From an uncultured Elusimicrobiales bacterium (lineage in GTDB: Bacteria > Elusimicrobiota > Elusimicrobia > Elusimicrobiales > Elusimicrobiaceae): a stretch of DNA of 64,000 nucleotides. Within the stretch, counting starts at the first letter, position 1, and each line of letters begins with the position of its first letter. Location of the stretch: contig CALVGG010000001.1 in NCBI GenBank assembly GCA_944327085.1, positions 310,001-374,000 on the forward strand, read 5' to 3'. The notes beneath the pieces are model-generated. The model did not search any database and was not told the DNA's origin. It saw nothing but the letters and a program-made list of their open reading frames with translations. Positions 1 to 64,000 of the stretch are shown here, one piece after another. The translations under genes were made by a program, and so were the position numbers.

Positions 1-2
1 TA

Positions 3-410
3 AGAAGCATCATTAATAATGGTGGCTCGCAAACTGTATCTAGTGCTAGCATCGTAACAAATACTATCATCAATGAAGGTGGAACGAGAAATATATCTCA
101 CGGAGAGTTTTTCTCTAAAACATTGATTGTGGAGAGCACTCAAAACATCTTGTCTGGAGGAAATTCCATTGATACAACTGTTTCATCTGATACGGTCAAC
201 CTGCATAAAGACGGCAATATCAGCGGTTTTAATGGCCCAGGAGGTCAGCTGAATTACTATGGAGACAATAGTTTAGCGGGTAATACTGTTCTTGCTAATG
301 GAGCGCTCGTCAATATCGTTCACAATAGAAGAGTAATGAACTGATTTCTGGAACACCTTAAAGCTAATAATACCGTATTTAATATGAACGTAGACTTAGC
401 CACAGCATGA
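3..410 (+). pseudogene. Decayed 3' end of an AIDA-like surface adhesin
   Basis: The reading frame is open from the left window edge and reads Gly/Asn/Thr-rich beta-helix repeats (INNGGSQTVSSASIV, INEGGTRNIS) typical of the passenger domain of AIDA-type adhesins. It hits TGA at 342-344. The same frame then continues, after a few unrelated codons, into ANNTVFNMNVDLATA and a second TGA at 408-410. Between about 335 and 359 the +1 frame reads NELISGT, which fits the repeat better. Two compensating indels (near 335 and in the CACC at 354-357) therefore seem to have interrupted a once continuous gene. There is no translocator barrel afterwards. I infer an inactivated, truncated adhesin gene whose 5' part lies outside the window. 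An intact relative is at 24491-27508. Confidence 0.6.
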
Positions 411-551
411 AAACAAAAAATGTTTACTGTAGCCCATCGCCTCATAAAGTCCCCATAATCATCCTAACAGGCAAATTTGGAAACCCTTTAGTCTTTCTAA
501 AAAGGGACTCCTTCTTTTGACGGAAATCTAGGTCTTGAAAATTATTAATAC

Positions 552-563
552 ATAATATATTAT
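552..563 (+). promoter_or_regulatory. AT-only palindrome before the hipB-like gene
   Basis: A perfect 12-bp palindrome, ATAATATATTAT, ends 7 bp before the ATG at 571. HipB-type antitoxins repress their own operon by binding palindromes over the promoter, so this is a candidate operator overlapping a -10-like element. There is no Shine-Dalgarno sequence before the ATG, so the mRNA may be leaderless. In such AT-rich DNA a palindrome can also arise by chance. The rest of 411-570 holds only a weak inverted repeat (ACCCTTTA near 483, TAAAAAGGG near 500) and no gene. Confidence 0.3.
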
Positions 564-570
564 ATGTTAT

Positions 571-918
571 ATGGCTAATAACAATTTAACAAATAATATA
601 TTAGTTTCTAATTTAATAGAAGATTTTAATCCTCAGGCCTTAGCAGAAGGGATTGCTAAGCGCGTACGGGCCAGACGGCTGGAACTAAACCTTACGCAAC
701 AGGCTCTTGCTAAGCGCTCCGGGGTTAGTTTGGGTTCTTTACAACGCTTTGAAAACCAAGCGGAAATATCCCTTAAATCGCTTTTGAAACTGGCAGTAGC
801 GCTGAATGCTACGGCTGAGTTTAAGCAGTTGTTTAGCGTGGTTAATTATCAACACATTGACGAAGTAATTGATAGCCAACAACACAAAACCCGCCAAAGG
901 GGGCGCAAAAATGATTAA
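571..918 (+). CDS. HipB-like XRE-family antitoxin / autorepressor
   Basis: A 115-residue protein with a helix-turn-helix of the XRE/Cro-C1 class at about residues 25-80 (RVRARRLELNLTQQALAKRSGVS, then SLQRFE). Its C-terminal tail is basic (RQRGRKND). In hipBA-type modules the antitoxin is encoded first, binds DNA as a dimer, neutralises the HipA kinase and represses the operon. The stop codon overlaps the next gene by 8 bp (ATGATTAA), which implies translational coupling. No ribosome binding site is visible, but the ATG at 571 is the only ATG before the HTH. The family call is firm; the HipB role is inferred from the neighbour. Confidence 0.85.
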   Translation: MANNNLTNNILVSNLIEDFNPQALAEGIAKRVRARRLELNLTQQALAKRSGVSLGSLQRFENQAEISLKSLLKLAVALNATAEFKQLFSVVNYQHIDEVIDSQQHKTRQRGRKND

Positions 919-1987
919 ACCCGTTCAATCTTTACAGGTATTTTATAATGGGCAATTAGTCGGCACATTAGCCTTGCGCCGGGATAACTTATGCGCTTTT
1001 GAATATAGTGCCCAGTGGCTGGAAGAAGGCTTTTCTATTTCTCCCTTGCTGCTTCCGCTCAAACCGGGTGTTTTTACCAGCAAATGGGACCCTTTTGACG
1101 GTTTATTTGGGGTGTTTAATGATAGTTTACCGGACGGCTGGGGACGTCTGCTAATAGACAGGCTCCTACGCCAGCAGGGTATTAATCCGGCCACTTTATC
1201 ACCCTTAGATTGGCTTTGTATCGTGGGGCCTAAAACAATGGGGGCTCTTACCTATCACCCCACGCACCCCATCGGGCAAGATGACCAAGATAAAACGCTT
1301 GCTCACCTAGAACAAGAAACCCAAAAAGTATTGCACGATGAACCTACTAAAGACCTTCCTTTACTTGCGGCCAAGGGTGGCAGTTCCGGCGGGGCCCGCC
1401 CCAAGGTCTTGCTTACTATTGACGGGGAAGAATGGCTGATTAAGTTCCGTAATACCCAGGATCCGGCTAATATAGGCGAAATAGAGTACAAATACTCGCA
1501 ACTGGCGCGTAAAGCGGGGTTTATTATGCCTGAAACACGCTTATTTGAAGGCAAGTATTTTGGAGTAAAACGCTTTGACAGGCAAGGAAACAAGCGTATC
1601 CATATGCATACAGCGGCCGGCCTGCTCCAGGCGGATTTCCGCATTCCGTCACTGGACTATAAAACTTTGGTTGAAACGACCCTGTTTTTAACACGAGATG
1701 TGCAGGAAGCGGAAAAGATGTTCCGCCTAATGGCATTTAATGTAATTGGGCAGAATAAAGACGACCACGCCAAAAATTTCTCATTTGTATATGAAAATAA
1801 CCGCTGGCAGGTCTCTCCGGCGTATGATTTAGTGCCGTCTGAAGGGTTTAACGGCCAGCATACCACCACGGTGCTGGGCCAGGGGCTGCCGACCGAAGCA
1901 GATATGCTGGAACTGGCTCAAAAAACGGGTTTAGACCGTAAGCACGCCGTACAAATTATTGAACAGGTAAAAAGTGCCTTTGAGTAA
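911..1987 (+). CDS. HipA-like serine/threonine kinase toxin
   Basis: A 358-residue HipA-family protein. The N-terminal subdomain (about 1-110) has the Couple_hipA pattern (FYNGQLVGTLALRRDN). The kinase core follows: a Gly-rich ATP loop KGGSSGGARPK (155-165), NKDDHAKN (282-289) as the catalytic loop, and AYDLVPS (304-310) as the metal-binding DFG-like motif. E. coli HipA phosphorylates glutamyl-tRNA synthetase and halts translation; the target here is unknown. It is shorter than E. coli HipA (about 440 residues) but keeps the N-subdomain, so this is a two-gene HipBA rather than a HipBST arrangement. The reading frame is open from 869, but the ATG at 911 sits behind AAAGGGGGCG and overlaps the antitoxin stop, so I choose it. 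Residues around the ATP loop contain the serines that could be autophosphorylated. Confidence 0.88.
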   Translation: MIKPVQSLQVFYNGQLVGTLALRRDNLCAFEYSAQWLEEGFSISPLLLPLKPGVFTSKWDPFDGLFGVFNDSLPDGWGRLLIDRLLRQQGINPATLSPLDWLCIVGPKTMGALTYHPTHPIGQDDQDKTLAHLEQETQKVLHDEPTKDLPLLAAKGGSSGGARPKVLLTIDGEEWLIKFRNTQDPANIGEIEYKYSQLARKAGFIMPETRLFEGKYFGVKRFDRQGNKRIHMHTAAGLLQADFRIPSLDYKTLVETTLFLTRDVQEAEKMFRLMAFNVIGQNKDDHAKNFSFVYENNRWQVSPAYDLVPSEGFNGQHTTTVLGQGLPTEADMLELAQKTGLDRKHAVQIIEQVKSAFE

Positions 1988-2093
1988 GGGTAAAGAAGCC
2001 AAAAAACGGGCCTTTTAGGAAAAATGGACACTTTTTGGACACCTCTTTCCTCTCTACAAACTGCCAAATTGTGGACAGTTAATAATTACAAAG

Positions 2094-5000
2094 TTATCGG
2101 AAAAAATGGAAAAAATCATTTAGCCAATGGTTTGATACATATTCGCCTCTAATATCTTCATAAACAGTTTTGACCTCTGCATTAGAGCGAAATTGTTCTA
2201 ATAACCGAATCACTTCTGCATGAGTCTCTTTTGGAAAGGGAAAGTCTATCTTTTTTATAATCTCTAAATATATTTTCCCCAGGAGGCAGGCAGAGTATGG
2301 ATTTCTGTTTTTATTAACCAAAAATAACAGATTGGGTATTAAGAAATCCCAAGGTCTTATTTTCGGGGAATAATGCTGCAAAATTTGTGATATTTGCTGG
2401 TATTCATTTTCTTCTAATGAATGTAAGCCAGGAATCAGCCCCCCCAGGGCAGATAATAAGGATATTGGTGTATCTTGGACAGGAGGATCAGTTATTTTGT
2501 GCCATATAAAATCCCATAATTGTTTGGCCTTTTCAAGCAAGTTTTGTTTTTCTTTTTCTTGTTCTTCAGTCAATTCGTCTTGCTGATGTAATATTCGCTT
2601 AATGTCACAAGAAATACAATAAATGATACTATTTATTAAATAAAAACTTTTGTTTTGATAACAAATAGATATCAAAGAGTTGTTATCTAAAGAGTCTTTT
2701 CCATACAGGAAAAATCCCGTAAATTCTTCTGCTAATAAATCTTGATATTCGCTACTTCCCCTCTTGATGGCTTTTTCATAATGGTCAAACATTGACTCAT
2801 ACTGGGGTAGGCATTTAATTCGTCTTTTCAAAAAGCCTTCAAAAAAGATTCTCCAAGCATCTTCTTGATCCGGCGCGAGTAAAGAATTAGCCTGTTGGTC
2901 GCTCCATTCGGATAAGTGTTTTTCTAAATGCGTAAAATAAAACCCTAAAAATACATAAGCTTCCACCACTTTTTTATTTAGGCACTCTGTGTAAAAATCT
3001 TGAAATTTTTGACTTACACATTCAGGATTCAAAACAATTATTCTTAGTAATTTCTCTAAAGCCCGTCCAAAACATGTATTAATAGCGGAATCTAAATAAG
3101 AAACAGGGCGTTTTTTATCTCCTTCTATGATAAAAGCAGCGTGCTGAAAGGTATAGGTATCTAATAAGGATGACAGAAGTTTAATAAGAGCTTCCGCTAC
3201 TTGATTTGCACCTATTGTAGTCTTTTGAAAGTTATCAGGTAACGCTTCTGCAAAAGCCCTTACGATTTGCTTTGCTTCTTCCCCTTGTTTAATTTCAAAA
3301 AAATGGGTTTCTAAGTTTTCGGAAGGAGCTGCGGGCATATTTTCTAAATAGCTAGAAATAAACGCTAATAAAGCACTCCAATCCAGAATTTCTACTTGGG
3401 CGCTTTCTTTTAATCCTTCAAAAATTTGGACAATATAAATAGGACATAATGACCTTAAATAAGAGATTCTAGTAGCTATCTCTATAGAATGGTCCTTTGC
3501 TAATCTCTGCAACTGTTTTATATTTCCCTCATTGGATGGTTTTTCGTCCAAAGAGGAATGTCTTGTCCTAGCTCCCAAAGGTTCAAATTCATGTATTTTT
3601 TCCAAATATGCAGGTGTATTATTAATAATAAGATGTAAAGCCTCATCATCTTTGAGCAAAGGGACATAAGTGACAGGCTTAAAAGAGAAACCATCTCTAA
3701 AGTTAAAAAATTCTTTTTCTCCCGTTTGTTCTTTTAACTTTTGATAGTCTTTTGCAAACACTGGGTCTTTGACCAGCGAAACAAATTGTTTTTGTTTCCA
3801 ATATTTCTTAAAGACCTCTTGTTGGTAATGCTTTTGTGCCTCTTCTGGCAACCAAGCTAGGTCTTTGTAAGGGCCCTCATCAATTAATTTTTTTATAAGA
3901 GTTTTTTCATCTTCTGAAAACGAGGAGAGATTATTTTCAAAGAAATGATAGATTTCCGCTTCAAAAGGTTCTGAAAATAAAATACTTTTTTCTTCTGACA
4001 ATAATTGGAAAATCTTTTCCCGAACTATTGAAAAATTCTTACCATAACAATACAGCAGTATCCGTTTAAAAATAAAAAATTTTGAATCAGAAGTAATTTC
4101 CTGGTAAATATTTTGGAATTTTTCTTCGCCTTGTTGTTGCAAGGTGTATGATAAAATTTCTTTAAGCAAGTAAATTAAGAAACACTTCCTATCAAAATGC
4201 GATGCAATATCTATATTTTTATATAAATCGTTATAGAACATATAACTATAGTCTTGCCAGATATAGGTATAATAGTGCAGAATTTTCTCAATAATACGGC
4301 CTTTATTGTTTTCCTCCAAAGAAGAAAGTTGTTGCTCAAGAATAGGGATAAGTTTTTGCCTTTTCTGAGAAATAGGAACATAAGGCAAATTGAAATTCAG
4401 CCCTAAATCAGAAAATTCTACTTTAACAGCGGCATTCTCTGAAAGAGTCATAATAAAATTCTCATCAGAAACTCTATTATCGGCTGCCCATAGAATTTCT
4501 GTTAATTTTTTAGACAGATTAATAATAAAATCCCTTCCACAAAAAGACGCTAGGACTCCTAAAATAGTAGTATCTTGGAAAATAGTTTCTAAAGAATAAT
4601 ATATATTACTCTGCGAAGAGGATTCTTCTGGCAAATGCTCTATTACTGCCATAAACAAATCTAAGGAAAAAGGATGTTTTGCTGTTATAAGAGCGGACAG
4701 CAAATCTTTTAACTGCCATGATATATTTTCTAGCCATCCGTTGTTGATGGAAGAAATTAAAAAACGCTGAATTGGCTCATCTATGTGCTCAATTCCAATC
4801 AAAAGAAGAATTTGAATAGTTTGCGTAATAATGGCGGGATAATCTTGGTGAGGCTGGCGAGAATATCCTTGAATTATGGACAATAATGCCTGATGAATAT
4901 AATTTATATATTCAATATAAATATCATTGTTTATAGTAGCTTTTCCCGCATGAAGTCTTTCCGCAATTCTGACCAGATAAGCCATAGGAAATAAAAATTC

Positions 5001-5183
5001 CCCATATTCTGCTTCTTCTATGGGAATTCCTTGCAGAAATATATTGCGTTGCTCTGAATTCTCTCCCAATAAAAAGTTTAAAAAACGTGGATTATTGGAA
5101 TATTGAAAAAAGTTTCTTAGAGCTTGTTGATTGGATAATAAGATGCTTGCTAACCCTAATTCTTTGCTATTCAAAGGCTTCAT
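2094..5183 (-). CDS. Large alpha-helical protein, partner of the SIR2 protein
   Basis: A 1029-residue protein with no signal peptide, no clear membrane segments and no nucleotide-binding motif that I can see. It is rich in Leu, Ile, Glu and Lys and looks helical throughout, like a HEAT-type solenoid. A GGAG sequence lies 9 nt before its ATG, and its start overlaps the end of the SIR2 gene by 17 bp in a different frame. The two are therefore translationally coupled and probably form a complex. Large helical C-terminal regions fused to SIR2 domains sense phage proteins in the DSR1/DSR2 defence proteins. This gene could be such a sensor split off as its own polypeptide, since the two products together (about 1370 residues) are of the order of a fused DSR protein. 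Function is inferred from context only. Confidence 0.6.
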   Translation of the reverse strand: MKPLNSKELGLASILLSNQQALRNFFQYSNNPRFLNFLLGENSEQRNIFLQGIPIEEAEYGEFLFPMAYLVRIAERLHAGKATINNDIYIEYINYIHQALLSIIQGYSRQPHQDYPAIITQTIQILLLIGIEHIDEPIQRFLISSINNGWLENISWQLKDLLSALITAKHPFSLDLFMAVIEHLPEESSSQSNIYYSLETIFQDTTILGVLASFCGRDFIINLSKKLTEILWAADNRVSDENFIMTLSENAAVKVEFSDLGLNFNLPYVPISQKRQKLIPILEQQLSSLEENNKGRIIEKILHYYTYIWQDYSYMFYNDLYKNIDIASHFDRKCFLIYLLKEILSYTLQQQGEEKFQNIYQEITSDSKFFIFKRILLYCYGKNFSIVREKIFQLLSEEKSILFSEPFEAEIYHFFENNLSSFSEDEKTLIKKLIDEGPYKDLAWLPEEAQKHYQQEVFKKYWKQKQFVSLVKDPVFAKDYQKLKEQTGEKEFFNFRDGFSFKPVTYVPLLKDDEALHLIINNTPAYLEKIHEFEPLGARTRHSSLDEKPSNEGNIKQLQRLAKDHSIEIATRISYLRSLCPIYIVQIFEGLKESAQVEILDWSALLAFISSYLENMPAAPSENLETHFFEIKQGEEAKQIVRAFAEALPDNFQKTTIGANQVAEALIKLLSSLLDTYTFQHAAFIIEGDKKRPVSYLDSAINTCFGRALEKLLRIIVLNPECVSQKFQDFYTECLNKKVVEAYVFLGFYFTHLEKHLSEWSDQQANSLLAPDQEDAWRIFFEGFLKRRIKCLPQYESMFDHYEKAIKRGSSEYQDLLAEEFTGFFLYGKDSLDNNSLISICYQNKSFYLINSIIYCISCDIKRILHQQDELTEEQEKEKQNLLEKAKQLWDFIWHKITDPPVQDTPISLLSALGGLIPGLHSLEENEYQQISQILQHYSPKIRPWDFLIPNLLFLVNKNRNPYSACLLGKIYLEIIKKIDFPFPKETHAEVIRLLEQFRSNAEVKTVYEDIRGEYVSNHWLNDFFHFFR

Positions 5184-6186
5184 TATTTTGCTCCTGTATC
5201 AAACAAAGGTTTTTCGCATCCTCATCCCTTTGAATCCGTTGTTTGTAATAATCTATTTTTGCTTGCCTAAACGTACGGGACCAGCTTCGTAACACATCCC
5301 CTAATTGAGCATACCCCTTTTCTGATAAATTATAGGGGATAAGTTTAACATGTATGCTTTTATAAAATCGTTCATATTCTTTCAAGATGCATTGTTCATA
5401 GCCAAACATCCCTTGAAGCAAATAGTGTGTGACCGGTTCTCCAGGGATGACAAGATGTTGTAGAATTTCTTGTTCTTTTAACCCATATCCAATAAATAAG
5501 CAAGTTTTTTTAAAAAGATGTTCCAAAAAGAACTTGCCGTTTCCATCCTGTTTTTCTCTGTAATGTCTGATATAATCCGGCAAGGTTAAAATGATTTTAT
5601 TTTCAATCCCACGTTCAGTAGGCAGAGAAGCTGAGCCATGCAAATAGGCTATTTTATTTTTATGGTCCTTCAAAGAATCATTTAAATCAACCCTTGTTAA
5701 TCGTTTAGGTATTTCTTTAAATTTTTCTCTTAATGTTTCTTCGTCTTGACTGAGGTCATCATGTGTCAGCTGTGCATCTTCCAGACCAGAATCATAGTTT
5801 GTGGTAACATACCCGGCTTGAAAATCGCGTATATATCCATATATTTTGTTTAATTTCTCCCGGTTTTTATCCGTCACACACAATTTTTCCTTTAAATGAG
5901 CTGCGAGATAATCGGATCCTAACTTTTCGCTACAGATACTTAGTAATTCCAGAGGATCTTTTAATTCATTTTTTAATCTATTATACGTTGTAAAATTGAC
6001 AAGGCCTTGCTCGAAACAATCTTTCCAAAAAGAAAATGCTAAGGAATCCCACGAAGGAACTCCGCCCAAACGAGATACTCCATTGCCAACGAAAATAACA
6101 ACTTCGCCACGCAACAATCTCTTTAATAGATCAGGGTCTATATCAGGAACGAACTTAATGGAAGAATCTTCTAAATCATTTGGCAT
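5167..6186 (-). CDS. SIR2-family NADase effector
   Basis: A 339-residue SIR2_2-type protein. Visible motifs are VIFVGNGVSR (residues 30-39, the Gly-x-Gly NAD loop), TTNYD (128-132, with the catalytic Asn130), YLHGS (181-185, with the catalytic His183) and FIGYGLKE (231-238). There is no zinc-binding Cys set, as expected for the defence branch rather than true deacetylases. In systems such as DSR, Thoeris ThsA, SIR2-HerA and SPARSA this domain depletes NAD+ and causes abortive infection. It is the first gene of a two-gene operon with the helical protein. No Shine-Dalgarno sequence precedes the ATG; the upstream DNA is AT-only, so weak or leaderless initiation is possible. Confidence 0.85.
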   Translation of the reverse strand: MPNDLEDSSIKFVPDIDPDLLKRLLRGEVVIFVGNGVSRLGGVPSWDSLAFSFWKDCFEQGLVNFTTYNRLKNELKDPLELLSICSEKLGSDYLAAHLKEKLCVTDKNREKLNKIYGYIRDFQAGYVTTNYDSGLEDAQLTHDDLSQDEETLREKFKEIPKRLTRVDLNDSLKDHKNKIAYLHGSASLPTERGIENKIILTLPDYIRHYREKQDGNGKFFLEHLFKKTCLFIGYGLKEQEILQHLVIPGEPVTHYLLQGMFGYEQCILKEYERFYKSIHVKLIPYNLSEKGYAQLGDVLRSWSRTFRQAKIDYYKQRIQRDEDAKNLCLIQEQNNEAFE

Positions 6187-6318
6187 ATATAATACTTTTG
6201 GCTAATATAATTTTGTTAAATTATACTAATTTAAAATTAATTTAATCTTCACAAAGTTTGCCTTAACACAGTTTTAAATTTTAATCACACAAATAACAGA
6301 TTTGCGACTTGAAAACCC

Positions 6319-6353
6319 TCTCTAGCGGCTTGTAGTAACTATACCGCTAGAGA
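6319..6353 (-). terminator. Terminator after the res gene
   Basis: A perfect 10-bp inverted repeat (TCTCTAGCGG / CCGCTAGAGA) with a 15-nt loop is followed on the minus strand by GGG and TTTT. It lies between the end of res and the start of the SIR2 gene. It separates the restriction-modification transcript from the SIR2 operon. Confidence 0.7.
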
Positions 6354-6386
6354 AGGGGAACATACATGAAAGTTTATGTTTTTCAA

Positions 6387-9299
6387 CTATTCTATATCAA
6401 AAAGAGTATTTTTAACGCTATTATAGGTCAGTTCTGTGTATTGTAAAATTTGTAACAATCCAGCCCCATTTTCTTTTAAACGTTTAAAAGTATTTTCATC
6501 CAGCAAAGAATAATGCCAGAAACAGTGCATTCTGTCTTCGCCCCGGACTTGGTTAATTTGTTTGCACCAATCTAATGCACTCTTTTGTTTTTGTAGTACA
6601 TTTGCATTGCTGGCAGATTCCGTGGCTTTTGTTTCAACTAAGAAAATATCCTCGGCAAACTTAACTATAAAATCTGGAAAATAACTCGATAGCAATCCAT
6701 CAGTTCTTATGTAATACAGAGAAGCAAAAGAATGATAATTTTCATCAATTTTAATTAATCTTTCTACTGATGTATCCGTATCTGCAAATAATAAAAATTC
6801 CTTTTCAAACTCTCCTTTATTGGAAGGATACTTGGTTTTAGTATAAATAGATTTTTGGATATTTAATGAGAAATTTTCACGCATTTTCAAATTAGATACA
6901 GAAGAAAACCAATGTTTCTGAATAATAGCCTCATCCATAATAACATTATGTTGCATATTATAGATTACTTGGCTCACTTGTTGCATTATATGTGCGGTAA
7001 TCCCCTTTTCGGCCAGCATCAAAACCTTCCAATTATTTCCTTGTAATGGATTAAAATCTTGGCAAAACAAATCGTGCCGTATATATTTATCCAACATTTT
7101 CAGTAAGTGCACTATATTGATAGTCATGACCGGAAATTTTTGCCTGTTTCCTGAGCCAATTTTTCGTAAATTAGATGTAATACTGCTTAACAATTTCACC
7201 AGAAACTCATTATAAGACTGTGCCGTAAACAAATTACTAGAAACTCTATATTCTCCAAACCTAGTTTTAACAGTCATCTCTTCTGAATGGAAAATTTCAT
7301 CTGAGTTATTACCTATAAAGCCCTGTAGCTGTTCTAAAGTAAACAAACTAAAAGGTTTCCATTCCATAATAATTTCTTCAGGCTTTATAAATTCCGAGCG
7401 ATCTTTTATAATATGAGGGAAAAATAAATCATATTGTTTAAAATTGTCTTTTAATCCAACATTAATCATATCCCCTAAAATACTTCCACGATCTATCCCC
7501 TCTCTTTCTTCAACCACCAAACCATCTTGCAAATCTTCATAAAATTTAATAAATGCTGGGTGTTCAACAATACTCAAAATATCTAAATAGTTTTTGGGTT
7601 CCTCTTTTTTATGAAGAATCTTATCTAAATTTTCATCTTTCAACTCTTGATATTCTGGTTCTCGCCACATCAAACGTAAGCCTCTTCCAATAACCTGTTC
7701 CAGTAATACAGCAGAGCTGGATGAACGAAGTGGCACCACAACACAAATATTATTTACATCAAACCCCTCTCTTAACATAAGAACTGAAACAATAACTTTG
7801 GGGGAAGATTGTTTATCGATATTAAATAATTGTTTTTTTATTTTTTTCCACTCATCATCCGTTACTTCTCCTTTTTTATTAGAGTCTATCCGGCAAACTT
7901 CGCCTTCGGATAATCCTTCTAGATGCAAAAAATCTACCACCAGAGGAGCAACGCTTGTATCTTCGCAAATAACAAGCATTTTAGGATGTTTGTTGCCGTC
8001 TAATGATGTGAAGCTTTCTTCTAAAATTTTTAGTTTTTTAAGCCCAGCGCGCAGCATAAGGCATTGGCCTTCTGATAGAGCTAAAACTTTTTTCCCGTCC
8101 CTTTTAGCTTTAAAATCAATGTTTTCACTGTCTAGACTGGCAAGTTCATTACGTTTATCAATAGTAATAATTTTAACCAACCCCTGATGTATAGCAGTAG
8201 GTAAGTCAAAATTCACAACAATATGAGAGAAATAATGTTTTGTACGACGATGTCCACTTCCTGTTACATTATAGGGCGTAGCAGAAAAATCAATTTGCAA
8301 AAAATTATCTTGTAGCTTTTCTGATAGTCTATTCAATGTCTTCTGCCATTCCACTTCTTCTTGAACTCCAGCCGTTTTATTAGTATGAATATGGTGTGCT
8401 TCGTCATTAAAAACACACAAATTAGGCAAAGAAGATAAAAATTCTAATTTGTCTCCATTTAAATACCTGCTATCTAAGTTATCTAATGCATGGCCGGTGC
8501 TGGTTCCAGGTTTCAACGGTAACAACTCATTCAAGGCCACGGAAGGATCCCTCAATGAATCATTGGTTATAAGAGGAGCTTCTTCTTCCTCTTTAATTTG
8601 ATGCCAATTGGTAATAGCAATAATCCCTTCCCCTGTAATTTTTTTACCTATTTCTTCTTTTTTTACAACATTATTTTGTATAAAGCTAAATAAAGTTTGA
8701 CGATATTTTTCCGGCACAAACAACCTTTCATGTCTTTTTAAATCGGCAGTTGTAAAGTCACGCCGTCCATCAATTTGTTCTTTTCCTAACAAGGTATCCA
8801 ACAACCGCTCATATACAATAATCCCAGGAGCAATTAATAAAAAATTTTTACTATAACGGCTAGAAGCCTTGTGGGGAAGATATTTGGCATTTAAATATTG
8901 CCACGCAAGCAGTGCGTTTAAAACCCACGTCTTCCCTGTGCCGGTAGCCATTTTAATACAATATTTAGGGTGTTTATTTTTTTCATTGTTCAATTCCATC
9001 AACATATCCGCATTTAACAACCCGGTACTTATCTGTTGATATAAGTCTAAAGGATATTGACTTTTTAATACTTCATGGCAATAAATAGTATTTAATATCG
9101 CTTGTTTTTGCCCTTCATGAAAATTTATTGAACGATCTGTGAATGGTTCTTGAAACCAAAATTTAAGCAAATCTTTTGTAACAGGAGTCACCTTTTCTAA
9201 TAAAGTTCCGTCTTTCCACTCCTTATTCACCACTAATGATAGTTGTTGAGCAAATTGAAGGGGAATGTTTCTGGTTTTAATATTTAAGGCTATTGGCAT
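6387..9299 (-). CDS. res: Type III restriction enzyme, Res subunit (helicase-nuclease)
   Basis: A 970-residue superfamily 2 helicase with a C-terminal nuclease. Motif I is MATGTGKT (about residue 117), motif II NDEAHH (about 300), motif III DFSATPYN, and motif VI QVIGRGLRL. Near the C-terminus PDFIVK followed by VETKA forms the PD-(D/E)XK nuclease core. Type III Res works with Mod dimers: it translocates or slides on DNA using ATP and cuts about 25 bp from one of two head-to-head sites. It lies 9 bp after mod with a good ribosome binding site (AGGAG) in the gap, so both are one operon. The length matches the family, and all motifs are intact, so it should be active. Confidence 0.93.
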   Translation of the reverse strand: MPIALNIKTRNIPLQFAQQLSLVVNKEWKDGTLLEKVTPVTKDLLKFWFQEPFTDRSINFHEGQKQAILNTIYCHEVLKSQYPLDLYQQISTGLLNADMLMELNNEKNKHPKYCIKMATGTGKTWVLNALLAWQYLNAKYLPHKASSRYSKNFLLIAPGIIVYERLLDTLLGKEQIDGRRDFTTADLKRHERLFVPEKYRQTLFSFIQNNVVKKEEIGKKITGEGIIAITNWHQIKEEEEAPLITNDSLRDPSVALNELLPLKPGTSTGHALDNLDSRYLNGDKLEFLSSLPNLCVFNDEAHHIHTNKTAGVQEEVEWQKTLNRLSEKLQDNFLQIDFSATPYNVTGSGHRRTKHYFSHIVVNFDLPTAIHQGLVKIITIDKRNELASLDSENIDFKAKRDGKKVLALSEGQCLMLRAGLKKLKILEESFTSLDGNKHPKMLVICEDTSVAPLVVDFLHLEGLSEGEVCRIDSNKKGEVTDDEWKKIKKQLFNIDKQSSPKVIVSVLMLREGFDVNNICVVVPLRSSSSAVLLEQVIGRGLRLMWREPEYQELKDENLDKILHKKEEPKNYLDILSIVEHPAFIKFYEDLQDGLVVEEREGIDRGSILGDMINVGLKDNFKQYDLFFPHIIKDRSEFIKPEEIIMEWKPFSLFTLEQLQGFIGNNSDEIFHSEEMTVKTRFGEYRVSSNLFTAQSYNEFLVKLLSSITSNLRKIGSGNRQKFPVMTINIVHLLKMLDKYIRHDLFCQDFNPLQGNNWKVLMLAEKGITAHIMQQVSQVIYNMQHNVIMDEAIIQKHWFSSVSNLKMRENFSLNIQKSIYTKTKYPSNKGEFEKEFLLFADTDTSVERLIKIDENYHSFASLYYIRTDGLLSSYFPDFIVKFAEDIFLVETKATESASNANVLQKQKSALDWCKQINQVRGEDRMHCFWHYSLLDENTFKRLKENGAGLLQILQYTELTYNSVKNTLFDIE

Positions 9300-9308
9300 A
9301 ATATTCTC

Positions 9309-11225
9309 CTATATTTCTTCTACCACCACACTCTCAAGGCCAAACACGTCTACAGCTTTAACACACACCTTGCGTTTTTCTCCTATTGGTAACGAAGCCA
9401 CCGGGAACACGGCCTTTGTAACAACACGCAAGCCATTTTGTATATGTTCTATATTTTCCCTGTAATCTTGCCATTTACTGCGAAAGGTTACCCCATCATA
9501 ATTAGGGTCAATACTCCAATACTCAATCAATGCCAATGGGTCTTTGGCCACTACTTCACTAATCTTTTCCTTGTTTTTTTCATCTAAAGGAAGGGCTTCC
9601 GGAGATAAAACAATATAGTTATTTAACTCAACATGTAAAGTTTCTACATCAGAAGAAACCCTTTCTGTAAATGGTTTCTTAATGTCTAGATATTGCAAAG
9701 AAGCAAAGCGTATTTGTTTGTTTTTAATTAATTTGTCAAAATCGCTTTTTGTGCGGAGTTTATCCAACAAATCGGGCGGGATAACTAATACTTCTAATGC
9801 AGAATTATTAAATTCTTGTAAAATATCTGCAATGTCAAAAGTAAAATTCCATCCCAGAACTACCACTTTATTCCAGCCGCCAAGAAAGGATTCTTTCATT
9901 TCCATTGCACGTTTTAAGGTGCTGCGCCCTGTTATTCGGTTTGGGCTATCCACAAACACCAATGTATGAGTGTCTTTTAGATATCCCACATTACGAGGAG
10001 CATTTTCGTGCGTAAACGGGATAGCCCCATACAAATTCAGCACTACTTGTGCTAAATCCCCAACAGATTTAAATTCCTTATTAGACGCAAAAGTTTCTTT
10101 CTGGTAATCTCCAATACATTGATATAAGAAAGGTTTAGCAGGGATATCCACCAAACGTTTACGCATAATCATTGTTGCAGGTTTGCCAAAATCACTTAAA
10201 ATCCAGCGTCTGCCTAATTCCTCTGCCACTGCCCCAGTAGTACCACTGCCAGCAAAGAAATCTGCCACAATGGAATTTTCGTCCGATGAGGATTTAACAA
10301 TAATAGACAATAAATCTTTAGGTTTTTGAGTGTCATAGCCCAAACGTTCTTTATTAGTCGAGGCCATTGTAGCAATATGAGAGATGACATCATTTATTTT
10401 TTTCCCTTCTTCATTAGGATAAGTTTTTCCATAATAGACCTCACCATTGCTTCGTCTTCTCTTAATGAGTGCATACCTTTTTCCATTTTCATCTATTTTG
10501 TCATATCGGCCTAGAGAAATATCTTTATATGGTTGAGTTTGTTGATTCCAAATGTAATTTTTTGAATTAACATACATTAAAAGAGTGTCATGGGAATGCT
10601 GATATATGCGTTGAGATTCGGTTCCTCTAAACCCTTTATTCCAAATAATCTCATTTTTAAAATTTTCTTTTCCAAAAATTTCATCCAACAAAATTTTTAC
10701 ATAATGCCCCACGTGCCAATCTAAATGTACATAAATGCTACCCTTATCAGACAGCAATTCTTTCATAAGGGCTAAACGCGGATACATCATCCGTAAATAA
10801 CTTACCGTCCCATCCCGCCAAGTATCAGAATAAGCCGCCTGTTCTAATACCGTAGGATTTAGCTCTACATCCATACCAGGTAAAGTGATTTTATTACGAT
10901 AATCCGCTTTACTATCAAAAGGCGGGTCTATATAGATAAGGTCAATCATTCCCCGCATAGAAGGAAGGCCAGTAGCTCTATCACCATTTAGGAGAGCTTG
11001 TATCACAAACAAATTATCCCCATAACATAAACGATTGAGCCAAATATTTTCTGAAGGATTTTCAACAGGTTTTTGGTACAAAGAATTACCTTTCTCTACA
11101 GGAAGCACATATTCATTTGTCTGCAGAGTAATTTTATGTCCATTTTCTAAGTTTTCTAAAATTTTTGATACTTCTTTCTTCCCATCCGCTACTATTTTAG
11201 GTAATTCTTCTATTAAAGATTTCAT
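9309..11225 (-). CDS. mod: Type III DNA adenine methyltransferase, Mod subunit
   Basis: A 638-residue beta-class N6-adenine methyltransferase. The catalytic motif YIDPPFDSK comes first, then a target-recognition region, then the SAM-binding [17 protein letters not shown]. The C-terminus ([13 protein letters not shown]) is typical of type III Mod. The reading frame stays open upstream to 11384, but I set the start at 11225 because AAGGAGACAAT directly precedes that ATG. The 53 extra codons translate a folded RNA leader, not a domain. The target-recognition segment is compact, about 140 residues between the two motifs. Mod gives the system its sequence specificity and uses SAM. Expression is probably controlled by the leader at 11225-11488, whose last hairpin covers the ribosome binding site. 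Confidence 0.92.
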
Positions 11226-11488
11226 ATTGTCTCCTTCTAAAATTTTTGCGGAGACAATAAAATAGCGGCTACTATTTGCGAGATTAGGATCACACAAATA
11301 AACAGCCGCCACCCTTGCCCCAATAAGGGCAAGGGTATAAATGCCATACAAAAGGGTAATTAGGCCTTTTATACAGCATTCCAAATGCGACTGTTTTTGG
11401 CTCCTAATCTCTTTTGCTCTCGCAAAAGTGAGGTCTTACGACCACCAAAAACAGCATAAATTTTATATAAGCCACATTTAAGGCTTAT
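11225..11488 (-). ncRNA. Highly structured 5' leader RNA of mod, candidate cis-regulator
   Basis: Read on the minus strand, this leader holds perfect stems in a row. They are ATAAGCC/GGCTTAT (11482-11488 with 11467-11473), CTGTTTTTGG/CCAAAAACAG (11445-11454 with 11391-11400), CTTTTGC-GAGA-GCAAAAG (11411-11428), ACCCTTGCCC/GGGCAAGGGT (11327-11336 with 11311-11320), GCGGCT/AGCCGC (11304-11309 with 11265-11270) and TATTGTCTCC/GGAGACAATA (11250-11259 with 11225-11234). A small GGTC-GTAA-GACC hairpin sits inside the long stem; it and the GAGA hairpin have GNRA loops. GAGATTAGG (11403-11411) is perfectly complementary to CCTAATCTC (11280-11288) in another hairpin loop, a likely pseudoknot. The last stem includes the whole Shine-Dalgarno and the A of the start codon. 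I do not recognise it as a known riboswitch class. Confidence 0.7.
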
Positions 11489-11529
11489 TATGGGTCTTTT
11501 ACTCCTTTTTGATTAGTGGATATGTTCTC

Positions 11530-11535
11530 ATTATA
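11530..11535 (-). promoter_or_regulatory. -10 element (TATAAT) of the mod transcript
   Basis: A consensus TATAAT on the minus strand preceded by TTG. The -35 region (near 11553-11558) is weak. Transcription from here would start near 11523 and give a leader of about 300 nt before mod. The stretch 11540-11711 between this and the TPR gene shows no gene or strong repeat. Confidence 0.45.
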
Positions 11536-11711
11536 CAAAACATAATACAGCCCTTCTAAAATTTAAAATATTACGAGTGGGAGATTATATACCCAGGTAC
11601 TTCTCTGTAATACGGGAAATACCGGTTCAGTGAAAAAGTTGAAATTCAATAACTGTAAAATAACAAACATATCTAGCAAAGGGAGGTAAATTAATTCATT
11701 TATTAGTAATA

Positions 11712-13298
11712 TTACCTGGTCCAAGGGAACAATTTTTTTAACAAAGGAAAACGCCCAGAGAAAGGATCGTCCATCTCGGTAGCTAGGATAGGAATAGCCA
11801 CATTACTACGCGTGCAATATTGTGAAAGAGATTGTGGTTCCAAGTCTAGATCTCTAGCTAATTTCTTTAAACTCTTTTTGTATCCTAATTTTTCATAAAT
11901 AATTTTTAAATTACACATATATGCTTTGGGCCTATATTCGGCCAAGTCTAGGGCTTTTTGCGCATCTTTTAATGCAGCTTTATAATTCCCTAATATTTTA
12001 TATGTTTCACTGCGATTGTGGTAAAAAACATCAATATCATTACATCCTTCTTGGTTATTTATGGCTTGGTCAAACATACGCAACGCCTCTTCATAATTCC
12101 CCTCTACTAAATAAATCAATCCTAAATTATTATAAGAATAAGCATCTTCAGGTTTGGTAAAAACATAGGGTTCTAAAATTTCTTTAGCAGCCGCAAACTC
12201 TCTTTTTGATATCAACCGCATTGCATCAATGGGTGGGTCTGGCTCCCGGCAAAACAACCCACAGAACAATCCCAGGCATATAGTTAGTACTATTATGGTG
12301 TTTTTTAACGGAAACCGAGGACGAATATAATCATATTGCTCAAAATCCGCACAGTGATACTCTGTTTCCAGTAGTTGTTTTACTTCTTCAAAATGATTCA
12401 CAATGTCGTTAATATTGTTAAGGCCCACTAAAAAATCGCGCAGTTTTACATGGAGTCTCTCATTCTGCCAACCAAAAACATGCACCCATTGGATATTGTG
12501 CCTACTGTCTACACTAATTACCATATTTACAGTATTGCGTTTTCCGTTCTTCCAGTATTGCTGCCAATATAAAGCTAATGAAGTAGGCGCATTTTCGAGC
12601 AAAATAAAATTAAGTTTAATGTGTTTAGTTCGAAACCAACAGTTATAATCTTCTGTTTCTATTTCCAGATTTTCTACATCCTCTCCTCTTACTGTGCCAT
12701 ATATCTCACGCGGGCTATAGGCTTGTAAGTGATATTTTTTAACATCCTCTTCAGATAATTGAGCAACTTCAAACATATTGGGCGCCTGTAAAGTAGGATT
12801 ATAGTAATCTTGCTCAATATAATGGTAACAAAGCGTTTGATAGGTTCCAGGCCAAGTTGTATAGTAACATAGGCCTGGATTAATAATTTCTCCTCGGGCT
12901 TCAAAACCATGCTCCGCTTGTGTATGATACTCATTACCAAATGTTTCTACATAACCTATATATGCACCATGAGAAATGCAGAGCGGGGTAGGATCTTCAT
13001 CTACAACTATCTCCCACTCCGCGGGATGTTCTACGGTTTCATAAGTTACTTTTTTCGTGTTTTTATCTTCATGCCGGATCCGTTCCGTCCACTCCGTAAA
13101 ATAGCGGGCTTCCTTTACATAAGTTCCTATATATTCTTCATCCTGTGCTTTGAAACTATTAATTGTTCCACACACCCAAATAACTAGCCAAGCAAAAAGG
13201 GAGCCACCTATTAAACCTAAAATTCCCAATGCTTCCCAGCCCATTATATGAGGGATAATAATTAAAAGCCCCAAGCCATAAAAGAACGACACTACCAT
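11712..13298 (-). CDS. Membrane-anchored TPR protein, last gene of the SAM-riboswitch operon
   Basis: A 528-residue protein with two hydrophobic helices at the N-terminus (about 3-45), a long soluble middle part of unknown fold (50-335), a further membrane segment near 341-362 (TIIVLTICLGLFCGLFC) and C-terminal TPR repeats (about 370-490). The clearest repeat unit contains AYSYNNLGLIYLVEGNYEEAL. The final residues have a short Trp-Thr-Arg end. Its ATG overlaps the stop of the LemA-like gene (TAATG), so the two are coupled. TPRs usually bind protein partners, so it may be a membrane scaffold for the operon's other products. No enzymatic motif is visible. Confidence 0.7.
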   Translation of the reverse strand: MVVSFFYGLGLLIIIPHIMGWEALGILGLIGGSLFAWLVIWVCGTINSFKAQDEEYIGTYVKEARYFTEWTERIRHEDKNTKKVTYETVEHPAEWEIVVDEDPTPLCISHGAYIGYVETFGNEYHTQAEHGFEARGEIINPGLCYYTTWPGTYQTLCYHYIEQDYYNPTLQAPNMFEVAQLSEEDVKKYHLQAYSPREIYGTVRGEDVENLEIETEDYNCWFRTKHIKLNFILLENAPTSLALYWQQYWKNGKRNTVNMVISVDSRHNIQWVHVFGWQNERLHVKLRDFLVGLNNINDIVNHFEEVKQLLETEYHCADFEQYDYIRPRFPLKNTIIVLTICLGLFCGLFCREPDPPIDAMRLISKREFAAAKEILEPYVFTKPEDAYSYNNLGLIYLVEGNYEEALRMFDQAINNQEGCNDIDVFYHNRSETYKILGNYKAALKDAQKALDLAEYRPKAYMCNLKIIYEKLGYKKSLKKLARDLDLEPQSLSQYCTRSNVAIPILATEMDDPFSGRFPLLKKLFPWTR

Positions 13299-13795
13299 TA
13301 AATGTTCTCCTTGCCGCTGGCATAAACACTTTCTGTATAATCCGAAGTAATAACTGTAATTTTTATTTCTTCAGCATTTGGAAGTATCATGCATACTGGT
13401 ATGCTATGAATATAAACACTATGTTCTTTTTGACGAGCTATTAACAAACGTTGTTGGGAGAAAAATTCCTGACGATTGGCTTCTATCTCAGTTGATAATT
13501 GACGCAATATGGACGAATCTAACGGAGGGTTTTGCTCTATAATCAATGAAATATCTTTTCCTTGATAACGTCCCGAAATAAGCTTTGGGTAGATTTCCTT
13601 AAATGTTTCCAAATATGTATCAGAAACATGTGTAACCTGTTTAATTACCTTCCACATTTTGTCAAAATTGGCTTCACACACCTCCTGTTGGGCCAACACT
13701 AAGTTACGGAGGCGTATTTCAGTATTATGTACAGAAATAAAATACCCAACAATTACTATACCAATTAACAATAAAATAAATACTCCTGATGTCAT
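13298..13795 (-). CDS. LemA-like membrane protein
   Basis: A 165-residue protein: one N-terminal membrane helix (residues 3-20) followed by a helical domain. The segment beginning YFISVHNTEIRLRNLV, with the following EVCEANFDKMWKVIKQ, resembles the LemA family pattern, in which a single membrane helix is followed by long antiparallel helices exposed outside the cytoplasm. The start is set at 13795 because AAAGGAGGAAAT lies just before that ATG; the open frame extends 25 codons further without support. Its role in the bacterial cell is poorly known for the whole family. Here it sits between a lipoprotein and the membrane TPR protein. The match is by pattern, not by search. Confidence 0.6.
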   Translation of the reverse strand: MTSGVFILLLIGIVIVGYFISVHNTEIRLRNLVLAQQEVCEANFDKMWKVIKQVTHVSDTYLETFKEIYPKLISGRYQGKDISLIIEQNPPLDSSILRQLSTEIEANRQEFFSQQRLLIARQKEHSVYIHSIPVCMILPNAEEIKITVITSDYTESVYASGKENI

Positions 13796-13845
13796 ATTTC
13801 CTCCTTTACTCCTGAATGTGGCCCGGAAGAACCCGGGCCCGAATA

Positions 13846-14181
13846 TTACTTTAATTCTTTCATCATGCAATCATAATATTTTTGGGAATCGTATTGAACC
13901 CGTTCTGAAATTTGCTGATTTTTCATGCGTGAGTGTTTTTTACAGATTTTAGAAGCCTCCTCTATTTGTTTATCTACTTCTTTTTGTATTTCTTTTTGCT
14001 CCAATGCTTGCCCATCAATGGGGATAAAGCGGCTTTTACGACTAAATTGATACAAAGTAAACAGATTATCTACCTTGGTTTCTACCAAATAAGTTCTTCC
14101 ATTTACTGTGGCTATATTATGGTTAATTCCTGCTGCACATCCCACCAACAGTAAAGGTGTCAGCAATAATACATTTTTCAT
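13846..14181 (-). CDS. Small predicted lipoprotein
   Basis: A 111-residue protein with a lipoprotein signal peptide: MKNVLLLTPLLLVGCAAG, lipobox LVGC with the modified Cys at residue 15. The mature part is charged and helical in its second half (EQKEIQKEVDKQIEEASK) and carries two further cysteines. GAGGAGGGATAGT precedes the ATG, a strong ribosome binding site. It lies 16 bp after the preceding gene and about 50 bp before the LemA-like gene. It probably sits in the inner or outer membrane next to the other envelope proteins of this operon. No family recognised. Confidence 0.7.
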   Translation of the reverse strand: MKNVLLLTPLLLVGCAAGINHNIATVNGRTYLVETKVDNLFTLYQFSRKSRFIPIDGQALEQKEIQKEVDKQIEEASKICKKHSRMKNQQISERVQYDSQKYYDCMMKELK

Positions 14182-14197
14182 ACTATCCCTCCTCGTT

Positions 14198-14710
14198 TTA
14201 TTTGGGCATTACCCCAAAAAACTGTTTTATATGTGTTTGTGGTTTACTCAAACAAATCTGGTGTAGGTTATATTGCAAAATATTTCCTATATTATGAGTT
14301 TCTAATCCTGGCCGAAAAAGTTTTCTAACCTCATCTTCCGTAAAAATAGCTTTAGCACGTTCTCGATAGCTTTCTGTGCATCTATCCCAAAAGCATGCAC
14401 CTCGTGCTGTTAGTGTCAACAAACGAAGTACAACAAATAGTTGCATATTTGTTAAATTATTTAGTTTGCTAAATAAAGCAAAGGCCAGGTGTTGGCTGTC
14501 CGGGTGGCGCAGGTTGGCACAAATATTTTCAAAATACTCTTTGTATCCATTAGAATAAATAGCACCTCTCTCTAGTTCGAGCCATTTACAACAGGCTTGG
14601 TATAATTCTTGGCAAGTTCTATATCCGGTAACTGACATATTATAAAGACTAGCCTTGCGTTGTTTATCCATTTGATAAAAAAATTTATTCAACTCTAAAT
14701 AAATATTCAT
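14198..14710 (-). CDS. Unknown 170-residue helical protein of the ClpX-like operon
   Basis: I do not recognise this protein. It has no signal peptide or membrane segment, is helical, has nine cysteines, and contains aromatic-rich stretches. A ribosome binding site AGGATATACAA precedes the ATG. It starts 9 bp after the stop of the ClpX-like ATPase, so the two are probably made together; an adaptor or substrate of the ATPase is one possibility. That role is only inferred from position. Confidence 0.6.
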   Translation of the reverse strand: MNIYLELNKFFYQMDKQRKASLYNMSVTGYRTCQELYQACCKWLELERGAIYSNGYKEYFENICANLRHPDSQHLAFALFSKLNNLTNMQLFVVLRLLTLTARGACFWDRCTESYRERAKAIFTEDEVRKLFRPGLETHNIGNILQYNLHQICLSKPQTHIKQFFGVMPK

Positions 14711-14719
14711 TTGTATATC

Positions 14720-16087
14720 CTAAATGACTACTTTTACCGATTTCTCTAAAAATTGTTGTTGAAATAACTGCCCTACTTTTTGCTGTAAACCTCGTGCGCC
14801 TAAGCGCTGTTCATAAGCGTAATCGACCATTTCTTCCACTAAAGCTGGCTGTATAGGGGTTGAGCTATTCAGGAGTTTTTTATATTGATAGATTGGCCCA
14901 TTGTGCGGGTTGAGCAAAATACGACGTAAATCCTCTTTTTCCAATGGGAGTAACTGAATAAAATAGGAAAAACGCCCCACCAACTCCGGTAACATCCCAT
15001 AACCGATATAATCATCAGCCGATAAAGTCGTGCGATATATACTAGATGTGTGCGTAAACCCGACTGATTTATCCATATGTTTTACTTGTAAAGATTCAAA
15101 CGCCCCGCCAACAACAAAAAGCACACGGGAAATATCCCACTCAATAGGACGATTAGAAAAATAATCTGGAGCAGTAAAAGTTTTTCCTTCAATTAATCGC
15201 AAGAGCTCTGCCTGGACATTACCGGAAGACACCCCCCAGCGTTCTCCTCCTTCATGTAATTTGTCAATCTCATCTATAAATACAATAGAAAGAGGCAGCG
15301 TGTTTTTGTTTTTTGCTAAAGATTGAAGGGGTTGTAAAATATTACTTACGCTCATACCCGCATATCCTGTTTGTGTGTATTGAGAAGCGTCTGCATGAAC
15401 AAAAGGTATTTTTAAAATACGAGCCAAACATTGACATAAATAGGTCTTGCCACAACCGGTTGGCCCACTGATAAAAATATTATTTTTTGTAAATGGGATA
15501 TCGCTACTTTGACTGCATTTGGCTAAATGTTCAAATACACCTGCTACCAACAGCTTTTTAGCTTCATATTGGCCAATTACATATTTATTCAGCTCGGACA
15601 TTACCTTCTTAGGTGAAAAAGTTCTCGGACTATCCTTCAAATGGGGGTTATTTTGCGTCGTGCCTATAAGTAAGTTTTGTATAACCTCTACTGCCCCGTT
15701 AGCTACGCGTAAAATTCCTTTTTTAAACAAGACACTATTTCCACTGAAAAGCGTTTCCAAGGCTACTGTCCGGCTACTAAAAGGGCTAGATTGCTGCAAT
15801 AAGTTAGGGATGCGATATGCTGCAGGGACCATGATTTTCAATAAATTTAAAGTAGAAAGATATAGTAACAAAAACCATTCCATTTCATTTAAAGCATCCT
15901 CTTTTACCAATTTGGCAATTGGAATCTTCTTTTCGTTTGACTTTATAATTCGTGAGCGAATTTCCTCAAACAGTTTGACACAGCTCTCCTGCGGAGCATG
16001 CTTTTCTAATTGGCTGTGCCACTGCGTTAATTGTTCTATCAACTGTACGAACGAGCCATATGGTTTATTCATAGCATTATTAGCCAT
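14720..16087 (-). CDS. ClpX-like AAA+ ATPase without the zinc domain
   Basis: A 455-residue protein whose C-terminal two thirds follows ClpX closely. It has Walker A GPTGCGKT, the pore-loop region ADASQYTQTGYAGMS (GYAG in place of ClpX GYVG), Walker B IVFIDEIDKL, the segment VLFVVGGAFESL, MLPELVGRF, and sensor 2 RLGARGLQQKVG. The first about 170 residues replace the ClpX zinc-binding domain with an unknown helical domain. The ClpP-docking IGF loop appears as VGF (KSVGFTH), so ClpP partnership is uncertain. The start at 16087 is chosen because GAAGGAGAAATTT precedes it; the frame continues upstream to 16186, but that stretch is read in another frame by a small ORF. Likely role: ATP-driven unfolding or remodelling. 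It is not the housekeeping clpX. Confidence 0.82.
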   Translation of the reverse strand: MANNAMNKPYGSFVQLIEQLTQWHSQLEKHAPQESCVKLFEEIRSRIIKSNEKKIPIAKLVKEDALNEMEWFLLLYLSTLNLLKIMVPAAYRIPNLLQQSSPFSSRTVALETLFSGNSVLFKKGILRVANGAVEVIQNLLIGTTQNNPHLKDSPRTFSPKKVMSELNKYVIGQYEAKKLLVAGVFEHLAKCSQSSDIPFTKNNIFISGPTGCGKTYLCQCLARILKIPFVHADASQYTQTGYAGMSVSNILQPLQSLAKNKNTLPLSIVFIDEIDKLHEGGERWGVSSGNVQAELLRLIEGKTFTAPDYFSNRPIEWDISRVLFVVGGAFESLQVKHMDKSVGFTHTSSIYRTTLSADDYIGYGMLPELVGRFSYFIQLLPLEKEDLRRILLNPHNGPIYQYKKLLNSSTPIQPALVEEMVDYAYEQRLGARGLQQKVGQLFQQQFLEKSVKVVI

Positions 16088-16199
16088 AAATTTCTCCTTC
16101 ATCAAATCCCCAAACAAACGGTTTATGGTTGTCAATAACAGGTATATAACCAGCCAAAGCTGCCATATAAGCAGTCCGAGAAACATATTTTTTCCCCAT
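16080..16199 (-). CDS. 39-residue ORF, first gene of the operon
   Basis: A short ORF beginning MGKKYVSRTAYMAALAGY and ending DEGEIYG. AAAGGAGAGG lies 6 nt before its ATG, one of the best ribosome binding sites in the window. Its stop overlaps the start of the ClpX-like gene by 8 bp, so translation of the two is coupled. It may be a functional micro-protein, or a leader peptide that only opens the downstream start. Its ribosome binding site is part of the hairpin at 16205-16236. No family recognised. Confidence 0.55.
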   Translation of the reverse strand: MGKKYVSRTAYMAALAGYIPVIDNHKPFVWGFDEGEIYG

Positions 16200-16236
16200 A
16201 AAAAACCTCTCCTTTGGAGTAACCCATTAGAGAGGT
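16199..16236 (-). promoter_or_regulatory. Hairpin covering the ribosome binding site of the small ORF
   Basis: On the minus strand ACCTCTC (16230-16236) pairs perfectly with GAGAGGT (16205-16211), then T's follow up to the ATG. The 3' arm is the Shine-Dalgarno sequence of the 39-residue ORF. The loop contains AATGGGTT, complementary to AACCCATT in the 5' arm of the terminator just upstream. The element could act as a weak terminator, as an RBS lock, or as a competitor of the terminator. Confidence 0.5.
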
Positions 16237-16239
16237 GGT

Positions 16240-16270
16240 AAAAAAAGAACCCATCGTCTCCAATGGGTTC
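16240..16270 (-). terminator. Riboswitch-controlled terminator (expression platform)
   Basis: GAACCCAT (16263-16270) and ATGGGTTC (16247-16254) form a perfect 8-bp stem followed by seven T's on the minus strand. The riboswitch P1 3' strand CAATGGG (16296-16302) is exactly complementary to CCCATTG in the 5' arm and loop of this terminator. P1 formation (SAM bound) therefore frees the terminator, and loss of P1 forms an antiterminator. Predicted behaviour: off with SAM, on without SAM. Confidence 0.85.
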
Positions 16271-16295
16271 TACTCAAAATAAACTAATTGTAGCT

Positions 16296-16380
16296 CCCAT
16301 TGTGCAAGCTTTAGCACCTTACGTTTAAGCAGGTTGCTGTGCAGTCATCAGGCTTGTCCCTCGTGCACTCTCAATAGGAA
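16296..16380 (-). ncRNA. S-box (SAM-I-type) riboswitch aptamer lacking P4
   Basis: The minus strand carries the S-box core in order: GAGAG, GAGGGAC, AGCC-GATGA, CAGCAACC, AGGTGCTAA. Helices are P1 TTCCTATTG with CAATGGGAG (two G-U pairs), P2 GTGCA (16364-16368) with TGCAC (16339-16343), and P3 ACCT (16331-16334) with AGGT (16316-16319). The P2 loop CAAGC (16352-16356) pairs with GCTTG (16305-16309), the expected pseudoknot. The P4 hairpin of classical SAM-I is absent; after P3 the RNA goes straight to the pseudoknot partner and P1, as in the SAM-I/IV variants. A terminator/antiterminator follows. Unusually, the controlled genes are not methionine or SAM metabolism genes. Confidence 0.85.
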
Positions 16381-16567
16381 TTGCCGTTATCTTGCGGAAG
16401 GAACAATTCCTAACTTTATCCAATAAATCCTCAAACGGATATACTTGGTACAACTTTTCCTAGGAATTGGAACTTTATAGATCAGTTCTATAAATCTTCC
16501 GAAAATAACGTTATGAATTAATGATTTTCAAAAAACGACAGCTTAGTGTCTTTTTTGTATCCTTTAT
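16380..16567 (-). promoter_or_regulatory. Upstream half of the long leader, several hairpins
   Basis: Between the promoter and the riboswitch the minus strand can fold TTTATAGA-ACTGA-TCTATAAA (perfect 8-bp stem, about 16470-16494) and GGAATTG with CAATTCC (7 bp). The 3' arm of the latter abuts and partly overlaps the 5' strand of riboswitch P1, so the two could compete. Near the transcript start a GACA-CTAAGC-TGTC stem, flanked by six A's and six T's (16530-16556), looks like an intrinsic terminator readable on both strands. No ORF with a ribosome binding site is seen here. Confidence 0.45.
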
Positions 16568-16573
16568 AGATAT

Positions 16574-16602
16574 ATTATAGCATCTATTTTGGCTTCTGTC
16601 AA
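16574..16602 (-). promoter_or_regulatory. Consensus sigma-70 promoter of the riboswitch operon
   Basis: TTGACA (16597-16602), a 17-bp spacer and TATAAT (16574-16579) on the minus strand: a perfect match at both hexamers with ideal spacing. Transcription should start near 16567, about 370 nt before the first ORF. Such a strong promoter implies that the operon is held down by other means: the riboswitch terminator and perhaps the WYL regulator. Confidence 0.85.
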
Positions 16603-16648
16603 TGAACAACACCAAGCGACATTATTGTGTCTTTATAATAAAAAATTA

Positions 16649-16677
16649 TCTTTTAAATCACTGTTAAATGTCGTTTT
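16649..16677. repeat. Repeat shared with the WYL promoter, candidate WYL operator
   Basis: On the plus strand TCTTTTAAAT (16649-16658) and TTAAATGTCGTTTT (16664-16677) recur, fused, as TCTTTTAAATGTCGTTTT at 17771-17788 over the WYL gene promoter. This copy lies about 50-75 bp upstream of the -35 of the operon promoter and overlaps the last codons of the WYL gene. A further inverted GCGACATT is at 16616-16623. It is a candidate operator bound by the WYL protein at both promoters. Confidence 0.45.
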
Positions 16678-17749
16678 TATCTTCTTTGTTTATATTTTGG
16701 TCAATAATAGAAGAAAAAGACGGTGTTTTGGCGGCAGAATTAGAGCCAGAAATAAAAAATTTAGGTTCTTTTTCAGGATTTGAGGGAAGAGCGGGGGTGT
16801 GTGCAGCGGATGAAGTTGGGAAAGAGGCTTTATCCAATGAAACTGAAACATCGGATGTAGTGGTTGAATTATTGATACCCGCTACCAAGGTCAGGTTGTC
16901 TACGCTTGCAGAAGCAGAGGGGGCAAGAGGGTTGCTTAGTTTTTCAAGTTGTACTGAAGCCTGCTCCAGTATTGCTTCAGGATCTAAAGGAGCTTGCGCG
17001 GCAGGAGCCGGAATAGGAGCTGGACCTGGTACCAGCACTCCAGTAAGAGCCTCTTTATCTGGGTTTAAGTCTTCTACCCACTGATGGGCTTGTTGCCAGA
17101 TGGCCCATTGGGCAAAAGGAATCGGACTAAACTGACTATATCCGATAGAAGTTTTATTATCTGCATATAAGGAAAAAGTCCCAATATTGTCCAAGGAATA
17201 GTAAGAACATTCACCACCAGGAGAAACAGATGCTATATAATATTTATCCCATAAGCGCAGCATTTTGTAAGGGTATAAGGTACGGCTTTTTTTGCTGTTT
17301 TTAAGGGAAATTCTTAAATGGCAATGGTATTTAATACACTTTAATACCATAATGGCCGTTTCATCCGTTTCAGAAAAATCTTCCTTACTGACTCCAAACT
17401 GGCAATTATCAAAAGAAAGAGGCTCAAAACGTTTAGATATTTGGGATAAAACAGGTGCAAAAGATTCTCCGATTTGTTTAGCAATGTCCACTGAAACTAC
17501 CATTAAAGCGGCCTCTTCACATGAAAGGCCTATATGTCCTAAAGAAAATCCTCTCGCCAGAGCATATACACTTTGCTGGGGAGAGACGACCGGAAACTGG
17601 GCTTGCCATAAAAGTCCCATATCGCGCTGAATAGTACGAATAGAAACCCCAAACCGAGTGGCCAAATCAGGTACAGTAATAGCATTTTGCTCTAACAAAG
17701 TTAATATTTGGGAAATTCGTTTAGTTTTACTAGCAATTTCTTTAGACAT
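16664..17749 (-). CDS. WYL-domain transcriptional regulator with a long C-terminal tail
   Basis: A 361-residue regulator. It has an N-terminal DeoR/HTH_11-type winged helix (about 10-60, with VPDLATRFGVSIRTIQRDM), then a WYL-like domain (about 135-215) with LYPYKMLRLWDKYYIASV in the position of the WYL motif. From about residue 235 a low-complexity tail rich in Pro, Ala and Ser follows, which ordinary WYL regulators lack. WYL regulators such as BrxR and CapW repress phage-defence operons and respond to nucleic-acid signals. The promoter overlaps the start: TATAAT ends 6 nt before the ATG, so the mRNA is leaderless. The gene is directly upstream of the riboswitch operon in the same direction, and both promoter regions share a repeat. 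Confidence 0.8.
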   Translation of the reverse strand: MSKEIASKTKRISQILTLLEQNAITVPDLATRFGVSIRTIQRDMGLLWQAQFPVVSPQQSVYALARGFSLGHIGLSCEEAALMVVSVDIAKQIGESFAPVLSQISKRFEPLSFDNCQFGVSKEDFSETDETAIMVLKCIKYHCHLRISLKNSKKSRTLYPYKMLRLWDKYYIASVSPGGECSYYSLDNIGTFSLYADNKTSIGYSQFSPIPFAQWAIWQQAHQWVEDLNPDKEALTGVLVPGPAPIPAPAAQAPLDPEAILEQASVQLEKLSNPLAPSASASVDNLTLVAGINNSTTTSDVSVSLDKASFPTSSAAHTPALPSNPEKEPKFFISGSNSAAKTPSFSSIIDQNINKEDKNDI

Positions 17750-17755
17750 AATTGA

Positions 17756-17788
17756 ATTATAGCAATTTTGTCTTTTAAATGTCGTTTT
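17756..17788 (-). promoter_or_regulatory. WYL gene promoter with overlapping candidate operator
   Basis: TATAAT (17756-17761 on the minus strand) with a -35-like ACGACA about 18 bp upstream. The -35 lies inside the repeat at 17771-17788, so binding there would block the promoter: likely autorepression. The -10 is so close to the ATG at 17749 that the transcript would begin at the start codon. Confidence 0.5.
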
Positions 17789-18350
17789 CTAGAATTATCG
17801 GTTTTTAGAGCAAACTTCGTCCGCTATTTTTCGCTTGTCCAAAATAAGGCCGGCGGACAACAGCCACTACAAGCGGAAGATAAGATCACAAAAATAAATT
17901 TTGGGATTTCTGAATACAAAGTCCGGGCAAAAATTTTCTGAAAATTTTTAGAGACTTTCCGTCCTCATACAATTATATTGTTTCTAACAGTACGCACTTA
18001 GTCGACAGATACAATCCACAAACACAAGTCTGATCCCTTTTTTCATTTCCTTCAAAAGCTTTTTTCTAACTACTACAACACAATTTTCCCCATTAAACAG
18101 CTACCACCCCCCAGATTTATGCAAGAATACACCCGGGAATTTTGCCATCATTATCAGTATATATACCTGATTTCAAAACTCTAGGTCTTTAGGGACTGTT
18201 TTGATTAGGTCTTTTGGCCCTATCATTTGCGAATTATATTTCTCATAATAAGATGCTGAATATAAAAGCCCGCGAATAGTTTCTCGTAAAACATAGCGTG
18301 CACGCCTCAGTAATTTACCAGGTTTTATATTTCTAAACAGCAATTGAGCG

Positions 18351-18603
18351 TGGTATACACTTACCCATTATATATAGCGGGAAAGGATATTTTTGTCTAA
18401 AAGACCCCCGATATACAGGTGGAAAGTTACGTACCTCAAATAGGAATTGTACATGGTATACACTTATATATTAAGTAGCAAGGGAGGATAAGAAATTATA
18501 ACAGGATTTATAGGTTCTAATGACAATTTATAAAGCCCCCCCCAGCAAGTCCATAACCTTTATTTATTAAGAGAAATTAAAAAAGGTTTACACTTATATA
18601 TTT
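18351..18603 (+). repeat. Three iteron-like repeats upstream of the rep-like gene
   Basis: Three copies of a GGTATACACTTATATATT-like word stand at 18351-18374, 18454-18472 and 18585-18603 (the last as GGTTTACACTTATATATTT), about 103 and 130 bp apart. The first two are each followed by a purine-rich GGGA-AGGATA segment. They may be iterons of a replication origin or operators of the following gene. The rest of the gene-free stretch 17790-18668 has a TTGTCC/GGACAA inverted repeat near 17837-17857 and a run of C's near 18537, but no convincing ORF. Confidence 0.45.
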
Positions 18604-18668
18604 GTTGAACCCGAAAGAGTTCCCAGATTGAAAAATCTTGGATTTGAACTGAAGGAGTTTCAGCAAGT

Positions 18669-19745
18669 ATGATTGATAGGATTAAAGGTGGTATTGAACC
18701 AGAAAATGTAAAAGAATTGTGGCCTGGGGCGATAGAGGCCTTGAAAGCCCAGAGAATTAAGAATCCCCACAATAAACCTGTAGTGTCTTATCACAGCAAA
18801 AAACAACAGGTTGTATTTGATGTAGCCGCACCAAGATGTTTGTTTGGCAATAACCTGGCGGAAGCCACGGATGCGGACTTGGATGAGTTAGTGACAGCTA
18901 TTCAATGCGAATTTACCAGAAACGGTGTAGATGTGCCCAAAGAAGCGATATATAACGCACAGATTTATTATTTGGAGTATGGAAAGAACATTATTTTGCC
19001 TATAACTACTTCCATGCCCGCCTTGTTCAAGCGGTTTGGGAAGGGGTTAACTAAAGGATATAATGCGCTCGAATTTCATCACTATAGAAAAGACAGAAGA
19101 GACGGGTATAAAGTGGGTATAAGCCTGGACAACAGAGACATCGCTTTTTATGACAAAACAACCAAGGAAATAGTTGGAAAGAGCCTATATAACAAGGAAA
19201 ACAAAGAAATCTATGGCAAGTTGCTAGGGCAAGGAAAGCAAGTGCTTAGGTATGAAGTCACTTTTTATAGTAGCCCTTCCGTAAAGGCAAATTTATCCAA
19301 GTTTAAGCAATGTAGTGGAAATTTTACATTACGGGAAGTGTGGGATAGTAAATTAGCCAGGGAGTTACTGGTAAGCTTCTCTAATGAGGTGCTAAACAAT
19401 TTACCCCCTGCTGGGTGTTCCAAAGAAGCAGAACTAAGGCAGATAAAAGAAGCCATAAGGGGCGGATTCTCCACTAGCGATATTCTCATATACAAAGGGT
19501 TGGGAAATCTAGAAAAAAAGTTGGGAGCCAATACCGTTAAAGAAATGTTTAATCCTATTGAAGAGAGATACGCTGGAGGGAAAAAGCAATATATGCAGTA
19601 CAGCGACGCAAAGAAGAAACAAGAGAAGTTAGCCGCATATTTTAAGCCTAGGCGGGCCCAGACAATGAGAAAAATCAAACGGACGATTAAAGATTTTAAG
19701 CCTATTCGGGTGGATATGAGGACCAAAGAAATAATCGATTACTAA
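18669..19745 (+). CDS. Replication-initiator-like protein of a mobile element
   Basis: A 358-residue protein that resembles phage/plasmid replication initiation proteins of the gene II/X (Phage_CRI) type. It has a central IAFYDKTTKE segment, a conserved VLRYEVTF strand downstream, and a basic C-terminus (KPRRAQTMRKIKRTIKDF). Such proteins nick a double-strand origin to start rolling-circle replication. GAAGGAG lies 11 nt upstream of the ATG. Iteron-like repeats lie in the preceding 300 bp and an XRE regulator follows 23 bp downstream. I infer it replicates the excised form of the island. The match is by pattern and is moderate. Confidence 0.55.
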   Translation: MIDRIKGGIEPENVKELWPGAIEALKAQRIKNPHNKPVVSYHSKKQQVVFDVAAPRCLFGNNLAEATDADLDELVTAIQCEFTRNGVDVPKEAIYNAQIYYLEYGKNIILPITTSMPALFKRFGKGLTKGYNALEFHHYRKDRRDGYKVGISLDNRDIAFYDKTTKEIVGKSLYNKENKEIYGKLLGQGKQVLRYEVTFYSSPSVKANLSKFKQCSGNFTLREVWDSKLARELLVSFSNEVLNNLPPAGCSKEAELRQIKEAIRGGFSTSDILIYKGLGNLEKKLGANTVKEMFNPIEERYAGGKKQYMQYSDAKKKQEKLAAYFKPRRAQTMRKIKRTIKDFKPIRVDMRTKEIIDY

Positions 19746-19768
19746 CAGGGATATACAAAGGAGCAAAA

Positions 19769-19954
19769 ATGGATAACTTAATTAAACAGTTGGAAGACTA
19801 TAGACTTAAAAACAGACTTACACAGGCGGAACTGGCCCAATTATTGGGGGTTTCTTATGTGTCGATCAACAAATGGCTTAACGGGCATACGCGCCCCCAA
19901 AAGTTACAAATTTATCAGATTGAGCAATTAATAAGCACAGGGGGACAAGGATGA
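19769..19954 (+). CDS. Small XRE-family HTH regulator
   Basis: A 61-residue protein consisting of little more than one helix-turn-helix (LTQAELAQLLGVSYVSINKWLNG). AAAGGAG precedes the ATG. It follows the rep-like gene by 23 bp and likely controls that operon or acts as the immunity regulator of the mobile element. The region 19955-20202 after it holds no clear gene, only a very short ORF at 19951. Confidence 0.75.
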   Translation: MDNLIKQLEDYRLKNRLTQAELAQLLGVSYVSINKWLNGHTRPQKLQIYQIEQLISTGGQG

Positions 19955-20202
19955 AGAAGAGGTGTGTATATTATGTAAGAATAAGTAAGGTTAATAGATA
20001 TAGATAAATAATAGACATAAGTAAAGAAGATACAGGTGTATAGTGCCAAGGGTACAAAGTAGACTTGGCAAGATTACAGGGTAATCTTTAAATAGGATTT
20101 AGAAAGATATAAGAAGACAATTTAGAGATGCAGGGAAGGAATTAATCTTATGATTACTATATCCTTCCAGGGTTAAAAGCAATAGTGAATAAGGAAAAAA
20201 TT

Positions 20203-20409
20203 ATGGAATATGACTCAAAAACTTTAATGGATGTAAATGAAGTAGCCGCGTATTTACATCTTTCCCCTTCAACCGTTTATTCTAAAAGAGCGCGTGGGGA
20301 ATTTCCAAAAGGCAGTATCGTGAAATTATTTGGGAAATTACTTTTTAAGCGGGAAAAGATAGAACAACTGGTGGAAGATTCTATAGAACCTTCCTTTGGG
20401 ATCTATTAA
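20203..20409 (+). CDS. Excisionase/AlpA-like HTH_17 DNA-binding protein
   Basis: A 68-residue MerR-like winged helix of the HTH_17 class (LMDVNEVAAYLHLSPSTVYSK, with GKLLFKREKIEQLVE as the wing and the helix after it). Proteins like this next to a tyrosine integrase are usually excisionases that direct the integrase to excision. I set the start at the ATG 20203 behind AAGGAAAAAATT rather than the upstream GTG at 20185. It is followed by the integrase about 280 bp downstream. Confidence 0.7.
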   Translation: MEYDSKTLMDVNEVAAYLHLSPSTVYSKRARGEFPKGSIVKLFGKLLFKREKIEQLVEDSIEPSFGIY

Positions 20410-20420
20410 AATCGTCTTGG

Positions 20421-20585
20421 TTATTTGGTTTGTTCTGCTTCCAAAAATCTTTTAAGAGCCAACCGAATAACCGAAGACAAATTACGGTCTTCCCGCTGGG
20501 CATACTCCTGCGCCTGAGCTAAAAGTTCAGCAGGAAGCGTAAAACTTACCGTTTTTGTTTTTTGCTTGTTATCTTGTTCAGACAT
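20421..20585 (-). CDS. Ribbon-helix-helix (CopG/Arc-type) repressor-like protein
   Basis: A 54-residue protein with the RHH pattern: a beta strand KTKTVSFTLPAELL, then two helices (AQEYAQREDRNLSSVIRLALKRFLE). It is transcribed away from the integrase, so the AT-rich interval 20586-20686 with its inverted repeats is a shared control region. It may repress the integrase or be an orphan antitoxin; no toxin gene is adjacent. The start is set at the second Met (MSEQ). Confidence 0.7.
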   Translation of the reverse strand: MSEQDNKQKTKTVSFTLPAELLAQAQEYAQREDRNLSSVIRLALKRFLEAEQTK

Positions 20586-20628
20586 ATATAGATAATAGCA
20601 CATTTGATTAGATATGAAAACATAATAC

Positions 20629-20656
20629 TTGACAATATAAAATAATATTATATAGT
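20629..20656 (+). promoter_or_regulatory. Integrase promoter
   Basis: TTGACA (20629-20634), a 16-bp spacer and TATAGT (20651-20656) precede the integrase, whose GGAG ribosome binding site lies about 10 nt before its ATG. The -10 region lies in an AT-only near-palindrome (about 20642-20672) that the divergent RHH protein might bind. Confidence 0.6.
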
Positions 20657-20686
20657 ATTATAATATAATATTGGAGAATATTTGAT

Positions 20687-21703
20687 ATGAAAATTTATCG
20701 TAATAAAAAAGGATTGTATGGAATTGATTATAATGACGAGACAGGAAAGAGACACCGGAAGATTGTCGCCACAAGCGAATCTGCCGCAAAAGAAGAATTA
20801 GCGAAAAGGACGAATGCTTTCTACAAAGCAAAAAATAATCCGCAATTAATGCAGGAAAGCCAGTTATTCAAAGATTTAGCCCCCTTGTTTATTCAACATC
20901 ATATAGAACTGTTACCTTCAAAACAAACCTATCTGGCTATGTTTAAGCAGATTTTAAACCATTTCGGCAGTTATGCCCTAAAGGCAATTACTCCCTTGGA
21001 AGTACAAAGTTTCTATAACCAAAAAGCCTTGGCAACATCCTACTCGAATGCAAATCGATACTTAGGTATTATTAGCAAATTTTTCAATTGCTTAAATGAT
21101 TGGGATAAATACAGTGGCCCCAATCCCTGCCGTAAGGTTAAAAAACAAAGCGACCCTGAACCTTTTAATCCCCGTCCCATAAATGAACAAGAGATTAAAA
21201 CGCTTTTGCCCTATCTAAGCAACGAAACCCGCCCTTGTGTAACGATTGGGTTTTATACAGGGCTCAGACGTCAGGAATTATTAGGCCTCCGCTGGGAAAA
21301 TATAGACTTTGTTCATCGGACGATCTATATCCCTAAAACGAAAACAAAAAATTCGCGCACGTTAGGTTTAACAGGAGACCTTGAACAGATTTTGCAAGGC
21401 TTGCACCCGCAAAAACAAGGATTGGTCTTTGCACAAGTAACGGAAGACAAATTAAAATATCAATTGAATCAAGCCGCTAAAAAATCTGGGGTAGGGCATA
21501 TTCGCCCGCACGATATGAGGCATTCTTTTGCAGTTAATTTCCTAAACCGCGGGGGATCACTAGAACATTTACAACGTTTATTGGGACACAATAAAATCAC
21601 CACTACGCAACGTTATTTGCGCTTTAAAACAGGAGAGATTGCCAGCAAAATGATGGTAATGGATGGAATGATTCCATTAGATATTGTAAGAGGGAATTTG
21701 TAA
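20687..21703 (+). CDS. int: Tyrosine recombinase (phage-type integrase)
   Basis: A 338-residue site-specific recombinase. An N-terminal arm-binding domain (MKIYRNKKGLYGIDYND) is followed by a SAM-like core-binding helical domain (about 60-160) and the catalytic domain. The catalytic residues are visible: Arg in TGLRRQELLGLRW, HxxR in HDMRHSF, His in LLGHNKITTTQ and the nucleophile Tyr in QRYLRF. It is full length. It presumably inserted the island into the tRNA-Val gene whose 3' part is at 24239-24286, about 2.5 kb downstream. Confidence 0.92.
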   Translation: MKIYRNKKGLYGIDYNDETGKRHRKIVATSESAAKEELAKRTNAFYKAKNNPQLMQESQLFKDLAPLFIQHHIELLPSKQTYLAMFKQILNHFGSYALKAITPLEVQSFYNQKALATSYSNANRYLGIISKFFNCLNDWDKYSGPNPCRKVKKQSDPEPFNPRPINEQEIKTLLPYLSNETRPCVTIGFYTGLRRQELLGLRWENIDFVHRTIYIPKTKTKNSRTLGLTGDLEQILQGLHPQKQGLVFAQVTEDKLKYQLNQAAKKSGVGHIRPHDMRHSFAVNFLNRGGSLEHLQRLLGHNKITTTQRYLRFKTGEIASKMMVMDGMIPLDIVRGNL

Positions 21704-21705
21704 TC

Positions 21706-21747
21706 TACGCACAAACTACGCATTTTTTGCGTAGTTTATGTTATAAT
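21706..21747 (+). promoter_or_regulatory. Promoter and phased operator of the first fic gene
   Basis: Two direct TACGCA half-sites (21706-21711 and 21717-21722) and one inverted TGCGTA (21728-21733) are spaced exactly 11 bp apart. The second and third form a 10-bp inverted repeat AAACTACGCA / TGCGTAGTTT with a five-T loop. An extended -10 (TGTTATAAT, hexamer 21742-21747) follows immediately, so a bound repressor would block the promoter. The winged-helix C-terminus of the Fic protein itself is the likely ligand. Confidence 0.6.
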
Positions 21748-21767
21748 AGGTTAATAGAGGAACTGTT

Positions 21768-22859
21768 ATGTATATTTATCAAAACGAAAATTGGCCACAC
21801 TTCACATGGGATAAACCCAAGATTTTAGCCCGGCTTGCACAGGTCAAACTGGCCCAAGGGCTGTTGCTGGGTAAAATGCAAAATATTGGATTTGCCATGC
21901 AAGACAGCGCCTTGCTTCAAACCCTTACAGAAGAAATTTTAAAATCCAATCAAATTGAAGGCCAACTATTAGACATCGCACAGGTGCGCTCCTCTATTGC
22001 CCGGCGGTTAGGGTTGCCTAATGAAGATATTCCCGTGGATCGCAATGTAGATGGCACGGTAGAAATGATGTTAGATGCCATCCAACACTATAACGCTCCT
22101 GTTAATAAAGCACGTTTATGCGCCTGGCACAAACATATGTTCCCAGATGGGAAGAGCGGCTTTTATACCATTCAGACGGGGAATTACCGAGATGATGCTT
22201 TGGGCCCCATGCAAGTGGTATCTGGCCCTATGGGGCAAGAAAAGGTTCACTATCAAGCCCCGGATGCTCCTCTTTTAAATGCCGAAATGGAAAAATTATT
22301 TCACTTTATCAATACGGATGAAATGGATGACGTCCTTAAAGCCGCTATCACGCATTTGTGGTTTGTTATTTTACACCCGTTTGATGACGGTAATGGACGT
22401 ATTGCCCGTGCCTTAAGTGAATTATTATTAGCCCGGAGTGAAGCCTCTGCCAACCGGTTCTATTCCATGTCATCCCAAATAGCCAAAAATCGTAAAGAAT
22501 ATTACAAACAATTAGAAATTACCCAACAGGGCGATTTGGACATCACGGAATGGATAGAGTGGTTTTTGCAAACCCTGGAGCAGGCTATTAAAGATTCTGA
22601 TGAACTTTTGAAAAATGTTTTGGCGAAAGCAACCTTTTGGAAGCAACACCAAGGGGAAGCCTTTAATGACCGCCAAAGCAAAATGCTTAATATGCTGTTT
22701 GATGGGTTTAAGGGTAATTTAACCAGCACTAAGTGGGCCAAAATCTGCAAATGCTCCCACGATACGGCCTCCCGCGACATATCCGACCTGCAACAACGCG
22801 GTATTTTAGAGAAAATTGGAGCAGGCAGAACGACACACTATAAACTGAAACAACTATAA
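21768..22859 (+). CDS. Fic-family AMPylator with C-terminal winged helix
   Basis: A 363-residue Fic protein. The active-site motif is HPFDDGNGRIAR (residues 203-214, His203 catalytic). The N-terminal DUF4172-like region carries the inhibitory motif SNQIEG (60-65), so this is a class II (self-inhibited in cis) Fic protein. The C-terminus (about 300-363) contains a winged helix (KWAKICKCSHDTASRDISDLQQRGIL). Such proteins transfer AMP to target proteins and often regulate their own gene. The gene is preceded by its own operator-promoter (21706-21747) and lies in the mobile region between integrase and attachment site, so it is accessory cargo. Confidence 0.9.
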   Translation: MYIYQNENWPHFTWDKPKILARLAQVKLAQGLLLGKMQNIGFAMQDSALLQTLTEEILKSNQIEGQLLDIAQVRSSIARRLGLPNEDIPVDRNVDGTVEMMLDAIQHYNAPVNKARLCAWHKHMFPDGKSGFYTIQTGNYRDDALGPMQVVSGPMGQEKVHYQAPDAPLLNAEMEKLFHFINTDEMDDVLKAAITHLWFVILHPFDDGNGRIARALSELLLARSEASANRFYSMSSQIAKNRKEYYKQLEITQQGDLDITEWIEWFLQTLEQAIKDSDELLKNVLAKATFWKQHQGEAFNDRQSKMLNMLFDGFKGNLTSTKWAKICKCSHDTASRDISDLQQRGILEKIGAGRTTHYKLKQL

Positions 22860-22907
22860 AAACCGCGACTTTAGTTGCGAGATACTTGAATTTCTAAATT
22901 TGCCTAT

Positions 22908-23000
22908 AAAATAGAAATTCATTTAAAGATATTTCTATTTTTTGCTTAAAAATAGAAATAAAAATTGATTTATTACTAAAAAAACCCTAAAATAGAAATA
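22908..23000 (+). promoter_or_regulatory. Promoter and repeated half-sites of the second fic gene
   Basis: Four copies of AAATAGAAAT occur at about 22909-22918, 22931-22941 (inverted, ATTTCTATTTT), 22950-22959 and 22990-22999. A promoter TTGATT, 17-bp spacer, TAAAAT (22987-22992) overlaps the last copy. The arrangement parallels that of the first fic gene but uses a different sequence, which suggests each Fic protein, through its own C-terminal winged helix, represses its own gene. Confidence 0.55.
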
Positions 23001-23014
23001 AAATATGGGAGATA

Positions 23015-24148
23015 ATGATGACACATTTCAATGCTGGTGTATATAGAGAGCGACTGGGTTATAAAAGTTTCTCTCCTTCTTTGATAAATAAACCTTTTGA
23101 GTTTTCAGACCCACAAATCAACATCCTTCTCGAAGAAGCAAGTCGTTCTATTGGGCAATTAAATGCCTATTCAGATTTTGAAGAAGTTAATATGGACCTC
23201 TTCATTAATATGCACATTTATAAAGAGGCTACGGTATCAAACAAGATTGAAGGAACACAAACCACCATAGATGAGGCCGTTAAACCAGAAGAATTAGTTG
23301 TTCCCGAAAGAAGAGATGATTGGAGAGAAGTACAAAATTATATCAAAGCCATTCATTTTGCCCAACAACAGCTAACAAAACTCCCCATTTCCACGCGGCT
23401 AATTATGTCTATTCACTCTATTCTTTTAGAAGGAGTGCGCGGAGAACATAAAAATCCAGGAGAAGTAAGAAGAAGTCAAAATTGGATTGGGGGTTCTTCT
23501 CCGAGCAATGCTTTTTTTGTGCCTCCTCATTATGAAGAACTTCCAGAATTGTTGTCTGATTTAGAAAAGTTTTGGCATAATGATAAACTTCAAATACCGA
23601 CTTTAATCAAAATTGCTATATTTCATTATCAATTTGAAACCTTACATCCTTTTTGTGATGGCAACGGAAGGATGGGACGCTTATTAATTCCTCTTATGCT
23701 GATGTCTTGTGGGGTGTTGTCTAAACCGTCTTTATATATATCAAGTTTCTTTGAACAAAAAAAGGGTATATATTATGACTCTTTGACAAAGGTAAGAACT
23801 CAAAATGATTTGGAACAATGGATAAAATTCTTTTTAACTGGAATTATTGAAACTTCCCAACAGGGAACGGTTACTTTAAGAAAATTAATTGCATATAGAA
23901 ACAAAATATATGCGCAAATAAAAACTCTTGGTGGAACCAGAACACAGAAAGCAGACAATATCATTAAGTGGATGTTTGGAAATCCTGTTGCTAACACACA
24001 AAACATCGTTGAAAAATTCCATTTTTCATATGGTATAGCAAATCGTTTGATGGGAGATCTGGAGAGGCTAGGGATTCTCAAACACAAAGATACTATTTCG
24101 CATAAAAAATACTATGAGTTGAATGGTTATTTAGACCTATTCAAATAA
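23015..24148 (+). CDS. Second Fic-family AMPylator with C-terminal winged helix
   Basis: A 377-residue Fic protein with HPFCDGNGRMGR (residues 211-222) and the inhibitory SNKIEG (75-80), again class II. The N-terminal part (RERLGYKSFSPSLINKPF) is the Fic_N type, different from that of the preceding Fic protein. The C-terminus has a winged helix (IVEKFHFSYGIANRLMGDLERLGIL). GGAGATA precedes the ATG. The gene is the last before the attachment site and has its own repeat-rich promoter. Its likely activity is AMPylation of an unknown host or phage protein, kept in check by the inhibitory helix. Confidence 0.9.
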   Translation: MMTHFNAGVYRERLGYKSFSPSLINKPFEFSDPQINILLEEASRSIGQLNAYSDFEEVNMDLFINMHIYKEATVSNKIEGTQTTIDEAVKPEELVVPERRDDWREVQNYIKAIHFAQQQLTKLPISTRLIMSIHSILLEGVRGEHKNPGEVRRSQNWIGGSSPSNAFFVPPHYEELPELLSDLEKFWHNDKLQIPTLIKIAIFHYQFETLHPFCDGNGRMGRLLIPLMLMSCGVLSKPSLYISSFFEQKKGIYYDSLTKVRTQNDLEQWIKFFLTGIIETSQQGTVTLRKLIAYRNKIYAQIKTLGGTRTQKADNIIKWMFGNPVANTQNIVEKFHFSYGIANRLMGDLERLGILKHKDTISHKKYYELNGYLDLFK

Positions 24149-24238
24149 CCCCCATTGGCAATATTTTGGCAGTGCCCCAAAAAGGCAAAACTCAAGGCAT
24201 TTCTTCGTCGAGAGACATCTTTTCTAGTTGCCAAGGCG

Positions 24239-24286
24239 CCTTTGACATGGGAAAGGTCACAGGTTCAATCCCTGTACTGGGCACCA
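24239..24286 (+). tRNA. 3' half of tRNA-Val(GAC), attachment-site remnant
   Basis: The sequence from CCTTTGACATGGG to GGGCACCA is the 3' half of a tRNA. It has an anticodon loop TTGACAT (GAC, Val), a T arm ACAGG-TTCAATC-CCTGT (24259-24275), the 3' acceptor strand ACTGGGC (24276-24282), discriminator A and encoded CCA. No matching 5' half (GCCCAGT plus D arm) stands upstream; the preceding bases diverge just inside the anticodon stem. Integrases often recombine within the anticodon region and rebuild the tRNA at the other end. I infer this is attR and that the intact tRNA-Val is at the left end, outside the window. It is not a functional tRNA here. Confidence 0.75.
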
Positions 24287-24291
24287 TTTAC

Positions 24292-24317
24292 AGCCACCCT
24301 CTATGGGTGGCTTTTTA
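24292..24317 (+). terminator. Terminator of the former tRNA-Val transcript
   Basis: AGCCACCC and GGGTGGCT form a perfect 8-bp stem with a 5-nt loop, followed by TTTTATTTAT. It is positioned right after the tRNA 3' end. It probably belongs to the chromosomal tRNA transcription unit and now marks the first core DNA. The interval 24318-24480 up to the autotransporter is AT-rich and shows no gene. Confidence 0.8.
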
Positions 24318-24490
24318 TTTATACCACTCAAAAACCTCAAAACACGCCTGTCAGGGGGGCGCTTAATTTGGAAAGGCTTTTGGCGGCACTTCCCTATTTT
24401 ATTAGCTATTTAAATATATTTTTTATAAACTGTTTGTATTAGTAAAAAATATTTATTACAGCCAATTAAATAATTGATGGAGCCTCTAAG

Positions 24491-27400
24491 ATGAGAAAAC
24501 AATACCTTTTGCTTTGTGCTTTTTTATTACTCAACACCCCGGGTTTTGCTTTGCAGGCAGACCCCGAAACGAAAATTTTGCTTATAGACGCACAAACCGT
24601 CAGCGGCGCTACGGAAGTTGAGGGGGCCGACAATCAACAAGGGGCCGACGGCTACCAGGTAATCATAACCAACAGCACCGTGCAAGATAACCTCAGCCCG
24701 TTGCATAACTCCCAGGTGTTGGGTGGAGGAACCGTATACGGCACCGCCAATGACAATAAAATAGAAATTACCGATTCTACCGTAAACCGCAACATTGTGG
24801 CCGGCCAATCCACCTTTGGCACCCAGGCCAACAACAATGTGGTGACGATTAACAATTCCAAATTAAACGAAGGGGCGCCTTTGTCCGAGCTAACCACGCT
24901 GTCTAATTATCAGGTGGAGCACCGCTATGATGACCAAGGGCAGGAGGTGTATACTTTAGCCAGCATGGCGGGCGATACGGTGCAAACCGCCGGGGAATTA
25001 ACGCCGGAATTCGCCCAATACACCGTTTACGGGGGAACTGTAGCCAACGGGGAAGCCAGCGGAAACCAAATTATTGTTACTAATTCCAACGGCACCATAG
25101 GCAACAATTTAATAGGGGGCTATTCCCCTTATTTGGCCGAAACCCACCTGCATGATAACAGCGTGCAGGTAACCAATTCCCAGGTAAGCGGACTGATTGT
25201 GGGGGCCACCAGCCTGGGAATGAATTGGGAAAACAGCATTACCGATCCTTTAATAAACAATAACAACTCCATTTTAATTTCCGGCTCCCAGATTAATGAC
25301 GCCATCGGCGCTTACGGCGGTTTATCCACCAACGGCAACAGCATTGTGCTTAACGATTCCGTAGCCGATAATTTATACGGGGTATCCTTTGGGCAAAATA
25401 TTTTTTATATGGGCGGCCAACCCGCCACCATAGAAAACACCGCCTATAACAACAGTGTGCGGTTATATAACAATTCCATTGCTTTGGGCAATATTTACGG
25501 GGCGCAAAGCCACAGCGTGCAAGCCAAGGGGAACGTGGTGGAGCTGCTCACCGGCTCCAAAGCGCAGGGCAGTGTGTACGGGGTGCATATGTCCAACGCG
25601 CTTGTACAGGAAAATGACACCACCGTATCCTGGAATACAGTTCAAACCGCGGCCGAAAACAACCGGGTTATTTTAAACGGAGCCGAAGCCGGCACCGCCA
25701 CGGCTGAAATTGCCGGCGCCAAAAACTCAAGCGGTTGGGCAAATAACAACTTGGTACAAATCACGGATTCCACCGCCACCGCCGCCACATTGGCCGGCGG
25801 CTGGGCGCAACACGAACGCCAAACCTTAACCGCTTCCGCTACGCAAGTTTTTCCCTCCGGCACCAAAAACCTCCCTTCCGGCCAGCAGGATTTATCTATC
25901 GGTTATCAAGCCAATACCAATACCGTATCGGCTGCGGGCAGCACTATTCAGGCCAATGTATACGGCGGTTTGGTGTCCCGCCAGGAAGAAACCAACCCCA
26001 ACGGCACGCCGGATACCACCCTCTCCACCGCTTGGGCCAACCTGGTGCATTTGGATACATCTTCCGTAACCGGCAATGTATACGGCGGGGCCGCAATGGG
26101 GGATTATACTTCTGCCAAATACAACCGCCTTTGGTTAACCAATACACAAGTAACCGGCAGTGTATACGGCGGGTTTGCCCAAGGCGCCAATGCCGCCGCA
26201 GCCTGGAACCAGGTGATATTAAATAATACGTCCGTCAGCGGGGACGTGTATGCCTCTTCCGCCGCGCAGCAGGAAGGCAACAACACGGTTACTTTGGCCG
26301 GGCAGACGGATATTTCCGGCACGGTTTATGGCGGAGGTACAAACAACCAGCTGACGCTGCTCAACTTTCAAAGTGCGCTGCCGCTTCATTTAAACGGGTT
26401 TGACCGGCCTTATATTATTTCCGGGGCGGATACATCCGTTATTTTTGCGCAAGACGTTGCCCAGGGCAATGTATATGTGCAAGGCATTCAAGACGTAAAC
26501 AGCCATATTATGATACGCACGCCGGACGAAAATTCTTCCTTTACTTTGCACGCGACAGATTCCGGCGTATATACCTATTCCCTCACGCCAACCGCACTGG
26601 AAGACGGCTGGACGGGCTGGCTGCTTTCCGGCGGGTTTTCAATGGATAGGGCCAAATCTTACGCGCGCACTTCTTTGGCGGCGCTGGCTTTGGCCAACGC
26701 GGGGGACGGACTGCTGGAAAACGCCTTAAACTCCGCCGCGCAAAGCGAACAGGAAACCGGCACATTCTTGCAAACCGGTTATGAAAACGCCTCCCATAAT
26801 ACAGGCAGCAGCATCCGCCTGCATGCCACTACCGCCATGGCCGGTTTATACGCCAAAACCGGGGATATGATTGGCGGGGCGTATGCCCGCTATGCTTATG
26901 GGGATTACAATACGCACCCCGTCCACACCGAGAGCTACGCCTATTCTTGGGCGGGCGGTTTATTTGGCGCCTGGAACGCCACCCAACGCCTGCAGCTGTT
27001 GGCCGATGCCCGCGTGGGCTGGCAAAGCACCAGCTACGGCGGTTCTTACCAAACGGGGGCCAGCTTTGATTACGAAAGCGTTTTCACCTCCTTCCAAACC
27101 GCCGCACAATACACACTGTGCCAAGAATTAACGGCCGATGCCCGCCTGCGCTGGACCCATATTTCCGGAGACAGCCTGACCGACAATTTAGGAGAACACA
27201 TCTTTTTAAGCGGGAGTGACAGCTTGCTCGGCTCCATCGGGCTGGCCTACCAACCGCAGGCATTGGCTTTTGGCTATTTTGCCCCGCGTTTGAAAGCGGA
27301 ATTATTGCACGAATTTAACGGCCGCGCCACCGCATGGGTGGAAGGATACCGTGTAGGCGGCACCAGCCTGCGCGGCACCACCGGGCGCGGAACCCTGGGG

Positions 27401-27508
27401 CTGCAATACAACCACCCGAAAGGTTTTTATGCTGATTTGTCCGGTTTCTGGGAAGGGGGACAAATGGAGGGTTGGGGCGTAAAAGCACAAGCCGCGCTGC
27501 GTTTTTGA
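24491..27508 (+). CDS. AIDA-like autotransporter adhesin (type Va)
   Basis: A 1005-residue autotransporter. A signal peptide (MRKQYLLLCAFLLLNTPGFA) leads into a passenger of Asn/Thr/Ser/Gly-rich beta-helix repeats with many VYGG or IYGA units (about residues 30-690). A linker and a C-terminal beta-barrel (about 750-1005) follow, with alternating aromatic strands and the terminal Phe (AQAALRF) recognised by the Bam complex. The passenger would be exported by Sec, inserted through the barrel and displayed on the surface, where such proteins bind host glycans or other cells. GC content is clearly higher than in the island to the left. A GGAG sits about 11 nt before the ATG. Strong terminator directly after. 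Confidence 0.88.
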   Translation: MRKQYLLLCAFLLLNTPGFALQADPETKILLIDAQTVSGATEVEGADNQQGADGYQVIITNSTVQDNLSPLHNSQVLGGGTVYGTANDNKIEITDSTVNRNIVAGQSTFGTQANNNVVTINNSKLNEGAPLSELTTLSNYQVEHRYDDQGQEVYTLASMAGDTVQTAGELTPEFAQYTVYGGTVANGEASGNQIIVTNSNGTIGNNLIGGYSPYLAETHLHDNSVQVTNSQVSGLIVGATSLGMNWENSITDPLINNNNSILISGSQINDAIGAYGGLSTNGNSIVLNDSVADNLYGVSFGQNIFYMGGQPATIENTAYNNSVRLYNNSIALGNIYGAQSHSVQAKGNVVELLTGSKAQGSVYGVHMSNALVQENDTTVSWNTVQTAAENNRVILNGAEAGTATAEIAGAKNSSGWANNNLVQITDSTATAATLAGGWAQHERQTLTASATQVFPSGTKNLPSGQQDLSIGYQANTNTVSAAGSTIQANVYGGLVSRQEETNPNGTPDTTLSTAWANLVHLDTSSVTGNVYGGAAMGDYTSAKYNRLWLTNTQVTGSVYGGFAQGANAAAAWNQVILNNTSVSGDVYASSAAQQEGNNTVTLAGQTDISGTVYGGGTNNQLTLLNFQSALPLHLNGFDRPYIISGADTSVIFAQDVAQGNVYVQGIQDVNSHIMIRTPDENSSFTLHATDSGVYTYSLTPTALEDGWTGWLLSGGFSMDRAKSYARTSLAALALANAGDGLLENALNSAAQSEQETGTFLQTGYENASHNTGSSIRLHATTAMAGLYAKTGDMIGGAYARYAYGDYNTHPVHTESYAYSWAGGLFGAWNATQRLQLLADARVGWQSTSYGGSYQTGASFDYESVFTSFQTAAQYTLCQELTADARLRWTHISGDSLTDNLGEHIFLSGSDSLLGSIGLAYQPQALAFGYFAPRLKAELLHEFNGRATAWVEGYRVGGTSLRGTTGRGTLGLQYNHPKGFYADLSGFWEGGQMEGWGVKAQAALRF

Positions 27509-27522
27509 TACGCTTGCCCCAA

Positions 27523-27552
27523 ACGCCCCGCCAAACCGCGGGGCGTTTTTTT
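27523..27552 (+). terminator. Terminator after the autotransporter
   Basis: ACGCCCCGC and GCGGGGCGT pair perfectly (9 bp, 6-nt loop), followed by seven T's. Confidence 0.9.
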
Positions 27553-27644
27553 ATTTACAGCCCAACCAGGTCTTTTGTTTAAAAGTTATAATATATATAG
27601 CAGGTTATACTTTTAAAACCAAATTTTTTGCCAACAGGTAATGT

Positions 27645-28688
27645 ATGATTCGATTTAATTGTGATTATAACGAAGGCACCCACCCCGCCATTTTGGAGCG
27701 CCTTGCCAAAACCAATATGGAGCAAATCCCCGGTTACGGGGAAGACCACTACTGCCGCCAAGCCGCCCAACTGCTGCGGGAAAAATGCCAAGCCCCGCAG
27801 GCGGACGTACATTTCCTGGTGGGCGGCACGCAAACCAATTTAACGGTCATTGCTTCTGCTTTAAAACCGTATCAATGCGTTATATCGGCCGATTCCGGAC
27901 ACATTAACGTGCACGAAACCGGCGCCATAGAAGCCACCGGCCACCGCATTATTTCCGTACCCGGCACGGAAGGCAAAATATCCGCCGCCCAAATACAGCA
28001 AGTGTGCGATACGCATTATACCGAAGACAACCCGGAATTTTCCGCCCAGCCCAAAATGGTTTATATTTCCTTTCCTACCGAATACGGCACCCTGTACACC
28101 AAGCAGGAATTGCAAGAACTGCACGATGTTTGCCAAAAAAACAACCTGCTTTTATTTGCAGACGGAGCCCGCCTGGGCTATGCCCTGACTGCCAAGAAAA
28201 ATACCGTCTCCCTGCCGGAATTGGCCGCCTTGTGCGATGTGTTTTATATAGGAGGCACCAAAGTGGGCGCCTTATTTGGCGAAGCCGTGGTGATTATGAA
28301 CCCGGATTTAAAAAAAGATTTCCGCTATTACATTAAACAGCGCGGGGCCATGCTGGCCAAAGGCTGGCTGCTTGGCCTGCAGTTTTTAACTTTGTTTGAA
28401 GATGATTTGTATTTAAACATTGCCCGCCGCGCAAACGAATTTGCCGCCCGCATTAAAAAAGCGTTTCAAAAGGCGGGGTTTCCGCTGTTGTATAACTCCC
28501 CCACCAACCAGCAATTTCCCATTTTGCCTAATGAAATGGTAAAAAAACTGGAGAAAAAATACGTGCTGGCACATTTCGGCCACCCGGATGACAAACACAC
28601 CGTGATCCGCGTGTGCACCAGCTGGGCCACCACGGAAGAACACGTAGCCGCACTGGAGCAGGACATAGCGGACTTGTCTTCCTTATAA
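27645..28688 (+). CDS. ltaE: Low-specificity threonine aldolase (beta-eliminating lyase family)
   Basis: A 347-residue fold-type I PLP enzyme. FLVGGTQTN near the N-terminus binds the PLP phosphate, FADGARLG supplies the Asp contacting the pyridine nitrogen, and the Lys in YIGGTKVGA forms the Schiff base. Threonine aldolases split threonine or allo-threonine into glycine and acetaldehyde. The length fits the family. Upstream there is a TATAAT at 27587-27592 without a good -35 and only a weak AGG ribosome binding site. It is a single-gene unit bounded by terminators. A tryptophanase-like or other beta-lyase activity cannot be ruled out from sequence alone. Confidence 0.85.
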   Translation: MIRFNCDYNEGTHPAILERLAKTNMEQIPGYGEDHYCRQAAQLLREKCQAPQADVHFLVGGTQTNLTVIASALKPYQCVISADSGHINVHETGAIEATGHRIISVPGTEGKISAAQIQQVCDTHYTEDNPEFSAQPKMVYISFPTEYGTLYTKQELQELHDVCQKNNLLLFADGARLGYALTAKKNTVSLPELAALCDVFYIGGTKVGALFGEAVVIMNPDLKKDFRYYIKQRGAMLAKGWLLGLQFLTLFEDDLYLNIARRANEFAARIKKAFQKAGFPLLYNSPTNQQFPILPNEMVKKLEKKYVLAHFGHPDDKHTVIRVCTSWATTEEHVAALEQDIADLSSL

Positions 28689-28706
28689 TTTATTGCACGC
28701 TTACGC

Positions 28707-28733
28707 AAAGGCCCAGCCGCAAGCTGGGCCTTT
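28707..28733 (+). terminator. Terminator after the threonine aldolase
   Basis: AAAGGCCCAGC and GCTGGGCCTTT form an 11-bp perfect stem with a CGCAA loop. The T-run is short. Confidence 0.75.
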
Positions 28734-28775
28734 GGGCCCTTGTTAGCCTCCCCGTTAAACAGCTATTCTATAAGT

Positions 28776-29489
28776 ATGAAACACCTGTTTTTAATATTTG
28801 CAGCCGGAGTGCTGTTGGCTACCCCCGTTTGTGCGGCCGCGCCCGAACAAACCGCCGCGCGCGCCGTGGAACAAGCTTTTCAAAATACGCCCAAGCTGTT
28901 TACTGTTTATACCAACAGCTTGCGCTCCCTGCCTAAAGACCAGTTTGACGCCTTTGCCGGCGCCATTGCCCTGGTGCAACTGGCCAAGCCCTATGCCCAA
29001 GCGCCCGATTTTACGGACATTCCCCAAGCTGCCTTTCCGGACGTATTAACCGTACAGGTTATTTTTGATACGCGGGCAAATATTTCCGCTCAACTGGCTA
29101 AAATAAAAGGCTCTCAACAAGCCTTAAAAAAAGCCAACGGTTTAACCGTTACCCAGCAAACCCCAAATAAAAAATATATCCATACGGTTTTTATCCCTAC
29201 GGACGATTTTACCGTCAATCATGCCCCCTATTACATTACGGCACGGGTAGCTGTGGTGCTGGCACATGAAATTTACGGGCACGTATATCATTATTTGCAA
29301 AACCCCAAAACGGCTTTCTCACCGGAAAACATAAAAGAGAAACGCGCCTACGAGCAAAGCACCGCTTTTGCCCGGGGGATTATCTCTTCCGAGATGTTTA
29401 AAAATTTCCCGCCGCAGTTGCAAACCCAATTTCGCGCGGCGTTAAAGAAAGAAGAAGCCCTGCTGCGCTCTTATACGGCAGGCAAATAA
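28776..29489 (+). CDS. Secreted protein with a HExxGH zinc-protease-like motif
   Basis: A 237-residue protein with a cleavable signal peptide (MKHLFLIFAAGVLLATPVCA). At about residue 165 it has VVLAHEIYGHVYHY. HEIYGH fits the HExxGH zinc-binding variant known from dipeptidyl peptidase III rather than the usual HExxH. A glutamate about 25-30 residues later (EKRAYEQSTAF) could be the third ligand. The family is not recognised. It is probably a periplasmic or secreted metallopeptidase-like protein. The start at the second Met is chosen because the signal peptide begins there; no clear ribosome binding site is present. Confidence 0.6.
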   Translation: MKHLFLIFAAGVLLATPVCAAAPEQTAARAVEQAFQNTPKLFTVYTNSLRSLPKDQFDAFAGAIALVQLAKPYAQAPDFTDIPQAAFPDVLTVQVIFDTRANISAQLAKIKGSQQALKKANGLTVTQQTPNKKYIHTVFIPTDDFTVNHAPYYITARVAVVLAHEIYGHVYHYLQNPKTAFSPENIKEKRAYEQSTAFARGIISSEMFKNFPPQLQTQFRAALKKEEALLRSYTAGK

Positions 29490-29587
29490 CCCCTTTTGCG
29501 CCCTAAGGGCACAAAAAGGTAAAATATATAAAAGACGGCAGAGCCCGCCCCGTAACATAAAGACGCCCTCTACCGCAGGAGAAAATG

Positions 29588-29905
29588 ATGAGTATTTTTG
29601 AAGCGTTAATGATGTTGGGCTTTGGTTTGGCCTGGCCGTTTAATATTTCGCGCTCTTTGCGCACCAAAACAGCCGCCGGCAAAAGCTTTTTATTTATGAT
29701 TACCATTGAATTTGCCTACGTGTGCGGGATGATTCACAAAATTTTGCATAATTTTGACTGGGTTTTCTGGCTGTATGTATTAAACTTTGTAATGGTAGGG
29801 ATCGATTTCTGCCTGATGCTGCGCTACACCAAGTTGGATGCTTTCCGCAGTTTGCGCCAGCAGGCGCGCAAACGCCACGCACAGAAGGCCAAGGCTTTGC
29901 AATAA
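29588..29905 (+). CDS. Small PQ-loop/SemiSWEET-like membrane protein
   Basis: A 105-residue protein with three hydrophobic segments (about 5-22, 34-55, 62-82) and a basic C-terminal tail (RQQARKRHAQKAK). WPFNISRSLRTKTAAGKSF matches the first-helix/loop pattern of SemiSWEET-type half-transporters, where a proline kink lies in helix one. These act as dimers moving sugars or amino acids down gradients. AGGAG precedes two adjacent ATGs; I prefer the second (29588) for spacing. A strong terminator follows. Confidence 0.6.
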   Translation: MSIFEALMMLGFGLAWPFNISRSLRTKTAAGKSFLFMITIEFAYVCGMIHKILHNFDWVFWLYVLNFVMVGIDFCLMLRYTKLDAFRSLRQQARKRHAQKAKALQ

Positions 29906-29916
29906 TTACCCGCACA

Positions 29917-29945
29917 AACCCCGCTTTTATAAGCGGGGTTTATTT
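29917..29945 (+). terminator. Terminator
   Basis: AACCCCGCTT-TTAT-AAGCGGGGTT, a perfect 10-bp stem, followed by TATTTTTA. Confidence 0.88.
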
Positions 29946-30008
29946 TTACACATAATTTTTTTAAAAAATATTGCATCAACCCTGCGCAAATAAAGTACAA
30001 TAATATAC

Positions 30009-30131
30009 ATGAATAAAAACACCGCACTAACCATTAAACGCGTGCACGCCCTAATTACCGGGGGCGCGCGTTATTTTGCGTATGCTATGTTTATGTTTAA
30101 ACGCGCAAACGGGTTAAGGAGCGGATTGTAA
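30009..30131 (+). other. Short transcript: 40-residue ORF or small RNA
   Basis: Between two strong terminators lies a unit with a -10-like TACAAT just before 30005 and its own terminator at 30158-30191. It contains a 40-codon ORF (ending FKRANGLRSGL), basic and without a Shine-Dalgarno sequence. It also has a GCGCGTT/AACGCGC inverted repeat (about 30066-30107). The lack of a ribosome binding site and the RNA pairing favour a small RNA, but a leaderless peptide is possible. Confidence 0.35.
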
Positions 30132-30157
30132 TAATATAAATTTTTGTATATATCATA

Positions 30158-30191
30158 AACCGGCTCCTTTCATAAAAGGGGTCGGTTTTTT
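30158..30191 (+). terminator. Terminator upstream of the ankyrin gene
   Basis: AACCGGCTCCTTT and AAAGGGGTCGGTT make a 13-bp stem (two G-U pairs, CATA loop) followed by TTTTTT. It ends the short transcript from about 30005. Confidence 0.85.
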
Positions 30192-30214
30192 AATGGAAAA
30201 GAGGAAAAAGAAAA

Positions 30215-31006
30215 ATGATAAAGAAATGGATAATTGGCAGTACGGCTGTTTTAACATGCGCTCTTAGCGCCCAGGCATATGATGCCCAGGCCTTTATGCG
30301 CCAGTATAAAGATACAATTTCTATCGTAGAAACCAACTACGCCCACAAACTGCCTATTTCTGGCTATGAACGCAAGCAGCTGTTTCAAAAAGAATTTTTA
30401 ATGCGCGCGGCCGAATTTGGCCCGCAGGAATTATTGGATAAAGTACTGGCTTTAGCCACCACCCCCCTGCAAATTGCGCAGGAAGACAACCTGGGCCGCA
30501 CCGCTTTATTTTACGCGGCCGATTCCCGCGCGGCCGACAGTTTATTAAACCGCTTTATATCTTTAGAAGCCGCCCGCGGCCTGCAAGTGGGCTACGCCGC
30601 CATGAACGCCGGCCCCGTGGAACCCGGTAAAAAAGCCCAGCGCTTTTTAAATAAAACCGATAACGAGGGCGCCACCGCTTTAATGATTTTGTTAAGAGAC
30701 GGCAAAACCTCCGCCGCCGAGCGTCTGCTGGCCAGAGGGGCCAACCCCTGCGTGCAGGATAAAGACGGTGTAACCCCGCTGCATATGGCCGTGCTGGGCA
30801 CCAAAAATAATAATCCGGCCGGGTTAAAAACTTTACAAAAAGTATTAAAAGCCTGCCCCAAAAACATAAACGCCAAAACCAAAGACGGGCTGTTGCCTCT
30901 CCACTGGGCAGATAAAGCCGTTTACAGCAAAGCTTATGCCCTGTTAAAACAGGCCATGCCCAAGAAGCAAGCCCCTAATTGGGAAGGAAAATTAAAAGCT
31001 TTATAA
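30215..31006 (+). CDS. Secreted ankyrin-repeat protein
   Basis: A 263-residue protein with a signal peptide (MIKKWIIGSTAVLTCALSAQA) and about four ankyrin repeats. Clear repeat starts are DNLGRTALFYAA, DNEGATALMILL, DKDGVTPLHMAV and TKDGLLPLHWAD. Ankyrin repeats mediate protein binding; with a signal peptide it acts in the periplasm or outside the cell. Ribosome binding site AAGAGGAAAAAG. It is a single-gene unit sharing its bidirectional terminator with the GT8 gene opposite. Confidence 0.8.
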   Translation: MIKKWIIGSTAVLTCALSAQAYDAQAFMRQYKDTISIVETNYAHKLPISGYERKQLFQKEFLMRAAEFGPQELLDKVLALATTPLQIAQEDNLGRTALFYAADSRAADSLLNRFISLEAARGLQVGYAAMNAGPVEPGKKAQRFLNKTDNEGATALMILLRDGKTSAAERLLARGANPCVQDKDGVTPLHMAVLGTKNNNPAGLKTLQKVLKACPKNINAKTKDGLLPLHWADKAVYSKAYALLKQAMPKKQAPNWEGKLKAL

Positions 31007-31014
31007 AACATACA

Positions 31015-31044
31015 AAACGCCCCGCTTGAAAGAGCGGGGCGTTT
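31015..31044. terminator. Bidirectional terminator between convergent genes
   Basis: AAACGCCCCGCT and AGCGGGGCGTTT form a 12-bp stem with a 6-nt loop. A's and T's on both sides allow it to serve the ankyrin gene and the GT8 gene. Confidence 0.85.
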
Positions 31045-31047
31045 ATT

Positions 31048-32004
31048 TTAACGGCCTAAATATTTAAACGGATATTGAAGCACATATTTTAAAAAGCGGG
31101 CCGGGTGCATTTGCGGGTCCGGGGAACGGTCAAAAAATTTAAACCGCTGCAGGTTATATTTTTTAATCATTTTCAGCCAGGGGTGTTCTTTATCCGTATG
31201 GGGTTTGCCGCCCATTTGAAGATATTGCTGATAAAATGCCTGCCAGGGGGCGTTCCAGGTATACGTCCAAAAACGCACGCCGCCGCCGGCGCAGTGATAA
31301 ATCAAAACGTCCTTGCGGTTTTTGTCCAAATATTTGGGGTTGCTGGGCAGGCAGTTGCAAATATCCGGCAGTACTTCCACCTTAATGCCAAATTCCTGAA
31401 ACATCACGTTTACAACGCCCTGATCCGGGCAGACCAGGTTTTCCAGCCATTCGGCTGTTTTGTGGTAGCACCACATACGCAGTTCCCGGCGGTGGGGGAT
31501 ATTATCGCAAAACAAAGTAACGCCGGCATTATAGCAGGGCACCGTCATATCATACTGGGGCATGGGGTGCACAAAGTTTTTGGTAATAAGCGTAAGACCT
31601 TTTTGCGTATCTTTGCACATGGCCACGCCGGTTTTATCCCCAAAGTTATTAAAAATATAGCTTAAATCCCCCCCAATCATTACGTCTACATCAATATAAA
31701 GCACTTTTTTATAGGTGTCCAACAAATCAAAAATTTCATAGCGGGCGAATGTAAGCTGGGTGAAGTTTTTAAAATTAATATTTTCAAAATCCGTCTCCAC
31801 CGCGAAGTGATATTCTTTAAAAATACAGGGTGTAATGGAATTTAAAAAAGCTTTATCCGCTTCCGTAAACCCTTGATAATAAACCAACACATCAGTAGTT
31901 TTTAATAAATCAGCACAGTGTTTTTTTAAACTTAACAGGGCCACGGCCAGGGTGAAAATAAAACGTTCGTTACAAGAAAAGAAAATCGCATTTTTTTTGC
32001 TCAT
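31048..32004 (-). CDS. Family 8 glycosyltransferase
   Basis: A 318-residue GT8 protein (GT-A fold). The DxD metal/nucleotide-sugar motif is DVDVM in VLYIDVDVMIGGDLS, preceded by FARYEIFDLL and followed by YNAGVTLF and CPDQGVVNV, all typical of GT8. These enzymes add glucose or galactose from UDP-sugars, commonly to lipopolysaccharide or other surface glycans. The start is set at the fifth-codon Met (MSKK), which follows GAGGACGAAT. It is divergent from the GT9 gene with only about 60 bp between the two starts, so both probably belong to one surface-glycan locus. Confidence 0.87.
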   Translation of the reverse strand: MSKKNAIFFSCNERFIFTLAVALLSLKKHCADLLKTTDVLVYYQGFTEADKAFLNSITPCIFKEYHFAVETDFENINFKNFTQLTFARYEIFDLLDTYKKVLYIDVDVMIGGDLSYIFNNFGDKTGVAMCKDTQKGLTLITKNFVHPMPQYDMTVPCYNAGVTLFCDNIPHRRELRMWCYHKTAEWLENLVCPDQGVVNVMFQEFGIKVEVLPDICNCLPSNPKYLDKNRKDVLIYHCAGGGVRFWTYTWNAPWQAFYQQYLQMGGKPHTDKEHPWLKMIKKYNLQRFKFFDRSPDPQMHPARFLKYVLQYPFKYLGR

Positions 32005-32067
32005 ATTCGTCCTCAAAAGGGGTTAGTAATATGATAGAATTATAGCATAATTACCAGGAGAACCCCC

Positions 32068-33294
32068 GTGGATCCGCGCCTAAATACTTTAAAATTGGCC
32101 GCCTTGCAGGCACAAAAAATGATTACGCTGCCGGCCCAAACCAGCCGTTTGGCTGCCTGGGCCATGGCCGTGCACCGCATGCGCAAACAACTCAAACAAA
32201 ATATGCGCTTATGGCTGCGGACACTAAAACACCGGCCGGTGGCGCCAGGCGGGCCGCTGCGGGTGCTGGTACATGTGCGGGGTGGAATCGGGGACGTATG
32301 CATGACCCGCATTTTTGTAAAATCCCTGCGGGAAGCCCTGCCTAAAGCGGAGATTTTATTTTGCTATGACAGCAAAGCAGTAGTGGATGCGGTATTTCAG
32401 GACGGACAGTTTATTAACGGATTTCAAAACCGCAAATACATCCCGCAGGAGTTTGACTTGGTCATTTCCGGCTGCCATGTACTGCGCTACGCTTATTACC
32501 GCGAAGAACGCTTAAAACAATTGGCGCCCTCTTTTATGCCAGCTTTTCATAAAGGCCTGGAAATGCAGAAAATATTTAATATTTTTGATCAAAATACTCC
32601 GTATTTGGATGGATATTTAGCCAGAATTACCGTGGAGTATGGCAGCAGCCGGGTAGGCAATTTGGGCCTTTCCACCGGGTTGGACGTTACCCAACAATCC
32701 CGCGCGCCGCTTACGTTAAACGAAACGGAAAGCCGCCGCATATTAAAAAACCTTGGCTTAGCCGGCAAAAAATACATTACCATACACGACGGCATCAATA
32801 CCAATACGGATATTTCCCTCGGCCACCCCACCCGCTGCTGGCCGCAATATTGCTGGCGGGAATTTGCCCTTTTATTTAAAAGGCATTTTCCGGGGATATT
32901 ACTGGTGCAATTGGGCGGAAGCAAAAGCACCGTGTTTGACTTTGCAGATATTTCCCTGGTAGGGAAAACAGCCGTGCAGGACCTGCCTCATATTTTAAAT
33001 AATGCGCTTTTACATGTGGACGGGGAAAGCGGCATGGTGCAACTGGCCAACTTAACCCGCGTACAAAGTGTTGTTTTGTTTGGCCCCACCCCGGAAAAAT
33101 ATTTCGGTTATCCGCAAAACATGAATTTGGTGGCCCCCAACTGCCAAGCCTGTATGAATATAGATTTTAAATGGATGACCCGCTGCGCCCTGGGCTACCC
33201 CGTAGAAAAACAATGTTTGGCGGCCATTACCCCCCAGCGCGTGATGGAGGCCGTAACCCAGGCATTAAGTGCAAATAAACTTGCCACAAAATAA
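32068..33294 (+). CDS. Family 9 (heptosyltransferase-like) glycosyltransferase
   Basis: A 408-residue GT9/GT-B protein. VHVRGGIGDVCMTRIFVKSL near the N-terminus is the first strand and loop of heptosyltransferases. YITIHDGIN and SVVLFGPTPEKYFGYP with a downstream CxxC-like cluster (NCQACMN) mark the C-terminal nucleotide-sugar domain. It starts at GTG 32068 behind CAGGAGAACCCCC. The acceptor is probably the lipopolysaccharide core or another surface glycan. The tRNA-Ala promoter overlaps its last codons. Confidence 0.82.
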   Translation: MDPRLNTLKLAALQAQKMITLPAQTSRLAAWAMAVHRMRKQLKQNMRLWLRTLKHRPVAPGGPLRVLVHVRGGIGDVCMTRIFVKSLREALPKAEILFCYDSKAVVDAVFQDGQFINGFQNRKYIPQEFDLVISGCHVLRYAYYREERLKQLAPSFMPAFHKGLEMQKIFNIFDQNTPYLDGYLARITVEYGSSRVGNLGLSTGLDVTQQSRAPLTLNETESRRILKNLGLAGKKYITIHDGINTNTDISLGHPTRCWPQYCWREFALLFKRHFPGILLVQLGGSKSTVFDFADISLVGKTAVQDLPHILNNALLHVDGESGMVQLANLTRVQSVVLFGPTPEKYFGYPQNMNLVAPNCQACMNIDFKWMTRCALGYPVEKQCLAAITPQRVMEAVTQALSANKLATK

Positions 33295-33309
33295 AAAAAT
33301 TGCTATACT
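33281..33309 (+). promoter_or_regulatory. Promoter of tRNA-Ala
   Basis: TTGCCA (33281-33286), 17-bp spacer, TATACT (33304-33309); the start would fall about 10 bp before the mature tRNA. The -35 lies within the end of the GT9 gene. Confidence 0.8.
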
Positions 33310-33325
33310 ATTTATGTAGTAAGAA

Positions 33326-33401
33326 GGGCCTGTAGCTCAGCTGGGAGAGCGCCTGCATGGCATGCAGGAGGTCGCAAGTTCGATCCTTGTCAGGTCCACC
33401 A
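33326..33401 (+). tRNA. tRNA-Ala (anticodon GGC)
   Basis: A 76-nt tRNA with encoded CCA. Acceptor GGGCCTG pairs with CAGGTCC (one G-U). D arm GCTC-AGCTGGGA-GAGC. The anticodon stem CCTGC/GCAGG encloses ATGGCAT, anticodon GGC. T arm GCAAG-TTCGATC-CTTGT. All expected invariant bases are present. Confidence 0.97.
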
Positions 33402-33414
33402 TTTTAAACCTATT

Positions 33415-33437
33415 ACCCGCCGCAAGGCGGGTTTTTT
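33415..33437 (+). terminator. Terminator of tRNA-Ala
   Basis: ACCCGCC-GCAA-GGCGGGT followed by TTTTTATTTT. Confidence 0.9.
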
Positions 33438-33531
33438 ATTTTGTCACAGAGACTTTTTTCTCCAAATATATAAAACACGAAGACTCTCTTGTCATTTCCC
33501 CGCCAAAACCCACATTTTATATACTGTTTAT

Positions 33532-34890
33532 ATGTTTTATAAAGACAAGTTTGCCCGCGGGCTCATACTGATTACCCTGTTTTTGCGCTTAGGCACTTTG
33601 GGATACGTGCTGTGGTTTAATCCGCTGGGCACCGCACTGTTTACATTCCCGGATTCCCCGCACTACACTTACGCCGCCCAAACGTTACTTGAACAAGGCA
33701 CTTTGTTAGATGCCGGAACCCAGGCCCCGCTTACTTTCCGCACGCCCGGTTACCCGGTGTTTTTGGCGTTTGTTTGGGCTTTATGCGGCCGGCAGGACGC
33801 GGCCGTGGCGTTTTGGCAAATTCTCTTATCCACCGCTTTAATTGCCTTGTGCTATCAGGCGGCACGGACCTTTCTATCCCAAACGGCGGCGCGGGGAGCG
33901 GCCTTGTTATGCGCAGCCAGCACCGTTTATTGGGCATACAGCTTTGCCTATTTGTCTGACATACTGTTTGCGTTTTTTATAACTGCCTATTTACTGTGCG
34001 CACTGTTATACATAAAAGCCCCCAAAAACACGCTTTTACTGGGGGCAAGCGCTTTGCTGGCGGCGGCCGTGTTTGTGCGCCCGGTGGGCTATAATTTATT
34101 TTTTATAAGTATCCTTCTTTTGCTGGTCTTACACTACAAAAGCGGCTGGAAACAAGCTACTGTTAAAATAGCCTGCTTTATACTGCCTTTTTTACTGTTT
34201 ACCGGGGCGTGGCAACTGCGCAACTGGAAGGAAACGGGGTACAAGGGTTTTCACTCCTCGGCCGCGTATAATTTATATTACTGGAATTTGGATAGCGTAG
34301 CCCGCGCGCATAATCTGCCCGCGCAGGAGGGCTCCCGCCTGCTTACGCAGGCTTTACCCAAAGATTTTACATCCTGGCCGCTAAGCCGGCAGGACCAATG
34401 GTTTAAACAGCAGGCCAAACCTATGATTTTAAAATACTGGCCGGAAAAATTATTGCGCGCGCCGTATTGGCTGGCTAAGACTTTGCTGGGCGGGTCTTAC
34501 ACGCATTTATCGCGCGTGTTTTTGGGCAGGCCCCCTTTAACGCAGGAAGAGTTTAACTATCAATTAAACAAAACCGCCCCGTTGCCCGCCAAACACCTAA
34601 AAACCGGGGCGGACTGGGGCCTTTTAGCCCTGTGTTTTGCACAAACCCTGCTTACAGCCGCATTGGCATTGGCCGGGGCTCTTCTCATCTGGCAAAGGAA
34701 AAGCCTGCGCCCTTATTTACTGTTTACAGGGATATATATTTTGTATTTTTGGGGGATATCTTCCACATTCTTTGGTGCGGGCGGGCGTTACCGGGCCCCG
34801 TTTGAAAGCGCCCTATGCATACTGGGCGGGGCCGCACTGGCCGCCGCGTGGAAAGTTATAAAAAAGAAAAGCAAACGCCCCGCGCGTTAA
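33532..34890 (+). CDS. ArnT/PMT-like membrane glycosyltransferase
   Basis: A 452-residue integral membrane protein with about 10-11 hydrophobic helices. The first outer loop has the acidic motif FPDSPHYTYAAQ and then RTPGYPVFLAF, the pattern of GT-C (PMT/ArnT, GT83-like) transferases that use polyprenyl-phosphate sugars. Such enzymes glycosylate lipid A or surface proteins on the outer face of the inner membrane. The C-terminus is basic (KVIKKKSKRPAR). There is no obvious ribosome binding site before ATG 33532. It ends convergently, overlapping the phosphoesterase gene by 4 bp. Confidence 0.75.
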   Translation: MFYKDKFARGLILITLFLRLGTLGYVLWFNPLGTALFTFPDSPHYTYAAQTLLEQGTLLDAGTQAPLTFRTPGYPVFLAFVWALCGRQDAAVAFWQILLSTALIALCYQAARTFLSQTAARGAALLCAASTVYWAYSFAYLSDILFAFFITAYLLCALLYIKAPKNTLLLGASALLAAAVFVRPVGYNLFFISILLLLVLHYKSGWKQATVKIACFILPFLLFTGAWQLRNWKETGYKGFHSSAAYNLYYWNLDSVARAHNLPAQEGSRLLTQALPKDFTSWPLSRQDQWFKQQAKPMILKYWPEKLLRAPYWLAKTLLGGSYTHLSRVFLGRPPLTQEEFNYQLNKTAPLPAKHLKTGADWGLLALCFAQTLLTAALALAGALLIWQRKSLRPYLLFTGIYILYFWGISSTFFGAGGRYRAPFESALCILGGAALAAAWKVIKKKSKRPAR

Positions 34891-35624
34891 ATGCCTAAGG
34901 ACAGGCTGTCCACTAAAAAAGAGGGCAACTTAGCCGCCTGCATTTTGCGCTGGGTGGGGTGATAATCGTACTCTTGACGGATAAAGCGGAAAGTGCCTTT
35001 ATCCGTATCCCAAATACCAAAGGACGCGCGGGGGTTATTGTCGCGCGGTTTGCCCACGGAACCGGGGTTAATGATATAGCGCATATCCTCTTCCAGCTTT
35101 ACCACAAAATCATCACTGCGGTTTAAAAACACGCCGCATTCCTGCTCGTTACCGCGTATATAAAAAGGCAAATGGGTATGACCTACAAAGCAAATTTGGC
35201 CTTTCCATAAATGGTAATTTACTTTAAACTGCATACAGCTGGAAAAATATTCTTTAATAGGGTCCAGCGGGGTACCGTGCACCACGGTAAAATTTTCCCC
35301 CTGAAAAGATTGCGGTAATGTGGACACAAAGCGCACGGTGTCTTCGCTCATTTGGCTGCGGCTGTAATCTAACGAGAGGGACGCCTCCCGATTAAAAAAA
35401 CTTTCCAGCTCCGGCAGCACAAAAACGGCATCGTGATTTCCCATTACGCTAACGGTATTTTTTAAAGCGGCCACGCGCTGCACGCAGGCTTCCGGGTCCG
35501 GCCCGTAGCCGATCAGGTCCCCGCAGAAAATAAAATGCGTTACCTTTTCTTTGCGCAGGCGTTCCAGGCAGGCTTCCAGCGCTTCAAAATTACCGTGTAC
35601 GTCCGAAAATACCCCGTATAACAC
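34887..35624 (-). CDS. Calcineurin-like metallophosphoesterase
   Basis: A 245-residue phosphoesterase with all metal motifs: FSDVHGNFEAL (DxH), GDLIGYG (GDx2G), MGNHD (GNHD), VVHGTP and GHTHLPF (GHTH). The family hydrolyses phosphodiesters or nucleotides; the substrate is unknown. It starts at GTG 35624 immediately after the smc stop codon (TAAGTG), so it is translated from the smc mRNA. The last four bases overlap the convergent GT gene. Confidence 0.85.
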   Translation of the reverse strand: MLYGVFSDVHGNFEALEACLERLRKEKVTHFIFCGDLIGYGPDPEACVQRVAALKNTVSVMGNHDAVFVLPELESFFNREASLSLDYSRSQMSEDTVRFVSTLPQSFQGENFTVVHGTPLDPIKEYFSSCMQFKVNYHLWKGQICFVGHTHLPFYIRGNEQECGVFLNRSDDFVVKLEEDMRYIINPGSVGKPRDNNPRASFGIWDTDKGTFRFIRQEYDYHPTQRKMQAAKLPSFLVDSLSLGI

Positions 35625-38600
35625 TTATGCCTCCGCCAAAGATTCAATTTCTTCTTTCTTTTGCATACCGGCTACGGAGCGGTCCTCCAAATTGACGGAC
35701 ATCACCTTAGATACACCGCTTTCTTCCATGGTAATCCCATACAGCATACGGGCCGATTCCATGGTGCGTTTATTGTGCGTGACCACAATAAACTGGGTGG
35801 TTTTGGAGAACTCTTTAATCAAGTTTACGTAACGCTCCACGTTGGCTTCGTCCAGGGCGGCGTCGGCCTCGTCCATAATACAGAACGGGGAAGGGTTATG
35901 CGTAAAGAACGCAAACAGCAAAGACAGCGCCGTAAGGGTCTTTTCCCCCCCGGACATAGAAGAAATATTTAACAGTTTTTTACCCGGCGGCTGGGCATAA
36001 ATTTCTATGCCCGTTTCCAGCAGGTTTTCCGGCTGGGTGAGTACCAAATCGCACTCCCCGCCGCGAAACAGCGTTTGATAAATATTCTTAAAGTGCATGC
36101 GCACCTGTTCAAACGTGTATTTGAAATTTTCCCGCGTGGTTTGGTTGATTTTGTTGATGGCGGATTTCAAATCTTTCTTGGCGCCGTCCAAATCCCCAAT
36201 TTGGGTTTTTAAGAAGGTGTGGCGTTCGGTCAGCGCGTCGTACTCTTCGGGCGCGGTCATGTTTACGGCGCCCATATTTTCAATGCGCTTTCTCATCATT
36301 TTTACGCGGTCATAATCCACCGGTTTATCGCCAAAGTTCATGGCGGCCTCTTCGGGCGTGATGTTCCAGCTTTCAAACAAATTGTTCACCACCGTGGTGC
36401 GCTGGCGGCGTGCGTTGGAAAGGGCGTTTTCCAAATCGTTCTTTTTAATTTGCAGTTCAGACACCTGCTTTTTGCTGGCGTTTAAAGCCACGGTTTTTTC
36501 GTCAAATTCTTTCTTTAAAGCTTCCACTTCGCCGCGCAGTTTGTGTTCGTCCAGCTCCAGGCGGGCCAGGTTGTCCCGCTCGGCCGACAGCTTGGCCTGC
36601 GTGGCCAGCTTTTCATCCGCCAGGCTTTTTAAACGCGCGTTGGAAGAGGCAATCTGCTCGTTGCGTTTGCCTTCGTTATCCAAAAGCGAGCGGTATTCAA
36701 AATCGGTAGATTTCAAATCCAGTTCCACATTGTTCTTCTTTATTTTAATTTCATATAAAGAAGTGCTTAAAGCGTTAATTTGCGCTTTTAAGGCTTCGCT
36801 TTCTTTTTGCAGTTCTTCCTTGCGCTGGGTGGCTTGCTGCACCTGGGCGGCTTGGTCCTGCTGTTGTTTTTTAAGCTCTTCTAAATTTTGTTTTAATGTT
36901 TGGGCGGCCTGGCGGCGGCTTTCCAAACGAAGCGTAATTTCCTGCTTGCGCGCGGCGGAACGGGCCAGCTGGTCCTGCACGCGGCGCAGTTCGCCCTCTT
37001 TGTTAGACAGCTCGTTGCGTACGGAGTTTTGCGCAATGGCCGCCTCCTGATATTTTACACGCTGGGCGCGCAGGGCTTCCTCGGCCTTGGAAAGCGCGTC
37101 ATAATTAGAAATAATTTCTTTGGAAACCGCGTCCTCTTCCTGTGCGCGGGCGGCTTCTTCCCGCTTTACGGCTTCTTCCTCGCCCCAGTAAGCTTCGGGC
37201 GCTTTTACGCCGCTGGCGCCGCCCGCCAAGAAGAACGTGCCTTGCACCTCTCCCTCAGCCGGGCAATTATAACCGCCAATAATGTAGTTAATCAGGTTTT
37301 CCAGCTCAGGCGCGTAAGAAATTTGTTTTTTCAGTTCCCCGTCCTGCGCCTGGGCCGCAGGCACGGCGGAAAGCACAATAAACTTGGCGCGGGCTTTGCC
37401 GTGTTCTTTTAATTTGTCCATTGCGCGGCGCGCGGAGGGCAAGTCCTCACACAATACGGCGTCTAAATATTTTCCAAAGGCGTCTTCCACCGCTACGCTT
37501 AAAGTGTCCGGGTATTTAAGCGCTTTTCTTAACGTGCCTTTAATACCGGCCAAGCCGCTTTGCGTAACCAGTTTTACACCCACCCAGTACGGGTCGTTCT
37601 TACCTTGAGTTTGGATCATTTCCAACTTGGCAGACAACGCCGCACGGGCCGATTTAACGGAAGAGAGTTTTTCGTTTAAGGCAGAGCGGGTGGACTGAAG
37701 CTCTTTTACTTTGGCTTCGTCCGCGGTGATGGCCGCTTTGGCCGCTTCGGCCGCGCGCCGGGCGTCTTCCAGGCGGGTGTTTACTTCTTTTACGGCCTGT
37801 TCCAGTTTGGTTACGCTTTCCTGTGCGCCCTGGCTGTTTTTTTCTAAGGTAATTAAATCTTCGTTTTCGCGCTGGGCGGAGGATTCCTCCAACGAGATTT
37901 TATTGGAAACTTCCATCTGCTTTTGCACCAGGCGCATTTGTTCGTTGGCGGCGCGTTGGGCGTCCGCATCGGTTTGGCGCAGGCGCTGTTCCAACTGTTG
38001 GGAAGCGGATACCTGCTCGTTATATTTTGTTTGCAGCGGGTCCAGCTCTTTGGTTACTTGTTCCAGCTGTTCTTTTAAGCGGGCCAGGGCGGGGGTCAGC
38101 TCCGCCAAACGGCTTTGCCCGCGCTGAGCTTCCACACCGGAGGCCGCCAGCTGGTTGGAAAGTTCCGCCGTTAAATTGTCACAATTTTTTATGGCGCCTT
38201 CCAGCAAGCCCACCTGATATTTACTGGCGGAAATTTTTTCGTTAAATTCGGCCGCCTCTTTTTGTTTGTGGGTTAAATTTAAATCCAACGCGGCGGTTTG
38301 CCCTTCCTGGGCGGAAATGCGGTTGTCCAAATCGGCCAGTTGGCGGACAACGGGTTCCAAATCGGCCGAGAGCTGCGCAATGGTTTTGTCGGATTCTTTA
38401 ATAGAGCAGACGGAAATGGCAATTTCGCTTTCTTTCAATTCTTCGCGGTAGCGTTGATACAGGCGGGCTTTTTTGGCTTCGCTGTCCAGCTTTTTAATTT
38501 GCTCTTCAATCAGGGCCACCGTATCGGCCAGGCGGGCCAAGTCCAAATCCACGCGTTCCAAACGCTTGATGCATTCTTCCCGCTTTACTTTGTATTTGGA

Positions 38601-39101
38601 TACGCCGGCTACTTCTTCAAACATTTCGCGGCGCTGTTCGGCCGAGGCGGAAAGCACGCTTTCCACGCCGCCCTGGTCAATAATGGCGTAACCTTCCCCG
38701 CCAATGCCGGTATCCAAAAACAAATCGCGTATATCGCGCAGGCGGCATTGCACTTTATTTAAATAGTATTCACTTTCGCCGGAGCGGAAAATTTTACGCG
38801 TAACGGTAATTTCATCAAAATCCAGCGGAAGCTGGCGGCTGGCATTATCAAACACCATGCTTACCTGGGCCATATTTAAAGGGGCGCGTTTGGCCGTACC
38901 GTTAAAAATAATATCTACCATGGAAGCGGAGCGGAGGGACTTCCAGCTCATTTCCCCGATGGCCCAGCGCACGGAATCAATCACGTTGGATTTACCGCAC
39001 CCGTTTGGCCCCACCACGCAGGTAATGCCGGGCTCAAAATCCAGGCGGGATTTGTCGGCAAATGATTTAAAACCGATAATTTCTATTGCTTTTAAATACA
39101 T
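35625..39101 (-). CDS. smc: Chromosome partition protein SMC
   Basis: A 1158-residue SMC ATPase of normal length. N-terminal Walker A GPNGCGKSN (about 32-40), long coiled coil, a hinge around residues 500-620 (YWVGVKLVTQSGLAGIKGTL and later Gly-rich turns), a second coiled coil, and the C-terminal head with signature SMSGGEKTLTALSLLFAF and Walker B FCIMDEADAALDEAN. It compacts and segregates the chromosome with ScpA/ScpB, loading near parS. Start at ATG 39101 behind AAAGGGGACGTGT. It heads a two-gene unit with the phosphoesterase. Confidence 0.97.
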   Translation of the reverse strand: MYLKAIEIIGFKSFADKSRLDFEPGITCVVGPNGCGKSNVIDSVRWAIGEMSWKSLRSASMVDIIFNGTAKRAPLNMAQVSMVFDNASRQLPLDFDEITVTRKIFRSGESEYYLNKVQCRLRDIRDLFLDTGIGGEGYAIIDQGGVESVLSASAEQRREMFEEVAGVSKYKVKREECIKRLERVDLDLARLADTVALIEEQIKKLDSEAKKARLYQRYREELKESEIAISVCSIKESDKTIAQLSADLEPVVRQLADLDNRISAQEGQTAALDLNLTHKQKEAAEFNEKISASKYQVGLLEGAIKNCDNLTAELSNQLAASGVEAQRGQSRLAELTPALARLKEQLEQVTKELDPLQTKYNEQVSASQQLEQRLRQTDADAQRAANEQMRLVQKQMEVSNKISLEESSAQRENEDLITLEKNSQGAQESVTKLEQAVKEVNTRLEDARRAAEAAKAAITADEAKVKELQSTRSALNEKLSSVKSARAALSAKLEMIQTQGKNDPYWVGVKLVTQSGLAGIKGTLRKALKYPDTLSVAVEDAFGKYLDAVLCEDLPSARRAMDKLKEHGKARAKFIVLSAVPAAQAQDGELKKQISYAPELENLINYIIGGYNCPAEGEVQGTFFLAGGASGVKAPEAYWGEEEAVKREEAARAQEEDAVSKEIISNYDALSKAEEALRAQRVKYQEAAIAQNSVRNELSNKEGELRRVQDQLARSAARKQEITLRLESRRQAAQTLKQNLEELKKQQQDQAAQVQQATQRKEELQKESEALKAQINALSTSLYEIKIKKNNVELDLKSTDFEYRSLLDNEGKRNEQIASSNARLKSLADEKLATQAKLSAERDNLARLELDEHKLRGEVEALKKEFDEKTVALNASKKQVSELQIKKNDLENALSNARRQRTTVVNNLFESWNITPEEAAMNFGDKPVDYDRVKMMRKRIENMGAVNMTAPEEYDALTERHTFLKTQIGDLDGAKKDLKSAINKINQTTRENFKYTFEQVRMHFKNIYQTLFRGGECDLVLTQPENLLETGIEIYAQPPGKKLLNISSMSGGEKTLTALSLLFAFFTHNPSPFCIMDEADAALDEANVERYVNLIKEFSKTTQFIVVTHNKRTMESARMLYGITMEESGVSKVMSVNLEDRSVAGMQKKEEIESLAEA

Positions 39102-39234
39102 ACACGTCCCCTTTAGGCAGATATAAACTCATTATACCATTTCCCCCTTATTTATAGGCCACTGCCTGCGCTGATACGCGTACTGAACGCGCCCCACGGG
39201 GAGCCCCCGCCGAGCCTTAGACGGAAAAAATTCC

Positions 39235-39263
39235 TTGCAAAGTATTGATTTTTTTATTAGACT
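39235..39263 (+). promoter_or_regulatory. Probable promoter of the small basic repeat protein
   Basis: TTGCAA (39235-39240), 17-bp spacer, TAGACT (39258-39263), about 45 bp upstream of the ATG at 39308. Confidence 0.45.
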
Positions 39264-39307
39264 TTTTTCGTAAGACTGTTTTTCCTTAAAAAAGGAGGAT
39301 ATCTCAA

Positions 39308-39532
39308 ATGGCAGAAAAAGTATTGAAAGTTGGAATGGAACGCGAAGACGGCTTCCTTTATTACATTGACAAAGACGGCGACATCGCCCGCGTACAAATG
39401 GCCCGCGGCGGCAAAAAAGGCGGCAAGCCGAAGAAAGTTGAAAAATGCGGCATCAAAAAAGAAAAAGGATATCTGTATTTCTTGGATAAGAAAGGCGATA
39501 TTTCCAGAGCTAAAATGGTGAACGCCAAATAA
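39308..39532 (+). CDS. Small basic protein with a duplicated motif
   Basis: A 74-residue lysine-rich protein built from two copies of one unit: VGMEREDGFLYYIDKDGDIARVQM and, after a Gly/Lys linker (RGGKKGGKPKK), CGIKKEKGYLYFLDKKGDISRAKM. Each unit looks like a short beta-hairpin. The gene has a strong ribosome binding site (AAGGAGGATAT), a promoter and a strong terminator of its own, suggesting high expression. Nucleic-acid or ribosome binding is plausible from the charge, but no function can be assigned. Confidence 0.75.
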   Translation: MAEKVLKVGMEREDGFLYYIDKDGDIARVQMARGGKKGGKPKKVEKCGIKKEKGYLYFLDKKGDISRAKMVNAK

Positions 39533-39536
39533 ATTT

Positions 39537-39562
39537 AAAACCCCGCTTAGGCGGGGTTTTTT
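39537..39562 (+). terminator. Terminator of the small basic protein gene
   Basis: AAAACCCCGC-TTAG-GCGGGGTTTT with further T's. Confidence 0.9.
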
Positions 39563-39584
39563 ACGGTCTTTGCCTCCGCAAAAC

Positions 39585-39612
39585 TTGATTTTTGCCTTCT
39601 GCGGCCTATAAT
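39585..39612 (+). promoter_or_regulatory. Distal promoter of the hpf-PTS operon
   Basis: TTGATT (39585-39590), 16-bp spacer, TATAAT (39607-39612). It would give a leader of about 190 nt that includes a C-rich hairpin (CCAGCCGC/GCGGTTGG, about 39686-39706). Confidence 0.5.
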
Positions 39613-39732
39613 ACCAATATGGCAAGATAAGCAGTACGGAGGCGCATCAAATAATCCTTAAATTCTTCCACCCGGTTGTACCCCCAGCCGCACCCCGCGG
39701 TTGGCACCCCGCCGCAGCAACGCCCGTACGCG

Positions 39733-39762
39733 TTGACACTTCCTTCTTATTAATGGTTTAAT
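39733..39762 (+). promoter_or_regulatory. Proximal promoter of the hpf-PTS operon
   Basis: A consensus TTGACA (39733-39738), 18-bp spacer and TTTAAT (39757-39762), about 45 bp before the hpf ATG. Confidence 0.55.
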
Positions 39763-39805
39763 TACAGTACGGGGATAACTCGTAACAGACATACGGAGGC
39801 ATTTT

Positions 39806-40360
39806 ATGGATATTAAAATTACCGCTAAAAATATCAAACTGACGCCCGCTATTAAAGAATTTATCAACGCCCGCGTTGGCAAGATTGAAAACTTTTTTGA
39901 CAACATTGTTTCCGCCCAGGTTTTGATTTCCGTTGAAAAGAAAATCAACCAACGCGCGGAAATTATCGTACACACCGGTGCCAAAACCACTTTAACCGCC
40001 AGCGCCGTGGAAAGCAACCTGTACAAAGCCATTGACGCAGCCGCCATTAAGGTGGAAGGCCAAGCCAAAAAAGTAAAAAGCAAAGCCAAAGCCCGCAAAA
40101 TTACCAAAAAATCCGTAAAAGAAGTGGCGGAAATTAACCCGTTTGCGGAACATATGATGATTTCCCAGAACGATGTAAAATTCTCCGTAATTAAACAGGT
40201 GGAAGTTTCCCCCATGAACCCGGAAGACGCCGCCTATGAAATGGAACGGCTGGGGTATTCCTTCTGGATGTTCTTGGACGAAGACTCCAAACAAATCAAC
40301 CTGATTTTTAAACGGTTGGACGGCACCTACGGCTTAATTAAACCCATTAAAAAGAAATAA
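39806..40360 (+). CDS. hpf: Ribosome hibernation promoting factor, long form
   Basis: A 184-residue long-type HPF. The N-terminal domain (1-95) has the beta-alpha fold that fills the decoding centre (MDIKITAKNIKLTPAIKEFI, VEKKINQRAEIIVHTGAKT). A basic linker (KKVKSKAKARKITKK) leads to the C-terminal dimerisation domain (about 125-184, SPMNPEDAAYEMERLGYSFWMFLD). The long form alone makes 100S ribosome dimers in stationary phase. ACGGAGGCATTTT precedes the ATG. It heads the operon with hprK, rapZ and the PTS genes, echoing the rpoN-hpf-ptsN-rapZ-npr cluster of proteobacteria, and links ribosome storage with carbon status. Confidence 0.93.
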   Translation: MDIKITAKNIKLTPAIKEFINARVGKIENFFDNIVSAQVLISVEKKINQRAEIIVHTGAKTTLTASAVESNLYKAIDAAAIKVEGQAKKVKSKAKARKITKKSVKEVAEINPFAEHMMISQNDVKFSVIKQVEVSPMNPEDAAYEMERLGYSFWMFLDEDSKQINLIFKRLDGTYGLIKPIKKK

Positions 40361-40382
40361 ACGGGTTTAGGAAGGTAGTGTT

Positions 40383-41339
40383 ATAGCGGAATTTACCAAG
40401 TCGGTTACCGTATCAGAACTGCTCCAGGTTAAACGCCTTAACCTGGAGCTGGTCTGCGGGAAAAGATACATCCACCGGGAAATCACGCACGCGCGTGTGA
40501 ACCGCCCGGGGCTGGCTTTGTGCGGGCATTTGGATAATTTCCGCCCCAACTCTGTGCAGGTTTTCGGCCGCGGGGAACAAGCCTACTGCCTGCGGGAAAA
40601 CAAAACCAAACTAAGAAACAACATCACCAAAATGCTAAGCGAAGGCAATGTGCCCTGCGTGATTATGGCGGCCGATTTGGACCCGCTGCCCGCAGTAAAA
40701 AAAGCCTGCTTAAGCGCGGATGTACCGCTGTTAAAAACCTCTATGGATTCTTCGGCATTTATGTCGGAGTTTTCTTTATTTTTGGATGAAAAGCTCTCCC
40801 CCGTTACCCATATACACGGGGTATTGGTGGGGGTAAGCGGCATTGGCGTGTTAATACGCGGCGGGGCAGGCATTGGCAAGAGCGAATGCGCCCTAGAGCT
40901 GATTAAACGCGGGCACATTCTGGTGGCGGACGATGTGGTGGAAGTACAGGCGCGCTGGGGGCGTTTTTTGGTAGGGTCCTGCCCGGCTATGCTTAAACAT
41001 TATATGGAAGTGCGCGGCCTGGGCATTATAGATGTGGAACTTTTGTTTGGGGTAGGCTCTACATTGGATGAAATGAATATAGAGCTGGAAGTAGTGCTCA
41101 CCCCGCCGCAAAAAAACGGGTTGGACCGTTTAGGCGTGGAACAAAACACCACCAATATTTTAGGGGTAGACGTACCGTCCATGACGCTGCCGGTAACCCC
41201 GGGGCGCAACCTGGCAGTACTGATAGAAGTGGCCGCTTTAAACCAGCGGTTAAAATCACAGGGGATATTCTCGGCCAAAGAATTTAGCCAAAAAATCTTG
41301 GACCGTATGAAAAAATCGGCACGCGCACATGACAAATAA
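40383..41339 (+). CDS. hprK: HPr kinase/phosphorylase, apparently starting at AUA
   Basis: A 318-residue HprK/P by my start. Walker A is [18 protein letters not shown], then [23 protein letters not shown] is the family signature. The enzyme phosphorylates and dephosphorylates Ser46 of HPr for carbon catabolite control. No ATG, GTG or TTG is in frame between the upstream TAG (40368) and GTG 40497. Starting at that GTG would remove the conserved N-terminal segment [17 protein letters not shown], which is open in frame and family-like. AGGAAGG (40369-40375) lies 7 nt before ATA 40383, which I take as the start. A sequencing error is the alternative. It overlaps rapZ by 11 bp. Confidence 0.9.
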
Positions 41340-42183
41340 ACGTAAACTTTTTATTATTACCGGTATGAGCGGGGCGGGCAAATCCCAGGCGTTAAAAATC
41401 TTTGGGGATTTTGGCTTTTATTGCGTAGACAACCTGCCTTTGGCTTTGTTTAAAGATTTTATTAAATACGTACTGGGGCGGGAAGACCTGCAGCACATCG
41501 CCCTGGGTATAGACATACGCGAGGGCGAAAGCCTTAAAGACATGCCCAAAATGCTGCAAGCCCTGGGGCGGAACGATTTTGCCACCAAAGTAATTTTTTT
41601 AGATGCGGGAGATGAATGTTTAATACGCCGTTTTTCGGAAACGAAACACAAGCACCCCATTCACAAAAAACTGGCGGCGGCCATTGCGCATGAACGCAAT
41701 ATTTTATCCCCTATCCAGGTGCTGGCCGATAAAGTGATAGATACGTCCGACCTGAAACTGGGGGAATTAAAAGAGAAACTTTCCGCTTTGCTGGAATCCA
41801 AGCGGGAAGGCGATATGCAAATTTCCGTAGTGTCTTTTGGGTTTAAACACGGCATTTTAAAAGACAGCGACATTGTAATGGACGTACGTTTTTTGCCAAA
41901 CCCGTATTACGTGCCGGAACTGAAAGAAAAAACCGGGCTGGATAAACCCGTTCAAGATTACATCATGTCTTTTAAAGAAACCCAGGAGTTTGCGGAAAAA
42001 TTTGCGGACCTTATCAAATATTTGATACCAAAATATATAAAGGAAGGCAAAAGCTACCTGACCATAGCCATGGGCTGCACCGGCGGCAAACACCGCAGCG
42101 TTTTTATGGCGCATGAACTGGCAGAACGGCTGCGCAAGGCAGGGCTGACTGCTTCCGAATTTCACAGGGATATAGGACTTTAA
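41329..42183 (+). CDS. rapZ: RapZ-type RNase adapter / nucleotide-binding protein
   Basis: A 284-residue protein with Walker [10 protein letters not shown] near the N-terminus, then [11 protein letters not shown], and a C-terminal domain with [22 protein letters not shown] and [21 protein letters not shown], all hallmarks of RapZ (YvcJ). In E. coli RapZ delivers the GlmZ small RNA to RNase E and senses glucosamine-6-phosphate; in Bacillus YvcJ affects competence. The gene lies between hprK and the PTS genes, with an 11-bp overlap upstream and 2 bp before EIIA, so it is translated as part of the operon. Confidence 0.95.
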
Positions 42184-42185
42184 TT

Positions 42186-42590
42186 ATGGTAAAAATTATT
42201 TTAGTTACACACGGCAATTTAGCGCAGGAAATGCTAAACACCACGGCGCAAATCATCGGCAAAATGCCCGAAGATTTTGAAACCCTGGCCATCACGGCGG
42301 CAGCCTCGGTGGAAAAAGAGGCGGTCAAACTGCAGGCCATGCTGAAAGACTGCCCGGACGGAGCCGTTATTTTAACCGATATTTTTGGCGGCAGCGCCAC
42401 CAATGTATCCCTTACCGCCAGTAAAGATAACCCCAAATGCAACGTGATTACGGGGCTTAATTTAAGCATGTTGTTAACGGCGGTAAACAACCGCAAGAAA
42501 CTTTCCGCCAAAGAACTGGCCGAAAAAATAGAGGCCGACGGAAAACGCGCAGTGATTAACGCAACGGAATTGTTGATTAAAGGATTATAA
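42186..42590 (+). CDS. PTS mannose-family EIIA component
   Basis: A 134-residue mannose/fructose-type IIA domain. VTHGNLAQEM places the phosphorylated His at residue 9; ILTDIFGGSATN is the conserved Asp-containing loop near the active site. It takes phosphate from HPr and passes it to IIB. It is a free-standing protein here, unlike E. coli ManX, which fuses IIA and IIB. It overlaps the IIB start by one base. Confidence 0.93.
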   Translation: MVKIILVTHGNLAQEMLNTTAQIIGKMPEDFETLAITAAASVEKEAVKLQAMLKDCPDGAVILTDIFGGSATNVSLTASKDNPKCNVITGLNLSMLLTAVNNRKKLSAKELAEKIEADGKRAVINATELLIKGL

Positions 42591-43057
42591 TGCCTATTGT
42601 GTTTGCGCGCGTGGACGACCGGCTTATCCACGGGCAAATTGTACAAGCTTGGCTGCCGGAACTGAATGTGGACGAGATTTTAATCCCTTGTGCAAGCAAG
42701 GGCAAAGCGCTCGTCAACAAGGGGCTTCTGCGCCTTTGCCTGCCGTATGAATATGAACTAACCGTGCTGGAAAGCAACCGCTGCAAACAATATATAGAAC
42801 ATTCCAACAAAAATATTTTTCTATTGGCCGCCTCCCTGCAGGATTTAATGCCCCTGCTGGAAGACGGCCTTAAAGTTAAATCTTTAAACATTGGCGGCAT
42901 GCATTTTAAACAGGGCGCCCAAAAACTGGACGACAATGTATTTTTGGACGAGCAGGACAAACGCCTGCTCTCTATTTTTAAAACCTTGGGTCTAAATATA
43001 GAAACCCGCGCCGTGCCGAACGCCAAATCTATTTCTTTGGAAGGGGTGATTCCATGA
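42590..43057 (+). CDS. PTS mannose-family EIIB component
   Basis: A 155-residue IIB with the active-site motif RVDDRLIHGQI (His14). The rest follows the family (LPELNVDEILIPC, then LNIGGMHF near residue 100). It accepts phosphate from IIA-His9 and gives it to the incoming sugar at the IIC/IID channel. It overlaps the IIC gene by 4 bp (ATGA). Confidence 0.93.
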   Translation: MPIVFARVDDRLIHGQIVQAWLPELNVDEILIPCASKGKALVNKGLLRLCLPYEYELTVLESNRCKQYIEHSNKNIFLLAASLQDLMPLLEDGLKVKSLNIGGMHFKQGAQKLDDNVFLDEQDKRLLSIFKTLGLNIETRAVPNAKSISLEGVIP

Positions 43058-43659
43058 CGGCCTCCATCGTGCTTCTTTGCATTTTAGCCGCCTTGCTGGA
43101 GCTGGACACTACTTACGTGGGGCAGCTTTCTTTTTCCCGCCCGATTATTGCCGGCCCGCTGTTTGGCCTCATTACCGGGGATTTAATGGCCGGTGTGCAG
43201 GTGGGTGTGTTTACGGAACTGCTGTTTACCGATATTTCCCCTTTAGGTGGAATTATCCCGCCCAGCGGGGTAATGTGTACTGCCATCCCCATGATTTTAT
43301 ATTCCCTGGGGATAGAACTTTACTTTGGTTTCTTTTTAGGCGTGCTGGCCGGCATTGCTTACGGCCTGTTGGATAAATGGATGCGCAAAGCCCGCTTTAA
43401 ATGGATGGTATTTGTGGAGAAAAAAGTGGCCTCCCACCCGGGGGACTTATCCCGCACCATTATTATGCTTATTTTATCGGCCTTCTTGCTTAATTTAATT
43501 TTTATATCCGTTTGCGCCTGGATTTGCACTCAGCTGATGTACAACATTGTGGCGTATATACCGTTAAAGGCATATGCCGCCTTCAAATTTGCTTATATGG
43601 CCGTGCCGTGGATTGGCCTGGCAACATTAATACCGGCCTTCCGGCTTAAAACGAGGTAA
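43054..43659 (+). CDS. PTS mannose-family EIIC component
   Basis: A 201-residue membrane protein with about six hydrophobic segments. GPLFGLITGDLMAGVQVGVFTELLF with the following PSGV region is typical of mannose-type IIC, part of the sugar channel. It is shorter than ManY (about 266 residues), mainly at the C-terminal end. It works with IID as the membrane unit; the sugar specificity cannot be read from the sequence. Confidence 0.88.
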   Translation: MTASIVLLCILAALLELDTTYVGQLSFSRPIIAGPLFGLITGDLMAGVQVGVFTELLFTDISPLGGIIPPSGVMCTAIPMILYSLGIELYFGFFLGVLAGIAYGLLDKWMRKARFKWMVFVEKKVASHPGDLSRTIIMLILSAFLLNLIFISVCAWICTQLMYNIVAYIPLKAYAAFKFAYMAVPWIGLATLIPAFRLKTR

Positions 43660-43662
43660 CCC

Positions 43663-44484
43663 ATGATGAATTTTGCCATGCATATGCGCTTGTTTTTACG
43701 CTCGTTTTTTCTGCAGACGGGTTGGAACTTTGTTAAATACCAAAACGTAGGGCTTACGTTTATTATGCTGCCGTTTTTGCGCAAGCTGTATAAACAGGAT
43801 AAAGAAGCACTGCCCGCAGTTATTACCCGATATTTGGACAATTTTAACACGCAGCCAGTAATGGCCTCTTTTTGCATAGGGGCGCTGGCCAAGAAAGAAG
43901 AAGCGGTGGCCCAGGCCAAATCCGTTACCGATTTTAAAGAACAAGTGGCGGAATGGACCGCTGCCAGAAGAGGCCTTTCCATTACGGCCGCCTCCATTGG
44001 GGACAGGCTTTTTTGGGGTACTTTAAAGCCGCTTACCTTGCTGCTGGCCATATTTATATGGCTGTGCCTGGGTGTAAACTTTTTTGAAATAGAACTGCTG
44101 GAAAACCCCCTGGTGTTTGACGCGCTTTGCGCGGGTGCGGTGGCATTTTTTGTATACAACAGCATAGCTTTATTTGTTAAATGGCAGGGTATTGGCATTG
44201 CCTATCACTCGGACGAGAAAACCTGCTTTGGCTTAACCAAGTTTGACTGGAACAAAACCATTTACAATGCCAAACACATCGGCCTTATTTTAGCGGCGGG
44301 TCTTATATTGTTTGGGGTATACCATTATTTTAAAGATATAGAGCTTAATTTATACTTCATCACCCGCGCAGTGCTTGTGTTATTTTTTGTAATGCTCAGT
44401 TTTTTAACCCGCAAATTAAAAGTCCCCAATATGTATTTATATATTGCGGCGGTAATAATTTTTAATATTGCGTGTTATTTATAA
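43663..44484 (+). CDS. PTS mannose-family EIID component
   Basis: A 273-residue IID protein. The N-terminal cytoplasmic part has RLFLRSFFLQTGWNFVKYQN and later YLDNFNTQPVMASFCIGALAKKEE, typical of the family, and the C-terminal half has four to five membrane helices. With IIC it forms the permease. GAGGTAACCC precedes the ATG. The gene follows IIC by 3 bp. Confidence 0.9.
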   Translation: MMNFAMHMRLFLRSFFLQTGWNFVKYQNVGLTFIMLPFLRKLYKQDKEALPAVITRYLDNFNTQPVMASFCIGALAKKEEAVAQAKSVTDFKEQVAEWTAARRGLSITAASIGDRLFWGTLKPLTLLLAIFIWLCLGVNFFEIELLENPLVFDALCAGAVAFFVYNSIALFVKWQGIGIAYHSDEKTCFGLTKFDWNKTIYNAKHIGLILAAGLILFGVYHYFKDIELNLYFITRAVLVLFFVMLSFLTRKLKVPNMYLYIAAVIIFNIACYL

Positions 44485-44499
44485 AAAGGGGTAAACCAG

Positions 44500-44769
44500 G
44501 TGATAAAGAAAGACATCAAAATTTCCAACCGGCTGGGCCTGCACGCCAGGCCCGCGGCTATGATAGCGCAAAAAGCGGGGGAATTTTCTTGTGACGTAAA
44601 ATTATCCAAAGATGACGTAGAAGTAAACGCCAAAAGCATTATGGGCGTTATGATGCTGGCAGCGGAATACGGTTCCACCGTGTGTATAACCACAGACGGA
44701 GAAGACGAGCGCCAGGCGGCAGACGCTATTGCCGAACTTTTTAATAATAAATTTAACGAAGAATTTTAA
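44500..44769 (+). CDS. ptsH: Phosphocarrier protein HPr
   Basis: An 89-residue HPr. RLGLHARPAA contains His15, the residue phosphorylated by enzyme I, and NAKSIMGVMML contains Ser46, the target of HprK/P. Having both, with hprK in the same operon, means the cell can use HPr-Ser-P signalling. It starts at GTG 44500 behind AAAAGGGGTAAACCA. Enzyme I follows 10 bp downstream. Confidence 0.96.
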   Translation: MIKKDIKISNRLGLHARPAAMIAQKAGEFSCDVKLSKDDVEVNAKSIMGVMMLAAEYGSTVCITTDGEDERQAADAIAELFNNKFNEEF

Positions 44770-44779
44770 AGGCAGCTAT

Positions 44780-46519
44780 ATGTTTGTATTAAAAGGCGTG
44801 GGGGCAAGCCCCGGGGTGGCCATCGGGCCGGCAGTCATACTGCCGGGGGATTCGTTTGCCGTCACCCGCCAATATGTGGACCCTTCCGAAGTAAAGGCCG
44901 AGCTTTCCAAAATGAAAACCGCCATGGATAAAACCATGCGCGAGCTGGACAGCTGCGAAAAAAAAGTGCTGGCCACGCTGGGGCAGGAATATGCGCAGTT
45001 AATGTCCACCCATAAACTCATTTTGCAAGACCCCAGTTTGCACGACTCCGTACGCAAAAAAATTAAGGACGAACATTTAAGCGCCCAAGCCGCCATTTTT
45101 TTAACCTTGCAGGAGCTGGCCGCCAGCTTTGACAAGATAGAAGACCCCTTTTTTAAAGAACGCCGCAACGATGTTTTTGACGTAGGCAAGCGCCTGGCCA
45201 AAAATTTAGAAGCAGACAAAGGCGAATTTTTAGCCTCCATTAAAAAACCTTCCATTTTAATTGCACATACTTTATATCCGTCAGACACCATTAACCTGCA
45301 GGAAAACCAGGTATTGGGTTTCTGCACCGACATCGGCGGCAAAACCAGCCACACGGCCATTTTGGCCCAAAGCCTTAAAATGCCTGCCGTGGTGGGGCTT
45401 TCCAGCGCAGCCAAACAAGTACAGAAAGACGATACCGTCATCGTGGACGGAGACAACGGCCTGCTGATTATTAACCCGGACCGCTACACCTTGGCCAACT
45501 ACAAAAAAATCCAAAGGGAAAACAAAAAGGCCGAAGCGCTTTTAAAAACCATTAATCATCTGCCGGTTATCACGCAGGACGGGCACCCGCTTAAACTTTT
45601 TGTAAATTATGACCCCCGCACCGATACCAAAGAAAACAAAAAATTAATTACCGACGGCTTGGGCCTTTTGCGCACTGAATTTTTATTTATGAATACCCCC
45701 ACCCCGCCCAGCGAAGAAGACCAGCACCGCATGTATCTGGCGGTGGCCAAACGTTTTGATATGCGCCCGGCCACTATCCGCCTGGCGGATTTGGGCGGGG
45801 ATAAAATGCCCCAGTTCCCGCTGGATGAATTTGACCAGGAACAAAACCCCTTTATGGGTTGCCGCGGGGTGCGGCTGCTGCTTAAAAACCCGGAACTTCT
45901 GCACACGCAGCTGCGCGCCATTTTGCATACCGCGTGCGAAGTGCCGGCCCAAATACGCATTATGATACCCATGGTGTCTAGCGTAGAGGAAGTACGCCAC
46001 GTGCGAAACGCCTATAACCAAGCCCTGCAGGAACTGGAACAGGAAGGCAAAAAACCTGTTAACAAAGTGGCGCTGGGGGCAATGATAGAGGTGCCCGCCG
46101 CGGCCATGGCGCTGGACGGGATGATTGGTTTATTAGATTTTATTTCCATAGGCACTAATGACTTGATACAATATTTAATAGCGGTAGACCGCGTAAACCA
46201 GGAAGTGGCCCATATGTATGACCCTTGCCACCCTGCCGTTATCCGCACGTTAAACCTCATTATTCAAACCGCGCACAAACGCGGCAAAAAGGTAAGCATT
46301 TGCGGGGAGCTTGCTTCCGACGCAAAAATGCTGCCGCTTTTACTGGGGCTGGAGGTGGACGCTTTATCCGTCACGCCGCGCATGTTTTTACGCGTAAAAA
46401 ACAATATCCGCAATTTAAATTTTGAAACCTGTTCCGATATGGCCCAGGCAGCCCTGCTGATGGGCAGTTCGGAAGAGATACGCAGTTTAATAGAGCAAAA
46501 CAAAAATGAAGATTCGTAA
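44780..46519 (+). CDS. ptsI: PTS enzyme I (phosphoenolpyruvate-protein phosphotransferase)
   Basis: A 579-residue enzyme I. The N-terminal domain has the phospho-His in GGKTSHTAILAQS. The C-terminal PEP-binding barrel has GLGLLRTEFLFM, GCRGVRLLL, MIPMVSSVEEVR, GAMIEVPAAA, SIGTNDLIQYL and the active-site Cys in KVSICGELASD. It transfers phosphate from PEP to HPr. The start is set at 44780 (MFVLKGVGASPGVA), because the 17 codons before it overlap ptsH and lack support. The 3' end overlaps lepA by 14 bp. Confidence 0.96.
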   Translation: MFVLKGVGASPGVAIGPAVILPGDSFAVTRQYVDPSEVKAELSKMKTAMDKTMRELDSCEKKVLATLGQEYAQLMSTHKLILQDPSLHDSVRKKIKDEHLSAQAAIFLTLQELAASFDKIEDPFFKERRNDVFDVGKRLAKNLEADKGEFLASIKKPSILIAHTLYPSDTINLQENQVLGFCTDIGGKTSHTAILAQSLKMPAVVGLSSAAKQVQKDDTVIVDGDNGLLIINPDRYTLANYKKIQRENKKAEALLKTINHLPVITQDGHPLKLFVNYDPRTDTKENKKLITDGLGLLRTEFLFMNTPTPPSEEDQHRMYLAVAKRFDMRPATIRLADLGGDKMPQFPLDEFDQEQNPFMGCRGVRLLLKNPELLHTQLRAILHTACEVPAQIRIMIPMVSSVEEVRHVRNAYNQALQELEQEGKKPVNKVALGAMIEVPAAAMALDGMIGLLDFISIGTNDLIQYLIAVDRVNQEVAHMYDPCHPAVIRTLNLIIQTAHKRGKKVSICGELASDAKMLPLLLGLEVDALSVTPRMFLRVKNNIRNLNFETCSDMAQAALLMGSSEEIRSLIEQNKNEDS

Positions 46520-48335
46520 TTTTTCCATCGTTGCACATATCGACCACGGCAAAACCACCCTTTCTGACCGTATTCTGGAAGACACCGGCACCGTACCCAA
46601 GCGCAAAATGCAGGCCCAATTGTTAGACGGTATGGACCTGGAGCGCGAACGCGGCATTACCATTAAGGCCAAAGCCGTGCGCATTTTATACAAAGATTAT
46701 ATTTTAAACTTAATTGATACCCCCGGCCATGTGGATTTTTCTTATGAAGTGGCCCGTTCCCTTCGCGCATGTGAAGGGGTGCTGCTGTTGGTAGACGCTT
46801 CCCAGGGGGTGGAAGCGCAAACGGTGGCCCACGCCCATTTGGCCAAAAAACTGGGGTTAACCATCATCCCGGTAATGAACAAGGTGGATTTGTCCCAGGC
46901 GGATGCGGACGCGTCAGAAGAACAACTGTGGGACATTTTGGGCGAGCCGATAGAAGCCGAGCGCGTAAGCGCCAAAACCGGCATGGGCATAGAACACCTG
47001 CTGGACCGCATTATTACCGATATCCCCGCCCCGGCCGGCGATGAAAACGCCCCGTTAAGGGCTTTAATTTTTGACTCGTTTTACGACCCTTTCCGCGGTG
47101 TAATTATGTATGTTCGCCTGGTGGACGGCACCGTAAAACCCGGCCAAACCATACGTTTTATGTCTTCCGGCGTTTCTTATAAAGTGGAAGAACTGGGATA
47201 CATGACCCCCAAGCAACTGCATAAAGACGCCCAGCTTGTGGCCGGAGAAGTGGGTTACCTGGTAGCCGGCATTAAAGACATTCACCAGGTAAAAGTGGGC
47301 GATACCGTTACCTTGGCCGAACGCCCCGCCCAAACCCCGTTGCCCGGGTATGAAGACGCAAAGCCCGTGGTATTTGCCAGTATTTTCCCGGTGGAAACGA
47401 CGGACTTTCCCCTCCTGCGCACCGCGCTGGAAAAATTGAATTTGTCGGACTCGTCCTTCCACTACCAAAGCGAAACTTCCAAAGCGTTGGGCTTTGGTTT
47501 TCGCTTAGGGTTTATGGGTATTTTGCATATTGAAATTGTAAAAGAGCGCCTGGAGCGTGAATTTAATCTATCCTTAATTGCCACCGCGCCCAACGTGGTG
47601 TATCACGTTAAATTTACCCCGCGCAAAACCCACCCGCAGGAGCTGGCCGCCCTGCCGGACGCGCCGGACGACCCGGGCTATAAAATTATAGACAACCCGG
47701 CCAACTTTCCCCCGTACGGGGACATTTTGGATATTAAAGAACCCGTCATCCACATTACCATCGTTACCCCGGTGGAATTTATGGACGGCGTAATGACGCT
47801 GCTGAAAGAAAAACGCGGCGTATTTATGAATTTGGACCACCTTTCCAACCAGCGCGTTATCGTTAAGTACGAAATGCCTATGGGTGAAATGGTGATAGAC
47901 TTTTACAACAAGTTAAAATCCGTTTCCAAGGGGTACGCCTCTTTTGATTACGAGGTGGCGGGCTTCCGCAGTGCCGATGTAGTGCTGATGGAAATTTTAT
48001 TGCACGGCACGCCGGTGGATGCGTTGTCCGTCGTTGTCCACAAAGACAAAGCGCAAACCCTGGGCCGCGCCTTGTGCGCCAAATTAAAAGAGTTAATCGG
48101 CCGCCAGCAGTTTGAAGTGGCCGTACAGGCCGCCGTTAACGGCAAAATTGTGGCGCGCGAAACCATACCCGCTTTCCGCAAAGACGTTATTGCCAAATGT
48201 TACGGGGGCGACATTACCCGCAAACGCAAACTGCTGGAAAAACAGAAAGAAGGTAAAAAACGTATGAAATCCATTGGCAGTTTAAACATTCCGCAGGAAG
48301 CGTTTGTGTCTATGCTCAAAATAAGCGAGGAGTAA
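46506..48335 (+). CDS. lepA: Elongation factor 4 (LepA), ribosome back-translocase
   Basis: A 609-residue translational GTPase. G1 AHIDHGKTTL, switch region RERGITIKAKAV, G3 DTPGHVDFSYEV, G4 NKVD, and the LepA-specific C-terminal domain (VDALSVVVHKDKAQTLGRALCAKLKELIGRQQFEVA). It acts on stalled or mistranslocated ribosomes and in initiation. It has no own promoter that I can see and overlaps ptsI by 14 bp, so it is the end of the PTS operon. A strong terminator follows. Confidence 0.97.
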   Translation: MKIRNFSIVAHIDHGKTTLSDRILEDTGTVPKRKMQAQLLDGMDLERERGITIKAKAVRILYKDYILNLIDTPGHVDFSYEVARSLRACEGVLLLVDASQGVEAQTVAHAHLAKKLGLTIIPVMNKVDLSQADADASEEQLWDILGEPIEAERVSAKTGMGIEHLLDRIITDIPAPAGDENAPLRALIFDSFYDPFRGVIMYVRLVDGTVKPGQTIRFMSSGVSYKVEELGYMTPKQLHKDAQLVAGEVGYLVAGIKDIHQVKVGDTVTLAERPAQTPLPGYEDAKPVVFASIFPVETTDFPLLRTALEKLNLSDSSFHYQSETSKALGFGFRLGFMGILHIEIVKERLEREFNLSLIATAPNVVYHVKFTPRKTHPQELAALPDAPDDPGYKIIDNPANFPPYGDILDIKEPVIHITIVTPVEFMDGVMTLLKEKRGVFMNLDHLSNQRVIVKYEMPMGEMVIDFYNKLKSVSKGYASFDYEVAGFRSADVVLMEILLHGTPVDALSVVVHKDKAQTLGRALCAKLKELIGRQQFEVAVQAAVNGKIVARETIPAFRKDVIAKCYGGDITRKRKLLEKQKEGKKRMKSIGSLNIPQEAFVSMLKISEE

Positions 48336-48358
48336 GCCTTTTTGCTCACAAAGCTTTT

Positions 48359-48395
48359 ACGCCGTGCGGAGGGGCTCTTCGCACGGCGTTTATTA
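48359..48395 (+). terminator. Terminator of the hpf-PTS-lepA operon
   Basis: ACGCCGTGCG (48359-48368) and CGCACGGCGT (48380-48389) pair perfectly, followed by TTTATT. Confidence 0.85.
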
Positions 48396-48434
48396 AATAG
48401 GGCCTTACTTTAAATTTGCTAAAATAGAATACAT

Positions 48435-49301
48435 ATGATTTTAGAAGGGAAAACTCTTGCCAGCCAAATACGCCAAAGCCTGCCGCAGCGGGCACAAGCG
48501 GCCAGCCAAAAACTGGGCCGCTCCATCGGCTTGTATGCTTACGGCTGTGCGGACGATTACGCCGCCTATGTTTATTTAAACAAAGAGGTAGAAGCCGCAC
48601 GCAAAACCGGCGTTCAGGCACAGATTTTCCCGCTTTCCAAGTCCACCTCCGCCCGTCAATTTTTAGATATGCTTGCCCAGGCCTCCCAAAACCCGCAGGT
48701 GGACGCTATTTTAATTGCCCGCCCCCTGCCAGAACACCTGGCCGCCAGCGGTTACGAACGCGTGCTGGCCCCGCAAAAAGACGTGGACGGTATGTCCTAC
48801 GTAAATATGGGCAATTTATTTTTATGCAAAACCTGGCAAGAGGTAGAAAGCCTGCCCGGCTTTGTACCCTGCACCGCCATGGCGGTTATGCGGCTGCTGG
48901 CGCACCACGGCATTGACCCGCAAGGCCTGGAGGCCGCCGTCATCGGGCGTTCCCCCACCGTCGGGCGCCCGCTGGCACATTTGCTTACCTGCAAAAACGC
49001 CACGGTAAAAATTTGCCACACCAAAACGGCAGACCTAAAAAAAGCCCTGCAAAACGAACAGCTTATTTGCTGTGCCGCCGGCCAGCCGGACTTATTAACC
49101 GCCGATATGGTGCAGCCGGGGGCCGTGGTGGTAGACATTGCCACCAACGTATCCCCCGCCGGCGGTTTATGCGGGGACGCGCAAACCGCCCCCCTGCTGG
49201 AAAAGGGGTGCAGCGTGTCGCCCGTGCCGGGCGGGGTGGGGCCGGTAACCCTTGCATGTCTGCTGGAAAACATTATATTATCAGGTGAGAGGAACGTTTA
49301 A
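48435..49301 (+). CDS. folD: Methylenetetrahydrofolate dehydrogenase/cyclohydrolase
   Basis: A 288-residue FolD. AAYVYLNKEVEAARKTG includes the catalytic Lys, KDVDGMSYVNMG the folate-site Asp, then GRSPTVGRPLA for NADP binding and PVPGGVGPVTLACLLEN at the C-terminus. It interconverts methylene-, methenyl- and formyl-tetrahydrofolate. Two conserved spots are unusual: ILIARPLPEH instead of ILVQLPLP, and PCTAMAV where PCTPxG is common. No strong ribosome binding site is seen; TAAAAT/TAGAAT just upstream could be the -10 of a short-leader transcript. Confidence 0.92.
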   Translation: MILEGKTLASQIRQSLPQRAQAASQKLGRSIGLYAYGCADDYAAYVYLNKEVEAARKTGVQAQIFPLSKSTSARQFLDMLAQASQNPQVDAILIARPLPEHLAASGYERVLAPQKDVDGMSYVNMGNLFLCKTWQEVESLPGFVPCTAMAVMRLLAHHGIDPQGLEAAVIGRSPTVGRPLAHLLTCKNATVKICHTKTADLKKALQNEQLICCAAGQPDLLTADMVQPGAVVVDIATNVSPAGGLCGDAQTAPLLEKGCSVSPVPGGVGPVTLACLLENIILSGERNV

Positions 49302-49311
49302 GGAGACCCCT

Positions 49312-49725
49312 ATGAAAACATTTGCTAAACTGACCGTTTTTTTACTTTGCGCCGGTTTACTGGCGGCCTGCACCAGCAACCAAAGAAAAGCACAATATAA
49401 CCGCAAAATTTATTTGACGGAAGAGGACTATTTGGCCGATTTATCACCCGAAGCCCAAAAAGCCCGCCGCGAGGCGCCGCCGGTGGTGGAATCGGAATAT
49501 ATTTTTAATTTGGAGCCGTCCCAAGACCAAAAAAATATTTATTTTTATGACGACCGCCAGCAACCCCAAGTACCCGGCGTGCCCAATGACGGCGATTACA
49601 AAAAGGAAAAACGCCTTTGGCAAAAGCCCAAACGCTATTCGCCGGAGCAGTATTACGGCATGGCGGCCCCGGCTGAAGAAGAAGCCTCTCCATCCGAAGA
49701 TGTGGGCGCAGACGAATATTATTAA
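49312..49725 (+). CDS. Small lipoprotein with an acidic, Tyr-rich tail
   Basis: A 137-residue lipoprotein: MKTFAKLTVFLLCAGLLAAC, lipobox LLAAC, mature N-terminus CTSNQRKAQYN. The mature part has many Tyr, Glu, Pro and Asp residues and looks disordered, ending EDVGADEYY. AAGGAGACCCC precedes the ATG. It follows folD by 10 bp. It probably sits in the outer membrane; the function is unknown. Confidence 0.8.
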   Translation: MKTFAKLTVFLLCAGLLAACTSNQRKAQYNRKIYLTEEDYLADLSPEAQKARREAPPVVESEYIFNLEPSQDQKNIYFYDDRQQPQVPGVPNDGDYKKEKRLWQKPKRYSPEQYYGMAAPAEEEASPSEDVGADEYY

Positions 49726-49763
49726 AAATAAAAAACCCGGTTTAACAGCCGGGTTTTTTATTT
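49726..49763. terminator. Bidirectional terminator
   Basis: A 15-bp perfect inverted repeat (AAATAAAAAACCCGG and CCGGGTTTTTTATTT) with an 8-nt loop. It ends the folD-lipoprotein unit on the plus strand. On the minus strand it overlaps the last codons of the GDPD gene. Confidence 0.9.
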
Positions 49764-50494
49764 ACATACAAACCATTTAAAAATATGGCTTTACGGTTTT
49801 TTACAAACAGGTCCACCCTGTCCGTAAAAATGCCGTCCACCCCCTGCGCCTGAAGGGTTTTTGCCAAGGAGAGGTCATTTACCGTATACACAAACACTTT
49901 TAAGCCGTTTTGGCGGCAGGCCGCAATAATTTGCGGGGTAATGCGGGTGTGGTTCATATGCAGGCTGACGGCACCCAGGGCAAGTGTTTTAGCCAGCTCA
50001 AATTGGCGGCATAAATGCCCGATTTTAACGTTTTTATTTAATTTCCTTACCCGCACAAGGGTTTCATAATCAAAGCTGGAAATAAGCAATTTTGGCAAAA
50101 GTTCCGGTGCATACAGCTGCAGGTTTTCCAACAAGGCCTTTTCTATACCGGGGTAGAGGTTGCCGTCGTTTTTAATTTCTATATTTAAAATTTGAAGCTC
50201 TTCCTGTATAACGGGCAGCACGTCGCGCAGGGTGGGCACGGTGCAAACATCGCCGGAAAAGCGGTTAATAAGCGGATATTTTTGCAGTTGGGACAAGGTT
50301 AAATCTTTAATTTGCACGTCCGTACCGGCAGTGTCTTTTAAAGAGTAGTCATGGTGAATAACGGTCCATTTATCCCGTGTTAAATGGACGTCTAACTCAT
50401 AAGCGGTGGCGCCCAGTTCCCGGGCAAGGGCAAAGGCGCTAAGTGTGTTTTGAGGCCGTAACCCGCTGGCCCCGCGGTGTGCAAAGTAAATCAT
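49742..50494 (-). CDS. Glycerophosphodiester phosphodiesterase
   Basis: A 250-residue GDPD-family TIM barrel. FAHRGASGLRPQNTLSAF carries the catalytic His-Arg and the Asn-Thr; AYELDVHLTRD holds the metal-binding Glu/Asp, followed by VIHHDYSLKDTAG with the second catalytic His; IEIKND is the third metal site. It splits deacylated phospholipids (glycerophosphodiesters) into glycerol-3-phosphate and an alcohol. No signal peptide, so cytoplasmic. The start is set at MIYFAHRG (50494), where the family domain begins. Confidence 0.92.
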   Translation of the reverse strand: MIYFAHRGASGLRPQNTLSAFALARELGATAYELDVHLTRDKWTVIHHDYSLKDTAGTDVQIKDLTLSQLQKYPLINRFSGDVCTVPTLRDVLPVIQEELQILNIEIKNDGNLYPGIEKALLENLQLYAPELLPKLLISSFDYETLVRVRKLNKNVKIGHLCRQFELAKTLALGAVSLHMNHTRITPQIIAACRQNGLKVFVYTVNDLSLAKTLQAQGVDGIFTDRVDLFVKNRKAIFLNGLYVNKKPGC

Positions 50495-50543
50495 ACTTTC
50501 AGTGTAAAAAAATACATTACGTATGGCAAGCAAATAAAAAGAA

Positions 50544-50561
50544 CCCCGCTTAAAAGCGGGG
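50544..50561 (-). terminator. Terminator after mscL
   Basis: On the minus strand CCCCGCT-TTTA-AGCGGGG followed by TTCTTTTTATT. It ends the secA-to-mscL block or its last part. Confidence 0.75.
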
Positions 50562-50566
50562 GTTTT

Positions 50567-51034
50567 TTATTTTAAATCAGAAGTGCAATGCCCGCAGCGG
50601 GTAGCTTCCAGCGGAATTTCCATACAGCAATACGGGCATTTTTTTACAGCCGGTGCCGCCGGAGCCGGGGCTTTTTTTAAAGCGTCCAGTTTATTAATGA
50701 GTTTAATTAACAAAAAAATACACATGGCCACAATTAAAAAGCTGATGACCGCGTTTAACAAATTGCCGATGTTAAGCGTGGTGGCACCCGCCGCCTGCGC
50801 CGCGGATAAAGACTCATAAGGCCCGGGCGTATTTAAACCCGGTTTAAGCACAATAAACCAGTTGGAAAAATCCACCTTCCCCATTAAAAGCCCCAAAGGC
50901 GGCATTAAAATGTCCGACACAATGGAATTAACAATTTTGGTAAACGCCGCACCGATGATAATACCTACGGACATATCAATTACGTTGCCGCGCATCACAA
51001 ATTTTTTAAACTCAAGCAATATGTTTTTAATCAT
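50567..51034 (-). CDS. mscL: Large-conductance mechanosensitive channel with a zinc-ribbon tail
   Basis: A 155-residue MscL. The N-terminal helix and first membrane segment are conserved ([22 protein letters not shown]), followed by the periplasmic loop and TM2 ([20 protein letters not shown]). The C-terminus carries a zinc-ribbon-like CPYC...CGHC segment (residues about 132-151) in place of the simple helical bundle end. The channel opens on hypo-osmotic shock. It overlaps the CofE-like gene by 8 bp. Confidence 0.94.
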
Positions 51035-51755
51035 TTTTTTCTCCTTTGCCCGGGGTCAGCCCCGCCGCCTTAAAAAGCGGCGTATACAAATCATCCTCCG
51101 CCGGATAGGAAATTTCTTTGGGGTTCAGCTCGTCCGTAAACGTAACGGGGGCGTCTTCAATTACGCACAGGGGGCGCTGTTCGTTTGCTTCGCCCATGCA
51201 TAAAGCGGCGGCGGAGGCTAAACTGTCGGCCGCGTTTACCAGCGTAACCTCCAATTTTTTGCCAAATATATCCGGGCGGCCGCGCAAATCCCGCACGCCT
51301 TTAAAACCGGCGTATCCCACCGCCCCGGCAATGACCCCCGCACGCAGGGGCAGTATCATGCTGTCCGTTATCAGTACGCCCAAATTTTTGATGCCATACA
51401 AACCCTGCAGGCGGGTGCGCAACTGCTGGGCGGCGGCGTAACAATCCTTAGGCAGTAAAAGCAGTTTGCCCTGCGCGTTGGATTCATCTATCCCCGCGTT
51501 AGTCATTACCATGCCGGCTTTAATGGTAAGCCAAGCCAGCGGGGTTTTTAATGCGGCGGAACTTTCTTTTTGTATTAAATCTTCTTTTTGGGACTGGCTT
51601 TTATACGGCACGCTGAGCCCCTGCCACAAACAAACCAGCTTGGAGGCGACAGCCAAAACACTGCCTTCACGCATAGCGGAGATGTGGGTTTTAATAAATA
51701 AAGGCAAATCCGCCCCTTCCTGAAAAACGGCGGTATGAACGGGGGTTAATTTCAT
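51027..51755 (-). CDS. CofE-like ligase (F420-0:gamma-glutamyl ligase family)
   Basis: A 242-residue protein of the CofE fold. It shows [37 protein letters not shown] and [25 protein letters not shown], the last a characteristic strand-loop with the Asp-Ser metal site. True CofE adds glutamates to coenzyme F420 or to related acceptors. No other F420 genes are in the window, and a different acceptor is likely in a fermenter. It is coupled to hemW (4-bp ATGA overlap) and mscL (8-bp overlap). Confidence 0.8.
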
Positions 51756-52855
51756 TCTTCCTCAAACGGGGCCACAAAACTGTAAAAAACTTCATTGGCT
51801 AAAAAGAGGCCCTCAAAAGTTAATTTTATTGTATTATTTTTTTGCTCCAGCAGGCCGTTTTGTATGTGCTTTTTGATAGCACCGCCAAACGCCTGCCACA
51901 TGGCCGGGGTGGGGCAAAAACCGTCCAACTGCCGAAGGCCCAGCATAAGGCTCTCGCCCAGTTTGGCTTTGCCTTCCAGGCTTTCTTCAAAATTCACCGG
52001 GCTTACGCCTTGGTTTATTTTTTGTATATATTCCTGCACGCCGGAAACATTTTGTTTTCTGTGCCCGTTTAAGTAAGAGGCCGCCGCCGCACCCAGCCCC
52101 ACATATTCCCCGTTTTGCCAATAATGCGTATTATGCAAAGCGCGAAAACCGGGCAAAGCAAAGTTGGAAATTTCATAATGTTCAAACCCGGCCCCGCACA
52201 AGCGGCGGTGGGTTTCTTCCAGCATTTGGCGCATAAGCAGTTGATCACACAAAACGCCGCGCTCAAAAAACGGGGTGCCTTCTTCTATCTGCAAACCATA
52301 AACGGATAAATGCTGGGGTTTTAAATCAAGCACATGGGTAAGGCCGGTTAAAAAACTTTCCAGCGTTTGGCCGGGCAGGCCGGCCATAAGGTCAATATTT
52401 ATATTATTAAACCCGGCGCGGCGGGCGGCTTCGTACGCGTTTAAAAAAACCGCCCGGTTGTGTATACGGCCTAAGGTTTTTAACTGCGCGTCATCCCAGC
52501 TTTGCAGGCCGATACTCAGGCGGGTAACGCCGGCCGATTTTAAAACCTCCAGCTTTTGCGGGGTTAAACTTTCCGGGTTGGCCTCACAGGTTACTTCCTG
52601 CAAGTGCTTAAAAGGGCCCGTTAATTTTTCCAACACCGCGCACAGTTTTTCCAGCTCCTGCGCGCTGAGCACACTGGGCGTACCGCCGCCAATGTACAGG
52701 GTTTGAAATGTGCGCCCCGCATAAAAAGAAGCCTCCTTTTCCAAGGCGGATAAATACGCGGGAATCAGCGCTTCCTGCCCGGGGTAGGAGGCAAAATCAC
52801 AATAATTACATTTATGGCGGCAAAAAGGAATGTGGACGTAGAGGCCCGTTTTCAT
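51752..52855 (-). CDS. hemW: HemW-like radical SAM heme chaperone
   Basis: A 367-residue HemN/HemW-family protein. The cluster motif CRHKCNYCDF (CxxxCxxC) binds a 4Fe-4S cluster and SAM; TLYIGGGTPSVL, SIGLQSWDD and the C-terminal HemN_C region are present. The start [12 protein letters not shown] is typical of HemW, which lacks the extra N-terminal part of coproporphyrinogen dehydrogenase HemN. HemW inserts heme into respiratory proteins. Its ATG overlaps the prfB stop (TAATG). Confidence 0.9.
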   Translation of the reverse strand: MKTGLYVHIPFCRHKCNYCDFASYPGQEALIPAYLSALEKEASFYAGRTFQTLYIGGGTPSVLSAQELEKLCAVLEKLTGPFKHLQEVTCEANPESLTPQKLEVLKSAGVTRLSIGLQSWDDAQLKTLGRIHNRAVFLNAYEAARRAGFNNINIDLMAGLPGQTLESFLTGLTHVLDLKPQHLSVYGLQIEEGTPFFERGVLCDQLLMRQMLEETHRRLCGAGFEHYEISNFALPGFRALHNTHYWQNGEYVGLGAAAASYLNGHRKQNVSGVQEYIQKINQGVSPVNFEESLEGKAKLGESLMLGLRQLDGFCPTPAMWQAFGGAIKKHIQNGLLEQKNNTIKLTFEGLFLANEVFYSFVAPFEEE

Positions 52856-53973
52856 TATTTTTTTAATGCCGCCTGTTGGTTAAGATAGGCAAAAATGAAC
52901 GGGTCCAAATCGCCGTCCATCACTGCGTTTATCTGGGAGGTTTCATAATCGGTGCGCAAATCCTTCACCAGCTGATACGGCATAAATACGTAAGAGCGGA
53001 TTTGGTGCCCCCAGGCAATTTCGCCTTTTTGGCCGTAGCGTTTTTCGGCCTCGCTGCGTTTTTTGTCCATTTCCAGTTCGTACAGTTTGGCTTTTAACAT
53101 CTTCATAGCCGTTTGGCGGTTTTGCAGCTGGCTGCGCTCTATGCGGCAGGAAACCACAATCCCCGTGGGAATGTGCAATAAACGCACGGCGCTTTCCACC
53201 TTGTTTACGTTCTGGCCGCCGTGGCCGCCGGCGCGGCTGGTTTCCAGCTGGATGTCTTTTTCCGGTATTTCTATATTGATGTTTTCATCAATATCGGGCA
53301 GTACATCACAAGATGCAAACGACGTGTGGCGGCGGCTGTTGGCATCAAACGGGGAAACCCGCACCAAGCGGTGCACGCCGTTTTCCCCTTTTAAATAGCC
53401 ATAAGCAAAAGGCCCTTCTATAATGGCAGACACGGTTTTAAGGCCGGCTTCATCCCCGGGTTGGGAATCGGTAACCGATACTTTAAACCCGTGCTGTTCC
53501 GCCCAGCGGGTATACATGCGAAACAACATCTGTGCCCAATCGCACGATTCCGTCCCGCCCGCCCCCGCGTGTATGGTTAAAATGGCGTTTAGTTTATCGT
53601 TCGGTTCCGAAAGGGTAATTTCGCTTTCTTTGCGCTCTACCTGTTTTTCCGTATCCGCCAAAGAAGCATATAAATTTTGCAGTTCGGCCGTGTCCTGCAT
53701 TTCTTTGCACAAATCGTACCAGGCGCGGGCGTCGGCCACTTGTTTGGCCAAAGCCTGGTAAGAAGACACCGCCGTTTTTAACCCGTCCAGCTGGCGCGTA
53801 ACGGTTTGGGCGGTTTGGTTATCGTTCCAAAAATCCGGCTCGGCGGTGCGTTTTTCCAAGGCGGCAATTTCCTGCGTTTTGGCAGGCACGTTTACGATAG
53901 AGCCTATTTTCTCTACGCGGGCTTCCAAAGAAGCGATTTTTGTATCAACATCCGTAAATTCAATATTATTCAT
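52855..53973 (-). CDS. prfB: Peptide chain release factor 2
   Basis: A 372-residue class I release factor. The stop-codon recognition tripeptide SPF is in [16 protein letters not shown] (so RF2, reading UGA/UAA), and the GGQ motif in [18 protein letters not shown]. The reading frame is continuous: the programmed +1 frameshift site (CUUUGA) found near codon 25 in many bacteria is absent, and the segment [18 protein letters not shown] stands there. The start is set at MNNIEF (53973), which overlaps the lnt stop by 8 bp. Confidence 0.95.
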
Positions 53974-55585
53974 AAGCAAAAACAAAAGTGGAAATGAGTA
54001 AAGTAAAATAAAAAACCGCACATACCCAGGCAAACCAGTCCCCCCATTGGGTATAAAAGTTTTTGGCTTCGTTAATGGGCAGGGTTACCCCGCCGCGCAA
54101 GATGGCGCGGGTATTTAACGGCGCGCTTTGCATAATATGGCCAAAGCGGTCAATAATGGCAGACACGCCTGTATTGGCCGAGCGTAAAACCGGGCGCCCC
54201 GTTTCCACCGCGCGCAATACGTTTACCGCCAAATGCTGGTAGGGCGCGTCAGAATCAAAAAACCACGCGTCATTGGTTACGTTTACAAACAGTTTTGCAC
54301 CGGCGCGGTTTTGCACCAGCCACAACTGCGGAAAAATGGATTCATAACACACGGTTAAACCCACCGGTATTCCGGACACCTGCACCAAAGGTTGTTTTAC
54401 CGGGCCCGGGGTAAAGGAGCCCAGCTCCCCCAATACTTCCACATCAGCGGCCAGCTTGCGCACTAAATTTTCCATCGGGATATATTCCCCAAACGGAACC
54501 AATTTGATTTTGCGGTATTCCTGCAATTGCTGCGAGAAGGGAGACAGCACATACGCCCCCACATATTGTTTTCCGTCCGCCTGTATATTGGAACCTACCG
54601 CCTGAAAAACGCCCGCATCTACGGAAATTTGGTCAAATAAATCAAAATACGTTTTTTCCGTCAGTGCACCCGGCACGGCGCTTTCCGGCCAGACGGCCAG
54701 CATAGCCCCGCTGTCTTTTAACTGGGCGCCCATATCTTTTAAAGTGGCTAAAATTTCTTCTTCAAACTGGGGGGACCATTTTTTGTACTGGTCAATATTG
54801 GGCTGCATAACAGCGGCCTGCATACTAAGCAAGGCCTTAGGCTCCGGGCGAGACAGCGTCCAACTGCCGTACGCACACACGCCGCCCAACAACAACCCGG
54901 CAACCAATACCTGAAACACCCCGCCCTTAAAACCGGCTTTGCCGCTAAACGCATAACCGACAGCTACCCCCACAAACGCCAGCGCAAAACTAATGCCGTA
55001 TACCCCGGTTAAAGAAGCCAGCTGCAGCGCATGCGGGAAATTCCACTGCGAATACCCAAACATAAACCACGGGAAACCAAGCCCGTAAAACGCAATGGTT
55101 TGGTGCAGCCACTCAAGCGCCACCCAGCCGCAGGCGGCCAAAACCGGAAATAAAAATTTTAATTTTTTAAGAAAGAAACAGCTGCTTCCCCAAAATGCAA
55201 ACTGAATCCCGATCAAAGCCGAAAGCCCCAGCCACGCCCCGTAAGACTGCGCCACCGTCATCCCTCCGCCTTCATAGCAGGTGCGGTATACCCACCAAAA
55301 AACACCGCCGTATAACAACACGGCGGTGAACCAAGAATATACAAACGCGCCCCATAATTTTTTTACGCGCATAAGCCCCATAATAAACGGGGCCACCGCC
55401 ACCCACGCCAAAGCATAATAAGACGCACGCGGATAGCTGTATTTAACCAGCGCCGCTGTGGCCGCCGCGCACAATAACAAAAATATCCACCTGCCCAGCG
55501 TTTTGCCAAACGCCGCCAGGCGGAACCTGAAGGCAGGTTTCGCTTGCGGCGGCGTATCTAAAAATTTACGGCGAAATACAGACAT
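53966..55585 (-). CDS. lnt: Apolipoprotein N-acyltransferase
   Basis: A 539-residue inner membrane protein: seven or so membrane helices (to about residue 245), then a nitrilase-like periplasmic domain. The catalytic triad is visible as Glu in WPESAVPG, Lys in [11 protein letters not shown] and Cys in [11 protein letters not shown], and a final C-terminal helix returns to the membrane. It adds the third acyl chain to lipoproteins, which confirms a Gram-negative envelope. It overlaps prfB by 8 bp and is 10 bp from the Cys-rich protein gene. Confidence 0.94.
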
Positions 55586-55595
55586 TTACTATCCG

Positions 55596-56048
55596 TTAGT
55601 ATACAATCTTACACACTTTGTTGCGGCACACGGCACGCGCCGTGGGGCTGCATTCTTTTTCGGTGGAGGGGGCTCCGTCCGGGCAGGCTTTGGCCATTAC
55701 ATTGCCCAACGATTGGGAAAATTCCAACGAGCGCGACGCATTAATTGCCGTTACGCCCTCGGGCCCCACCAAACAGCCGCAGGGGTCTTTATCCACAATA
55801 ATACAATCACTGTCGGCCTGGCAGGCATAATTGGCCGCGCGTTTTTTGGCCAGGCGGCGGGCGCGTTCTTCGGCTTCTTGTTCGGCCACGTAACGCTGGT
55901 AATCTTTTTTATTGGCAATAATTTCCTGGCTGGACAAAGCCGGCATATTGGTCTCTATCGTGCTGCGGCGGGAAAGAAACAACGGAATGGAGCATAATAT
56001 CCCCAGCGCGCACAAAAGCAATAAAACTTGTTTGAGTTTACTCATCAT
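55596..56048 (-). CDS. Membrane-anchored Cys-rich small domain protein
   Basis: A 150-residue protein with an N-terminal membrane helix or signal (KLKQVLLLLCALGILCSIPLF), a charged helical stretch (YVAEQEAEERARRLAKKR) and a Cys-rich domain. Eight cysteines in the pattern C-x5-C-x8-C-x-C ... C ... C ... C-x4-C (from CQADSDC to CRNKVC) suggest four disulfides outside the cytoplasm. Such small CxxDSDC domains recur in bacterial secreted proteins without known function. The ATG overlaps the secA stop (ATGATG). Confidence 0.7.
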   Translation of the reverse strand: MMSKLKQVLLLLCALGILCSIPLFLSRRSTIETNMPALSSQEIIANKKDYQRYVAEQEAEERARRLAKKRAANYACQADSDCIIVDKDPCGCLVGPEGVTAINASRSLEFSQSLGNVMAKACPDGAPSTEKECSPTARAVCRNKVCKIVY

Positions 56049-58633
56049 GCTTGTTTGGCTCCGCAGCATTTTTTATATTTTTTACCGCTGCCGCAGGGGC
56101 AGGGGTCATTACGGCCAATTTTGTGGGCCGGGCCGTGTTCCTTGCCGGAAGAGTCTTCCTGCCGGCGCACGGGCTGCACCTCGCGCCGGGGCGGAAGCTG
56201 TATGCGGAAAATATAACCCACCATCAGGTCCCGCACGCGGTTCATCATGGCGCAGTACAGCTTATAGGCTTCTTTTTGATACTCAATCAGCGGGTCCTTT
56301 TGGGCGTAACCGCGCAGGCTGACGCTGTTTTGCAGCTGATCCAGCTCATACAGGTTTTGTTTCCAGGCGCTGTCCAAAATTTGCAGCAAAAGCATGCGTT
56401 CAATTTCGGCAAAGTTGAGGCCCTGTTCGGCAAAGTAAGCTTCACGTTGGTGATAAAGCGCTTTTACCTGGGTAAAAATTTCCTCCACCAGCTCTTCGCG
56501 CGTTTTGCCGGAAACATTATCTATATTATAATTAAAATTCACCGGGAAGAGCGATTTTAACGCCACATTCAGCGCGTCAAAATTATTACGGCCCGGGTGG
56601 GACGGATAATAATACGCTTCCACCAGGTCATAAATGCATTCTTCCATCATCTGCAGGGCTTTTTCGGTCATGTCCTGCCCGTCCAAAATGGCGTTGCGCA
56701 GGCCGTATACCGCAGTACGCTGCTGGTTCATTACTTTATCATAATCCAGCAGTTGTTTGCGGATGTCAAAGTTGCGGCCTTCCACCATGCGCTGGGCGCC
56801 TTCAATCTGGCGGCTCATCAGGCGCGATTCTATCGCCTCGCCCTCCTTCATGCCCATAGCGCTTAAGATGGAAGAAATCTTGGCCGTATTGGCAAACAGG
56901 CGCATCAGTTCGTCTTCCAAAGACACGTAAAAGCGGGAGCAGCCCGGGTCCCCCTGGCGGGCGCAGCGGCCGCGCAGCTGGTTATCAATACGGCGGCTTT
57001 CGTGCCGTTCACTGCCGATTACGTGCAAACCTCCCAAAGCTTTTACCTGTTCCTGTTCTTTGGGATCAGCCGGGTTGCCGCCCAGCACAATGTCCGTACC
57101 GCGGCCGGCCATGTTGGTGGCAATGGTTACGGCGCCTTTGCGCCCGGCTTGGCTGATGATTTGGGCTTCCATTTCGTGATATTTGGCGTTTAATACTTTA
57201 TGCGGAATGCCCTTGGCACGCAGCATGGCGGATAATTTTTCGGACTTTTCAATAGAGCGCGTACCCACCAGCACCGGGGCGCCTTGTTTCCACAACTCTT
57301 CCACCTCGTGCACAATGGCGTTGAATTTTTCCCGCTCTGTTAAGAAAACCTGGTCCGGATAATCTATACGCTGGGAAGGGCGGTTGGGGCGGATTTCCAC
57401 CACATCCAATTTATAAATTTGCCAAAACTCATTGGCTTCCGTCATGGCGGTACCCGTCATACCGGACAGTTTTTTATACAGCTTAAAGAAATTCTGGAAC
57501 GTGATGGTGGCCAAGGTCTGGTTTTCTTCTTTAATTTGCAAACCTTCTTTGGCCTCTACCGCTTGGTGCAGGCCGTCACTCCAGCGGCGCCCGGGCATTA
57601 AGCGGCCGGTAAATTCGTCCACAATAATTACTTCGCCGTCTTTTACCACATAGGCCACGTCGCGCTCGTACAAATGGTGCGCGCGCAAAGCCTGCGTAAT
57701 ATGGTGCACCCAGCCGGCGCCTACGTCATCATACAAATTGGGTACGTTTAAAAATTTTTCCGCCTTGGCAATACCCGTTTCCGTTAAAGTGGCCGTGTGG
57801 TTTTTCTCGTCCACAATGGCATCGTAACCTTCTTCCAGCTTGGTGCCTTCGTATTTGGCTTTTACTTCGTCTTTTTCCGTAATCAAACGAACTTTTAAAG
57901 TAGGCACCAACCGGTTGACGATGTAATATTTATCCGTGCTTTGTTCCGAAGGGCCGGAAATAATAAGCGGGGTGCGGGCCTCGTCGATTAAAATGGAGTC
58001 TACCTCGTCCACAATACAATAGTTTAACGGGCGCAGCACGCGGTCCTCGCGAGAGATGACCATATTATCACGCAGATAATCAAAGCCCAGCTCGTTATTG
58101 GTTACGTAGGTGATGTCTTTGGCGTACATTTCGCGGCGCTCGTCGTTATTCATATCATGGCCGATAAACCCCACCGTGAGGCCTAAAAATTCGTGAATAG
58201 GGCCCATCCATTGGCGGTCACGCCGGGCCAGGTAGTCGTTCACCGTGACCACATGCACGCCTTTGCCCGTTAAGGCATTTAAATAAGAAGGCAGCACCGC
58301 CACCAGGGTTTTACCTTCCCCGGTGCCCATTTCGGCTATTTTGCCTTGGTGGAGCACGATACCGCCCAACAGCTGCACGTCATACGGGCGCAAGCCAATT
58401 ACCCGCTGGGCAGCCAAACGCACCACGGCAAAAGCCTCGGGAAGGATATCATCCAGCGTTTCGCCTTTGGCAAGGCGGTCTTTAAATTCCTGCGTTTTGG
58501 CTTTTAACTGCTCATCGGTTAAGTTGGCAAATTGTTCGGTAAAACGGTTGGCATCATCTACATAATGCTGAATTTTTTTGAGGTCTCTTTCGCTTTTGGT
58601 TCCAAAAACTTTGTCTATTACTGTTCTAATCAT
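56045..58633 (-). CDS. secA: Protein translocase motor SecA
   Basis: An 862-residue SecA. Walker A region MGTGEGKTLVAVLPSYLNAL, DEVDSILIDEARTPLIISG, NMAGRGTDIVLGGNP and the C-terminal SEC-C zinc site (NDPCPCGSGKKYKKCC) are all present. It drives preproteins through SecYEG; the zinc tail binds SecB or ribosomes. The start is set at MIRTVIDKVFG (58633), behind AAGGAACAATGT. Its stop overlaps the next gene by 4 bp, starting a run of coupled genes to mscL. Confidence 0.97.
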   Translation of the reverse strand: MIRTVIDKVFGTKSERDLKKIQHYVDDANRFTEQFANLTDEQLKAKTQEFKDRLAKGETLDDILPEAFAVVRLAAQRVIGLRPYDVQLLGGIVLHQGKIAEMGTGEGKTLVAVLPSYLNALTGKGVHVVTVNDYLARRDRQWMGPIHEFLGLTVGFIGHDMNNDERREMYAKDITYVTNNELGFDYLRDNMVISREDRVLRPLNYCIVDEVDSILIDEARTPLIISGPSEQSTDKYYIVNRLVPTLKVRLITEKDEVKAKYEGTKLEEGYDAIVDEKNHTATLTETGIAKAEKFLNVPNLYDDVGAGWVHHITQALRAHHLYERDVAYVVKDGEVIIVDEFTGRLMPGRRWSDGLHQAVEAKEGLQIKEENQTLATITFQNFFKLYKKLSGMTGTAMTEANEFWQIYKLDVVEIRPNRPSQRIDYPDQVFLTEREKFNAIVHEVEELWKQGAPVLVGTRSIEKSEKLSAMLRAKGIPHKVLNAKYHEMEAQIISQAGRKGAVTIATNMAGRGTDIVLGGNPADPKEQEQVKALGGLHVIGSERHESRRIDNQLRGRCARQGDPGCSRFYVSLEDELMRLFANTAKISSILSAMGMKEGEAIESRLMSRQIEGAQRMVEGRNFDIRKQLLDYDKVMNQQRTAVYGLRNAILDGQDMTEKALQMMEECIYDLVEAYYYPSHPGRNNFDALNVALKSLFPVNFNYNIDNVSGKTREELVEEIFTQVKALYHQREAYFAEQGLNFAEIERMLLLQILDSAWKQNLYELDQLQNSVSLRGYAQKDPLIEYQKEAYKLYCAMMNRVRDLMVGYIFRIQLPPRREVQPVRRQEDSSGKEHGPAHKIGRNDPCPCGSGKKYKKCCGAKQA

Positions 58634-58693
58634 ACATTGTTCCTTATTAATAAAAGTAGGGCGCTGCAAAAAGGGGATAAGCCGGGATACGGC

Positions 58694-58737
58694 AAAAAAC
58701 GCCCCCTCCCGCCTTAGCGGGAAGAAGGCGTTTTTTT
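58694..58737 (-). terminator. Terminator between the coiled-coil protein gene and secA
   Basis: A long imperfect stem (ACGCCTTCTTCCCGCT with GGCGGGAGGGGGCGT on the minus strand) followed by six T's. T/A runs on both sides would allow both directions, but only the minus strand has a gene upstream. Confidence 0.8.
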
Positions 58738-58745
58738 AAAAAGCC

Positions 58746-59465
58746 TCATTTACCAACGGGTTTTTTGTTCTTGGTTTTTACTTGCAGATTTTTGGCGGAT
58801 TTGGCGTCCTGGGCCGCTTCTTGGGCGGCTTTGGTAACGCTGGCGGTATTATCGGCAACGTCAGCCTTTAAATCAGCAAAGTATAATTCGCTGGCGGAGC
58901 GGACTTTGTCTTTAGCATCTTTTTTAAGCTGCTTAATTTCCGCTTTTAACGTTTTAATGCGGTCATTTTCCTTTGCAATTTGCGCCTTGCGGTCTTCTTT
59001 GCTTAAAGATTTGTCTTTCTTTAAGGCTTTAATGCGCGCTTTGCAAAGTTTAATTTCTTCGTCGCGTATATCCAGCGTGTTGTCATAAATATCTTCAAAT
59101 ACGGCCAATAAATCCCCCTGGGTGGTGGCTTCCAAGGCGGCCAGGTCTATATTAGACACTTGCTGCAAGGCAAGGCCGTTTTCATACGTTTTGGCAATGA
59201 TGAACAAGCGAAGGGAATTGTCAAAATTTTTAGCCAAGGCAATCAGTTCAGACTCGGCCTCTTCCGTTTTGTCTTTTTGATAAGCAGAAGCCAATTTTTG
59301 CAAAATCTCGTTATATTGCTCGTTGGTTTTAGCTTTTTCTAAAACAGCGGGATTGTATTGGGCAAAAACAGCCAATACTTCTTCCTGGGTATACTGCTGG
59401 CTTTCTTGGGCGGATAAGCCGGAAGCTACTGCCAGCACAGCCAATAAAAGAAGACATCTCTTCAT
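58746..59465 (-). CDS. Periplasmic coiled-coil protein
   Basis: A 239-residue protein with a signal peptide (MKRCLLLLAVLAVASGLSAQ). The mature part is helical and strongly charged. Residues about 140-205 (LCKARIKALKKDKSLSKEDRK and the following heptads) form a coiled coil, and the end is Lys-rich. AAGGAGGAGG precedes the ATG. It is a single-gene unit between two terminators. A chaperone-like or envelope-spacing role is possible; no family recognised. Confidence 0.75.
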   Translation of the reverse strand: MKRCLLLLAVLAVASGLSAQESQQYTQEEVLAVFAQYNPAVLEKAKTNEQYNEILQKLASAYQKDKTEEAESELIALAKNFDNSLRLFIIAKTYENGLALQQVSNIDLAALEATTQGDLLAVFEDIYDNTLDIRDEEIKLCKARIKALKKDKSLSKEDRKAQIAKENDRIKTLKAEIKQLKKDAKDKVRSASELYFADLKADVADNTASVTKAAQEAAQDAKSAKNLQVKTKNKKPVGK

Positions 59466-59558
59466 TTATAAAATCCTCCTCCTTACAAAATAAAAACCCC
59501 TACTATCTGTTATTGTGCTATTTATGGGGCGTTTCGTCAAGCGGAAAATAAAGGCATA

Positions 59559-59586
59559 AAAAACCCCGCCCTTAAGCGGGGTTTTT
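59559..59586. terminator. Bidirectional terminator
   Basis: AAAAACCCCGC-CCTTAA-GCGGGGTTTTT, an 11-bp perfect stem with T's on either strand. Confidence 0.88.
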
Positions 59587-59598
59587 AAAACAAATATT

Positions 59599-60072
59599 TT
59601 AGCGGGCCGCCGTGCGGAAGAAATTACCGCGGGTGGAACCTTTGGCCAAACGGGGCATACCGGTCATTTTATCGGCCTGCACCATAATGTTTTTGGCATT
59701 GGGTTTAATCATTTCTTGAGAGGAACCGAAAATATCTCCCTCTTTTAATACCCCTAACTGCCCGTGATTGTTAATTTGCACTTCCAGTTTTAAATTGCCT
59801 TCCAGTTCCGGGGCCAGTAAATCTTCTTCCCCCATATGAAAGTTTAACGGAAATTTAGGGTTTACCACTCTTTTAATGGCCACGGGAACATCGGCCTCGT
59901 TCTTTACAATAATAGAACAGGAATTATTATCAGCCTGTGCAATTTTGACCAGTCTTTCCGGTACGTTTACCGTGCCGGAAATGTTAAAACGCCCTTCCTG
60001 CACGGTTCTGGCCAAGCAGAACACACACGCTATAACGCTGGCTGCCGCAGCAGCTACTAATATCTTTTTCAT
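59599..60072 (-). CDS. Membrane-anchored protein resembling the CcmI C-terminal domain
   Basis: A 157-residue protein with an N-terminal membrane anchor or signal (KKILVAAAAASVIACVFCLA). The pattern of the rest (GTVNVPERLVKIAQADNNS, PVAIKRVVNPKFPLNF, then GEEDLLAP and GVLKEGDIFG) resembles the C-terminal periplasmic domain of the cytochrome c maturation protein CcmI, which binds apocytochrome. Here it is free-standing and no ccm genes are near. The resemblance is by pattern only. Single-gene unit, ATG at 60072. Confidence 0.55.
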   Translation of the reverse strand: MKKILVAAAAASVIACVFCLARTVQEGRFNISGTVNVPERLVKIAQADNNSCSIIVKNEADVPVAIKRVVNPKFPLNFHMGEEDLLAPELEGNLKLEVQINNHGQLGVLKEGDIFGSSQEMIKPNAKNIMVQADKMTGMPRLAKGSTRGNFFRTAAR

Positions 60073-60179
60073 ACTCTTATTTTACCCTTTTTAAAGCCGG
60101 CATTTCAAGCCGGGCGTGAAGCTATTATTAATATTTTAATCCCCAAACAATAATTTTCAAGCATTTGAGGCCCAAAAGC

Positions 60180-60212
60180 GGGGTTACCCCCTTAACGGCA
60201 GAGGATAACCCC
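60180..60212 (-). terminator. Probable terminator after the SH3-domain gene
   Basis: GGGGTTA and TAACCCC pair perfectly around a 19-nt loop; on the minus strand GCTTTTG follows. It is weaker than the other terminators here. Confidence 0.45.
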
Positions 60213-60235
60213 TCTTTGGCTACAAAACCAAAAAT

Positions 60236-60703
60236 TTATTGTTTAAAAAATCCCCACAGATTTTTGGCGTATACCCAGCCTTTGCAAACGCCTTCGCTTT
60301 TGTTGGCGGGGTCATCTTCCACTTCAATCCAGGAACCTTTTTTGGAAATATATTTAAACGGATAGCCCTTTTCCACCGTGCAAACAATTTCATTGCTTAC
60401 GCCGGGGCCTTTGCGTACGTTTAAATCCACCGTGGCGGACATGCCGCCTTTAGGGCTTAACAAAGAAGCCGAAATCCACCCGTTAAACCCTTCAAAATCT
60501 TTTACCAACACCCAGTCTTTGGTTTCGTTGGTTTTAACCATAATAAGCGGCGTGTATTTCCACGCATACCACTTTACGGCACATTTGGTGCCCGGGCAAG
60601 AACGTATATTGGCCTTCTTAGCGGTTACGCTGGCATACTTCTGCGCAAATACAGGCGCACACGCCAGTAAAAGCATTACGAATACGGATGCGATTTTTTT
60701 CAT
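60236..60703 (-). CDS. Secreted tandem bacterial SH3-domain protein
   Basis: A 155-residue protein with a signal peptide (MKKIASVFVMLLLACAPVFA) and two SH3b units: YASVTAKKANIRSCPGTKC, ending in GFNGWISASLL, and SATVDLNVRKGPGVSNEIV, ending in GWVYAKNLW. Such domains bind peptidoglycan or other envelope components. AAGGAGAGTAT precedes the chosen ATG (60703). Single-gene unit. Confidence 0.85.
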   Translation of the reverse strand: MKKIASVFVMLLLACAPVFAQKYASVTAKKANIRSCPGTKCAVKWYAWKYTPLIMVKTNETKDWVLVKDFEGFNGWISASLLSPKGGMSATVDLNVRKGPGVSNEIVCTVEKGYPFKYISKKGSWIEVEDDPANKSEGVCKGWVYAKNLWGFFKQ

Positions 60704-60868
60704 ATACTCTCCTTCCTTCTTTCTCATCCCAAATTCCATTTCAAATTTATTCTGCTACACCACAAGTATAGCAAATATTTCCCCTGTTTTTACAATATTT
60801 TAATAACCCCCTCCCTTTTGCCAAAAAAGCTATAATAAAAGTACCTATTTATAATATGGAGTTTTTTT

Positions 60869-61093
60869 ATGAAAGAACAAGTGGAAAAAGTAATTGAAGA
60901 AATCCGCCCTATTTTACAATCCGACGGGGGAGACATCCAGCTTATCGGCGTGGATGAAAAAACCGGCATTGTAACCGTTGGCCTGCGCGGCCACTGCGGC
61001 AGCTGCCCCCATGCCCAAATGACTTTGCAAGCCGTAGTAGAACGCAAAATTAAAGCCGAAGTGCCCGGTGTAACCGCCGTAGAACGCGTATAA
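60869..61093 (+). CDS. Nfu-type iron-sulfur cluster scaffold
   Basis: A 74-residue NifU C-terminal (Nfu) domain. IRPILQSDGGDIQLIGVDE and the cluster-binding CGSCPHAQMTLQAVVE (Cys43 and Cys46) are typical. It carries a 4Fe-4S cluster between two subunits and delivers it to apoproteins. A TATAAT about 40 bp upstream and TATGGAG before the ATG drive it. It is 3 bp from the PHP gene and probably co-transcribed. Confidence 0.9.
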   Translation: MKEQVEKVIEEIRPILQSDGGDIQLIGVDEKTGIVTVGLRGHCGSCPHAQMTLQAVVERKIKAEVPGVTAVERV

Positions 61094-61096
61094 ACC

Positions 61097-61912
61097 ATGC
61101 CTAAGGCGGACCTGCACACCCATTCTGTATTTTCCGACGGAACCACCTCCCCCAAGGAGGTGGTTATTGCCGCGCAAAAAACCGGGGTGGGCATTTACGC
61201 CTTGGCCGATCACGACACCGTGGACGGCGTGCCCCAAGCCCAGGCCGAGTGCCAAGCCCGCCATATTCCGTTTGTGCCTGCGGTGGAAATCAGCACCCGG
61301 GAGCACGACCACCTGCATTTTTTAGGCCTGAATGTAGATATTACCAATAAGCGCTTTTTGGAGTTTTTGGCTAATAACCGCCGCCTGCGCGTGGAACGCA
61401 TAAAAAAAATCATCGCCCAGCTGCAAGCCGCCGGGCTGGATATCACGCAAGAAGACGTATTTTCCCGCGCGCCCAATACCGTGTCCCGCGCGCACGTGGC
61501 GGATGCTTTAAAACAAAAAGGGATTGTTCCCACCCGCCAGGAAGGTTTCCGCCGGTGGCTGGTGCCCGGGCAAGCGGGATATGTGCCCTCGGCCGGGGTA
61601 ACGGTAATAGAAGCCATACGGGAAATAAAACAAGCCGGCGGGATGGCGGCCATTGCCCACCCGGGCATGGTAACGGAAGTGTGGAACTTTCCCGTCTGGA
61701 AAGAAGCCGGGCTGGACGCCATAGAAGTATTTTACCCTGCCCATACCTACACCATGAAGCAGGAACTGCTTAAAATTGCCCGTAAATACGATTTGTTTGC
61801 CACCGGCGGCTCTGATTACCACGGCCCCAGCAGCGGGCGCAATTCCACGCCGGGGATGTCCGTCCCCCAGCCGTATTATGACAGGCTGCTCTCCAAATTA
61901 TTAAAAAAATAA
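61097..61912 (+). CDS. PHP-domain phosphoesterase (TrpH/RNase AM-like)
   Basis: A 271-residue PHP protein. The metal-binding motifs run in order: DLHTHSVFSDG, ALADHDTVDGV, PAVEIST, AIAHPGM and GGSDYHG. The domain layout matches YciV/TrpH, which acts as a 3',5'-nucleotide phosphatase and 5'-3' exoribonuclease on short RNA. It follows the Nfu gene by 3 bp. It may be involved in maturing or recycling small RNA; substrate not certain. Confidence 0.88.
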   Translation: MPKADLHTHSVFSDGTTSPKEVVIAAQKTGVGIYALADHDTVDGVPQAQAECQARHIPFVPAVEISTREHDHLHFLGLNVDITNKRFLEFLANNRRLRVERIKKIIAQLQAAGLDITQEDVFSRAPNTVSRAHVADALKQKGIVPTRQEGFRRWLVPGQAGYVPSAGVTVIEAIREIKQAGGMAAIAHPGMVTEVWNFPVWKEAGLDAIEVFYPAHTYTMKQELLKIARKYDLFATGGSDYHGPSSGRNSTPGMSVPQPYYDRLLSKLLKK

Positions 61913-61946
61913 ATCTTTGCGCCCTTGCCTCGGTTTGCAGTGGGAG

Positions 61947-64000
61947 TTACTCGCTCAGCGGTTCTTCATAAGCTTCTATTTCTTCGTCCGTCGGGCCGCC
62001 TTTCTCTTTTAATTTATCGTAATCCCCGCGGGAAATTTGTTTCCCAAAGTGAATTAAATACCCCAAAAATACGGTTAATAACAAAAACGCCCCTTTGCTC
62101 CACGGGCCCAACACGTCCAGCAGCAGCCCAAAAGTAACCGTAAACACCGCACTAAAGAAAGAGGAAAAGGATAACAGGGCAGACATTTCGTTAGAAATCT
62201 CGCGCGTTTTATCAGACGGGAAGGCCATCAGCACCGGGGCAAAGTTGGTAAGCCCCAACGCACACGCTATAACACCCGCAACCTGCAAAGGCCACCAGGG
62301 CATATTAATCAGTGCAAGCCCCGCCAAACTAAGCCAGCCGCTGGTTTGCAATATTTTACCCGGGTTTAACGCTTTAAAGCGCAGCGGCCCCGTTTGCACC
62401 CCCTGCCCAAGCACAGTGCCGGCCATACGCCCAAAAACAATGGGCAAAGTAAATAACACAAAAGAGGGGATTACCCACCCTTCACTGCCTAAAGAAAGGC
62501 CGAAAGGCATTTCCCACAGCATGGACGGGTTATTAAAGTGTTCCTTCATTAAATTATTTACAAATAAAGCCAAAGTGCCCATATTGGCCCCGTGCAAAAT
62601 ATTGGCATATACGCTTTTGCGCACCAGGCGGGAGCGTGTTTCCTTGCCGGAAAAAATTTTCCAAATACTTTTAAAACCCACTTTGTATTTGTGCTTGGCC
62701 TGCTGCACGCTTTGCAGGGTTTGCTCTTTTAAGCGGAATTTATTATACAGTATAAACCCGGCCGCGCTGATAGCCATGTATACGGGGAAAAAGGCCGTCC
62801 AGTCCGCCCCCGCCACGCATAAAAACAAGGGCGGCAGCAAATAGTTCATAGAATTGCCAAATACCTGCTTAAATACCGCCAAAGTGCCCACATTGCGCTG
62901 ATAATTACCCTTTTTGGAAGCCGCCAGCAGGGTGGGTTTTAAAGATACGTCCAAAAAGGCTCCCCCCGTGCCCAAAAGCACAAAGCTGGCCGCCAGCGCC
63001 CAGCGTTTGAGGGAGGTAGGGTCCCCCAAATGCCCGTCCAGCCCGGCCAGCCACGGGATTAAGAACGCCGCCATCATGGACAGCATGCCAATGTTGGACA
63101 TGGCCCTGCGGCTAAAACGGCTTTGCAATATGCCAATAGGCAAAGACAGCAACCCAATGGTTAACGAGCCGATATTGCCCAAAAGAAACATTTCAAACTT
63201 GCTCATTTGGAAGGGGTCTTCGGCAAAGTTGGAAACAATGGTGGCCACGTTATTCATACCCAAAAGCACATACATCAAAAACATCGGCCAAATTTTGCTG
63301 TTGGTCAGCAGCAGGCCTTCGGCTATTTTTTTAAGCATGGGGGCGGAGGCTTTTAAACGTCCTTCAGAACGGTATAGTTTTAAATCATCCCGGATGACTA
63401 CCTGCTTGTACGTATTGGCCCGGGAGGATTTATCCTGCACGGAGCGGTATTTGCGCAAAATCATTTCTCCATTAGGCAAAATAAAAACCTCTTGACGAGG
63501 TTTTAATTGGAATTTATCTTGAGATAAAGGCACCGATAGTTGGGCTAGGATCTCTCCCCGCCGGTTTTTTACCGGCACGCGGGCTAGAGGGCCTTCCTGT
63601 TCGGCAGAGGCCCCGGCGGCGGGGCCGTCTCCTTTATTTTTATCTTTATTTTTAGGTTTATCTTTTATACCAAATAACTTTTTTACCTCAAACTGAATAA
63701 ATTTAGCCAAGGTGGAGTCGGTCATCATATCCGTGGTTAACAACAAAGACAGGCCCAAACACGCACCCGCGTAAATTAAGTCCAAATTAGGGGCAAGAGA
63801 AGTCATATACGAAGCGGGTAAAGTAGCAATACCAGCAATGGCCATGGTTAATGCCAAGATAACGGAAATTTCCCGCTGCAGTTTGGGGTGTTTCTGCATA
63901 ATATGGTCATACATTTGGGTAAAGAAGTTCCCCACACCCAAACTGGCTACCACAGCCCCAACAATAGTGGGGGCCAGGTTACCCACGTTGAAAATCATAA
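61947..64000 (-). CDS. Large MFS-like membrane transporter, 5' end outside the window
   Basis: At least 683 residues, with about 12 or more hydrophobic segments. A hydrophilic insert at about residues 112-220 contains a Lys/Asp-rich stretch (KDKPKNKDKNKGDG) and a beta-rich part (RVPVKNRRGEIL) between two blocks of membrane helices. The second block resembles an MFS transporter (ISAAGFILYNKFRLKEQ; GRMAGTVLGQG). The first available ATG (63996-63998) falls within what looks like a membrane helix, so the gene very probably continues past the right edge. The C-terminus is acidic (EEIEAYEEPLSE). Substrate unknown. Confidence 0.65.
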   Translation of the reverse strand, partial: MIFNVGNLAPTIVGAVVASLGVGNFFTQMYDHIMQKHPKLQREISVILALTMAIAGIATLPASYMTSLAPNLDLIYAGACLGLSLLLTTDMMTDSTLAKFIQFEVKKLFGIKDKPKNKDKNKGDGPAAGASAEQEGPLARVPVKNRRGEILAQLSVPLSQDKFQLKPRQEVFILPNGEMILRKYRSVQDKSSRANTYKQVVIRDDLKLYRSEGRLKASAPMLKKIAEGLLLTNSKIWPMFLMYVLLGMNNVATIVSNFAEDPFQMSKFEMFLLGNIGSLTIGLLSLPIGILQSRFSRRAMSNIGMLSMMAAFLIPWLAGLDGHLGDPTSLKRWALAASFVLLGTGGAFLDVSLKPTLLAASKKGNYQRNVGTLAVFKQVFGNSMNYLLPPLFLCVAGADWTAFFPVYMAISAAGFILYNKFRLKEQTLQSVQQAKHKYKVGFKSIWKIFSGKETRSRLVRKSVYANILHGANMGTLALFVNNLMKEHFNNPSMLWEMPFGLSLGSEGWVIPSFVLFTLPIVFGRMAGTVLGQGVQTGPLRFKALNPGKILQTSGWLSLAGLALINMPWWPLQVAGVIACALGLTNFAPVLMAFPSDKTREISNEMSALLSFSSFFSAVFTVTFGLLLDVLGPWSKGAFLLLTVFLGYLIHFGKQISRGDYDKLKEKGGPTDEEIEAYEEPLSE

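Follow-up and report, generated by a model that had tools for sequence, protein, structure and literature searches.

The minus strand of a 64,000-nucleotide stretch of DNA from an uncultured Elusimicrobiales bacterium (the window) carries a riboswitch aptamer of the SAM clan that lacks the P4 stem and lies just ahead of an operon encoding a ClpX-like AAA+ unfoldase (Table 1). Judging from the sequence evidence set out below, we consider it probable that this defence-linked operon stands behind a SAM-repressed, WYL-controlled gate that would open when SAM falls.

An earlier note on this DNA proposed a SAM-I-type riboswitch and suggested an Rfam search as a check. When cmscan was run, the SAM model (RF00162) matched positions 16380 to 16294 of the minus strand over its full length (model positions 1-108) with 58.8 bits and E 4.8e-11, above the gathering threshold of 44.4 bits, and within the SAM clan this family is Rfam's best match for the aptamer. 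A chance match is ruled out by the E value together with the relatives described below. The 87-nt aptamer contains P1, P2a/P2b, P3 and the core words, with CCUAUUGAGAG as the P1 5' strand and CAATGGG as the P1 3' strand, and its pseudoknot (PK-1) pairs CAAGC (16356-16352) with GCTTG (16309-16305). The 18 positions that make up the P4 region of the RF00162 model are reduced to 1 nt. The core words, P1, P2, P3, the pseudoknot and the missing P4 had all been pointed out in the earlier note. The 1.67-Mb genome has no S-box other than the window copy.

An Rfam search of the genomes of 60 close relatives yielded 13 further S-boxes in 10 of them, mostly scoring above the cut-off, with one at 43.5 bits lying below it. 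Each of the 14 aligned copies lacks P4 and keeps the core, and 94% of the cells for P1, P2, P3 and PK-1 are paired. Pairing in P2 and the pseudoknot reaches 100%, with changes on both sides of each element; PK-1, for example, occurs as CAAGC/GCTTG, CGAGC/GCTCG and CAGGC/GCCTG. In many of the copies, P1 pairing is poor beyond the core 4 bp, at 82% of cells. The core words, PK-1 as a pairing, and the AU/UA top of P1 are invariant across the alignment. This AU/UA top contacts the sulphonium in the SAM-I structure, and SAM is the presumed ligand here as well. The P4-less aptamer could instead have switched to SAH or another nucleoside and so would not report on SAM, as might be suspected from controlled genes that are not SAM genes and from a peripheral architecture unlike that of SAM-I, SAM-IV or SAM-I/IV. 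Given the invariant core words, PK-1 and P1 top, and a match to the Rfam SAM model above its cut-off, we regard such a change of ligand as highly improbable.

Comparison with the known classes places the RNA nearest to SAM-I. It shares with that class (RF00162) P1, P2 with a kink-turn-like loop, PK-1, P3, the core words and the terminator/antiterminator logic, and differs in lacking P4, in preceding genes outside sulphur metabolism, and in having a separate Shine-Dalgarno (SD) hairpin behind the terminator. SAM-IV RNAs likewise lack P4 and keep PK-1, and they carry a P5 stem-loop with a second pseudoknot, PK-2 (PMC6890682). Only 2-5 nt separate PK-1 from the P1 3' strand in the present copies, leaving no P5 there, unlike in SAM-IV, and the P3 loop is short and variable, with no PK-2 partner seen in a non-systematic look. 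SAM-I/IV RNAs have P4 and lack PK-1 (PMC6890682), whereas here PK-1 is present with covariation and P4 is absent, which sets these RNAs outside that class. Because P4 is absent and no PK-2 or P5 was seen, the RNA appears to be a P4-less variant of the SAM clan rather than a standard SAM-I riboswitch.

A covariance model built from the aligned P4-less relatives (R1) identified 38 P4-less S-boxes (90-111 bits) in 31 of the 149 genomes of the order, where their distribution is patchy. The same model found one S-box each in 12 genomes elsewhere in the phylum (341 genomes in total), with scores of 34-57 bits; the P4-less form was restricted to the order. Eleven of these 12 precede a cysteine synthase/HcyBio-type or threonine synthase/MoaD-like/NIL cluster, as judged from the proteins by eye, and so are canonical S-boxes ahead of sulphur and Met-branch genes; the remaining match, in G185, seems spurious. 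S-boxes usually control methionine genes. At the 38 P4-less loci, where many downstream genes have no known function, no recognised methionine, cysteine or SAM gene lies downstream. Metabolic S-boxes elsewhere in the phylum and non-methionine genes at these loci indicate that the order has a distinct P4-less kind, which we interpret as a separate, order-specific subclass. If this is correct, the SAM clan would gain a minimal architecture that dispenses with P4.

The expression platform would make use of both strands of P1. The earlier note had observed an exact complement of the P1 3' strand in the terminator 5' arm, CCCATTG (16267-16261), and this match is borne out. The terminator is the one terminator-like site within 16000-16800 (stem 16271-16246), and complementarity between the P1 3' strand and the terminator region has a z value of -3.1. 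Behind it, in nearly every copy, lies a second hairpin with the SD sequence as its 3' arm. The anti-SD arm of this hairpin complements the P1 5' strand plus GAGAG (the AGAG core); one example of hairpin 5' arm and loop is CUCUCUGUGG, complementary to CCAUAGAGAG. These arrangements suggest a double lock on transcription and translation. With SAM bound, we infer that P1 would be closed and the terminator would form, and any read-through RNA would have its SD hidden in the second hairpin. With SAM low, the P1 3' strand would pair with the terminator 5' arm as an antiterminator, and, ahead of SD synthesis, the freed P1 5' strand and AGAG could engage the anti-SD arm, so that both locks would open.

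Standard Firmicute S-boxes are controlled by a terminator alone. A possible, though doubtful, reading is that the first terminator alone also acts here, with the second hairpin serving as a back-up terminator or spacer and its complementarity to the P1 5' strand reflecting reused AUGGG/GAGAG words. The SD-like GAGAG itself resembles the AGAG core, and in ClpX-type copies a T-run (GAGAGGTTTTTT) follows the second hairpin. Moreover, equilibrium folding of the full leader keeps this hairpin closed (median 0.99), and SD access is low even in antiterminated RNA folded to equilibrium (median 0.13), so a translational lock must be kinetic, or weak in many members. However, short-leader copies retain the pairing of the second hairpin with both the SD and the P1 5' strand although this hairpin lacks a proper T-run, and copies G052 and G115b hold a 14-bp error-free match between the P1 5' strand and the anti-SD (AACCATAAAGAGCG:CGCTCTTTATGGTT). 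Across the copies this duplex has a mean z value of -2.9 relative to dinucleotide shuffles, versus -0.2 for other aptamer segments used as controls, and a copy's own pairs outdo swapped ones in all but 6 of 5000 permutations; both statistics overstate the significance, since the copies are related and not independent. In antiterminated folds calculated before the SD is made (P1 and terminator forbidden), the duplex reaches a median probability of 1.0 (mean 0.76). The constrained fold of the window copy gives it 0.38, and gives the antiterminator pairing only 0.02. We favour the double lock, with the second, translational lock probably present.

Two known arrangements resemble this double lock. 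The SAM-I switch of the Xanthomonas met operon also combines a SAM-I aptamer with a separate anti-SD hairpin for translation; that switch acts on met genes and also responds to uncharged tRNA-fMet (PMC7270179). Here, in contrast, the hairpin follows a T-run terminator, and its anti-SD is complementary to the P1 5' strand. The dual expression platforms of Barrick and Breaker, in which the SD lies inside the terminator (PMC2258182), similarly attenuate transcription and translation by a single switch, whereas the present RNA has two separate hairpins that would use the two strands of P1. If confirmed, this would be a leader whose two P1 strands separately govern termination and the ribosome-binding site.

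Table 1. Features of the riboswitch locus and its operon, in 5' to 3' order along the minus strand (positions are those of the window).
Feature	Position	Strand	Evidence or remark
HTH + WYL-type regulator gene, directly upstream	16664..17749	-	PADLOC WYL 3.5e-15; Pfam HTH_11 1.7e-7
Palindrome 1, GACACAATAATGTCG, probable regulator operator	16617..16631	-	2-match pattern search; conserved spacing
Sigma-70-type promoter, TTGACA-17-TATAAT with TG	16574..16602	-	12/12 consensus match
Palindrome 2, GACACTAAGCTGTCG	16536..16550	-	81 bp from palindrome 1
Structured 5' leader element	16382..16514	-	Closing stem CGUUAU..CGGAAG/CUUCCG..AUAACG, branched inside; folds in 12 relatives
P4-less SAM-clan riboswitch aptamer	16294..16380	-	RF00162 58.8 bits; own model R1 99.7 bits; covariation
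Intrinsic terminator	16246..16271	-	11-pair stem then T7; 5' arm CCCATTG complements P1 3' strand
SD-sequestering hairpin	16206..16235	-	Anti-SD CCTCTC, loop with AATGGG, SD GGAGAGG
Small ORF, 39 aa (MGKKYVSRTAYMAALAGYIPVIDNHKPFVWGFDEGEIYG), first behind switch	16080..16199	-	Homologues in relatives
ClpX-like AAA+ unfoldase, non-ClpX N-terminal domain	14720..16087	-	AAA_2 4e-19 (Pfam)
170-aa protein, probable standalone relative of ClpX-like N-terminal domain	14198..14710	-	Iterative profile search; weak direct match E 6e-4
Small probable lipoprotein, VGCAAG lipobox-like start	13846..14181	-	By eye; no family match
Membrane-anchored LemA-like protein	13298..13870	-	phrog_1383 2.3e-25; start probably near 13798
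Membrane protein, C-terminal TPR repeats	11712..13298	-	TPR_12 5e-13; phrog_2087 7e-18

Upstream of the leader, both palindromes that flank the promoter have the form GACAN6TGTC, and the pattern GACAN3-8TGTCG has just these 2 matches across the 64 kb. The pair is spaced 81 or 82 bp in ten ClpX-type loci, and a homologue of the WYL-type regulator is encoded upstream in 13 of the 17 ClpX-type loci. BrxR and CapW are WYL regulators that repress defence operons via inverted repeats (PMC9122601, PMC9122588). The HTH and WYL domains and the paired palindromes point to a regulator of this type, as do the placement of its gene upstream of a defence-linked operon and the inverted repeats near the promoter. 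The locus differs from the BrxR and CapW systems in adding a riboswitch and in having two probable operators that bracket the promoter at a distance of 81 bp from each other, through which the regulator would set promoter activity. Between the second operator and the S-box, the structured leader element has a variable interior with a conserved CCUAGGAAAA motif; it is reduced to its closing stem in G098, and is replaced in G025, G035b and G096a by another hairpin with a conserved UUUAAGCAGAAGUCUGGC loop. The terminator-type switch that the earlier note had placed before the operon is supported by the sequence, but that note left out the order-specific subclass, the second lock with its SD hairpin, the WYL regulator, the structured leader, the 12/12 promoter and the paired palindromes.

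The common gene order behind the switch is small ORF, ClpX-like protein, 170-aa protein, LemA-like protein and TPR protein. The operon had earlier been described as ClpX-like/LemA/TPR, which holds for the ClpX-like and TPR genes but overlooks the first gene, the small ORF at 16199-16080. Homologues of this ORF are 39-48 aa long (41-48 aa outside the window) and most end in FGYNDWDIYHG, with a few broken or divergent. The ClpX-like gene of the window probably starts at 16087, a start that overlaps with the stop codon of the small ORF. The LemA designation has two sources, the match to PHROG 1383, a family annotated as virion structural, and similarity judged by eye; the Pfam LemA model gave no match to the protein.

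The ClpX-like protein shares with ClpX the AAA+ module, the GYVG-type pore loop and the (V/I)GF tripeptide for ClpP, and the GYxG loop and VGF-type tripeptide are conserved among aligned homologues. It differs in that an unrelated domain of about 130 residues, with no Pfam match and without the zinc cysteines, replaces the zinc N-domain, and its identity to true ClpX is 33-37%. A single scan of the genome_contigs collection with this protein apparently matched only true ClpX genes (best 37% identity). The genome also encodes ClpP, to which the ClpX-like protein probably delivers its substrates. For the 170-aa protein, a predicted structure (pLDDT 88) has no fold match in the PDB; the protein is possibly an adaptor or competitor. 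A relative of it stands alone behind an S-box in G018.

A search with the N-terminal domain found ClpX-like genes in 17 genomes of the order, and an S-box lies just upstream in all 17, so the arrangement is not a one-off. The S-box could be a relic of a lost metabolic operon that was fused by chance to island genes, as its being the sole S-box of the genome and the frequent rearrangement of islands might suggest. We find this barely credible, and reject it on the 17/17 linkage; compensatory changes in the aptamer and intact terminators and SD hairpins in relatives also speak against it.

The placement of an S-box before non-methionine genes in a defence island, as claimed in the earlier note, agrees with this linkage and with the neighbouring genes. 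Downstream of the window operon lie a type III methyltransferase gene, a Dsr1-like SIR2 gene and a probable type III restriction gene, the last recognised by similarity to a gene in G098. In G098 itself, a type III restriction-modification pair lies upstream of the operon and an IetAS pair downstream, and HEC-06/Orf5-like DUF262 genes adjoin the operon in G016 and G029. Among the 17 loci, just a few had identified defence genes close by. In PADLOC, the operon's own proteins gave generic AAA matches only and no described anti-phage system. Searches of an open literature library turned up no publication that connects SAM riboswitches to defence genes.

Region 18669-24148 of the window, by the operon, encodes a possible replication protein, a tyrosine integrase (PHROG 1, 5e-60) and two Fic-like proteins, and is a probable integrated element. 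At locus L139 (G081), a copy of the operon adjoins terminase-, portal- and MuF-like phage genes (by eye), suggesting a prophage. The idea that the operon consists of prophage genes was rejected, as neither an exact S-box pattern nor the TPR protein found a counterpart in viral contigs; despite this, distant relatives occur in jumbo phages.

The purpose of the gate is most likely a response to SAM loss, caused for example by a phage SAMase or by methionine starvation, the latter being the simpler alternative to an infection cue. Phages make SAMases, such as that of T3, which disarm restriction (PMC7877911, PMC8406200), and a fall in SAM is therefore plausible as a sign of infection. The more specific proposal is that the riboswitch would act as an infection sensor, with phages that destroy or exhaust SAM releasing a ClpXP-like back-up defence beside SAM-dependent restriction genes, and with the double-locked leader silencing a costly operon; we rate this as unlikely. 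A tentative alternative is a metabolic operon, unconnected with phages, through which methionine supply would tune proteolysis or the envelope state. In its favour, the presumed ligand is of the SAM-clan type and some S-box operons include an FGase-type amidohydrolase; in addition, MetE- and MetH-type synthases were not found in this genome, so SAM may track methionine uptake. The WYL-type regulator and defence neighbours, the patchy distribution, and the 38 loci without a recognised methionine, cysteine or SAM gene argue against this alternative. The genome does encode MetK, and its presence, with no MetE- or MetH-type synthase found, also counts in favour of the SAM-repressed gate. Should the defence-linked gate prove correct, SAM riboswitches would extend from metabolic feedback to defence-linked protein quality machinery, the cell may use SAM loss as an alarm signal, and the idea that bacteria monitor the SAM pool as a sign of infection becomes testable.

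Other P4-less S-boxes in the order precede different genes. In most short-leader copies, the S-box begins directly after the -10 box. Five of these (L099, L105, L106, L154 and L161, in G035, G015, G034, G067 and G109) lie before a protein that carries a zinc-ribbon at its C-terminus and, by a very weak Pfam match, resembles a degenerate DnaA-type ATPase, and the zinc-ribbon part also stands alone behind S-boxes in G095 and G115. FGase-type genes (N-formylglutamate amidohydrolase family) recur in the sets linked to L146, L157, L156 and L161. Small proteins with a KFPxEF motif recur beside S-boxes L105, L149, L101 and L107 (G015, G084, G018 and G028), and in G034 one is encoded upstream of the S-box.
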